Origin: a virus
Virus record (IMG/VR): IMGVR_UViG_3300045973_000956
Coordinates: 1 to 43,484 of that record
Strand: one strand, 5' to 3'
Length of the DNA stretch: 43,484 bases
The translations under genes were made by a program, and so were the position numbers. The notes below the pieces were generated by a model, which saw only the letters and a list, made by a program, of their open reading frames with translations, was not told where the DNA came from and searched no databases. Of this stretch, positions 1 through 43,484 are shown one piece after another; within the stretch, counting starts at the first letter, position 1; the number at the start of each line of letters is the position of its first letter.

Positions 1-127
1 TATATAATAATTTGTATTTTTCAAGTTTATTTTTATAATTATCTTGATTTGAGTTCGGGACAGTTTTACTAAAATATGTGCTGATTATGAAAGACTAAAA
101 TGTGATAAAGATGATAAAGAATAATAC
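1..127. repeat. Terminal direct repeat, copy 1 (circular closure)
   Basis: These 127 bases are identical to 43358-43484. An exact terminal overlap of 127 bases is typical of a circular genome left by a k=127 assembler, so one copy is most likely redundant and the true circle is 43,357 bp. It holds a possible 10-codon ORF at 76-108 after a TAAAATATG box, which is not called as a gene. Confidence 0.95.
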
Positions 128-141
128 CTAAAATTTAAACT

Positions 142-1797
142 ATGGCTTGGGCTTCACCTGAATATGAAAATAAGCTTTTAGATGAATTAACATCAAGAGT
201 TATAAGAGAAGTAGACATAAAACAAGCAGAATGACAAAAGAAAAAAGACTTGATTAAAAAACAAGTCCTTTTGTGTTATACTGACCCCTGCTATTTTATA
301 GAAAACTTTTTATATACTGATAAAAACCCTTGATTTTTTAGTGAACAAATACAAACACTAGTCCCTTTTCTTTTGTTTGATTTTCAAGCAGAATCTATTT
401 ATAAATTACTTGAAGCAGTAGAAAAATGAGATAGAGTATTTTTAGAGAAAAGTCGCCAAATGTGAATAAGTTGGATTATTTGTGCTTTTGCTCTTTGGTG
501 ATTTCTTTTTAGAGACTGGAAAATATTATTTTTATCACAAAAAGAAGATTATGTAGATAAGATTTGAGATATGCAGTCTCTTTTTCAGAAAATAAGATTT
601 ATGACTTCATACTTACCTAAACGGATACTTCCTACTTGATTTTCAATCAATGAACATATGCCTAGACTTAGAATATATAAACCAAAAGGTTATGGAACTT
701 GAAGTATAGTTTGAGAAAGTGCTAATAATAATGCTTGAACTGGTTGAACTTATAAGTTTGTATTTGGTGATGAGTTTTCTAAAATAGAGAATGCAAGAAG
801 TTTAAATACTTCATTACAGGCTACTACTTGATGTATTATTTATAATTGAACTCCTTATTGAAAAATGAATGAGTTCTATAGAATGAGATGTTTAGCTGTT
901 GAATGAAAAATGATGCATATTCGTTTACATTGGTCTTTAAATCCTTTCTATACTAAAGAATGGTATGAATGGAGGACTAAAGCAATGATGCCCGAACAAA
1001 TAGCACAAGAATTAGAAATAAACTATGATGCTTCTGTTACTGGTAGAGTTTACCCTAGATTTGCAAATATACCTGCTTGAGATTGTAAATTCTGAGATTA
1101 TAATTATGATCCTTATTTACTTACCTACTGCAGTTTAGATCATAGTCACGGGGGTAACGATCCATTTGCAATCATTATTTCACAAATAACAAGTAATTGA
1201 AAAATAAGAATTATAGACAGTTTACAATTACCTTCATATACAACAATAGATGAATGTGCTAGTTTACTTGCTAAGCAACCAGTATGAAAGTTTGATAATG
1301 AAGCTTTAAACTTCTTAGAGAGATATAAGGAATATAAATCTCCTATATTTATTTGAGACCCATATGATACAGCACAAAAATGGAATGATACCAGTATTTT
1401 AAAAATATTTAGAAATCGGGGAATTAATTTAAATGTTCCTGAGAGAAATAAGACAATCGAAGAAAGGATAAGAATATGTCAATTAAATATGTGAAGAATA
1501 GAAGTAAATGTAAATACTGAAAATGCAAGAAGTTTAAACTGGTGATTTACATCAGCCATACAAAATGCAAGATATTCTGAAAGACTAGAAACTAGTCAAT
1601 CAACTAGCATTAATAATAAACCTATTCACGACTCTACTAGCCATATGAGAACAAGTTGGGAATACCTTATTAACTTCATAGTAGAACAAGAAGAGAGTCA
1701 ATGAATAGTTTGATGAGTTAGACAAAGATGAATGGAAAAACAATTAGTGGAGAGATGAAATATGATTACTTGAGAAATAGAATATATTTGGGAATAA
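142..1797 (+). CDS. terL: Terminase large subunit
   Basis: 551 aa, the DNA-packaging motor ATPase and nuclease. The N-terminal ATPase half has a variant Walker A, EKSRQMGISW at residues 102-111, typical of phage terminases, and Walker B VFGDEF at 207-212. The C-terminal RNase H-like nuclease half shows the expected acidic residues: SLDHSHGGND (D333, D340), GDPYD (D406, D409) and HDSTSH (D497). The start is the first in-frame ATG after a stop. More than 20 TGA codons are read as Gly. The gene is isolated: its TAA directly abuts the stop of the convergent HNH gene, and minus-strand accessory genes lie on both sides on the circle. No small subunit is adjacent; the HTH protein at 27685 is the best candidate. 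The family call is firm. Confidence 0.95.
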
Positions 1798-2268
1798 TTA
1801 AACATATTTCCAAATATATCATCCTGTTGTTTTTCTTTTTCATTTACACACTTTACATATATTAGGACGATATATCTTTAATTCTCTTTGTATATCATTT
1901 ATACAATTCCAAGTTTTTATAAAAATTCAATCTATTTCATATTGATTAATTTTTTTCATTAGAGATTTTCTATTACATATTCTTCATTTTTGCATCATAT
2001 CATTGGTATTATCTTGGGCTGTTCATATAAATAAATGTTCTGGATTTATACAAGATGGATTATCGCATTTATGTAATACATGTAAATTTAAAATACTTCA
2101 TTTAAAATAAGTATAAGAAAATCTATGAGCTCAATAAATTTTATAATTATAAGTCAATCTTCAATATCAATCTTTATCTTTATATTTAATCCAATTCCAA
2201 CATCAAGTTTTAACATCTATATTTATTCTATCTAAAAAGAACTGTTTATTTATAATATGTTTGTCCAT
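1798..2268 (-). CDS. HNH homing endonuclease with NUMOD1-like tail
   Basis: 156 aa. After a short N-terminal segment (WNWIKYKDKDGYGR) comes an HNH_3-type core with HVLHKCDNPSCINPEHL around residues 67-83, followed by GTAQDNTNDM. The C-terminal third (INQYEIDGIFIKTWNCINDI) matches the NUMOD1 DNA-recognition helix that accompanies phage homing endonucleases. Its stop abuts the terminase stop with no bases between. It is transcribed from its own promoter and leader (element D, 2269-2393). Its likely role is selfish spread next to terL; a packaging-assisting role, as for some HNH proteins beside terminases, is possible but not shown. TGA=Gly codons in the gene indicate adaptation to this genetic code. 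Confidence 0.88.
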
Positions 2269-2393
2269 AATTTTATAATCAAAAAAAATACTAGTCTACC
2301 ACAACTAATATTTTTTAATTAAAGTATAAATACTTTTTGTGGTAGGTAAAAATATTTATAGAGTATATATATTAATAATTTCATAAAAAGCAA
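2269..2393 (-). promoter_or_regulatory. Leader element D: promoter plus P1/terminator pseudoknot
   Basis: On the minus strand, -35 TTGCTT (2388-2393) and -10 TATATA (2366-2371) are 16 nt apart. P1 arms CTACCACAA (2337-2345) and TTGTGGTAG (2296-2304) pair perfectly. The 3' arm lies in the 8-nt loop of a 13-bp hairpin (arms about 2305-2317 and 2283-2295) ending in a T run. The ATG of the HNH gene follows 15 nt later. The layout is the same as elements E and F with a different sequence. Confidence 0.75.
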
Positions 2394-2403
2394 ATATAGA
2401 TAT

Positions 2404-2437
2404 GAATAAAAAAAGACTTTAATTAGTCTTTTTTTAT
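2404..2437 (-). terminator. Hairpin terminator behind the 2423-2907 genes
   Basis: The inverted repeat AAAAAAGACT/AGTCTTTTTT encloses a short AT loop, with A and T tracts on either side so it can act on both strands. The minus-strand stop codon at 2423-2425 is inside the stem. Confidence 0.75.
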
Positions 2438-2596
2438 CGCTTGTTCATATGCTGTTAATGGTTTATGATAGTTACTTATATAATCAAAATCAATTCATAA
2501 TATTTCTTCTACTTCTCTTAGATTTCTACATCATAGTTTTTGTTTATCTTCATCATTAAAAGGTAAATCTTTATAAGAAACCATTATTTCTTTCAT
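2423..2596 (-). CDS. Small protein, paralogue of 41634-41915
   Basis: 57 aa, function not recognised. It shares a near-identical core with the product of 41634-41915: SYKDLPFNDEDKQKLGCRNL here against SYKDLAFNNEDKQKLGCKNL there, both followed by EVEEILGIDFD. The partner is longer at its N terminus. The start follows the CTTATAGAATT box shared by neighbouring accessory genes. It lies 11 nt downstream of the coiled-coil gene and is presumably co-transcribed from leader C. Confidence 0.75.
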
Positions 2597-2607
2597 AATT
2601 CTATAAG

Positions 2608-2907
2608 TTAGTAATTAAAACTTCCACTATTTATTGTTTCTAGTAATTCTTTATTCCGTTCATTTAATTTTTTAATTTCATCTAAATATATTTGTTCTTG
2701 CTTTCTATAACTTTCTTCTTTTCATTTCATTAATCATTGTAAATCAAATAAATCTTTTTTTAATAAATATATTTCATTATTATAATTTGAATAATCACTT
2801 TTTTTTAAGCCATTATTTTCATTAATTAATCTATCATATTCAACAATAACATCATACATAGATTTATAAGATAATATATCTTTTAATCTCTCATTCATAT
2901 TTTCCAT
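2608..2907 (-). CDS. Small coiled-coil protein
   Basis: 99 aa, unknown function. Mostly charged helix: MENMNERLKDIL at the N terminus, and a likely coiled coil from about residue 40 to 92 (EIYLLKKDLFDLQGLMKGKE, then RKQEQIYLDEIKKLNERNK). I start at 2907 because the ATG follows the conserved CTTATAGAATT box used by five other accessory genes; a start 36 nt upstream would read through that box. It is the first gene after leader element C. Confidence 0.75.
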
Positions 2908-3048
2908 AATTCTATAAGTTAATAACAAAAATAAAACTAACAATATTGTAAACTTCTTGCTTAGAGATTTTTACTTTGTTAGTTTTATTTCTATCTACAA
3001 TATAATCTCTAAGCCTTACTATTATATTTATTTTCTTGAATAAAGCAA
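2908..3048 (-). promoter_or_regulatory. Leader element C: promoter plus P1/terminator pseudoknot
   Basis: On the minus strand TTGCTT (3043-3048) and TATAAT (3021-3026) are 16 nt apart. P1 GCTTAGAGAT/ATCTCTAAGC (3005-3014 and 2959-2968) starts about 7 nt after the -10, so RNA would begin at or near P1. AAATAAAACTAAC in the P1 loop pairs perfectly with GTTAGTTTTATTT downstream, followed by T-rich sequence. An extra helix ATATTGTA/TACAATAT is present. Elements A and B share the plan with different bases. Confidence 0.78.
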
Positions 3049-3077
3049 AAAAAACACTATAATTTTATTATGAACAT

Positions 3078-3114
3078 AAAATCTTCCCCGCATTATATTT
3101 TAAAACTGTAAAAT
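3078..3114 (+). promoter_or_regulatory. Late motif AAATCTTCCCC upstream of portal gene
   Basis: AAATCTTCCCC ends 26 nt before the portal ATG. The same 11 bases stand 26 nt before the ATG at 28212 and 24 nt before the ATG at 32412, with unrelated AT-rich sequence between. No -35/-10 pair or Shine-Dalgarno sequence is clear here. It may be a late promoter, processing or translation signal. Confidence 0.5.
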
Positions 3115-5127
3115 ATGGCAAAAGATTTAGCTTTAATTACTTATAAAGATACTAAAGAAGATAATAATTTCTTAGATCCTATAACTCCTGAAACTTGATA
3201 TCAAATAAATGAGAAAGATAAAAAAACTCTTACAAATGTTATAAAAAGGTTTCAAGATATGAAATCTGCAAGAACTACAATAGAGATTGACTGGAAAATA
3301 TGGCAACAAATTATAGAATGAAAATATCACCCTTATAGTGATTGAAGAACTAGGGTAAATGTACCAGTTTTTAGAGCTTTAGTTGAATTATTTGTAAGTG
3401 AAGCTACTAGTAGGAAGATAGATAAGAAAATTGAGCCACTAGGATTAAGCGATATAGACAAAGTAGAGATAATGAATGAAGTTTGGGATTGGGAATGGAA
3501 TAAGAATAAAAGAGATGAACAAATGACAGATGCAGAATATAAATGTGCTTGATTTTGAACTTGTGCTTATTTCACTTGATTTGAACAAACAAGTAGAATT
3601 ATTAATGATATAAATGTAGATGATGATTGAAAAATTTCATTTACTAAAAAGTTAATGCAACAAGGTAGAATTATATTAAAAACACTTGATATAAGAAATG
3701 TTTATTTTGACGATAGAGTAACAAGTTTTAATGATGCAAATGATGAAATTTATATAGAATATCTTACACAAGAACAATTTGAAGCTGAAAAAGATAATAA
3801 ACATTTACAAAATACTGAATATGTATGAGTTATGTGAAAAACAGACCAAGTTTATTATACTTGGGAAGATATGTGAAAACAAAATACTAAATTAATTGAA
3901 AAACTACATTACTGGAATAAACAAGCAGATAGATATATTATTATTTATAATAGAAATATAGTTTGAAGAGATACTCCAATCCCTTATTCTCATAAAGAAT
4001 TACCTATAGTACCAAGGCAATATGGTTATATATCTGATAGTATTTATGGTAGATGACTTGCTGAGGCTTGTATGCAATTTTTAAGTAAAATCAATAAACT
4101 TAGTGAAATGCTATTTGATTGAATAGCTAGAAGTAATAACAGTATTTTTGCCTTATGAAATGGCTTAACTTTTGATTGATGAAAATTTAGTTTTAATAAT
4201 CAGATAATTAAATTTAACTGACAACTTAATGATAGTAATTTCAGAGAAATAAAAGGTATACCACCAAATCAAGCGGCTTTTACTTATTTGCAAGATTTAT
4301 TAAAAGAAATAGCTATTTATGTTTGAATAGATATTAGTCAAATAGTATGACAACCTAGTAGTACAGCTTTTGAAACAGCTATTAGAACTGAGAGCTCACT
4401 TAAAAGAGTAAATGTAGTATTAACTAATAGAGATTATGCTTTACAAAAAGTATTTGAAAGACATTTAGCTAATATTATGCAATTCTTTCCTATAAGTGAA
4501 GCACAAAGATTATGTGAAATAAATCCAAATTGAGATGTTATAGATAATAAAGAAAAACCTCAATATCCTAAAATATTAATGGAATGAAAAAATTACATTC
4601 CTAAGACTTGAAAACTTGTAGAACAACCTTGAAAGTTTGAATTTGAATGTAAACCTGAATATATAAGGGGGCAAATGGATATTTATGTAAAAACAAATTT
4701 CAACTCTCCTACTCTAAAAGCAATGAAACAAGATAATATGAATAAGTTTTTAACTGATTTATGATTATATACTCAAATGTCTATGCAGAATCCTGATTTA
4801 GTAAAAGTATTAAAACCTAATGATTATATTAAGCAATTAGCTTTTACCTATGATATAAGCTTAGATGCTATTTGATGATTTGCTGATAGTATTAGTAAAG
4901 AAGCTGACAAAGTTATGGAAATGGTAAGACAAATGAGTTGAGTTTGACAAGATAATTGACCTCTAGCTTGAATTTGACAACCTTGATGAATGCAACAACC
5001 AGCTATAGAATGACAACAACCAAATCCTATGTTACCTAATGTAGAACAAAAAGGTTTACCAAATGTTAGAAGTCCAGAACTTCCTAGTATTCAATGATTT
5101 AACCCAGCTGAAAAAAGTATGCTATAA
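3115..5127 (+). CDS. Portal protein (probable)
   Basis: 670 aa, at the size and position of a podovirus-type portal: first gene of the late block, before scaffold and capsid. Portal-like features include VNVPVFRALVELFVSEATSR near residues 79-98, a YFDDRV segment near 201, a clip/wing-like stretch with GQPSSTAFETAIRTESSLKR near 409-428, and a long helical C-terminal half. The tail after about residue 600 is Gly/Gln/Pro rich. Portal is inferred from context, length and this helix motif rather than from a diagnostic signature. It forms the dodecameric DNA gate on which the terminase docks. Confidence 0.75.
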
Positions 5128-5145
5128 TTTTTGCATTTTCATATA

Positions 5146-5178
5146 AAAATAAGTATAATATAAATACTTATTTTTATA
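5146..5178 (+). terminator. Hairpin terminator after portal gene
   Basis: AAAAATAAGTA and TACTTATTTTT form an 11-bp stem with a short loop and a T-rich 3' side, 19 nt after the portal stop. Confidence 0.6.
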
Positions 5179-5191
5179 ATCCCCAAATAGA

Positions 5192-5668
5192 ATGTTTAAT
5201 CAACATAATTTTATTTTTAAAAGAGAATGAGATATAATCTTTATTAGTTACAATTGAGATACTCAACAAATATGGAGGGGTAGTCAATTTGAAGCTATTT
5301 TTTCAGATAAATTAACAGCCTTTCAAACAGTTATTAGTAATGAAACAAAAGAAAGACATATTAATAGAATATTACAATTTTATAATCTACCAGCCTCTCC
5401 ATATAAAATGATGATATATAAGGCTTTATATGATTTTTTGAAAAATAATATAAGTTATGATATAGATATTTTTTACATTACCACATATTTATATCTTATA
5501 AAATTAGATGCTGAATTTTTAGAAGCTTTTTATATATCAGATTTAGCAATTAAAACACAAAAAGAAGTAAGACAGAAAATGGAAGACATTAAAAAAATAA
5601 CAAAAGAACATTATAATAAATATGGAAGTTTATTATGAAAAATTAAAACTTATATTTTAAATAATTAA
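5192..5668 (+). CDS. Hypothetical late protein
   Basis: 158 aa, not recognised. The N terminus is beta-rich (FIFKREGDIIFISYNGDTQQ); the rest is helical with aromatic-rich stretches (IFYITTYLYLIKLDAEFLEA). No signal peptide or clear membrane span. It lies between portal and scaffold genes with the 90-aa gene 7 nt behind it, so a minor head, portal-plug or scaffold-assisting role is possible. The start is the first ATG after the terminator. Confidence 0.7.
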
Positions 5669-5675
5669 AATAATT

Positions 5676-5948
5676 ATGAATTGATTTAAAGAAACTTGAA
5701 TAGATATAGAAGATATTATAAAATTAATAGTAAATGAAAAAGAAATAACTAATTTTCTTTTAGATATCCAAAATTGATATAGAATTGAAAGAGCAATGCA
5801 AGAAGACGAATGAGATAGATTATTAACTTGAACTAGAGTTATTGATGATATAATAAATAGACTGCAAAATTTAGAACAAGCAAGGGCTGAATATTTTGAG
5901 AAAAAGAAACAAGAAGAGCAAGAAAAACTAGAAGAAGAAAATAAATAA
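5676..5948 (+). CDS. Small acidic/coiled-coil late protein
   Basis: 90 aa, not recognised. Helical throughout, ending in a highly charged coiled coil (EYFEKKKQEEQEKLEEENK). The start lies 7 nt after the preceding stop, suggesting coupled translation. It is followed by two hairpins that probably end this small unit. A head-assembly role is inferred only from position between portal and scaffold. Confidence 0.7.
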
Positions 5949-5961
5949 AATTATCTTTACA

Positions 5962-6090
5962 AAAACTAAAATAAGTATAAAATAACTTTGTACTTATTTT
6001 TTGTAGGTATTTCATTAAATCAATCCTCCCCAAACAAGCTAATAGTTTATTTTTTATTAGCCACAATATTTCTTGGGGAAGATTTTTTTG
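5962..6090 (+). terminator. Tandem hairpins between late units
   Basis: First, AAAATAAGTA/TACTTATTTT (about 5968-6003). Second, a longer hairpin whose arms AATCCTCCCCAA (6022-6033) and TTGGGGAAGATT (6072-6083) pair with one mismatch and are followed by seven T; an inner GCTAATA/TTAGC helix is nested. The 3' arm is the reverse complement of the late motif AAATCTTCCCC. It may terminate transcription or process mRNA before the scaffold gene. Confidence 0.6.
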
Positions 6091-6149
6091 TGGTTAATAG
6101 GAAATAGATTATTATAATCTATTTTTTTATTTACTTAATCTAACCCCTA

Positions 6150-7043
6150 ATGGAAGACTTAGAGCAAGTAGAAACGGTAGCCTCTGAATTATCAGACACA
6201 CCTACTACGAGTGAACAAGACACTGAAACACTTGAAACATCTGAGGAACAAGAGTTGTCGGATGAAGAACTAGAGGCTGAAATTTCTCGCTTAAAAGAGG
6301 AAGCTAAAAGTGAAGAAAATCCAAAGGATAAAAGGCACTTAGAACAAGAATATGGCTGGAAAATGAAAGTTCTTAAAGAAAGAGAAAGAGCTAAAACTCT
6401 TGAAGAAAAGAATAATCAAACAGTTGAAAGATTAAATTCATATGAAAGTAACTTATTAGAAGAACTTTATGAAAGAACTAATACTGAATGATTATCTTAC
6501 TTTGAAAATCTTTATAAAACTAATCCAGATATGGCAAATAAGTTGGCGAAAGATAAATATTCCCAACCTAATGCTAAAGCACTTATTCTTGAAACTAAGA
6601 GAAACTTGGCTAATGATTGAGACGAAGAAGCAAGTAAAACTGTTTCCGAGGAAGATATTAGACAAGATGAAAGAGATAGAGTTAGGCACGAATTGGCAAT
6701 TGAACAAGTAGAAACTATATTTAATGAGTTATTAGGTCAAGAATTAACAGATGCTAAAAGTTATTTTGATGATATAGTAGAGTGAAAGAAATTAACACCT
6801 GCTACGGCTAAAAAATATGCTGATATGTCAGTATTTTATGCAACTAGAAATAGAACCCCTGAGACGATAACTTCTAAAACTCCTGTTGATAAAGACAGAG
6901 TTATAGCTTCTATGTCTAACACTTGAATATCTAATAAGTCTTGAGTTGAAAAACAAGAGCAAATAGATATTAAATGAATTAGACAACAATTACTAAATTC
7001 TTGAATAACTGAACATCAAGTAAACCTTATGTACCCTTTATAA
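6150..7043 (+). CDS. Capsid scaffolding protein (probable)
   Basis: 297 aa, strongly acidic and helical, as scaffolds are. Residues 1-60 are almost all Glu/Asp/Ser/Thr (ETSEEQELSDEELEAEISRL), then charged coiled coil (KEEAKSEENPKDKRHLEQEY). The last 30 residues (IDIKGIRQQLLNSGITEHQV) form a compact helical end where scaffolds bind coat protein. It lies a few genes upstream of the coat gene. The start is the first ATG after the tandem hairpins. The first 112 codons lack TGA because they contain almost no Gly. Confidence 0.75.
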
Positions 7044-7068
7044 ATTTTAACTTTTAATTTTACCTACT

Positions 7069-7671
7069 ATGGCAGAAATAAGAAACCGTGAAACAGTGGC
7101 TAATATAGTAACTCCAAATAAGGACTCTATAATTGAACCAAATCAAGAAACTAAAGAACCTACTAATAATTATGATAGTATTTTACAAAGAATACAAGAA
7201 CTGGAAAATCAAAATAGAGAGCTTACTCAAAAAGTAGCACAATCTAATTGAGATATTTCTGAACAAGTAAAAGATGCTAAAAGAAATTATGGTTATGAAG
7301 CAGATAATAAAACAAGAAGACCAAGTGAATTGTTCAAACATAAATACAATGTATTAATTAATGATAGAATTGAAAAAGTTGTTATAAATACAGAAACTAT
7401 TGGTAGACCTGTTATGCAAACAAATTATAATACTGGTAAAAAAGTTTATAATCATAACATAACTGTAACTTTTGCTGATGAAACTACTATTGAAATGGAT
7501 GTACTTGATTATATCAATGAAAAATATACTTATGAAGATTTTGTTAAAGATGAGAATATAAAAATAATAGATGTACAAAATAAAAAATGAGAATTTGAAA
7601 AGATTAAATTTTTTACTTTTGAAACAAAACAATTTTGAACTTTTACAATACCAGAGTATTGTTCTTATTAA
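7069..7671 (+). CDS. Hypothetical virion or head-assembly protein
   Basis: 200 aa, not recognised. The N-terminal 60 residues are polar with a short coiled coil (LQRIQELENQNRELTQKVAQ). The rest is beta-rich with alternating polar and hydrophobic residues (HKYNVLINDRIEKVVINTET; KVYNHNITVTFADETTIEMD). It sits between scaffold and decoration genes with 25-nt gaps, so it is probably a minor head component. Confidence 0.65.
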
Positions 7672-7686
7672 TTAATTATAAAAAAC

Positions 7687-8070
7687 ATGTATTTATGAAC
7701 TTTAGAAATAGAGAAAGTAGAAGACAATATAGTTTCTTTTACTAATTGACAAACAATTCAAATTGAAGAAAAAAACAAAGAGCTTATTTCAGAAGAGCCT
7801 TTAACTTGAGGTGAATTACAAATGAAGTGGGCAATTATAGTAGCAAAAGATGTTTTAGATATTTTTGTTACTCATAATATTCGTTTGACAGATATTAATT
7901 TAATTATGGATACCCTTAGTTGAATTATATCATGAAAAAATGATGAAGCTGTTTCAAATGCTTTCTGAAAAGAAAAACTTGATACTATTTCTAATATTTT
8001 TGGTTCAGACCAAAATTTAGCTAGTTTAGCTGTTAGAAATATAAGAGTAAATGATATTTTTAAATCTTAA
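7687..8070 (+). CDS. Hypothetical late protein
   Basis: 127 aa, not recognised. A short beta N terminus (YLGTLEIEKVEDNIVSFTNG) is followed by an all-helical C-terminal two thirds (GGELQMKWAIIVAKDVLDIF). Tail assembly chaperones can look like this, but nothing specific is seen. It lies directly before the decoration and coat genes. Confidence 0.65.
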
Positions 8071-8082
8071 CATATATAAAAT

Positions 8083-8568
8083 ATGCAATCAGTAACTCCA
8101 ATAAATACACCAAATACAACAACTAAGTTTTTACCTAGTTTTGGTGGTTGGGAATTAAGAAAATTGCCAATGAAGGCAAGTACTGCTATGACAGACTGAG
8201 CGGCTATTTGAGTTGAAATTGTTTCAAATACAACTACTTGAAATAATACTCTAATGCCTGCTACTAATGCAAGTGGTGCAAATTTCCAATGAATACTAGC
8301 TGAAAAAATAGCTACTACAGATACAGATTATGCAACTGCTTGAAAACTAAAACTTGTTTGGGTACCAGTTGATAAAACTTCTGTTGCTAAATTTACAGTT
8401 TGAGCTTGAACTTTCACTGCTGTTGATGTAAATAAAGTTGTATCTTTCCATAGTGATAGTGCCTCTTTAGCAGTTGATACTCAAGGACTATGAGCTATTA
8501 TCGTTTGATATATAAACTCTACTACTTGAATATGTGCATTTAATACTCCTGCTACAGTTACAGCATAA
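8083..8568 (+). CDS. Head decoration-like protein
   Basis: 161 aa, Thr/Ala/Gly rich and beta-predicted, located immediately upstream of the coat gene, where decoration proteins normally lie. Typical pieces are FGGWELRKLPMKASTAMTDG and GLGAIIVGYINSTTGICAF. It starts at TAAAATATG, 12 nt after the previous stop. The call rests on position, composition and size; a minor capsid or cement protein is equivalent. Confidence 0.55.
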
Positions 8569-8603
8569 TAGTAACTAATATTTAATTTTTAACATATATA
8601 AAT

Positions 8604-9623
8604 ATGTCAATGCCATTAATAAATACATCAAGTTTAAATCAATTAACAGATTTAGTAAATAGGTCATTTATTGCTAGTCAATGAGACCAATTAGAAAATG
8701 TTATGTTGACTTCTTGAATTGTAAGAAAAGACCCTATCACTCCTGGAACTTGATTAGTAAGAAGATTTGCTGAAAGTGTTGCAAGAACTTCTTATGCTGG
8801 TGAGTGAGTTGAATGAGCTCCTGCTACAAGTGCTATATTCCAATATGGTTATGAGAAAGATTTAACTGTTGATAGAGTTGATTTAGCAATCAATATTACA
8901 AAAGAAATGAGAATCTGAGGTAAAGACCAAGAAATTATCTCTAAATTAACTGATTTAGGTGGAACTTGTACTAGATATATTGATTTAACTCTAGCACATA
9001 GACTTACTTTTGGTTGGTCTACTACTTATACAAATTCTAGATGATATGTAAAAGATTTAACTTGTTGAGACGGTTTAGCTTTATTCTCAGCTTCACATAC
9101 TCTAACTGGTTCTTCTTCTACTTTCTCAAATATAATCCCTAATAATCCTCAATTTTCTAAGTGAGCATATACAGCTGGTAAAAAAATTGCAGTTGAAAAT
9201 ACTCTAAATAACTTAGGTGAAAAAATGATGTTAGATTATAATATTGTTATTACTACTGATGATGAAGATACTATCGTTGCTGTTAAAGAACTATCTAATG
9301 CAACTGCTGATATAACTTCTTCTAATGCTGGTACTTACAATGTTTATAAATGATTAAAGCATGTTATTTCAAGAAGAATTGCTACAACTAGTAACGGTTC
9401 TGTTGATACAACTAAAAGAAAATACTGGTTCTTAGGTTCAACTGATTTACAACCAATTATATATGGTGAATTAGAAGCTCCATATGTTAAAGCTCCTAGA
9501 GATTGAAACAATGGTGAAGATGCAATGACTGAAAACTGGAATTTCGTAACTTTTGCTAGATTCTGAACTGCTGTTGCTTCTCCTAGATGAATTATTTGAT
9601 CTAAAGGAACGGGTGAAGCTTAG
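8604..9623 (+). CDS. Major capsid protein (HK97-fold, Mu gpT-like)
   Basis: 339 aa, the usual size for an HK97-fold coat. The N-arm (LINTSSLNQLTDLVNRSFIA) leads to an E-loop/P-domain region with a spine helix (QEIISKLTDLGGTCTRYIDL). The CGDGLALFSASHTL motif near residues 153-166 is characteristic of Mu gpT-like coats, and a C-terminal strand set follows (KYWFLGSTDLQPIIYGELEA). Many conserved-looking Gly are TGA. It is preceded by decoration and scaffold genes. It assembles the icosahedral shell. Confidence 0.85.
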
Positions 9624-9715
9624 AAAATAGCTATATATAGCTAATATTAAATTTTTATACTTTATATAAAGTATTGGTGGTTGGCTGGAAAAAATTAATA
9701 TTTAACTGTAAAAAT

Positions 9716-10618
9716 ATGAACTATAATTTAAATGCTGGTTATGGTAATGCTGTCGCTCATGCTTTAACTTGAAATACTACTTGAAAAACTTTTTTAGTAA
9801 TAAATTCAAGTGCTTGAGATAATTCAAGACTTCAAGATTTATTTAGGCCTGATAGTGATTGAGTAGGGAGAATATTTACATCTATTACTTCTGCATTAGC
9901 TGTTTGTACTGCTAATCAATGAGATGTAATATTTATTTGACCTTGATATACTGAAACCGTTACTACTGCTGGTTGAATAAATGTAAATAAAGCCTGAGTT
10001 TCTATTATAGGTTTATGAATTTGAGATTTAAGACCTACAATAACTTTTACTACTGTTGTATGAGCTAGTTTTAATGTAACTGCTGCTAATACAAGAATAC
10101 AAAATATTTGATTTATTTGCTGAATAGATAACCAAACAGCTATGGTTAATAGTAATTCGGTATATTCTATTTTCGATACTTGTGAATGGACTATATCAAA
10201 CTGAACTGTTTGAGCTGCTATTTGAATATTAACTGCTGCAACATCTGATAAATTATATGTAATTAATTCTAGATTTATATGACCTGCTGTTAATGCTTGA
10301 ACAACTTGTGCTGCTTGTATTCAACACGAAAGTTGAGTAGATTATGTTATACAAAATACCTATTTTTCTTGAAAAATGACACAAGCTATATTAAATGTAG
10401 CGACAGTGTTAAGATGAATAATAGATAATAACAGATTTGTTATATGAACTGGTACAAAAGCTATTGCTATGGCTTCAACTTCAACTCCATTTATTACTAA
10501 TAATAGAATAAATGTAGCCTCTGGTACTGCTCCTATAGTTTCAGCTGCTTGATTTGTTGCTTGAAATATATATAGTGCGGCTGCTTGAGTAACTTCGTGA
10601 GTTGCTAGTACATTTTAA
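9716..10618 (+). CDS. Parallel beta-helix surface protein
   Basis: 300 aa. The repeating alternation of short strands and Gly/Asn turns (NVTAANTRIQNIGFI, KLYVINSRFIGPAV, AILNVATVLRGIIDNNRFVI) is that of right-handed beta-helix proteins such as tailspikes and pectate-lyase-like head fibres. No catalytic acid cluster could be assigned. It follows the coat gene, so a head fibre or surface spike is plausible. The upstream 92 nt hold two short palindromes (TAGCTATATATAGCTA and ATACTTTATATAAAGTAT). Confidence 0.65.
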
Positions 10619-10626
10619 TAGGTTAA

Positions 10627-10656
10627 TTAAAATTATAACTTCGGTTATAGTTTTTC
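10627..10656 (+). terminator. UUCG-loop terminator
   Basis: AATTATAAC-TTCG-GTTATAGTT with a 3' T run, just after the beta-helix gene. UUCG is an exceptionally stable tetraloop, and one G-U pair is tolerated in the stem. It likely gives partial termination between capsid and fibre genes. Confidence 0.8.
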
Positions 10657-10683
10657 TTTAATTTATTAAATAATTTACAAAAT

Positions 10684-10968
10684 ATGATTAATGTTTGAAG
10701 TAATATAGTGAGTTGAGTTTTAGGTTCTATATGATGAACTGCTTTACAAATACAAAGTGCAATTATAGCTTGAGCTACTCAGATATATGTTAAGGCTTTA
10801 TCTACAAATACAGGTATATTATATATTTGAAATAGTTGAGTAACTTCTTGAGCTTGATTTGAATTAATAGCTAGTGAATGACAATTTATAGAAATAAATG
10901 ATCCGTCTAAATTATATGTTATTAGTAATTCTACAGCACAATCATTATCTTATTTTATAGTTTACTAA
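10684..10968 (+). CDS. Small beta-rich virion protein
   Basis: 94 aa, not recognised by family. The pattern (QIYVKALSTNTGILYIGNSG, GFELIASEGQFIEINDPSKL) matches small jelly-roll or head-decoration proteins in which strands end in NDPSKLYVIS-type turns. Four nt separate it from the long fibre gene, so it may be a fibre base or cement component. Confidence 0.6.
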
Positions 10969-10971
10969 AAT

Positions 10972-13224
10972 ATGTTTCTAACACAATGAAATCCACAAGT
11001 AGGTAGAATGACATGATGAAGTATTCCTTTTAATTTTAATCCAATTAATTGAATTTGAACTTGAATTTTTACTCGTTCTTCAACAGCAACGGTAATTGAT
11101 TTTGAATGATTAATAAAGACAGTTAAAAGCTGAGAAATGAGAATATGATGAGCTAGAAGAGTAGAAAATTTATTTTTTGTTTCAAGTGGAACTGGGTGGA
11201 CTGCTTCAATGAATAGTTCTTTTGAAAATTCATCTTCAACTATAACATCATCAAATACAACTAGGCTTAATATTGATTGAGTTGGTGTTTGAGTTGGGCA
11301 TATAGTAAGAACTAGCTTGATGCTTAAAGCCTTGAACTCCGCTGATATTGGGAAAGACATTCAAATTATAGGGTGGAATAATGGAGTAGTAGCAAATACT
11401 ACAGTGATAATTACTTTAACTGCTAATTACCAGAGGGTAACTGTTACACATCCTATAAGCACTGTAATAGGGTCCCCTAGTATATGGTTATTTGGTAGTG
11501 CAACAAACACTGCTAATTCTTGTTTCGTTAAAAATATCCTAATAGAGCAAATTTCAGGACAAACAAATCAAAATCCTAGTGAGTATTTAAGTATTGGAGA
11601 AATAAGAAAAAACTTAACTATATGGTCTGAAAATTTAGTAAATTGGGGGACTAAATTTAACTGTTCTATAACAACCAATACATTTACAAGAAATAGTATA
11701 ACACCAGCCTATGCAACTCCAAATATTATTACAAAACCTGCACTTGCTTTACCTTATACTATGTCTTGTCTTGTAAAAAAGATAACTGGAGATTATTGTG
11801 CTATTAGACTTCAAGGTTCTTTTCCTGAAAGAGCCGATGTAGTATTTAACTTAACTACTGGGGTAGTATCATTCCCCGCAACCGCTTATAGCGGAATGTC
11901 ATCTGTTTCAGCAACTATTACTCCTAATGTAGATTGACAATATCTGATAACTCTAAAAGCTACAACATCTACAAGTGCTATATTAACTGGGAGTATTTCT
12001 TTTAACTCAAATGGAGGGGTTTTAGATGCAACTGATACTGTATCAAATTCATCTGGTCAAGTATCAAATTTTCAAATAGAACTTGGCTCATATACTTCAT
12101 ATCAAAAAATCACTGATGCTTCCGCTAGTGATTTTAATAATTATCAATGATATTGAGCAGATTGAGTACAATATTTTGGAACTACAAACTGAAATACTGT
12201 AGTAAACAATATAGTTACTGAAGCAGTAGGAGCAATTATTTCAACAGGAACTTTACTAGGTTATCAATCAGAAGAAAGTTCTAATAATTTATTTCTACAG
12301 AGTGGTGATATAAGCAATGCTAGTTGGTTAAAATCTGGTACACTTGCCGCTGCTCCAGTAGTAACAGCTAATCAAACTATAGGTGTTTTAGGCTGATTAA
12401 CTGCATCAAAAGTAGTATTACCAGATGTTACCGTAGCTACTGCTCGTTCTATATTATTTCAACAAAGAACTTCACAGGCAACTTTTATTTATTTAAAAGG
12501 TAATATTGGTGGTGAGCAAGTATATCTTATGTCTACTACTGATAGAATAACCTACATAAATACTTTATGCACTCTAACAACTAGTTGGCAAAAATTTGAA
12601 TTAATTTATCCTACTAATGCTGTATTATATTGGCAAATATGAGTTGATTTAAGAGATGTATGACAAACAGGTAAGCTTGCACAAACCTTTTATATTGATT
12701 GAGCACAAACAGAAAGTAGTAAAACTATAACTTCTTCATATATTCCAACAACTACTGCATCTGTTACAAGAAGTGGAGATTTATTAAAATTTAATACAGC
12801 TTGAAAACTATTATCAAATGCTTGAAGTGCTTTAGTATATGCTAAAACTAATAATCCAAATGGAACATTTTCTTCATTCATTTCTACTTATTCTGCTTCA
12901 TGAGATTGAAAACCTTTATATATAAATTCTGCTAATAATTTAGCATTACTAGATGGTTCTACAGATAGAACTTTCTTATCTACAACTAGACCATTTACTA
13001 CAATAAATAAAATGGCTACTAATTGGGGATTAGGAACTAGTAATTGAGCATTAAATTGAGTATTATGAACTTCTACAGCTTTTAGTTGAAATGCTTGATA
13101 TGCTTCGCAATATGCTTTATGAGCTGATATAACTTGAACTTGAAATATAAACTGATACATACAAAAAGTACTTATTTATAAAAATAAATTGTCAGATAGT
13201 AAAATTACTTCTCTAACTACATAA
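10972..13224 (+). CDS. Lectin-like fibre/adhesin with CBM-like and LamG-like modules
   Basis: 750 aa. The N-terminal about 180 residues are beta-rich. A carbohydrate-binding-like module begins at IWSENLVNWGTKFN (near residue 216), and a second similar one (NNLFLQSGDISNASWLKSG) starts near 435. Both contain the phage-tail pattern in which a strand pair ends in SYIPTTTASVTRSGD (near residue 583). The C-terminal region (LYINSANNLALLDGSTDRTF; ending in GYIQKVLIYKNKLSD) resembles a concanavalin/LamG lectin. It probably binds host glycans. From about 11293 to 11934 all 13 Gly codons are GGN with no TGA, unlike the flanks, suggesting a recombined module. Confidence 0.75.
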
Positions 13225-13227
13225 AAT

Positions 13228-13584
13228 ATGAATTACGATATATGGTTTAGTGAAAATATAGAACCTAAATTTACACAAGAAGATAAAGACTTTTATAGTA
13301 TTCTAATTGATAATCAATTTTTCAATATATGAAATCTTGTTGATTGAAGACAATTAATAAGATGTAATACAACTTTAGAAAAATTTGAAGAAATAAAAGT
13401 TTTTCTAAATTGATTATGAAAAAATATTATAGTTATCTGATGACAAGATAGTGAGTGAAATATAATAATAGATAAAGATAATATTGAGTTTGAGAAGTTT
13501 TTTATGCCTAATTTAGATATGGATGGTAATTTGATAATTCCAGCTGAAAATATAACTAGTGGATGACAAACTTTTAGACCTTAA
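13228..13584 (+). CDS. Hypothetical fibre-associated protein
   Basis: 118 aa, not recognised. Mixed alpha/beta and acidic; KVFLNGLGKNIIVIGGQDSE suggests a small Rossmann-like or chaperone fold. It starts 4 nt after the fibre stop, so it is likely translated with it; a fibre-assembly chaperone or capping protein is one possibility. It ends late block 1. Confidence 0.6.
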
Positions 13585-13680
13585 CTCAATCTTAATTTTT
13601 ATATTAATTTTTTAACTTTTATTTTTATTTAATTACTTTGTAAGTATACTTTATATTAATAGAAGTTAAAAATTAAAATT

Positions 13681-14007
13681 ATGGATTTAAGCGGAATAAA
13701 AGAAACATTAATGGCTATATTCTCTTGATTAGCTTGAAGTATAACAAATGTACTTTATACTATCTATATTCTAGAAAAACAAATGGATAGAAAAAAGATT
13801 ATAGCAATTGTATTAATTAGTTTATTTGTTTGATATATTGCTTGATTATTTTGTTTATATTTTTGAGTAAAGAGTTACTTATTAAATATAATAGTTACCT
13901 TGTGTAGTTACCTTTGACTTGTTTTTTTAAATAAAGTTGAAACAAGAAAAGAGGAGCTAATAGATACTTTAATTGATAAAAGTTTTGATACTTTATGAAA
14001 GAAATAA
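13681..14007 (+). CDS. Holin (three-TM, LydA-like)
   Basis: 108 aa, forms the membrane lesion that times lysis. Three hydrophobic segments (ETLMAIFSGLAGSITNVLY, IIAIVLISLFVGYIAGLFCL, LLNIIVTLCSYLGLVFL) are separated by short charged turns, and the end is charged (KVETRKEELIDTLIDKSFDT). This is the layout of phage holins of the LydA or related families. It overlaps the next gene by ATGA-type coupling and heads the lysis block. Confidence 0.75.
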
Positions 14008-14216
14008 AAAATTACATTATACACTGCCATTTATTTCCAATAGTTATTGCTATATTAGTAAGTTTATGATTCTATATAATTATTAATCTATTATTTTCAT
14101 TTAATACTAGATTTGATAATTTAGATAAATGATATATAAATATTAACAATAGTATTCAAACTATTGATGATAAAGTAACTGAAATTGATGATCAACTGAA
14201 ACATTTTAAAGAATAA
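13995..14216 (+). CDS. One-TM lysis partner (antiholin or spanin-like)
   Basis: 73 aa. One membrane span (FPIVIAILVSLGFYIIINLL) is followed by a polar coiled-coil tail (NNSIQTIDDKVTEIDDQLKH). It overlaps the holin end by 13 nt, so translation is coupled. Topology fits an antiholin or an i-spanin-like protein; no lipobox is seen. A terminator follows directly. Confidence 0.65.
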
Positions 14217-14242
14217 AGGCAAATATTTTGCTTTTTTTTATA
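14215..14242 (+). terminator. Terminator after holin pair
   Basis: GCAAA-TAT-TTTGC with flanking A/T pairing and eight T. It overlaps the -35 of a downstream promoter-like sequence. Confidence 0.7.
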
Positions 14243-14256
14243 CTTTTCAATATAAT
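14228..14256 (+). promoter_or_regulatory. Promoter-like sequence for 14287-15718
   Basis: TTGCTT (14228-14233) and TATAAT (14251-14256) are 17 nt apart, about 30 nt before the ATG at 14287. The -35 uses the T-run side of the terminator stem. Confidence 0.5.
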
Positions 14257-14286
14257 ATAAGTGCTTTTATTATTTAACTATATATT

Positions 14287-14499
14287 ATGAATAATGATAC
14301 TATTTATGTAATGTCTTATATAGATAAAGAGCCTAAAGTAGCTCTCAAAAAAGATGTAATTGATAAAACAGCTACATCTGTATTAGAAATAGTTTCTCCA
14401 GCATTTTATAATAAAGTTAAAAATGGTACAATTGATGAAGTTAACGACTTGATAGACAAGATTTTATCTTCAAAATTTAAGATAAAAGCCAGTGTTTAG
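14287..14499 (+). CDS. Small hypothetical protein
   Basis: 70 aa, not recognised. A short beta start (IYVMSYIDKEPKVALKKDVI) precedes a helical remainder (SPAFYNKVKNGTIDEVNDLI). It heads the second half of the lysis block after its own promoter-like sequence. It has no TGA codon and a single Gly (GGT). Confidence 0.65.
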   Translation: MNNDTIYVMSYIDKEPKVALKKDVIDKTATSVLEIVSPAFYNKVKNGTIDEVNDLIDKILSSKFKIKASV

Positions 14500-14518
14500 T
14501 TATCTCTTAAAAGACTTT

Positions 14519-14629
14519 ATGAAACAAGAATGTTCAAATTGCTGATTTGTTATTTGCTCTGAAAGAGCGGGTTTAAATTGTATGAAATGAGATTGAAATA
14601 AATGTTGAGATTTTATTTTAGTAAAATAA
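14519..14629 (+). CDS. Mini zinc-ribbon protein
   Basis: 36 aa. Five Cys are arranged as CSNCGFVIC...NC...KC, which could fold a single zinc ribbon or knuckle. The gene is 19 nt after 14499 and 5 nt before the HNH-like gene. Three TGA codons are needed to read through. Its function is unknown. Confidence 0.55.
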
Positions 14630-14634
14630 TCTCC

Positions 14635-14898
14635 ATGAAAGAAAAAGAATACAATAAGCATCATATTGTTCCGTCTAGCCAAAAAGGTTCCAGTAGAAAG
14701 CAAAATCTAGTTAGATTAGATAAAAGAGTACATATAGCATTACATTTGATTTTTAATAATATGACTCCTCCAGAGCAAATTGAAAGATTAATATGAATTA
14801 ATTCAACAGCTCTTACGGAAGAAGTTAAAAGTGATATAATTAAAATATTAGATGTTAAAGAAATGGAATATTGGTACAATAAGTGAGTATTAAAATAA
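14635..14898 (+). CDS. Small HNH-like protein
   Basis: 87 aa. EYNKHHIVPSSQKGSSRKQN (residues 4-23) resembles an HNH core start, with HH as the beta-strand pair and the later N, then LDKRVHIALHLIF as the third His region. It is compact and lacks a NUMOD tail. It could be a small HNH nuclease or an inactive derivative. Its place just before the lysin gene suggests an insertion or an accessory role. An upstream ATG at 14602 is not used here because it lies inside the zinc-ribbon gene. Confidence 0.6.
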
Positions 14899-14911
14899 TA
14901 ACTATATAAAT

Positions 14912-15718
14912 ATGGATATAGAAATGGTTAATTGAGCTATAGATAGTCAAGATGAAAGAAACTATAATTATTGAGAAATGGTTTGAACTATATGAGATTT
15001 ACCAATATCTAAAATAATTGATGATTGAGTTTATCAAAATCAATGATTATATAAAGAGACAGCTTATTTTTGTGTAGCATATTCACATAGTCATTGAAGC
15101 AATATAGAGAATTCTATAGAATGAAGTTGAGATAGAATAACTTGATTAGCTCTTGGTAGAGAAATGGTTAAAAAATGATTATTAGACACTAAAGTATGAG
15201 CTTATATTATTGATTGAGCTAAAACATTAAAAGATTTAAAGTTTATATCTTGATTTGCTCAAATATCAACTATAGATGAAATAAAGCACTCAATATTTAA
15301 TAATAGACCAGTAACTACTGGTAGTAATACTATTAACTGGAAAGAAACAGTCAATAATAATAATATAGCTGTTAGATGAAATAGTTATTGACACGCATTC
15401 TTAATAATAGGTTATAATGATGAAACTAAATTATTAATTTGTAAAAATAGTTATTGAACTGAGAAATTTGATAAAGGTAGATTCTATATTAAATATGAAG
15501 ATTTTGATTTATTATATAATTCTAAGTTTTCATTAATAGACCAACAAGACCAAAGTATTTTAAATTATAAAAAAAAGATTATGGAAAATTTGACTTTAGA
15601 TAGTGCAAAGAAAGCAATGGAACTGGGAATTTGGAATTGAGAGAATCCAAATTCCCCTATAAGCCGTGAAGAAACAAGTGCGATGCTATATCGTTTATAC
15701 GAAAAACTACAAAAATAA
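14912..15718 (+). CDS. Papain-like (C1) lysin with C-terminal SLH-like domain
   Basis: 268 aa. The catalytic triad of papain-family cysteine peptidases is visible: Cys54 in YFCVAYSHSHG, His161 in YGHAFLIIGYND and Asn179 in CKNSYGTEKF followed by GRFYIKYEDF. Several of these Gly are TGA. A C-terminal segment from about residue 224 (LTLDSAKKAMELGIWNG, then PISREETSAMLYRLYEKLQK) matches an S-layer-homology repeat, which anchors proteins to cell-wall polymers. Position after the holin genes makes it the likely endolysin. No signal peptide is seen, so holin-dependent release is expected. A papain-type lysin rather than a muramidase or amidase is unusual. The last 19 nt before and into the stop are duplicated at 16435-16454. 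Confidence 0.8.
15698..15717. repeat. 20-bp direct repeat, left copy (end of lysin gene)
   Basis: The 20 bases spanning the last lysin codons and the first bases of its stop are repeated exactly at 16435-16454. They bracket the HNH cassette; see the right copy. Confidence 0.85.
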
Positions 15719-15720
15719 AT

Positions 15721-15860
15721 TTGATTTTAAGATATAAATGAGTAAAATATCTATGCAGTCAAATATTTACAGATAAAAATAAAATCCTTACTAAAACTTT
15801 GACTGCAATTAAAGTTTGTAAATATAGTTAGGGTTTTATTTTTGTTTTAACTTATAAAGT
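15721..15860 (+). promoter_or_regulatory. Leader element A: promoter plus P1/terminator pseudoknot
   Basis: TTGATT (15721-15726) and TAAAAT (15743-15748) are 16 nt apart. P1 TGCAGTCAAA/TTTGACTGCA (15754-15763 and 15798-15807) begins 6 nt after the -10. AAAAATAAAATCCT in the P1 loop pairs with AGGGTTTTATTTTT downstream, and ATATTTACA pairs with TGTAAATAT. This is the only such element before a plus-strand HNH gene and is the closest match to element B at 42298. Confidence 0.78.
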
Positions 15861-16427
15861 ATGGAACAAGAAATATGGAAAGATGTAGTTTGATATGAAT
15901 GATTATATCAAGTTAGTAATTTAGGTAATGTAAAAAGTTTAGAAAGGAAATGAAGATTATGACATAATTGAAAAATATTAAAACCTAGAGATAAAGATTG
16001 ATATTTTAATGTAAATTTATGTCAAAATTATAAAGCTAAAAATTATTATATCCATAGATTAGTATGATTTGCTTTTATCCCTAATATAGAAAATAAGCCA
16101 TTTATAAATCATAAAAATTGAATAAAAAGAGATAATAGATTAGAAAATCTAGAATGGTGTACAAAAAGTGAGAATATGAAACATAAATGTAGGGTATTAT
16201 GATATAAGACAGAATTTCAAACTAATAATCCTAGTAAATGAAAACTTTGAATATTAAATCCTTATAGCAAAAAAGTTAATCAATATACAAAAGAATGAGT
16301 ATTTATAAAAAGCTGGGACTGTATATTAGATATAAAAAGAATTTTATGAATAAATAATTCTGATATAGTATCTGTGTGTAAATGAAGAATAAAGTCTTGT
16401 TGATGATATAAATGGAAGTATACATAA
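15861..16427 (+). CDS. NUMOD4-HNH-NUMOD1 homing endonuclease
   Basis: 188 aa. NUMOD4 at the N terminus (EIWKDVVGYEGLYQVSNLG), then the HNH core (IHRLVGFAFIPNIENKPF, INHKNGIKRDNRLENLEWCT, residues about 66-105), then a NUMOD1-like tail (KVNQYTKEGVFIKSWD; ending in GGYKWKY). Related to the HNH gene at 42625-43254. The gene, with its own promoter and leader A, sits between two exact 20-bp repeats of the lysin 3' end, as expected for a cassette that landed behind the lysin gene without breaking it. Confidence 0.92.
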
Positions 16428-16434
16428 CAGATTG

Positions 16435-16454
16435 TACGAAAAACTACAAAAATA
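16435..16454. repeat. 20-bp direct repeat, right copy
   Basis: Identical to 15698-15717; the two starts are 737 bp apart. It is followed by TAG-like continuation, as if the uninterrupted lysin gene once ended here. Confidence 0.85.
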
Positions 16455-16628
16455 GGCGATTTAAGAAGAGTTTATTAATTTTACTTAAAATCTATCGTGA
16501 GAATAAAAATAATATCTTAAAAAATGTTGTAAATATTAATATTTTTACTATAATTGTATAGTTCGCTAAAACACATCTAAATTTATTGCCAAAAAATCTA
16601 AAGAGGGGAGAAAATAAAAAAGACTAAT
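16455..16628. other. Convergent intergenic stretch without a gene
   Basis: No ORF of note on either strand with TAA/TAG stops. AT-rich with a GAGGGG tract near 16600. Only the terminator at its right end is supported. Confidence 0.5.
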
Positions 16629-16652
16629 TTAATTGTTAGTCTTTTTTATTCT
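16613..16652. terminator. Bidirectional terminator between lysis and early blocks
   Basis: AAAAAAGACTAA/TTAGTCTTTTTT stem with an AT loop, A and T tracts on both sides. It closes the plus-strand lysis/HNH unit and the minus-strand early block; the minus stop of the next gene lies in the stem. Confidence 0.8.
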
Positions 16653-16919
16653 TCTTTCTTTTTTTATTTTAGGAAATTCTCTTTTAATTTTAGCTCTTAG
16701 AATCTTAATTTCTTCTTCTGATATAAAATAATCAATTTTATAAAAATTTTGAAGTTTATTTTTACGGATAAAATCTTCTAAAATTTCAATTCTCTCTATT
16801 AAAGAAAATTTTTTAGGTAAATTTTTAGCATATTCCTTTTGCTTTTTTAAAATCTTTTCTCTATGTTTTTGGTATTGAATTTTTCTATATTCAGAATTAT
16901 AAGGAATTTTTTTATTCAT
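16629..16919 (-). CDS. Basic helical protein
   Basis: 96 aa, very Lys/Arg rich and without a single Gly. The basic N-terminal helix (YRKIQYQKHREKILKKQKEY) and basic C terminus (REFPKIKKERRIKKTNN) suggest nucleic-acid binding. Not assigned to a family. Last gene of the minus-strand early block. Confidence 0.65.
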   Translation of the reverse strand: MNKKIPYNSEYRKIQYQKHREKILKKQKEYAKNLPKKFSLIERIEILEDFIRKNKLQNFYKIDYFISEEEIKILRAKIKREFPKIKKERRIKKTNN

Positions 16920-16925
16920 TTAGAA

Positions 16926-17132
16926 TTAATTTGTTTTAGATAATATACTAACTACATTATTCCTAATTCATTCAACTACCCTAAATCTTCTAGCATCATA
17001 ATTAGCATCTTCTCATATATCAACCATTAATTGGTGTCAAACTTGTTCAGTTCATTGAACTATGTAGTAAGTTCATTCTCTAAGTGGAGAACTTCTATCT
17101 TCTATTACTTGTACTGTATCTCAAAGCTTCAT
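16926..17132 (-). CDS. Small hypothetical protein
   Basis: 68 aa, compact and beta-rich (MKLGDTVQVIEDRSSPLREG, GHQLMVDIGEDANYDARRF). The GDTVQVIEDRSSP start resembles small KOW/SH3-like barrels, but this is a guess. It lies 6 nt upstream of the basic protein gene. Confidence 0.6.
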
Positions 17133-17224
17133 TTTTATTTAATTAAATTATAAATATAATCAATACATTTTTCTATTGCTTTTTAATTTTCCTATAAATA
17201 GTACTTCTCCTTAATCATAAAAGC

Positions 17225-17605
17225 TTACAATGTCAAAACAATTTTATAAAGTAAATTTATTGAATTTTCATTCCAATTATCTATTGGTAATAATAACTCA
17301 TCTTTTGAGATAGAATTTCTTATCTTTAAATAATCATTTTCATTTGTTAGAAATTCTAGTCTATTTATCATTACTTCATGTCAGATTATTTTTGTTTGTT
17401 TATCTTTTATAATAGAAAGCTCTGATATATATTCTATAGATAAAGAATCTTTTTTACTTATTAAATAATCTCAATGATTATCAAATAAATAATACTTTTT
17501 ATCTGGTGTTCAATATTGTATATTAGGTATAAATCTACAACCAAAACTTAACTCTTTATCTGCAATCTCTTCATAAATTGCTTTTATTTTTTCTTCTTTA
17601 GTCAT
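17225..17605 (-). CDS. Hypothetical early protein
   Basis: 126 aa, not recognised. N-terminal helix (MTKEEKIKAIYEEIADKELS) then mixed alpha/beta (YYLFDNHGDYLISKKDSLSI). Early phage proteins with this helix-then-sheet layout often bind host factors, but no family can be named. Its ATG lies 12 nt after the stop of 17617-18219. Confidence 0.65.
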
Positions 17606-17616
17606 TTTCTCAATAT

Positions 17617-18219
17617 TTAATTTCTAAACTTATTTCTACTTTTTCCATATTTATTTATTAATTTATTATAAAAATGCAAATTAAAGAAGATTTTATTAAA
17701 ATTTTTTCTTCAATTTTTACAATATCAGATACTTCAAGAGCTTTTTTCACTCATACAATATCTCGTTTCAGCGGGTTTATTTGAACTATATCAATAAAAC
17801 CGACCTCATTCTTTTCATTTCCACCAATATAATTTATATTGCTTCACCCATTGTTGAGTATCTTTCTTTTCTGATTGTAAACCATATCAAGTACTTAAAT
17901 CTTTCCAACTACTTTCAGCATATGCAATTGATAATCATACCTTTATACAATGTTCCTTATTTCTTGCTTTTTGTTTAAAGCACTCATTTTTTAATCTAGA
18001 ATAAAGTTTAAAAGGTGGCTTAATAAATCATTTAATAAATAAATTATTATAAGTAATTTTAGGTTTATAATCTGCCTTTGTGTCGTCTACTGACCATATC
18101 ATAATTAAATATCAAACATAACACCAAAAGAGTATAAATATTATTATTCATAATAAATATATAAATCAATCAAATAACAAAACTAGTAACTCTTTTAATT
18201 TATTAATTTTTTCTCTCAT
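17617..18219 (-). CDS. Membrane-anchored lysozyme-like protein (tentative)
   Basis: 200 aa. A strong N-terminal membrane segment (LLVLLFDGFIYLLGIIIFIL, residues about 11-30, continuing to about 45) is followed by an external-type domain. IKVGLSIAYAESSWKDLSTG near residues 94-113 resembles the catalytic-Glu helix of lysozyme/transglycosylase folds; the C-terminal part has Cys-containing turns (TRYCMSEKSSGSIGYCKNG). Its location in the early rather than the lysis block is odd; it could act on the cell wall during infection or superinfection exclusion. The enzyme call is weak. Confidence 0.45.
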
Positions 18220-18228
18220 ATTTTGTTT

Positions 18229-18327
18229 TTATTTTAGTAAATTAATATTATTTTTCATAAACTTTTCAAACTTTTTTATCATTTTATTAAAATCTTTATT
18301 TAATAAAATCTTATGTAATTTATTCAT
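18229..18327 (-). CDS. Mini basic protein
   Basis: 32 aa, MNKLHKILLNKDFNKMIKKF and a short Asn/Leu tail. It overlaps the end of the zinc-finger gene by 8 nt, which argues for coupled translation, and precedes the membrane protein by 9 nt. No function can be given; it could be spurious. Confidence 0.4.
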   Translation of the reverse strand: MNKLHKILLNKDFNKMIKKFEKFMKNNINLLK

Positions 18328-18469
18328 AATTTAATTTAATTCAAATTAATTCTCTACAGCTGTCACAAAAACATTCTCAGTTTTCTTTTTCAATCACATT
18401 TACAACTCAATTATATACCTTATACTTTTTTTGTATAGCAGAATTACATTTTACACAAATTCAAATCAT
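18320..18469 (-). CDS. Small zinc-finger-like protein
   Basis: 49 aa with two Cys pairs, CVKC (residues 5-8) and CFCDSC (36-41), separated by a short basic and beta stretch, as in small four-Cys zinc fingers. It overlaps the next gene downstream. Probably nucleic-acid or protein binding; no family named. Confidence 0.6.
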
Positions 18470-18475
18470 TTTTAA

Positions 18476-18838
18476 TTAGTTAAGAGATAAACTAAGGCAA
18501 TCTGATAAAGTTCATTTAATACTATTTGCCTCCAAACAAGCTTCATTTTCCCTATATTTCTTTAATAAAACTTTTGCTTCTTGTAAATATAGTTTTTTAT
18601 TCTCTAATTTCTCATTATAAACTTTAATACGAGTAGATTCTATTTCTATATGCTTTGGTAAGAAAAAACTAATAATGAAATATACAAATGCAATTAAGCC
18701 AAAAACTACAATTCAAATAATAACCTTATCAAATACATCATAATAATGTTTATTTCCTTTCCCTTCTGATAAATCTATTGTTTCATCTAAAACTTCATTA
18801 AAATCAATCTTTTTAGTTTCAAAATTAGTTGTTTTCAT
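18476..18838 (-). CDS. Single-TM early membrane protein with coiled coil
   Basis: 120 aa. A cytoplasmic N-terminal 45 residues, one TM helix (VIIGIVVFGLIAFVYFIISF, about 49-68), then a charged coiled coil (NEKLENKKLYLQEAKVLLKK) and two Cys. Superinfection exclusion and host-takeover proteins can look like this, but no family is recognised. It is followed 6 nt later by the zinc-finger gene. Confidence 0.6.
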
Positions 18839-18847
18839 ATTTTATTT

Positions 18848-19072
18848 TTATTTAATATCTAAAATCTTTGTCTTATAATACTTGATATTATTAATATGCC
18901 TTTCATCTGCTTTAAACTCACTATTCATAAACTTTTTTAGTTTATCGTATTCAAGTCAAAAGTCTTTTGTAAAAGCTTTTAAATTATATCAAATATTTTC
19001 TCGTGTATCAATATAATCTAATACAAAATCTTTTATTTTTTGTTTAATCGTTATCGCTTGTTCGGTCTTCAT
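18848..19072 (-). CDS. Small helical early protein
   Basis: 74 aa, all helical and basic (TEQAITIKQKIKDFVLDYID; LKKFMNSEFKADERHINNIK). Not recognised. It belongs to the tightly spaced early operon. Confidence 0.55.
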
Positions 19073-19085
19073 TAGTTAATTGTTA

Positions 19086-19460
19086 TTAAATTAATCAAGT
19101 CTTCAAACTTGTCCTGTACATCTCTATCAAAGAAATTACATCTTCATTTTTTAATTCTTTTCTTGATGAAACATTATATGTACAATAAATATTTCATATT
19201 TCTAAATCCTCTTTTAAGTTAAATTCTTCGCAATAATCTTTTATTACTAAACTTAGTATTTGTAGATTTTTAGAGTGTTCTTTGTTTTTATCTCCATTTA
19301 CTAATCAAGCTATATCCAAATCAAGTAGGTCTCAGTTGTTTTTAGCTCATCTCAGCAATTCTAACTCAGCTAGAGTATAATCGCCCTCTTTAACTATAAA
19401 AGATACTTGTAATTGTCTTAATTCATTTATTATCGCTTTACTAATTTTAGTTTCTATCAT
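19086..19460 (-). CDS. Hypothetical early protein
   Basis: 124 aa, helical and acidic (KISKAIINELRQLQVSFIVK; DYTLAELELLRGAKNNGDLL). No motif recognised. It overlaps nothing and is 2 nt from the next upstream gene, so it is in the same transcript. Confidence 0.6.
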
Positions 19461-19462
19461 AT

Positions 19463-19768
19463 TTAATTTGCATAAGATTTATAATAATTATTTCTTAACT
19501 CTTCAAATTCTTCTTCTCTAACTATCATATCATCTGTTATATCATCTTTTTCAACTAATGATTTAAGATGATTAAACCAAATATAATTATATTTAGCTTC
19601 ATCAAGTTTCATTTTTCACTTTATAATATCAAATCTTTCGGAATATGATAAACTATTCCATTTTTTATTATTAGTTTCTTGTTTAATTCTTTGTATTCTT
19701 TTACTCTTACAAAAAGCTAATTCATTAATTCATTTTTTAAATCTAATTTCTTCTTCTTGTGTAAGCAT
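19463..19768 (-). CDS. Hypothetical early protein
   Basis: 101 aa, helical and charged (NELAFCKSKRIQRIKQETNN; IKGKMKLDEAKYNYIWFNHL). No motif recognised. First gene after the hairpin behind the SSB-like gene. Confidence 0.6.
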
Positions 19769-19787
19769 ATATTTTATTATTAAAAAT

Positions 19788-19815
19788 TAAGAGAAAGGAG
19801 TTTTTAAGCTCCTTA
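19788..19815 (-). terminator. Hairpin behind the SSB-like gene
   Basis: AAGGAG/CTCCTT stem with an 8-nt loop, then a T-rich stretch, just after the SSB-like stop on the minus strand. It probably lowers expression of downstream genes rather than stopping it. Confidence 0.5.
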
Positions 19816-19817
19816 GA

Positions 19818-20441
19818 TTAGAAAGGAATATCTTCTATAGAAATTTCTTCATCTTGTTTAGTTTCTTCAAATCAAGTTTTAACTTCTTCAAAATCATCAA
19901 CTGTTATAAAGTATCAAATTTCATTAATTCATTCTTTTAATTTATCATCATATAATCAATAATCATTACTTAAAAATTCTCATTTCTTATTAGTGATAGC
20001 TTCAATCATAGATTTTTGAGTTTCTATATTGTATCTCCATTCTCATCTAGCTCAATTTATAGATATTCAGATTTGTTTATATCATTCTTTATTTATATAT
20101 AAAGATAAATCTAACATCATTTTTCATTTTTTAACATTCTGTTTATTAGCTATGTCTATATAACCAAGTAAACTATTAATTATATTTCTTGATAAAGAAT
20201 TATAAGAAATATCTAATTGATAATACTCAGAAGAGCTATCAACAAATAACATTTTAATCGTTTGTCTCATTTTTCCTTCAAATTCATATTCAGAAGGAGA
20301 AATTTTAACTAATTTTCAAGAAAATACTTTGTCTTCAACTCTATCTGAGTTAAGTTCCCAGTAATGTTCTTTATCTTCTTTCTTCAATCATTTTATTTTT
20401 ATAAAATGTGTAGAATTAAGCACTCTATTTGAAAAACCCAT
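19818..20441 (-). CDS. ssb: Single-stranded DNA-binding-like protein
   Basis: 207 aa. An N-terminal beta-barrel-like domain (STHFIKIKGLKKEDKEHYWE, then KLVKISPSEYEFEGKMRQTI, then YYQLDISYNSLSRNIINSLL) resembles Gp2.5/SSB-type OB folds in some phages. The last 20 residues are acidic and end in DEEISIEDIPF, the acidic tip with terminal Phe by which SSBs recruit partner proteins. It lies in the replication-related early block near the VRR-NUC gene. It likely coats ssDNA during replication. Confidence 0.7.
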
Positions 20442-20473
20442 AATAAAAAATATAAAAATATAAAATATTAGTT

Positions 20474-20491
20474 TATAGTCATCACGGACTA
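20474..20491. promoter_or_regulatory. Palindromic hairpin between 20496 gene and ssb
   Basis: ATAGTC-ATCACG-GACTAT with six T following on the plus side and six A before it on the minus strand. It could be a processing site, an attenuator or an antisense terminator; the sequence alone does not decide. Confidence 0.4.
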
Positions 20492-20495
20492 TTTT

Positions 20496-20660
20496 TTATT
20501 GTAAAAAATCAGGTACTTCAATTTCTTTACTTAATGATTTTCATATATTAAATCATTCATTAAATTTTTCTTTAAGTAATATATCTAAATATTCTTTTAG
20601 TTCTAATACTTCAACTATTCATTCAAAATCTTTTTTATCTTTTAATAGTTTTTCATTCAT
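20496..20660 (-). CDS. Small helical early protein
   Basis: 54 aa, acidic helix (FEGIVEVLELKEYLDILLKE). Not recognised. First gene behind the promoter at 20785-20812; ssb follows after a short palindrome. Confidence 0.55.
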
Positions 20661-20874
20661 ATATCTTATATTATTAAATATCTTTTATTTATATTTCTGT
20701 TGTCAGATTGATATAAATTATTTATTAGTTTATAATTAATTACTATTTATTAAATAAATGTCTGTAATTAAGTTATGCATCTATTGTATTCTTTTTCTTA
20801 TAAAAGTCAATAAAATTGACATAAAAAAGTTAATAAAAGTTATCAATAGTTAAGTAATGGCTATTTTAAGCAAA
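20661..20874 (-). promoter_or_regulatory. Early promoter with operator-like palindrome
   Basis: On the minus strand -35 TTGACT (20807-20812) and -10 TACAAT (20785-20790) are 16 nt apart. The -35 sits in the palindrome GTCAATAAAATTGAC (20808-20822), a likely operator. The 125-nt leader has no leader gene. A second near-palindrome (TTATCAATAGTTAA) lies at about 20838-20853. Confidence 0.6.
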
Positions 20875-20875
20875 A

Positions 20876-20908
20876 ATAAAAGAGTAAATAATTACTCTCA
20901 TTTTTGTC
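20876..20908 (-). terminator. Terminator behind 20892-21209
   Basis: GAGTAATTATTTACTC hairpin followed by TTTTATTTTT on the minus strand, directly at the stop of the 105-aa gene. It separates the regulator/nuclease genes from ssb. Confidence 0.7.
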
Positions 20909-21209
20909 TTTTTTTACAATCTTCATCTACTATTTTAGGCATATCAAGTCAAGTATATAATTTTATCATCTGTCTATAATTTTCTGCAAATTCAGTAATT
21001 AATAAAGTTATTTGTTCTTCATTAAATCATTTAGATAATAAATGAGATATTCAGATATTTCATATTATATGCATAAATATTAAGCTACTATTGATTAAAT
21101 CTCTTTCGTTATATATTTGTTCTAAAATTTGTTCTTCACTATCTAATCCAAGAGTTATATTAGATAGTCTTTCAATAGTTGACTTAATTTGTTCTATTCT
21201 TTTTTTCAT
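20892..21209 (-). CDS. Hypothetical early protein
   Basis: 105 aa, helical (KRIEQIKSTIERLSNITLGL; GFNEEQITLLITEFAENYRQ). Not recognised. Last gene of the regulator-nuclease operon; its stop lies in the terminator stem. Confidence 0.6.
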
Positions 21210-21223
21210 ATTTTATTAGTTAA

Positions 21224-21577
21224 TTAATAATTTTCTAACTCTTTTATTTTCTCTATTGCTTCTCAACATCAATAGCAAACTATAGCTTGAACATTTTGAA
21301 TTTCATTTAATTTTTCAATCCAAAACTTTTGTGCTTCACTGACTTTACTTAGAGATTTTTTTTGTCTTTTTAATTCAATGAATAAAAGCTTTTTATTTTT
21401 AAGTATTATCATCATATCACATAATCAAGCTCTTAATCATTCTAATTTATTCTTTCTTTTTTGTTTAAATGATTTAGTAAAAGTTTCATTGGCTATCTTT
21501 GTAAATACATAATTATTTAAATCTAACCAATGCGTCAAAGCTTGTTGCTCTACAGTTTCAAGAGGGATTATTTCCAT
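21224..21577 (-). CDS. VRR-NUC nuclease
   Basis: 117 aa, full length for a stand-alone phage VRR-NUC (PD-(D/E)XK fold, Holliday-junction or flap-type nuclease). The core is visible: E10 in the first helix (VEQQALTHWLDLN), then GLRAGLCDMMIILKNKK with catalytic D, LLFIELKRQKKSLS with the E-x-K pair, and SEAQKFWIEKLNEIQNVQAI with the typical Q. The end (VCYGCGEAIEKIKEL) fits. It likely resolves replication or recombination intermediates before packaging. Confidence 0.85.
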
Positions 21578-21590
21578 TATTTTTCTTCAC

Positions 21591-21950
21591 TTAAATAACT
21601 AAATTTGGATTTTCATAAATATTTCAAATAATACAAAATTCATCACAAATATCAAAATCTTTAATATCTTTTATTATATTTCTATCTCAATATTTATGAG
21701 TTCAGTCTTCATACTCATATCACATCCAAAAAATATCTCATTCATATAATTCAACTCAATTTTTATCATATAATCAAGTGAATTGCATAAAAATATAGTC
21801 TTCACTTCTAAATAAAGAATTAATCATACTTATTGTTGATATTTGCATTCAATCATAATCTCAATATAAAGCATTTTTGTCTTCATTATCATAACACATA
21901 ATATTTTGTTCTTTGTTCCAAGCACGAAATTTTATTTCTCTCATAATCAT
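21591..21950 (-). CDS. YopX family protein
   Basis: 119 aa. Hallmark MREIKFRAWNKE at the start, FMQFTGLYDKNGVELYEGDI (about residues 57-76) in the middle, and FCIIGNIYENPNL at the end. These are the conserved parts of YopX proteins found in many phages; their function is not known. ATG at 21944 is an alternative start two codons in. It is 13 nt upstream of the VRR-NUC gene, in one operon. Confidence 0.9.
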
Positions 21951-21979
21951 AAATTAGTAAATAAAGTTTTGCTATTGTT

Positions 21980-22288
21980 TTATAAATTATTTAAATATTT
22001 TCACTCTAATTCAAAATATCAATCAATTTTATTAATTCACATCTGTTTTAACTCTTCAATATCAATTCAGAACCAAGTTCAATAATTATGTTTAACTATT
22101 TGTAAAGAAGCAAAAGAGTTTTTTAAAATATTAAATATATCTTTAAATTTATATTTTTTAGTTTTTAAAATTCATTTTTGATATTCATTTCATTCTCCTA
22201 CCATATATACATAAACATATCATAATTCAATTCAAATAGGATTTAATTTTTTCTCCATTTTTTTAGAAGTAGTAAAAAACTTTATCAT
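21980..22288 (-). CDS. Hypothetical early protein
   Basis: 102 aa, mixed alpha/beta with many aromatics (GYVYVYMVGEGNEYQKGILK; HNYGTWFGIDIEELKQMGIN). Not recognised. Its start overlaps the stop of the winged-helix gene (ATGATAA), so it is translationally coupled to it. Confidence 0.6.
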
Positions 22289-22848
22289 ATATTTAAATTA
22301 AAAAGTAAATCTTTAATATTTAATCAACTACTTTCTTTTAAATAATTAAATAAATTATAACTTTTTTTCTCTTTCCAATTACTTATAACATTTTTCTTTA
22401 TAGAATATGTTATTTTTGAATTTTTAACTCATATTCGTTTATTAGAATGAATAAATTTAATTCAAAAATTAGAAAATACTTCTTCAAGTTTTGCTTTTTT
22501 ATTAAATTCTATTATTTTTTGATTAAGATTTTCAATAAAAAAACCACTTAATAAATTAAAAATACCTTTTAATACACTAGATATTTGATACACACAAGCT
22601 TTATATTTACTTGTCTTTATTCTCTCATACCCAATACAAGTTATTAAGCCTAAATCTCTTAAACTCTCTATAACTAAATAGAGTTGTTTCTCAGTTATTC
22701 AAAATTTTTCAAACTCTTTTCTTGATAATCAGACTTTTCAGAATTTTTCAAATCTTCATTTCAAACACCAAATTATTTTATTTATAACTTGTTCGTTTTT
22801 GATATCTAATCAACAGTTTATTAATATACTTTTAATTTCTATTTTCAT
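22282..22848 (-). CDS. Winged-helix DNA-binding protein (regulator or replication initiator)
   Basis: 188 aa. Residues about 38-80 (LSRKEFEKFGITEKQLYLVI, then ESLRDLGLITCIGYERIK) form a winged helix-turn-helix with recognition helix and wing. The basic C-terminal half could be a dimer or second binding domain. It is the first gene of the minus early block, behind leader G and a TTGACT-16-TATATT promoter, facing the replication block. That position fits an early regulator or an origin-binding initiator; the sequence does not decide. Confidence 0.65.
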
Positions 22849-23023
22849 AAGTTTAAATAACAAAAAAAATAACTCGTAGAAGGTAAGTTATTTTTTAAGT
22901 TTAATGCTTTAACTATCAAAGTATTCAACTTTATTAACTAAAACCTTCTACTTTTTTAGTTAAAACATTTTATTTTTTCAAATCTTTGCAAAGTCAATAT
23001 AAGAAAATAAAAACAAAAGTCAA
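22849..23023 (-). promoter_or_regulatory. Leader element G and early promoter
   Basis: On the minus strand -35 TTGACT (23018-23023) and -10 TATATT (22996-23001) are 16 nt apart. P1 GTAGAAGG (22944-22951) pairs with CCTTCTAC (22876-22883), which lies in the loop of a hairpin AAAAAATAACT/AGTTATTTTTT followed by T residues. The P1 loop is longer (60 nt) than in other copies and has a helix TTTTAACTAAAA/TTTTAGTTAA overlapping P1. Confidence 0.7.
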
Positions 23024-23281
23024 ATTTATTTTTAAAATATTATTAATTTATTCATACAGATATATAACATAGTTTATATAATATATTAAATCTTTGCAAT
23101 TATTAACTACTGATGTTCCTTTCCTTTTCTATTCCTATTATTTAATTATCACTTTGTAACTATTTTGTAACAAATAAAGTTTTTTAAAAAAAAGATTGCA
23201 TATTTTTTGACTTATAAGTTTAAATGTGATAAGCTTATATTAAGTTAGAGATAACTACATTTATTTATTAATTTTATAATT
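23024..23281. promoter_or_regulatory. Divergent control region, possible origin
   Basis: 258 nt without a gene between the minus early block and plus replication block. It holds two copies of TTTGTAAC at about 23153 and 23164, very AT-rich tracts, and a plus-strand TTGACT at 23208 with an imperfect -10 (ATAAGC) about 16 nt later. A replication origin here is an inference from position and AT content only. Confidence 0.45.
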
Positions 23282-23434
23282 ATGGCAGATTTATTTATAA
23301 TGTTACTTTGAGTTAAACAATATAGTAATATGTGTGAAAACTTTTACTATACAGACTATAAGACATTTCAAGTAATGGAATGTAATTTAAAGCAGGTTGA
23401 GAAAAATATTTTATTAATTAAACAATGAAAATAA
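23282..23434 (+). CDS. Small early protein
   Basis: 50 aa, starts with a short hydrophobic stretch (MADLFIMLLGVKQYSN) and two Cys. Not recognised. First gene of the replication block, with 1 nt to the next gene. Confidence 0.55.
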
Positions 23435-23435
23435 T

Positions 23436-23654
23436 ATGAAAAATATAAAACAATTAGAGTCCTTATTAGTTAAATATAATAAACACTATGAAGAATTAAA
23501 AGCTAAGAATAGTTTTTGAATCCATAGAGAGGCAAAAGAGAAAGATAATAACTTTTATAGAAGTAAATTAATTCAGATATGGAAGATGAATATAGATAAG
23601 TTATGAGAGAGAATTGTAGAAATGGAAATGGAAATTGCAGAAGAATTGTTATAA
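23436..23654 (+). CDS. Small coiled-coil early protein
   Basis: 72 aa, charged helix throughout (NIKQLESLLVKYNKHYEELK; GERIVEMEMEIAEELL). No family recognised. Followed by structured element H. Confidence 0.6.
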
Positions 23655-23689
23655 AATATTTGCAATTTAGAAGAAAATTATTATAATGG

Positions 23690-23825
23690 AGTTAATAAAA
23701 GTTTAGCCACTTTAAATTACATAGTTTGAAAATTGTTTAATAGAAATATTAACAAATGAAATCCGAAAGGAATGTAATTAATAAAACACTTAAGTTTTGG
23801 CTAAACTCTTAGGTGTTTTTTTATA
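23690..23825 (+). ncRNA. Element H: structured attenuator or terminator RNA
   Basis: P1 GTTTAGCCA (23701-23709) pairs with TGGCTAAAC (23798-23806). The latter lies in the loop of AAAACACTTAAG/CTTAGGTGTTTT (23783-23794 and 23808-23819), then more T. Inside P1, ATTACAT/ATGTAAT and a CCGAAAGG (GNRA) mini-hairpin are seen. Same plan as leaders A-G, but here it sits between genes; a TTGACA promoter follows, so it may act as an end-of-unit terminator. A 19-codon ORF at 23756-23812 lies within it and is not called. Confidence 0.6.
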
Positions 23826-23841
23826 ATTTTATTTTTCTACT

Positions 23842-23874
23842 TTGACAACAAAATAGAGTTAAGAAGATTATAAA
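23842..23874 (+). promoter_or_regulatory. Promoter for replication organiser gene
   Basis: Consensus TTGACA at 23842-23847; possible -10 hexamers AGATTA (17 nt) or GATTAT (18 nt) and TATAAA further on. The ATG at 23896 lies about 22 nt downstream. Confidence 0.55.
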
Positions 23875-23895
23875 AGTAATATTAATTTATTTGTT

Positions 23896-24561
23896 ATGTT
23901 TAAAGTTATAAGAATTCCTACTAAATTTAGTAGAAGTATAAAACGATTTACTCAAAAAGAAAAATCAGATTTACTAGATTTTTTAATAAAAATATGAGAC
24001 TGAGAGAATATCCAGCTTCCAAATAATATTTTATGAGACACTTTAGAGTTAATATATTGAGATTGGATGAATATGGAGGCTAAGAATGGCAATAAACCAG
24101 AATACAATCTAATTGCGAGTATGTCGCCGAGTATGTCGCCGAGTATGTCGCCGAGTATGTCGGAACCTAAAGTAAAGTATAGTATAGTAAAAGAAAGTAA
24201 AGTAGAGGATAATAACACATCTCCCCAAATTCTTTTTTGACAATTAGAAAATGTAAAACTTACACAAGAACAATATAATAAACTTACAAAAGACTTTTGA
24301 ATAAAAACAATAAATAAATATATAGAAAAGCTTTCTTTATATGATAAAATAAATAAATATAAAGATTTTAATAAAACAATTCGTAATTGGTTAAGTAGAG
24401 ATTGAATTGAGATACTAGATATATCTAAATATACAAAACAAGAATTAGTTAAAATATATATTAGTAGCAAATGAGCTATAGCTGACCAGATAGATAATTA
24501 TAATCATATGCTATTATGAGAAGTTCAAATATTAGCAGATATGGAATGATTTACATTTTAA
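23896..24561 (+). CDS. DnaD-like replisome organiser with SMSP repeats
   Basis: 221 aa. The C-terminal half (VKLTQEQYNKLTKDFGIKTI, then YIEKLSLYDKINKYKDFNKT, then IRNWLSRDG) is the pattern of phage replication-organiser proteins that load the helicase, DnaD/DnaT-like. The N-terminal part is short and unassigned. Between them a linker is built from almost four copies of the 12-bp unit AGTATGTCGCCG (24118-24162), giving SMSP repeats. This stretch is GC-rich in an AT-rich genome. Confidence 0.7.
24118..24162. repeat. 12-bp tandem repeat (SMSP coding)
   Basis: Unit AGTATGTCGCCG, 3.75 copies, in frame in the replication organiser gene. It uses TCG, CCG and GCG codons that are rare elsewhere here. 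Copy number could change without frameshift. Confidence 0.9.
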
Positions 24562-24573
24562 AATAAAAACAAA

Positions 24574-26253
24574 ATGGATATATTTACACAAATAAATCAA
24601 ATACCTATAGAATTAATATTAAATAGAATTTGAATTAAATATAAAAAAGTTATGTGAACTTTATCTTTATATGAAAATCAAAAATTAACTGATTGACGGA
24701 AATGTAATATAAACGATTGATTTATAACAGATTTTACTTGAAAAAGAGCTAGTTGAGATAGAATAACTTTTTTAATGAATTATTTTAATTTAGAAAAATG
24801 AGAGGTTGTGAAATGGTATAAAGAACAATTTAGTTTAATTGATGATAATTCTTTTATGGAAAATAAAAAACCTGAAATAAATGTAAAAGAAATATTTAAA
24901 AATTATTCTGAATTAAATAGATATCAAATAGAATACTTAAAAAATAGATGAATAGATTACGAGAAAGTAAAAGATGTTGTTAAAAATAATAATTGAATAG
25001 CTTGTTTAATTTATAATGAAAATTGAAGAGTTATAACGATAAACACAAGAACTATAGAACATAAATCTTTTAAAATATTAGCTTGAACAGAGAGTAAAGG
25101 GGTTTATATGTGAAATATAGATACTGAAGATAAAAAAATATATGTTGTTGAGTGAATGTTTGATTTTCTAACACTTAGGCAATATAAAAAGAATGTTATT
25201 TGATTAAAAAGTATAAATGATTGATTAGAAGTAGTAAGAAATTTTTATAAAAAATGATATGAAATAGTTTTAATCCCTGATAATGACAAAGTTTGATTAA
25301 CTTTATTAGAAAAATTAAAAGACATAAGATTCAAGTATTTTGATTTATGAATTTATCAAGTTAAAGATATAAATGATTTTATTATTGAATGATGATATTG
25401 AAAAGAAGTATTTGAAATTATAGACTGAGAAAAGAAATTATATAGTAATGATGAAATTTTTAATAAAAATAAACCTTTTACTTGGGGAACACATAAATCA
25501 GATAATAAACTTTCACCTATTGAGAAAAACCATTTTATAATATTTTGAGGGAAACAATGACAATGAAAAACAACTTTTACTTTTGATATGGCTCAGAAAA
25601 ATGCTAATTTATGACATAAGATATTATATTTAAGTCTTGAAATGGACACAGATAAAATAAAAACTAATATAGCAAGAGCTTATGCTTGAATTTCAAAAGA
25701 TGAATGGAGAAATAAAAATATAACTGAGACAAAGATTAAGGCATATTTAAAAAAGAAAGAAGATATTGAAAAAATAGAAAACTTAAAATTATATTGATTT
25801 ACTACTGGAAAAAATGCTACTTTAGAAAATATAGAAAAAATAATATTAGAAGAGTCACCTGATTTATGTTTTATAGATAATTTTGATTTAATACAAGTAA
25901 CTTGAAATTTACAAAGTTTGGAAAAATCCGAAAAAGTATCTAAATTCTTTTTAAACTTTACTAATAATAATTTAATTCCTTGTTTAATTTTACATCATAT
26001 TAAAAAGTGATGAAATTGAATTGATTGATTAAGAGGTAGTTGAAAAATAAGTGATGATGCAGATTTAATAATATTTGGGTCAAGACATCAAAATGAAACA
26101 GATGATTGATTTAGTAAAATGTTTATTCTTAAAGAAGAAAAATCAAGAGACTGGGGAACCTATGAAACACATACAACTTATTTTCATCAATGAAGTTTTT
26201 ATGATGATATAACTTGATTTGATGATAAAGATTTAAAATTTAATATAAAATAA
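24574..26253 (+). CDS. Toprim-DnaB-type primase-helicase
   Basis: 559 aa. The N terminus (KVMGTLSLYENQKLTDGRKC) resembles a CHC2-type zinc-ribbon region but lacks the four Cys. Toprim: YVVEGMFDF with E193 and LIPDNDKVG with D236/D238. Helicase: Walker A GGKQGQGKTTF (residues 325-335), in which two of the motif's Gly are TGA, Walker B LCFIDNFDL with D435, and a sensor-like LILHHIKKGG near 464-473. The order Toprim then RecA-like ATPase matches T7 gp4-type primase-helicases. Without a zinc ribbon, primase activity is uncertain. It is the main replication enzyme here; there is no phage polymerase, so host polymerase is presumably used. Confidence 0.88.
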
Positions 26254-26254
26254 T

Positions 26255-26425
26255 ATGAGAAAATTGCTTATTTGAGACTTAGATAATTATATGAAAACAA
26301 TTAAAAAGCTAAAATTAGATTGACTTGAGACTTATTATATAAAAGACTTAGACGATTTAATTTTTACTACAGATTGTTTAACTGAAAGTAATATACAATT
26401 TAAAATTATAAACATATATGACTAA
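26255..26425 (+). CDS. Small early protein
   Basis: 56 aa, not recognised (RKLLIGDLDNYMKTIKKLKL). Starts one nt after the helicase stop and overlaps the next gene by 8 nt. Confidence 0.55.
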
Positions 26426-26549
26426 ACAAACATACTTAAATTGACAAAAAGAAAAGATTTTAAACTTTTCAAGAGAACTTTATAAATCTTGAGATATTAC
26501 AAAAGAGAATCTAGAAGATGTTTATTATTATAATTTTATTAAAAACTAA
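26418..26549 (+). CDS. Small early protein
   Basis: 43 aa (TKQTYLNGQKEKILNFSREL), helical, not recognised. Its start overlaps the previous stop and it ends 2 nt before the next gene, in keeping with coupled translation. Confidence 0.5.
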
Positions 26550-26551
26550 TT

Positions 26552-26770
26552 ATGACAGACAGACAAATAAACGAAAACAAATATAATCTGTTATGGGATT
26601 ATCTTGATATTAATTATTTTAAGAAAAGTTATGTTATTGTAGAAGCAGAAAAAAGTTTATGAATGAAGAAAAACCATTTAAGAAATTTCTATAATTCACT
26701 GTTTACAAATAATAAAAGACAGAATGATAAAGTAAATGAGTTGATAGAAGTATTAAAACTTAAGGTTTAA
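26552..26770 (+). CDS. Small helical early protein
   Basis: 72 aa (YNLLWDYLDINYFKKSYVIV; GMKKNHLRNFYNSLFTNNKR). Helix-rich and basic, possibly a small HTH (KKSYVIVEAEKSLGMKKNHL). Not firmly assigned. Confidence 0.55.
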
Positions 26771-26836
26771 GAGGTTTTAATTAAGAAAAGGGTAAATGAT
26801 AAGGGAATAATATCTTAGTTGCTTAAAAGTTAAAAT

Positions 26837-27145
26837 ATGACAAAAGAACAAGTAACTCTTTTATGTAAAATGGTTTTTAATTATTGAGAATTATATAAAA
26901 AGAGATTAGATTTATTCGTTAAAGATGATATATGACAATGTATAGCATTTAGTAAAAATTGTTGATGACAAGTAGATGAATATAGTTCAGAGTGTAATAT
27001 AGAACAAGTAGTTAGATGATTACAAGATATCAAGTATAATTATAATGAGTTTTGATATAGTAAAGAAAAAGTACAAGAGTTATTGAATGAACCTTGGCAA
27101 GAAGTACAAAATTTAATTGATTTATTATACAATTTTGAGAAATAA
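26837..27145 (+). CDS. Hypothetical early protein
   Basis: 102 aa, not recognised. Cys-containing middle (FSKNCGGQVDEYSSECNIEQ) and helical ends. Follows a 66-nt gap and starts at TAAAATATG. Last gene of the replication block. Confidence 0.6.
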
Positions 27146-27581
27146 ATGATTTCAGAATAATAGAGAAATTATAACTTATGAGTGATTAGATGGTGAAGAT
27201 TTAAATTTTATTAATAATAATAATTAAAAAAACTATTCAAATATTTGCAATTTAAAGAAAAATGATTAAAATAAGATTGCATACAGGTTATGCATAAAAA
27301 GAATTTTTTCATATTTATATATTATAAAATATATAGAGGCTGATTAATCATCTAATCCGTTTGCCAATATAAAATGGTTCTCATAGCTATAAAAGACTAT
27401 AAAAAATAAATGCTCAAGATTTATTTCTTGAGTTGAAGATATAAATCAAGTGTGGAGAGCTTCAATCTCGTTATTCTATACTAATTATTCTAGAAAATGA
27501 TTAGTTGAAAGTGATTAATAGTAAAATATTAATTAGCAATAACTAAATTTATATTTTCAACTTAGTAAATAATAGTATAGT
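27146..27581 (+). other. 436-nt intergenic region with extensive RNA structure
   Basis: No gene called. Hairpins: GCATA/TATGC-type near 27280; CTCAAGA/TCTTGAG (27413-27432); TTGAAG/CTTCAA (27433-27465); outer pairing CTATACTAATTATT (27476-27489) with AATAATAGTATAG (27568-27580); inner GTTGAAA/TTTTCAAC (27504-27561) and GTGATTAATAG/ATATTAATTAGC. The outer helix ends 1 nt before the ATG at 27582. A short alternative hairpin (27481-27504) competes with the outer helix. An AT-rich TATAAAATATATAG near 27330 could be a -10 region. A short reading frame at the left end (ending 27227) lacks a good start. Confidence 0.55.
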
Positions 27582-27680
27582 ATGAATCTATTTAATTTAA
27601 GAGACTCAATTAAATCACAAGAAGATTTAAAAAGAGTTAGAGAATTGTTAAAAAAGAATAATAGTAAATATTTAATATAA
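27582..27680 (+). CDS. Mini basic protein
   Basis: 32 aa (MNLFNLRDSIKSQEDLKRVR). Starts directly after the long structured leader and ends 4 nt before the HTH gene, so translation coupling is likely. No function known. Confidence 0.5.
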   Translation: MNLFNLRDSIKSQEDLKRVRELLKKNNSKYLI

Positions 27681-27684
27681 AAAA

Positions 27685-28122
27685 ATGGTTAGAGTTGATA
27701 AAAAGAAAAATGTAATTGCAGTACTAAAAGAAGTTATAAATAATCCATTAGCTTCTCAAAGAGATATAGCAAAAGAGACTTGATTATGAGTATGAAGTGT
27801 TAACAGAGCCTTACAAGATTTGGAAAAAAACGGAACTTTAGAGACTCCAGAGATGATAGATTTTGTAAAATTAGACTTAGAAGTGCAAGGATTAGCAACA
27901 AAAGAGACTATAAGAAGATTAAAAGAAGAAAAACAACAAATAGATAATCCTTCATTAGTTAGATTTAATATGGAAAGTTTTAAAAGAAGTCAAATCTTAC
28001 AAAATAAGCCAACTGAAATTATTGATTGAAATTATACATTATCAGATGTTGTAAAAGAATTGAATAATAAAAAGATAAATCCATATGAAGCATTGGCACA
28101 ATTAAATGAATTAGATAAATAA
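27685..28122 (+). CDS. HTH protein, candidate small terminase subunit
   Basis: 145 aa. N-terminal winged HTH: NPLASQRDIAKETGLGVGSV then NRALQDLEKNGTLE (residues about 20-53). The rest is helical and acidic, and ends in NPYEALAQLNELDK. A HTH followed by an oligomerising helix region is the plan of small terminases, and no other candidate exists near terL. It could also be a regulator of late genes, since it precedes late block 2. Confidence 0.55.
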
Positions 28123-28139
28123 ATTTTACAAAAAACAAT

Positions 28140-28172
28140 TAAACTATATAATAATTTATATAGTTTTTTATT
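28140..28172 (+). terminator. Terminator behind HTH gene
   Basis: AAACTATATA/TATATAGTTT stem followed by six T. It separates the HTH gene from late block 2. Confidence 0.8.
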
Positions 28173-28174
28173 AT

Positions 28175-28211
28175 AAATCTTCCCCATATTTATTGAATAA
28201 AATAATAAAAT
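28175..28211 (+). promoter_or_regulatory. Late motif AAATCTTCCCC upstream of 28212 fibre gene
   Basis: Exact copy of the late motif, 26 nt before the ATG. TTGAATAAAATAATAAAATATG follows, so the motif is the only shared sequence with the portal leader. Confidence 0.5.
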
Positions 28212-29252
28212 ATGACTTTAAGAAGTATTTATAATGATGTGCTTATAGATTGAGCTAAATTAGATAATCTACCAACTAATACAAACACAAGTATAGCTTG
28301 AAAGGTTAGTCTTACTTGAGATGAAACAATAGCTTGAATAAAGACTTTCTCTAGTGTACCAGTATTACCAGCTTCAGACCCTACAACTTCAAATCAATCA
28401 ACAAGAAAATCTTATGTTGATACTTTTAAGCCTGACTTTTTCAAATACCAAATAATTCCTGCAGTTGTAAGTAATAATTTAACAGTTACTTTAAAAAATT
28501 ATAACTGAGATATTCCAACAGCAATAGCCCCAATTAAATATCAAGATTGAAGTTGAACTATCAGAACTATATCAAGTGCTTTGAGTTGAAATATTAATGC
28601 TTGAACTAATTGGTTTAATGCTTGAAGTTCTGAATTAGCTACTAAGGAAATAGATTTTTTTAGTTATTTACTTTATGATAGTGTTTCTTCAACTACTGCT
28701 TTAATTATATCAAGAATTCCATATGCAACAATAAATTCTGATTTTTCATCTACTAGTACTAATGAGAAATATTCCGCTTGAATATGAACTTATAATAGGA
28801 CTGCATGAGATAGATGTGTTAATATTTGAAAGTTTAGTGCGATATTAAGTGCCTGAGCTTGATACACTTGGACTATATGAGCTTGAACTACAATTAATCA
28901 ATATATTAATGAAACAAATTGGTTAAGTTGGTCACCAGTATTAACTGGATGATCAGTATTATCTTGATTTACAACAGCATATTATAAAGTAGTATGAAAT
29001 ACTGTGCAATGTTTTGTTTGTGCAGATAATAAAACACTAACTTGAGCTTGAATTATTAATATTTCTCAGCCTTGGGGGATAGCAAGTTGATTTGGGACAA
29101 CTCCTACACAATATGTAGCAAACGACTGAACAAATTGGGTTGTCCCACATTCTAATTCTACTCAATTTTTTAAGACTGCTTGAGCTTGAACTTGGGCTTG
29201 ATGAGAAACTTGAGTTTATATTAGATTTTCTAATAATTATAAAATAGCTTAA
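28212..29252 (+). CDS. Tail fibre-like protein
   Basis: 346 aa. The N-terminal part carries the tail-fibre pattern SIAGKVSLTGDETIAGIKTF followed by SVPVLPASDPTTSNQSTRKS, typical of the repeat that anchors phage fibres. The C-terminal part is Gly/Trp/Ser rich beta (TNWLSWSPVLTGGSVLSGFT) and ends in a typical fibre tip (GGETGVYIRFSNNYKIA). Many of its Gly are TGA. Confidence 0.7.
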
Positions 29253-29271
29253 TATTTAAATTACAATCCTT

Positions 29272-29553
29272 ATGGCACTAATAATAACACAAACAGATAA
29301 TAAGTGAAATATCTATAATAATGCTTATTTAAAACTAAATCCAGATACAAGAATAATAAATAATATAATATCTTTTACTTGATTGATTTATAAAGATAAA
29401 GAGGCAAGAGATAATGAACTTGAAACTATTTGAAATTTACAGTTTTCAATAGAAATTAAAGATAATATTCCTACTTGAGATAAAGAGAGACTAGCTCTTA
29501 TGTATGAGAAAGTAAAAGAGCAAGAAGAATATAAAAATGCAATTAATAATTAA
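29272..29553 (+). CDS. Small virion-associated protein
   Basis: 93 aa, not recognised (IITQTDNKGNIYNNAYLKLN; GDKERLALMYEKVKEQEEYK). Lies between fibre and adaptor genes with short gaps; may be a fibre-associated chaperone or connector. Confidence 0.55.
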
Positions 29554-29563
29554 TATATAAAAT

Positions 29564-30727
29564 ATGTTAATAGAAAATGAAATACCATCTTGAACTATAA
29601 ACTGAGTAAATAAAACCTTTACAACTGCTAGTTTAATCTTAGCAATTAGTAGGGTTGTTATTGGTTGAGCTGAATACTTTGGGTGATATACTTTCTCTTG
29701 AAATACTATTATTTTAGTTGATGCCCCGCTTCCAACTTCACCAACAATCTTTATAGATTACTGGGATACTCCAACAACTAATGTAACAGGAGCAAGTAAG
29801 ACTTTGCAAGATGTTTATGATATTGCTTACTGAATTATAGCACAATGACAAGATAGTACAGCATACCCTTTAACTCTTATGAAGTCTTTTATAAATAAAG
29901 CTCAAAGAGATATTTGTTACTGAAATGTTCATAATTTATCTACAAATGAAAGATTAGAAAAACAATCATTAACATTTTTAGAATCTAATCAGTTTTATGA
30001 AACTCATCAATATAGAACTTTATCAACTACAGCTACAGTATGAGCTACAACTTTAACTTGTACTAATACTTTTTTATCTAGTGGTTATTTATGGATTAAT
30101 TGAAATATAATACAATACACAAGTAATGATTGAACTACTATTTGATGAATACAATCATTATGAACTTATAGTATTAAGTTTCCTTTTACTTCATGAACTC
30201 AAGTATTTCAATTAGATGAATTACCAGCTGATTTATGACAATTAACAAAAGTATTTTTAAATATTAATAATACAAGAGGTAGACAAACTTTAATATGAAT
30301 AGATGATAGAGATTTAACTAATCCTATTTCTAGTTCATATATATATAATTTCTTTAATGATTGATATAATTGAAATTGACAAGGTAGAGAGTGGTATTAT
30401 TCTATAATTAGATGATGATTTATATTATTTATAGTTCCTCAAGTAGATTGAAATTCTATAGGATTAGAATATCAAATAAAGCCTACAGAATTAACTAATC
30501 CTACAGACCTATTAACTATTAACGATGAGTATTCATTAACTACAACCCCTTATCTTGCAGTTGCTGAGATGATGGCACAGAGAGGCGAACTTGATGAAGC
30601 ATTAAAATTAAATAACTTTGGTTTTAATAATATAAAAACAATGTATTCTTTTTATAACACTCAAAGGAACGAATTAATTTATAATCAGAGAGTAAGAACA
30701 GTTAGTGACACATTTTATAATTTTTAA
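29564..30727 (+). CDS. Head-tail adaptor-like protein
   Basis: 387 aa. The N-terminal 70 residues (SGTINGVNKTFTTASLILAI) resemble a small beta domain often fused to tail proteins. The C-terminal helices (PYLAVAEMMAQRGELDEALK, then YNTQRNELIYNQRVRT) resemble the helical end of podovirus adaptors (T7 gp11 or P22 gp4 type). The nozzle gene follows 10 nt later. The adaptor call rests on this order and end pattern. Confidence 0.55.
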
Positions 30728-30737
30728 ACATTAGAGA

Positions 30738-32303
30738 ATGGCTCAAAAAAACAGTAAATTTATTCCGCTTTCCGACAAACAAGGTTCTATTTTTACCTGA
30801 TGAATTACAAATAACAGTCCTTCTTGGACTATATCTTATGCAAAAACTCCTTATGCTAGAAACTTTAGAGTAAATGGTGGTTGAATAAGTATTAGACCTT
30901 GATTTTATCAATTCGGTAATGATTTATGAGCTTCTGATTATCCAAAAGGTATAGGGGCTTATTTTCGTGGTAATTCAAGTGATAGAATCATAGTTAGATA
31001 TAATGTAGATTGAACACATAAATTAGTAAGTATAACACCTGATACTTGAGTACAAATAAGTGTTGATACAACTTGATTAATTACTTCTGATAATAGAATG
31101 AATTTTATTGGTGCTAATGATAGTCTTTATTGTATGAATGGTATTGATTTAATTTGAAAGTTAAATTGAACTACTTATACAAATCCTACAGCATCAATTA
31201 AACCTAAATTTTGAGTTTGGTTTAATAATGCTATGTGGGTTGCTTGAGACCCATCAACTCCTAATAGAATGTTTAAATCAGCAGAAAATAACCCTGAGAG
31301 TTATAGTTGAACTTGAAATGATATATTTGATAGTTGAACTCCTATAACTTGATTATGTGCTAGTTTACAGACTCTATATGTATTTAGTGAAAATTATATA
31401 GATATGATAAATTCAAACTCTATTAAACAAATATGAAGTAGTCTTGTTTATACTTCTGTCCCTTTAGAAAGTATGGAAGGGGCTTTGTCTCACAATACTA
31501 TAGCTAATATGTGAAAAGATGTATATTTTCTTAGTAGAAGTTGAAAAATTAAGAAACTTACACCAAATAACTTAACTTATGATGTAGTAGAGGTATCACA
31601 TAGAGCTAATAGATGAATAAATCCAACTATGGACTCATTAGATAGCGACCAATCATCTTGATTTTGTTATGTAATACCTGAAAAACAATTAATAAAATGG
31701 TTTTTGAAAACTAAAGGAAGTGTATATAATGATATTGTTATTATCTATAATACTGAATATGATGAGTTTATGATAGATGACCATAATGTTTGTTACTGAT
31801 GAGTTAATTATCATACAAATAATTATACAATATCTCAAATAGAATCTAAAGTTTATAGAGATGAAGAATGAACAACTGATGATGATAGCCCTATACAGTT
31901 TAGATATGATACTAAAGTATTAAACTTCTGAGAGCCTACAATATTAAAATGTTTATGGCAAACTAGGACTTACTTAAGTATAAATATAGCTTGAGAAGTT
32001 TACCAAAACATTTATGCTGATTGAAGTTTAGTTGATAGTAAATTGATTAATAGTTCTACAATTCCACAAGTAGTTGATTGAATATGAACCGAAGCAATTT
32101 GAACCTTTGCAATGTGAACTGAATGATATACCCCTGACACACAATATAACACTGTAATTGTAAGAGATAAATGATATTTGAGAGTCAAGGCTAAATCTTT
32201 CTATGTTTCTTATGTAAGTTATAAAATAGGGACACAATGTTTATTGCAATCACTAGAGCCCCAAGTCGAGATGTTAAACTTCCTTACTACGAGCCATTTT
32301 TAA
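30738..32303 (+). CDS. Tail nozzle protein (P22 gp10/T7 gp12-like)
   Basis: 521 aa. The pattern NFRVNGGGISIRPGFYQFG, WFNNAMWVAGDPSTPNRMFK, GLCASLQTLYVFSENYIDMI and NMGKDVYFLSRSGKIKKLT is that of the beta-propeller nozzle/stabilisation proteins that plug the short tail. Length fits. Together with the adaptor gene it is the main evidence for podovirus-like morphology. Confidence 0.7.
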
Positions 32304-32305
32304 AT

Positions 32306-32349
32306 TAAGGACAATATAAGGACAATATAAGGACAATATAAGGACAATT
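32306..32349. repeat. 11-bp tandem repeat between nozzle and adhesin genes
   Basis: Four copies of TAAGGACAATA (last one ends TT) directly after the nozzle stop. AAGGA resembles a Shine-Dalgarno core, unusual in this genome, but no start codon follows any copy. It could be an iteron-like binding site. Confidence 0.9.
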
Positions 32350-32376
32350 ACCTAGAATTACTTAGATATTAAAATA

Positions 32377-32411
32377 AAATCTTCCCCGATTTACTTTTTA
32401 TTTTAATTACT
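32377..32411 (+). promoter_or_regulatory. Late motif AAATCTTCCCC upstream of adhesin gene
   Basis: Third exact copy, 24 nt before the ATG at 32412. The spacing is nearly the same as at 3078 and 28175. Confidence 0.5.
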
Positions 32412-33953
32412 ATGTCTACAACAAGTTATGCTTCTTGAGTTACATTATATCTTGCAACTAAATTAAATCCTGCAGGAACCCTAACAGTAACAACTAATCC
32501 TTGACCTTCTAATTGAAGATTATATCTAGTAAATGATAATCAAGTAGAATGGATTGATTATACTTCTGTTACTGCTTCATGAAGTAATTATATTTTATGA
32601 TGACTTACAAGAGATTTAAGCCCAACAACTATACCAGCAACAAGTTTAAGTACTTGAAAGACTTGGTTAGCTACTCAAAAATGTCTACTTGTTGCAATGC
32701 ACGACCAATTATGGGACAGACAACAAGGTTGACCTTTTGCTAGCTTAACAACAGCACAATTAACAGCAAGAACAAATAAATTAGTATGAGAAACTTTCTT
32801 TAATACTATTTTATGAAGTCTTGTATATTGGAATGGTTCAAGTTATCAATCTTTTTGAACTTGAACTTTTGTTAATGCTTCTACAACTAATACTTGATGA
32901 GTAGAATTGGCGACACAATGAGAGGTTGATGCTTGAACTCCAACTTGAAGTGTTTGACCTTTGATTGTTTGACCTGATACTTACATTGCAAATAGAAATG
33001 CTTATATCACTTCTTTAATTCCAAGTCAAGCAGAAGCAGAAGCTTGAGCTAGTAATACAAAACTTTCTACACCCTTAAGAGTTAAGAATTATGTAGATTA
33101 TGTTATATTAACAAGCTTTTGAGATTGAAGCGACTGAGATGTTACAATAACAACTACAGTAACTCTTACTAGAGATATGTACTATAATAATCTTACAATA
33201 ACTTCACCTTGAGTATTAAATCCTGATTGATATAGAGTTTATGTTAAAAATACTTTATCTTGAAACTGAACTATAAGAAGAAATTGAAATACTTGATGAG
33301 CTTGACAATTAGCTTCTGGTTGAACTTGAGCAAGTGCATTAAATGCTTGAAGTTTAAATGCAGAAGTGTGAGGAGCAAATGGTTGATATATTTGAGTTTG
33401 AGCGACTTGAGGTTCCTCTAATCCAAGTTATACGGCTATAAATTGAGCAAATTGATGAGCTTGATGACCTTATTGAGCTTGATGAGGTTGAACTTCAACA
33501 AGATGAGCACTTTATAATACTTATAATAAGTTTAGTAATCTTCTTATGAGTTTAAATCCTGCATCATTTACAATAAATACAACTCAATATAAAACTGCTT
33601 CTTGAAGTGGTTGAGGATGAGGTTGATATGTAAGTTGATATGGTTGATGAGGTTGAGGTTGAAATTGAGGTTTAATATGGATAGCATCAAGAATAATAAA
33701 TTTTACTTGAACTATGGAAAGCTTAGGTTGAACTTGATGAGCTGGGTTCCAATGAGCTTATAGTTGATGAAGTGCTTGAGGTGGTGGATGATGACAAGGT
33801 TGAGTTATTTATTTGATTGCATCTACTTTTACTTCGATTTGAACTCAAAATTTAACTGGTTGAGCTTGATGAATAGCTTGAAATACTTGAGCTCCTGCTT
33901 GAAGTGCTTGATCTACTTGAAATAGTTGAGTTACTATACAAATTACAGTTTAA
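32412..33953 (+). CDS. Glycine-rich adhesin (polyglycine-type tip)
   Basis: 513 aa. The N-terminal about 210 residues are an ordinary beta-rich fibre domain. From about residue 280 on, Gly-rich stretches occur (GGANGGYIGVGATGGSS, GYGGGGGGNGG, GGAGFQGAYSGGSAGGGGGQ), with TGA and GGN alternating. Such stretches form polyglycine-II sandwiches in adhesins such as phage S16 gp38. It probably recognises the host surface. It gives the clearest evidence that TGA is Gly: reading it as Trp would give an impossible Trp-rich sequence. Confidence 0.75.
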
Positions 33954-33963
33954 TTATAAAAAT

Positions 33964-36933
33964 ATGGCTTCTACAATACCAGTTACTACACCAAATACAA
34001 ATAATCCAGAGGATATTACTAAAAAGTTTCCTTGAGTTAATGTAAATGAAAAAACTATGTCAAATACAAGTACTAATCCTTTATGAAGTAATGCTTGAAT
34101 GAGTGACAAGAATTTTTTGACTATTCCAAATTCAACTACAGCTAATACTTGATTTGTAAATAATTGATTACCAAGTGTAAATGAGAAAGTTCAATCTTGA
34201 ATAAATAATTTACCTAGTGCCACAACTCCAATAACTTGAAATGCTATAAGTAATAATTCAGTTACAAATAAACCAATTACAAGTCCTAATATTACTCCTA
34301 CAATTAATACTTGAACAACTACAACAGATACTATACTACCTTTAAATGAAAAAACAGACCCTTTATTAAATAAATCCGCTTCAACTATTCCAACACAAAC
34401 TACTTGATGACAATGAATAGACCAAATAGTAGACCAAATGTTTCCTAAATGAAGTTATACAGATGAAGAAAGACAAGCTATGAGAGAGACTCTATCTAGT
34501 AAGAATACAGCTGAAATAACATCAATAATGGCAGATAATGCTAAATGAAACTATCAACAATCACAAGAATTATTAAAAGCCTATAGAACTACTAGAGATT
34601 TTTGACTTACACAACAAAGAAATCAAACATTGAGTGACCAAAGATTAGCTGATTTAAATCAAAGTTATGATAATGCTATACAAAGTCAGAAGCAAAAAAT
34701 GGAGGCTGATGCAAATAATATGGCAGTTGTTATGTGATGAGCTTGAAGACTACAGAGTAGAAATTTAATATCTGGAGTAAATCAGATGTTAGATAATAAT
34801 AAACAAATATATAGTCAATTAGTAAGTAATAAAGACAGGGATATTGCAAGATTATGAGAGGATTTAAAATATGCTCAAACAGTTGCTAGTAATGAATATA
34901 ACGATATGATATCTCAAGAAATGCAAGATATGTTAAAATGAATTCAAGCATTAGATAAAACTGGTTCTTTAAATACAGCTCAAGGATTAGTACAAGCAAG
35001 AAGTTTTATTGATGCTACTATATCAAATTCTATGTCTCATCAATCAGACTATTATAATAAATTAAATTATATCTCTCAAAGATTTGACCAATATCACAAA
35101 GAAGCATTAGCAAATCAGACAGTAGATGAAAATGTTACAAAAATGATGTGAGATTGATTTTTATATAATCCACAATGAGGGCAAATTAAAGATGAAAATT
35201 GAAAAGCTTTACAAATTAAAGGTTCTACATCAGGAACATTAATACAAAAAGAACCTATTACTCTTAATGATTGAAGTAAATGACTTATTTTCCAAAATAA
35301 TGATTGAAGCATAAGAGTAGAGAAAATAGTATGAACAGAAGCAAGTCAAGTAAATCCTGAGGTAATAAATAAATATGCAAATGCATTTGCTAGTTGATTA
35401 TTACAAATTGATGATTTAGTTAAGTTATGACTTCCTCAAGATACAATTAATCAAATAGTTTGACAAGTTAATGGTAAGATTGCTGACCCTATAACTCCAT
35501 ACCAACAAGCACAATTAGACCAAGATGCACAAAAACTTGAATTAGAAAAGACAAAATGGAATAGTATGAGTGCAAGTGAAAAAGCTAAATATGAGTTAGA
35601 TGTAAAAGACCATAATGAAAAAGTAAGACAATTTAATGAAACAAATTCATCTTCTACTTCTACAGATAGTAATACTTGAATTGCAAAAGCATTAGATGAA
35701 GATATTAAAAGGATTTGATGAGATACAGCTTTAACTTGATGAGCTATTGAAAGTATATGAAATGAATACTGAGTTAATCCAGCTTTCTTATGAGCAGTAT
35801 TAAGAAATGATAGTAGCTATTGAGCTAAATTATATAGTAAAAATAATTATTGAAATGTTTGAAATAATGATAGTTTAGTTGCTAGTGGTAAAAAATGAGT
35901 TGAATTTGCAACACCTGAGGAATGAATAAAGGCAACAGCAAATAATTTAAAGAACAGAATAGATACTTATAAATGAATATATTGAAAATCTCCAACAGTT
36001 CAAGAAGTATTAAGTTGAGTAGGTAAAGATTGAAAGAAATTCTTTTGAGTGTATATGACAGACAAATCAGCTTATGATAGAGTTGATAGAATCACAAAAG
36101 ATTTAATGAAATGATGAGAATGACAAACAAGTTGATGAAATATATCAGAAGACCCAAAAACTAAGGCTATTATAATATGAAATTTAGCATATTGAAAAAC
36201 TATAACAAAAGGACAATCTGAACAGATAAATGATTTAATAAAGAAATACCCAAATGCTTCATCTAAAGAATTAAGTTTAGCTGTTAAATGATTTGATATT
36301 AAAGATAATAAAAATACAGATTTAGCTTTAAATTATATTAATTTTTGAAATCAATTAACTAAAAAACCTGAATGATTTGAACAAACAGTTTCTAATTATA
36401 TAAATAGTTGAAATATAAACTGATTAAATCAATATGTAACTCACGAAATGGACAAAGAAGTGCAAAAGTCAGAACCCAATCCTATAAGTTCTTGAGACCA
36501 AGCAAATCAAACAAAGAGTATAGCAAGGATTATTAATTTAATAGATAAAAATAAATCAAAAATAGGTAAGGTACAATGAAATTTATCTAACTTTGCAAAT
36601 ATGTTTAGTTCTGATAAAGATTATACAGAATTAAAATCATTACTACAATGAGTTCAAGCAACACAAAGAAAATATTTTGCTTGAAGTGCAGTTACTCCAA
36701 CAGAATTACAAGCATTAGAAAATTTTATATGAGGTACTGAAAAAATGGATGCTGATAATTTAAAAACTCAAATTACAAGTTTAAATAATCAGTTTACACA
36801 ATGATATTTAAGTCAAAGAGGTAATTTCTGAGTTAATCCTATAAGATATAATCTTTCTACAAAGACCCCAACTATTACAAATACTTGATGAAATAAAAAT
36901 GCTGATAATTATTTAAAATCATTATGATATTAA
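33964..36933 (+). CDS. Internal virion protein with lysozyme-like domain
   Basis: 989 aa. The N-terminal 170 residues are Asn/Thr/Pro rich and low complexity, followed by a long helical region (residues about 175-430). A lysozyme/transglycosylase-like domain spans about 585-710: YGVNPAFLGAVLRNDSSYGA, then NNYGNVGNND and EEGIKATANNLKNRI. The usual catalytic Glu position holds Asp616 (NDSSYG), a variation I recall in related virion muramidases. A second helical region follows. It is likely ejected to breach the cell wall. Confidence 0.65.
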
Positions 36934-36962
36934 GACTAAAATTCATTTTAGTCTTTTTTTTG
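36930..36962 (+). terminator. Terminator after 989-aa gene
   Basis: AAGACTAAAA/TTTTAGTCTT stem with short loop and eight T. The stop codon lies at its left edge. Confidence 0.85.
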
Positions 36963-37015
36963 CAATTAAAGAAATAAAATCTATAATTATATTAATATTA
37001 TTAATTTATAAAAAT

Positions 37016-40000
37016 ATGGTTTATCAAATCCCTTGATACAATACTAAAAAATGATTTTCTTCTAGTGATGCAACATTAAACTATATACCTAAGAAAGAAG
37101 AAAAGAAACCTTTTCTTAATCTTTCACAACCTATTAGTCAATCTTGAGTAACAAATATAAAAGAGATTAAGAAACCACCAGTTATTCAAAAACCAGTTGA
37201 AAAACCAACAGAAGATTTAAATAATCAATTTAATTGGTGAATACAAACAGCTAATGCAAATGAGAATCAAAATACACCAGAAAAATATTTAACTAAAGAT
37301 AAAGTAAAAGAAATAATAGATAAAAGACCAGAATGAGTACAACCTATAGACTTATTTAAATCTTTAGAGCAAAAAGGTTATATAATGGAGTGATATAATG
37401 ATAAAGAACAACCAACAACTACAGAGAATAAGCCAGTAGAAAATGCAAGTATTCAAGATATGCATCCTACTGAATGAGTATTAGAACAAACTGCAAAAGC
37501 ATTACCAAGAGCTATAAAAGATACTGGAATGTGAATATTAGAATGAGTAAAAAAATGAGTAATTTGATTATGAAATATAGAATGAAGAGTAAAAAATATA
37601 ACTCAACCATATATTACTAGTTGATTAAATGCTATAACTTGATTAAATACAAAACCCTCAACTATTAAACATATTTGAGAAGATAAAGGTTTATTATGAG
37701 ATATATCACAAACTACAGCTTGAACATCATCAGCTTTATTTAATACAATTAAAGCTCCTATGAGTGTTTGATTAAATACAGCAAGTCAATTACCTTGAAC
37801 TCAATATGTAATGCAATGATTATGAAAAGTAATAGAATGAGGTTCAAATATTAGTGCAGATATAACTTGAATAGATAGATGAACTATGCAAGACATTACA
37901 ACAACTTGAATGAATACTTTATGATTAAAAATGAAGTCTTGAGATACTTTGCAAACTATTAAAAATACACAATGAAAATGAATTATTTGAGGAGCTAAAT
38001 CAGTTTTATGAGATACCTTACAATCAACTAAGGATATAGCTAAAATGCCTTTAAATGTTACAAAATGAGTAGTTAAATGATGAGCTAGTATAATTTGAAA
38101 ATGATTAAATAAAGTATGAGTAAAATCTCCATTATCTCAAGAGTATGTACCTGCAAAAACTGAATGATGACAAGCTTTTGAAGTAGATAAAACACCTTGA
38201 TTAAAATCAAATATAACTGATACATTATTTAAAAAATCAAACGAGATATTAGCTCAGCAATCTATAATGCCAAAGTTAAATAAATCTAAAACATCAAAAG
38301 ATAAGATAGAAGCTAGCACAACAGCCTTAAACTGAATAAAACAATTATATGAAGATAAAGCTAAATGAAATGTTAAAAGCGATATTTCTACTATGTGATG
38401 ATGAGTTGAATGATTAAGTGAGTGATTAGATTATCATTGAAAGATTATCTGAAATTTAACAAAAAATGATGCAAAAGTAAATACAACAGATTTAATTAAT
38501 AATTTAGAAAAATCAGTTGAAAATCCTAAGTTTTGAAGGACAAATGCATCTATTTTAAATATAGTAAAAGACACAGTTTGAGATTTTAAAGATTTATGAA
38601 AAGATACATCTATTAAAAATATTCAAGAATGATTATCTTGAGTTAAGAATAGAATATTTAAAAATCAAGAAAATATTAGTGATTTATATAAAACCGATGC
38701 TTGAAGAGAATTAAATATATTTTTAAAATGATTAGAAGATAATTTTAATAAAACCATTGAACAAACTTCTTGAAATAGTAAACAATTATTAGAAGCTAAA
38801 TCTAATTATGCTAAATATAAAAAGATCGAAAAAGATTTTATTGATAGTTATATGGTTGAATTAAGGAATCAATGAAAATGAGTAACTTGAACGGCTTGAA
38901 AAATTGCTTGATTATATGAAGTATTAAGTAATCCTAGTGTTTCTTGAATATTAAAAGCAGTTGCATTAAAACAAGCTTGAGAAACTATGCAATATTATAA
39001 ATCAAGAGGATGAAATTATGAAACATTAATTAGAAATCTTGATAGAGAAGCAGTTAATAGAAATTTAAAACCTAATATTATTAAAAATGATACAAGTAAT
39101 AGCAATTCTAGTAGCTCTATGGATAATAAACAGTCTATAAAACAACCCCAAACCTTTCTTCAAAAAACAAAAGATAAGATGTGAGATATAGTTGATGAAA
39201 TTTCGAGTAAGGTTGGTTGAAAGTCTAATTTCCTACCAACTAATAAATATCAGAATATAGCAAATAAAGAATGAAGTATAATAAAACATAAACAACCCTA
39301 TAAAATGACTCCTGACGATGTTAAAAAACTAAGTGAGTATGTTGACACCAAAATGAAAGAAAATCAAGTCTGAGATATAAGAAAAGTAGTAGAAAGTACT
39401 AATAAAGAAATTACTAATAGATTTTTAGATACTCAAAAGAGAATGAAATTAAAAACTATTTGAGAACATATTAGTGATGTAGCTAAGAAATATATTTTAC
39501 CTTCTACATTTAAAGATGATTTATATAATTTAAGTGAGAAGATAGCTAAGTTCACTTGAACTAAGAGTAATATTATTGAAAATACTAAATCCCCTATTCT
39601 AAAACCAAAGATTATAGAGAGTTTGGGAAAGAGTAGAGAGTTAGAACTTTTGATTAATCAAGCTAAGAAGTATAAAACTTTTGATGAGTTTAAAAAATCA
39701 CAATGAGAAGAATTATATCATTGAACTACACAGAGCTTCAAAGAATTTAAACCCAGTACATCAAAATGATGATTTAATGAAGACCAAATCCCTTGAATTT
39801 ATGTTACTAACAATAAGAATATTGCTAAAATATTTACAGAAAGAGTTAATCAACAAGCTTGACATATAATTAATACTTATAATTATATGAAAAACCCTCT
39901 AGTTATAAAAAGTAATACAGAATTATGAAATATGTTATGATTAGATTTAAATAATCCAAAAAATCTAGTTTTAGCAAAAAATATATTAGAAAGTAAATGA

Positions 40001-40144
40001 TATGATTGAATTATTAAAAAAAATAATATAAGTTTTAAGTGAGATAAATGAGATGAAATAATTATTTTTAATCCTAAGAGTATTAAAACAGAAACTCAAC
40101 TTAAACAAATCTACGAACAATCAAAAAAGACTAATTTAAATTAG
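37016..40144 (+). CDS. Giant virion protein with C-terminal ADP-ribosyltransferase-like domain
   Basis: 1042 aa. The N-terminal part is Pro/Lys/Thr rich; residues 160-430 are Gly/hydrophobic and helical, possibly membrane-active (IERGTMQ-type repeats are absent). The middle is long helix. The last about 145 residues look like an ART of the kind found in phage polyvalent proteins: ELYHGTTQSFKEFKPS (H902), QIPGIYVTNNKNIAKIFTER (Y929), NPKNLVLAKNILESKGYDGI and GDEIIIFNPKSIK (E1014). The H-Y-E positions fit an active enzyme. As the last late gene after the 989-aa lysozyme-like protein, it is likely packaged and injected to modify a host target. Confidence 0.65.
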
Positions 40145-40155
40145 TCTTTTTATTA
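40122..40155. terminator. Terminator ending late block 2
   Basis: AAAAAAGACTAATTT/AAATTAGTCTTTTT perfect stem spanning the stop codon, with A and T tracts on both sides, so it can serve both strands. Only 98 nt of gene-free sequence follow. Confidence 0.85.
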
Positions 40156-40242
40156 TCTCTCTTTATTAAATATAATATTATCAATCAAGTTATAATATAA
40201 CTACAAACATATATTAATAAAAAATATTCTGGTGTAAGCATA

Positions 40243-40470
40243 TTATTTATATAAAGGAGTAATCGTAAAATCTTTTAATCATAATTTTTTTGATTGAAAC
40301 TCTAATTCAGTTTTATTAACATCTAATATTGCTATATTTTGGTTATCACATTCTAATATATAAGCTATAACAATTCATTCCCTATATGCTAACATTATTT
40401 CATAACAACAGTCATTACAAGTTGTTTTTTCATTTGAAAAAGAATTACAAGAACTACAATTTCTATACAT
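40243..40470 (-). CDS. Small zinc-finger-like accessory protein
   Basis: 75 aa. CSSCNSF at the N terminus and CNDCC (residues 18-22) give two Cys pairs. The rest is a beta/helix mix (GIVIAYILECDNQNIAILDV). Last gene of the right accessory block. The function is not known. Confidence 0.6.
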
Positions 40471-40474
40471 CTTT

Positions 40475-40669
40475 TTATAAATTAGGTGATAATATTTCAT
40501 TAATTATTTCTTCTTTTTCTCTTCTTTTTATTTCTCTATCAATCATAGAAATTAATACATTTGTTTCATAGTAAGATGCATCAAATAACATACATTTTCA
40601 TAGTTTCTTTTTTAACTTTGTTAACATTCATTTTAAATCTCTTTTAGCTACTTCTGTAATATCTACCAT
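40475..40669 (-). CDS. Small helical accessory protein
   Basis: 64 aa (DITEVAKRDLKGMLTKLKKK; LISMIDREIKRREKEEIINE). All helical, charged. Its stop lies 4 nt before the downstream start, so coupling is likely. Confidence 0.6.
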
Positions 40670-40673
40670 ATAT

Positions 40674-40976
40674 TTAAATATTATATATTAAAAAATAATC
40701 TTTTATTTTATTATTAAAATCATTAAACATAACTTGATATTCATAAGTTTTATCAGTTAATTCTCATGATTTGTATAATATATTAGCACACTTCTTTCTT
40801 TGTTCTAATATTAGATATATATATGTATTTTTAAAATTATCTATATTACTATCTTTTATTTTTTTAATACAATACATTCTTTCATCTATACTAGAATTAT
40901 TTAAATAAAAACAATTCCCTTCATCACCATTTATACAATGAATACAATTACTTCAACAAGGTTCTTTGTTTTCCAT
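40674..40976 (-). CDS. Cys-rich accessory protein
   Basis: 100 aa. N-terminal Cys cluster CGSNCIHCINGDEGNCFYLN with a further Cys at 36, then helix with Cys near 67 (LEQRKKCANILYKSGE). Metal binding is possible. Same tight operon. Confidence 0.6.
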
Positions 40977-40982
40977 ATTATT

Positions 40983-41252
40983 TTATATTAAATATATAAT
41001 TTCTTTTAATAATTCTTCTTCTTTTTTGTCTCATAAATAATAATCTCATTTAATAGAATTTAATAAATCTTTTAATTTATCTAAAATAATAAGATTATTT
41101 TCTAAGATTTGTTTTCTATTATATAAGTTATGATTAATTAAAGTATTATTATCATAAATAGATAAATCACCTAACTTTTCATTTATACCATTTATTTCAC
41201 TCTCAATTACATTTTGTCTATTAAAAATATCATATTCAAAAGAAGTTTCCAT
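40983..41252 (-). CDS. Coiled-coil accessory protein behind element E
   Basis: 89 aa, helical (NRQNVIESEINGINEKLGDL; RKQILENNLIILDKLKDLLN). I start at 41252 (METSFEYD), because the ATG sits at the same place relative to leader E as the HNH ATG does to leader F; a longer reading would run into the leader. First gene of the 40243-41252 operon. Confidence 0.65.
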
Positions 41253-41357
41253 AATTTTAAAAATCAAAAAAAGTAATAATCTCCGACAATTATTACTTTT
41301 AAATAAAGTATATAAATACTTACTGTCAGAGTTGTAAATATTCATAGAGTAATTATA
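41248..41357. repeat. 110-bp perfect direct repeat, copy 1
   Basis: Identical to 43250-43359. It spans the start codon region and leader, up to the -10 of element E. The identical leaders serve different genes. Confidence 0.9.
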
Positions 41358-41379
41358 GTAAAATATAAGAAAAAAGCAA
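41253..41379 (-). promoter_or_regulatory. Leader element E: promoter plus P1/terminator pseudoknot
   Basis: TTGCTT (41374-41379) and TATAAT (41352-41357) are 16 nt apart on the minus strand. P1 CTCTGACAG (41323-41331) pairs with TTGTCGGAG (41281-41289), which lies in the 8-nt loop of the perfect 12-bp hairpin AAAAGTAATAAT/ATTATTACTTTT followed by T residues. The ATG is about 15 nt further on. Confidence 0.8.
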
Positions 41380-41382
41380 ATA

Positions 41383-41414
41383 AAAAGAAGTAATTAATTA
41401 CTTCTTTTTATTAG
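41383..41414. terminator. Bidirectional terminator between accessory operons
   Basis: AAAAAGAAGTAATTAATTACTTCTTTTT is a perfect palindrome with A and T tracts, at the stop of 41398-41622 and directly upstream of the element E promoter. Confidence 0.8.
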
Positions 41415-41622
41415 AAAAAGTTTCTAATATCTTTTTATCATTATTCAATCTTGATAATTTATCATAAATTCATCTTCAATAAAAATCTTCTTTTTTATCT
41501 TCAAAATAGTTTTGTAAATTTAATATTCTAAGAAAACTAATATAATTTTCTTTTGTTTCTATTTTTCAATTAACTATTTCATATTCTTTAATAGTTTGTT
41601 CTAAGTATTCTAATAATTCCAT
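41398..41622 (-). CDS. Small helical accessory protein
   Basis: 74 aa (ELLEYLEQTIKEYEIVNGKI; GRGIYDKLSRLNNDKKILET). Not recognised. Starts after the CTTATAGAATT box; last gene of the operon beginning at leader B. Confidence 0.6.
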
Positions 41623-41633
41623 AATTCTATAAG

Positions 41634-41915
41634 TTAGTTAATAAAATTTTCAAATGCTGTTTTAGGTTTGTTAATTATACTATCAAAATCAATTCATAAT
41701 ATTTCTTCTACTTCTGTTAGATTTTTACATCATAGTTTTTGTTTATCTTCATTATTAAAGGCTAAATCTTTATAAGAAGTATTAAAAAGTTTATTTATAT
41801 CTTCTTCTGAATATCATTTTTTAATTAATTCATTTACCATTTCTTGTAATGGGTTTTTATCTGTAGAAAAAGTAAAAGGTTCTCAAACCATTTCTAGTCA
41901 GTTTCATAATTTCAT
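41634..41915 (-). CDS. Accessory protein, paralogue of 2423-2596
   Basis: 93 aa. From about residue 47 it repeats the core of the 57-aa protein across the terminase island (SYKDLAFNNEDKQKLGCKNL, then EVEEILGIDFD). The N-terminal 45 residues (PLQEMVNELIKKGYSEEDIN) have no counterpart there. Function unknown. The duplication shows that the two accessory blocks share origin. Confidence 0.7.
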
Positions 41916-41919
41916 AATT

Positions 41920-42096
41920 TTATAAGTTAGTTAATAAATCTTTTATTCATTCTTTTGAATGATTATTACTTCTTAAATCTTCCATTTCTTTTTTTATTCC
42001 TTTTCTTAATTCATAAGGTAGTATTCTTTTCCCTGTAATAGTACTGATAACATTTTCTAAATGTGTTATCTCTTTAAGATATTCATTTTCTAACAT
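41920..42096 (-). CDS. Small helical accessory protein
   Basis: 58 aa (NEYLKEITHLENVISTITGK; LRKGIKKEMEDLRSNNHSKE). Not recognised. Its stop lies inside the CTTATAAAATT box of the next gene. Confidence 0.55.
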
Positions 42097-42114
42097 AATT
42101 CTATAAGTTAATTG

Positions 42115-42297
42115 TTAAATCTTTATTATGTAAGTAGCCATTGATTCATATGTAAAAAATAAATCTTTTTCGTTATCACTTTCATCATAATAATTTGTTT
42201 TACATAAAACTCAATCTTCTTTAAATTCAAATTCTTCATAAAATCCATACCTTGTTTGTTTTTTTATAAAGTCTATTATAAATTGCTGTTGTGACAT
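42115..42297 (-). CDS. Small acidic accessory protein
   Basis: 60 aa (QQQFIIDFIKKQTRYGFYEE; TNYYDESDNEKDLFFTYESM). Not recognised. First gene behind leader B. Confidence 0.6.
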
Positions 42298-42448
42298 AAT
42301 TCTATAAGTTAAAAGATAAAATAAAAATAAAACCTCTAATATTTACAAACTTAATTTACTACAAAGAAGTTTTTAAAGGTTTTATTTTTATCTATAAATA
42401 TTTTTCTTTGTAGTAAGAATATTATATTAAAATTTTCTTAAAAAGCAA
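42298..42448 (-). promoter_or_regulatory. Leader element B: promoter plus P1/terminator pseudoknot
   Basis: TTGCTT (42443-42448) and TATAAT (42421-42426) are 16 nt apart on the minus strand. P1 TTACTACAAAGA/TCTTTGTAGTAA (42405-42416 and 42356-42367) starts about 5 nt after the -10. AAAAATAAAACCTTT pairs with AGAGGTTTTATTTTT, and AATATTTATA with TGTAAATATT. The P1 sequence differs wholly from element A while the rest is similar. Confidence 0.8.
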
Positions 42449-42624
42449 AATATTACATATATAAAATTTAATTTTACAAATTCAAATAAAAGATTAAAAT
42501 AAAAATACTTTATTATCTAACTAAAATTTATGATAATTCAAGAGAAAATAAGTACTAATAGTTATTTAAATTTACTTACACAAATATTTAAAATATGATT
42601 GAATTATTTCAAGATTTAGTTACA

Positions 42625-43254
42625 TTAAACATATCTCCAAATAAAACCTCAAGCAGTTTTTTGTATTCATTTACAGCAAGCTGAAATATTTGTTTTAAAA
42701 ATTCATAAATCTCTCATTACATCACTTAAACTATCCCAAGTTTTAATAAGATTACCTAGTAAATTATATTGATTAACTTTCTTACTTTTACGATTATCTT
42801 TTCAGAATTTTCATTTATCTGGATGATTGACTTTAAAATTATTTTTATTTGATAGCTTATTTCATAATATTCTATAGCTATGTAATATATTTTCACTAGC
42901 AGTACAAAATTCTAAATTTTCTAAATTATTATTATATTTATCTCAGTCAATATGATTAACTTGTTCTTTATTTTTAGGATTATCTAAAAAAGTTAAACAC
43001 ACCAATCTATGTATATAAAAAATTTTAGCTATTCATCTAATATATAAATTAATACGACAGTATCCGTTTATATATTTTGAATATTTCAATATCTTATCTT
43101 TTTTAGTTTTAGAATTTCATAAACTCTTAACATTCCCTTTATTACTTACTTGATATAATCCTTCATATCAAGGTATATCTTTCCATATTTCAGGTTTATT
43201 ATTTAGTCTAATCTGTCTCTGTAGAAGTTTATATTTTTCTCTTATATTATCCAT
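42625..43254 (-). CDS. NUMOD4-HNH-NUMOD1 homing endonuclease
   Basis: 209 aa. NUMOD4 at about residues 28-50 (PEIWKDIPGYEGLYQVSNKG), HNH core (YIHRLVCLTFLDNPKNKEQ, VNHIDGDKYNNNLENLEFCT), then NUMOD1-like (KVNQYNLLGNLIKTWDSLSD; ending GGFIWRYV). Closely similar in plan to the plus-strand HNH at 15861-16427, with 20 extra N-terminal residues. It faces away from terL across the circle junction and is transcribed from leader F. Confidence 0.92.
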
Positions 43255-43359
43255 AATTTTAAAAATCAAAAAAAGTAATAATCTCCGACAATTATTACTT
43301 TTAAATAAAGTATATAAATACTTACTGTCAGAGTTGTAAATATTCATAGAGTAATTATA
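43250..43359. repeat. 110-bp perfect direct repeat, copy 2
   Basis: Identical to 41248-41357. Together the copies bracket about 2 kb with the leader B operon and HNH gene, and would allow loss of that segment by homologous recombination. Confidence 0.9.
43255..43359 (-). promoter_or_regulatory. Leader element F: P1/terminator pseudoknot before HNH gene
   Basis: Same bases as element E in P1 (43283-43291 and 43325-43333) and terminator stem. The -10 ATTATA/TATAAT is kept (43354-43359), but beyond the repeat the sequence differs, and a TTGAAA-like -35 lies about 16 nt away. The junction with the terminal repeat is inside this promoter. Confidence 0.78.
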
Positions 43360-43484
43360 TATAATAATTTGTATTTTTCAAGTTTATTTTTATAATTATC
43401 TTGATTTGAGTTCGGGACAGTTTTACTAAAATATGTGCTGATTATGAAAGACTAAAATGTGATAAAGATGATAAAGAATAATAC
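43358..43484. repeat. Terminal direct repeat, copy 2
   Basis: Identical to 1-127. Joining here makes a circle in which HNH leader F and terL face apart with about 240 nt between the two start codons. Confidence 0.95.

What the first reader, a model, noticed from the sequence alone, without database searches (positions are those of the whole stretch)
37016..40144. Virion protein with ADP-ribosyltransferase-like C terminus
The last late gene encodes 1042 aa whose final domain carries YHGT (H902), GIYVT (Y929) and GDEIIIFNP (E1014), the H-Y-E layout of ART enzymes in phage polyvalent proteins. Placed next to the lysozyme-like virion protein, it may be ejected with DNA and modify a host protein or RNA at once. 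Injected effectors for CPR hosts are hardly described.
Basis: partly seen in the sequence, partly recalled or inferred. Interest (0 to 1): 0.75.

Follow-up and report, generated by a model that had tools for sequence, protein, structure and literature searches.

The report
Phage ejection-type protein with ADP-ribosyltransferase tail
A virus of bacteria that read the stop codon TGA as glycine carries, on what is probably one of its genome-injection proteins, an enzyme domain of a known kind that attaches ADP-ribose to other molecules; it probably modifies the host at the moment of infection, as phage T4 does with its Alt protein.

Summary
Read with TGA as glycine, 37016-40144 is one 1042-aa gene, and residues about 898-1025 form an ADP-ribosyltransferase (ART) domain: Pfam ART-PolyVal at 50.3 bits (cut-off 31.2), and a confident AlphaFold2 model (pLDDT 89) whose best solved matches are all ART folds. 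H902 is kept in 38 of 38 non-redundant homologues, Y929 in 28, E1014 in 22. E1014 falls on the catalytic glutamate of PARPs. Conserved glycines of the ART family fall on TGA codons, which independently shows TGA = Gly.

The interpretation (ejected with the DNA, modifies the host) is plausible but indirect. The gene closes the late tail-gene block of a podovirus-like genome and ends in a terminator hairpin. The top structural match is chain B of the cyanophage A4 pre-ejectosome (PDB 9k3a), a 1717-aa virion protein with a related ART-like domain near its C terminus that lacks the Glu. Injected ARTs in phage polyvalent proteins were proposed in 2017 and 2022. So this is a new member of a known kind, in an unusual host group (genetic code 25). 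No close relative was found, and the first 890 residues match nothing. Target and activity remain untested.

The parts
37016..40144 (+). 1042-aa late gene carrying the ART domain (genetic code 25)
   Evidence: one frame, 84 TGA codons read as Gly; ATG preceded by TTTATAAAAAT, as at other late genes of this genome
39683..40090 (+). ART domain, residues about 890-1025; Pfam match 900-1025
   Evidence: PF18760 E 5.6e-13 (whole protein) and 9.5e-15 (domain alone); AF2 model pLDDT 89 and pTM 0.82; ART folds in PDB and BFVD
39719..39721 (+). codon of H902 (motif YHGT, strand 1)
   Evidence: His in 38/38 non-redundant homologues
39800..39802 (+). codon of Y929 (motif GIYVT, strand 2)
   Evidence: Tyr 28/38, Phe or Trp in 6 more
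40055..40057 (+). codon of E1014 (motif GDEIIIFNP, late core strand)
   Evidence: Glu 22/38; falls on the Glu of NEYIVYNPNQV of PARP2 in the profile alignment
37016..39682 (+). residues 1-889: low-complexity N terminus, Gly-rich amphipathic-looking stretch (about 150-370), helical-looking middle; no family match
   Evidence: no Pfam, PHROG or NCBIfam match of weight
40124..40151 (+). terminator-like hairpin (12-bp stem, 4-nt loop, U-tract) that overlaps the stop codon of the ART gene
   Evidence: -10.8 kcal/mol, z -4.4; a similar copy lies at 16616-16660 (D7). The consensus terminator scan did not list it; its stem holds few G-C pairs
33964..36933 (+). upstream neighbour: N-terminal coiled-coil-like part, weak glucosaminidase-like part (about 35746-35985)
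   Evidence: PF01832 E 0.0011, 20.0 bits, below cut-off 30.2; start context
29564..30727 (+). head-tail adaptor (SU10-type)
   Evidence: PF24175 E 2.3e-7, above cut-off
30738..32303 (+). virion structural (stabilisation-type) protein
   Evidence: phrog_3287 E 4.6e-7

Best explanation
The gene encodes a late-made virion (ejection-type) protein of a podovirus-like phage that infects a bacterium using genetic code 25 (Absconditabacteria or Gracilibacteria). Its C-terminal 145 residues are an NAD+-dependent mono-ADP-ribosyltransferase of the ART-PolyVal family. Proposed course: the protein is packaged in the head, leaves through the tail ahead of or with the DNA, its helical N-terminal part helps to cross the envelope, and the ART domain reaches the cytoplasm. 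There H902 and Y929 hold NAD+, E1014 activates the acceptor, and ADP-ribose is put on a host macromolecule, most likely a protein such as RNA polymerase or a defence component, before phage genes are expressed. Shown here: the gene, the code, the ART fold, the triad, the late position. Inferred: packaging, ejection, activity, target.
For: Pfam ART-PolyVal over 900-1025. 60 IMG/VR loci plus F116, DC33, cr130_1 and a plasmid carry homologues, and the triad is largely kept. The profile's sequence matches in the PDB are nearly all PARP-family chains, and E1014 meets the PARP catalytic Glu. AF2 model pLDDT 89. Best solved structures: 9k3a_B, SAIP, PARP1, MbcT, diphtheria toxin, tankyrase, NatT, ParT. 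9k3a_B is Anabaena phage A-4L ORF27, a chain of the pre-ejectosome, with YHGT at 1425 and GDTTLVINPDAV at 1585, encoded among the late tail genes. DC33 has a stabilisation-type protein, then an internal protein, then a 3125-aa ART-PolyVal protein. Here the gene closes the late tail block and ends in a terminator. TGA = Gly is fixed by conserved Gly columns. Published inference that such ARTs are injected: PMC5512222, PMC9503650.
Against: No virion proteomics; no sequence kinship outside the ART domain to any known ejection protein, A-4L ORF27 included. Only one domain is recognised, whereas typical polyvalent proteins have several. E1014 is not universal in the family, and the A-4L copy has Thr there, so activity is not a given. 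The lysin-like neighbour is weak.
Confidence: 0.62

Rival explanations
1. The ART domain is real but no longer catalytic; it serves as a structural or nucleotide-binding part of an ejection protein.
For: E1014 is kept in only 22/38 homologues; the ejectosome homologue of A-4L has Thr at that place.
Against: This copy keeps H, Y and E and also the conserved YDG and FxPxxIK motifs, although it is only 19-35% identical to its relatives.
Confidence: 0.17
2. The enzyme is not ejected: it is made late and acts inside the infected cell (for example against a defence or a superinfecting phage), or acts on phage virion proteins during assembly.
For: Late position alone does not show packaging; T4 ModA and ModB are ARTs that act in the cell (PMC9503650). 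Iyer et al. also offer countering of immune processes aimed at the packaging machinery as an alternative.
Against: Fused to about 890 residues of a large protein in the place where podoviruses encode ejection proteins; A-4L, cr130_1 and DC33 parallels.
Confidence: 0.15
3. A prophage polymorphic toxin of the MuF/Bxa type, released to harm competitors.
For: Phage-borne ART toxins with a variable C-terminal domain exist (Bxa, PMC11699363); the domain is C-terminal here.
Against: No MuF domain, no gene for immunity or ADP-ribosylhydrolase behind it (terminator and opposite-strand genes follow), no integrase among the genes tested.
Confidence: 0.04
4. The domain cleaves NAD+ (glycohydrolase or phosphorylase) rather than transferring ADP-ribose to a macromolecule.
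For: MbcT and NatT, which destroy NAD+ (own knowledge), are among the structural matches (Z 8.2 each).
Against: Pfam family and triad layout fit the PARP/diphtheria-like transferases better; NAD+ loss at entry would harm the phage.
Confidence: 0.1

Closest known systems
ART-PolyVal (PF18760), Tox-ART-HYD2-like ARTs of phage polyvalent proteins (Iyer et al. 2017, PMC5512222)
   Same: Family match above the curated cut-off, H and Y motifs, YDG and FxPxxIK motifs, late phage gene, domain inside a large protein
   Different: Third residue is Glu here (the 2017 paper gives Asp for the group; Glu is the commonest residue at this column in my 38 homologues); only one recognised domain; 1042 aa against a median of about 2,770 aa; ART at the very C terminus; TGA-recoded
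Anabaena phage A-4L ORF27, chain B of the cyanophage A4 pre-ejectosome (PDB 9k3a)
   Same: Large late protein of a podovirus with an ART-like domain near the C terminus; best structural match (Z 8.8, 118 residues, 3.3 A)
   Different: No sequence kinship outside the ART motifs; Thr in place of Glu; Pfam does not recognise its ART
T4 Alt
   Same: What it would work like: a virion ART ejected with DNA that modifies host RNA polymerase
   Different: Alt belongs to the R-S-E group (PMC5512222); this one is H-Y-E, so not a member
N4-like virion RNA polymerases with ART (Roseovarius Plymouth podovirus 1)
   Same: Same ART family in a podovirus virion protein (PMC5512222)
   Different: No RNA polymerase domain was recognised in this protein
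Pseudomonas phage F116 p60 and Limnohabitans phage DC33 LBILNBIM_00045
   Same: ART-PolyVal in a large protein among late genes (last before the holin in F116)
   Different: LPD or peptidase-like domains besides the ART, ART internal, standard code

Membership tests
ART-PolyVal (PF18760) | Profile score above gathering cut-off | tested here: met
   50.3 bits against 31.2; all 30 aligned members match the family too
ART-PolyVal (PF18760) | His in strand 1 and Tyr in strand 2 | tested here: met
   H902 and Y929; strands E34-40 and E64-67 of the model (model residue 1 = residue 865)
ART-PolyVal (PF18760) | Acidic residue in strand 5 | tested here: met
   E1014 is model residue 150, inside strand 147-153; the literature gives Asp for the group, my homologues Glu in 22/38
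ART superfamily fold | Structure matches solved ARTs | tested here: met
   VIA Z 7.8-8.8 to PARP1, tankyrase, diphtheria toxin, MbcT, SAIP, ParT; Foldseek PARP1 prob 0.99. Z near 8 is modest, but the top five Foldseek hits are all PARPs and the rest listed have prob 0.16 or less
Phage polyvalent proteins (Iyer et al.) | Two or more disparate effector domains in one polypeptide | tested here: inconclusive
   Only the ART is recognised; residues 1-889 match nothing
Phage polyvalent proteins (Iyer et al.) | Packaged in the virion and injected | not testable with these tools
   Late position only; parallel in PDB 9k3a
T4 Alt / VIP2 clade | R-S-E active site | tested here: not met
   H-Y-E; family match is ART-PolyVal
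MuF-type polymorphic toxin (Bxa) | N-terminal MuF domain and neighbouring immunity gene | tested here: not met
   No MuF match; terminator and opposite-strand genes follow
N4-like virion RNA polymerase | RNA polymerase domain in the same protein | tested here: not met
   No such match in Pfam, PHROGs or NCBIfam

The most novel reading that the evidence does not exclude
An ART ejected into a code-25 CPR bacterium reprogrammes a streamlined host at entry by modifying a target known from no studied phage system, through an ejection protein unrelated in sequence to any known one.
Probability: 0.2. Interest if true: 0.65.

Novelty: new member of a known kind. Interest (0 to 1): 0.42.

Why it matters
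It extends the known theme of virion-borne ARTs to phages of bacteria with TGA = glycine, for which no injected effector turned up in the papers I could search. It also links that theme to a solved structure: the cyanophage A4 pre-ejectosome already holds an ART-like domain that Pfam does not recognise. The ART domain gives independent evidence on the genetic code, since its conserved glycines fall on TGA. It offers a defined, testable enzyme domain from hosts that are hard to grow.

Tried and rejected
Close relatives of the whole protein, of the primase-helicase, of the ART domain and of the lysin-like part in viral contigs: none. Terminase: 10 distant loci only. Whole protein against phage records: nothing at E 1e-3. 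PHROGs and NCBIfam: no match of weight. PDB by single sequence: nothing significant. Idea that D997 (YDG, 36/36) rather than E1014 is the catalytic acid: not settled, since model coordinates were not at hand; the profile alignment with PARP2 favours E1014. Lysin-like neighbour by AF2 without alignment: pLDDT 42, useless. Promoter scan: no more sites than in shuffles.

Full report
Observation. The window is a whole IMG/VR virus record. Its first and last 127 bases are identical, so it is probably a complete genome of 43,357 bp. Under table 11 almost nothing is open (3% of the bases lie in frames of 150 codons or more); with TGA read as sense it is 66%. In code 25 the frame 37016-40144 gives 1042 aa with 84 TGA.

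What the domain is. Pfam finds ART-PolyVal at 900-1025, E 5.6e-13, well above the curated cut-off; DUF3990 is a weaker match below its cut-off. tblastn with residues 880-1042 finds Pseudomonas phage F116, Limnohabitans phage DC33 and crAss-like cr130_1 among phage records (weak E-values, 0.01-0.5) and large LPD23 proteins on plasmids. A profile of the window and these three phages finds 60 IMG/VR loci. In 38 sequences (the window's own included) less than 80% identical to each other, His is kept in 38, Tyr in 28 (Phe or Trp in 6), Glu in 22; Asp of YDG and Phe of FxP in 36 of 36 that reach them. All 30 members of the alignment used for folding match ART-PolyVal. A profile search of PDB sequences returns almost only PARP-family chains (none significant by itself), and the PARP2 alignment places E1014 on the Glu of NEYIVYNPNQV. 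The AlphaFold2 model has pLDDT 89 and pTM 0.82. Foldseek gives PARP1 and tankyrase as the only PDB matches of high probability. VIA-align gives Z 8.8 for 9k3a_B, then SAIP, PARP1, MbcT, diphtheria toxin, tankyrase, NatT and ParT. Predicted viral structures named ART-PolyVal match at E down to 2.5e-7, unnamed phage proteins down to 2e-8. The fold is settled for practical purposes.

Genetic code as a by-product. All 12 glycines of the aligned region are TGA codons. Homologues, nearly all from standard-code phages, have Gly there in 32/32 (897), 34/37 (903), 32/36 (927), 32/35 (995) and 33/35 (998); Trp is seen 6 times in all TGA columns together. So TGA is Gly and not Trp, which points to an Absconditabacteria or Gracilibacteria host; most predicted Absconditabacteria phages and all prophages of both groups in one survey use code 25 (PMC10746230). 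Host by CRISPR was not tested.

Where it sits. The block 28212-40144 runs in one direction: tail-fibre-like gene, SU10-type adaptor, virion structural protein of phrog_3287, a Gly-rich fibre-like gene, a protein with a weak glucosaminidase-like part, then the ART gene. A hairpin with a U-tract overlaps the stop codon of the ART gene, and the genes beyond run the other way. No tail-sheath, tape-measure or tail-tube gene was recognised among those tested, so a podovirus-like particle is likely but inferred.

The strongest parallel. The best structural match, 9k3a_B, is titled 'Cyanophage A4 pre-ejectosome'. I matched its sequence to Anabaena phage A-4L ORF27, 1717 aa, over the whole length. It has LYHGT at 1424-1428, GSGTYFS after it and GDTTLVINPDAV at 1585-1596, the same motifs as here except that Thr replaces Glu. 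It is one of the large late proteins beside the tail-fibre genes of that phage. This suggests that a protein with an ART-like domain near its end sits in the pre-ejection apparatus of a podovirus. The paper on that structure was not found in the held library, so I rest on the PDB title and my own comparison. Its Z is tied with those of the next rows. DC33 shows a similar order: stabilisation-type protein, internal protein, then a 3125-aa protein with LPD22 and ART-PolyVal. L017, the nearest homologue by score (31% over 848-1039, with matching flanks on both sides of the ART), has its ART gene just after terminase, portal and a coiled-coil protein.

What is known. Iyer et al. 2017 (PMC5512222) defined polyvalent proteins, called ARTs their commonest protein-modifying domain, proposed injection, and used T4 Alt as the model. 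The 2022 survey (PMC9503650) found about 44% of phage ARTs in contexts that suggest packaging, and 18% of podoviruses with some NAD+-ADPr component. So neither the domain nor the idea is new. What is particular here: a recoded phage, a short protein (1042 aa against a median of 2,766 aa for 38 complete homologous frames), the ART at the very end, no other recognised domain.

How it most likely works. Shown: late gene, ART fold, intact triad. Inferred: packaging, ejection and ADP-ribosylation of a host protein at entry. I put the ART fold at about 0.97, catalysis at about 0.8, ejection at about 0.7 and a host protein as target at about 0.5; these are judgements, not computed values. Main doubts: no proteomics, no kinship of residues 1-889 to any known ejection protein, Glu not universal in the family.

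Verdict. Observation confirmed; interpretation partly supported; new member of a known kind, of moderate interest because of the host group and the link to a solved pre-ejectosome.

Noticed in passing
1-127 and 43358-43484: Identical 127-nt direct terminal repeat; the record is probably a complete, circularly assembled genome of 43,357 bp.
   Followed up: partly
gene starts, e.g. 8083, 8604, 29564, 33964, 37016 (+); 41622, 41915, 42297 (-): No Shine-Dalgarno-like sequence; many starts carry TATAAAAT or TTATAGAATT directly before ATG, often with TAAC some 10 bases further up. Whether this is a translation signal or a promoter element is open.
   Followed up: partly
41248-41357 and 43250-43359: 110-nt identical duplication: the NUMOD4/HNH gene at 42625-43347 (-) begins with the same 32 residues as the gene at 40983-41345 (-), as if a homing-endonuclease gene had been fused behind a copied gene start.
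   Followed up: no
1798-2268 (-), 15861-16427 (+), 42625-43347 (-): Three HNH/NUMOD homing-endonuclease-like genes in one 43-kb phage.
   Followed up: no
14912-15718 (+): Papain-like (C1/C39) cysteine protease gene in the phage.
   Followed up: no
L076 20116-25269 (-), Anabaena phage A-4L ORF27: ART-like domain near the C terminus (1424-1600) of a pre-ejectosome protein of known structure (PDB 9k3a); Pfam does not detect it and the record calls it 'tail protein'.
   Followed up: partly
L014 (PQ492659.1, Limnohabitans phage DC33): Filed in GenBank under Inoviridae, but gene content and the 39-kb genome look like a podovirus of Caudoviricetes.
   Followed up: no
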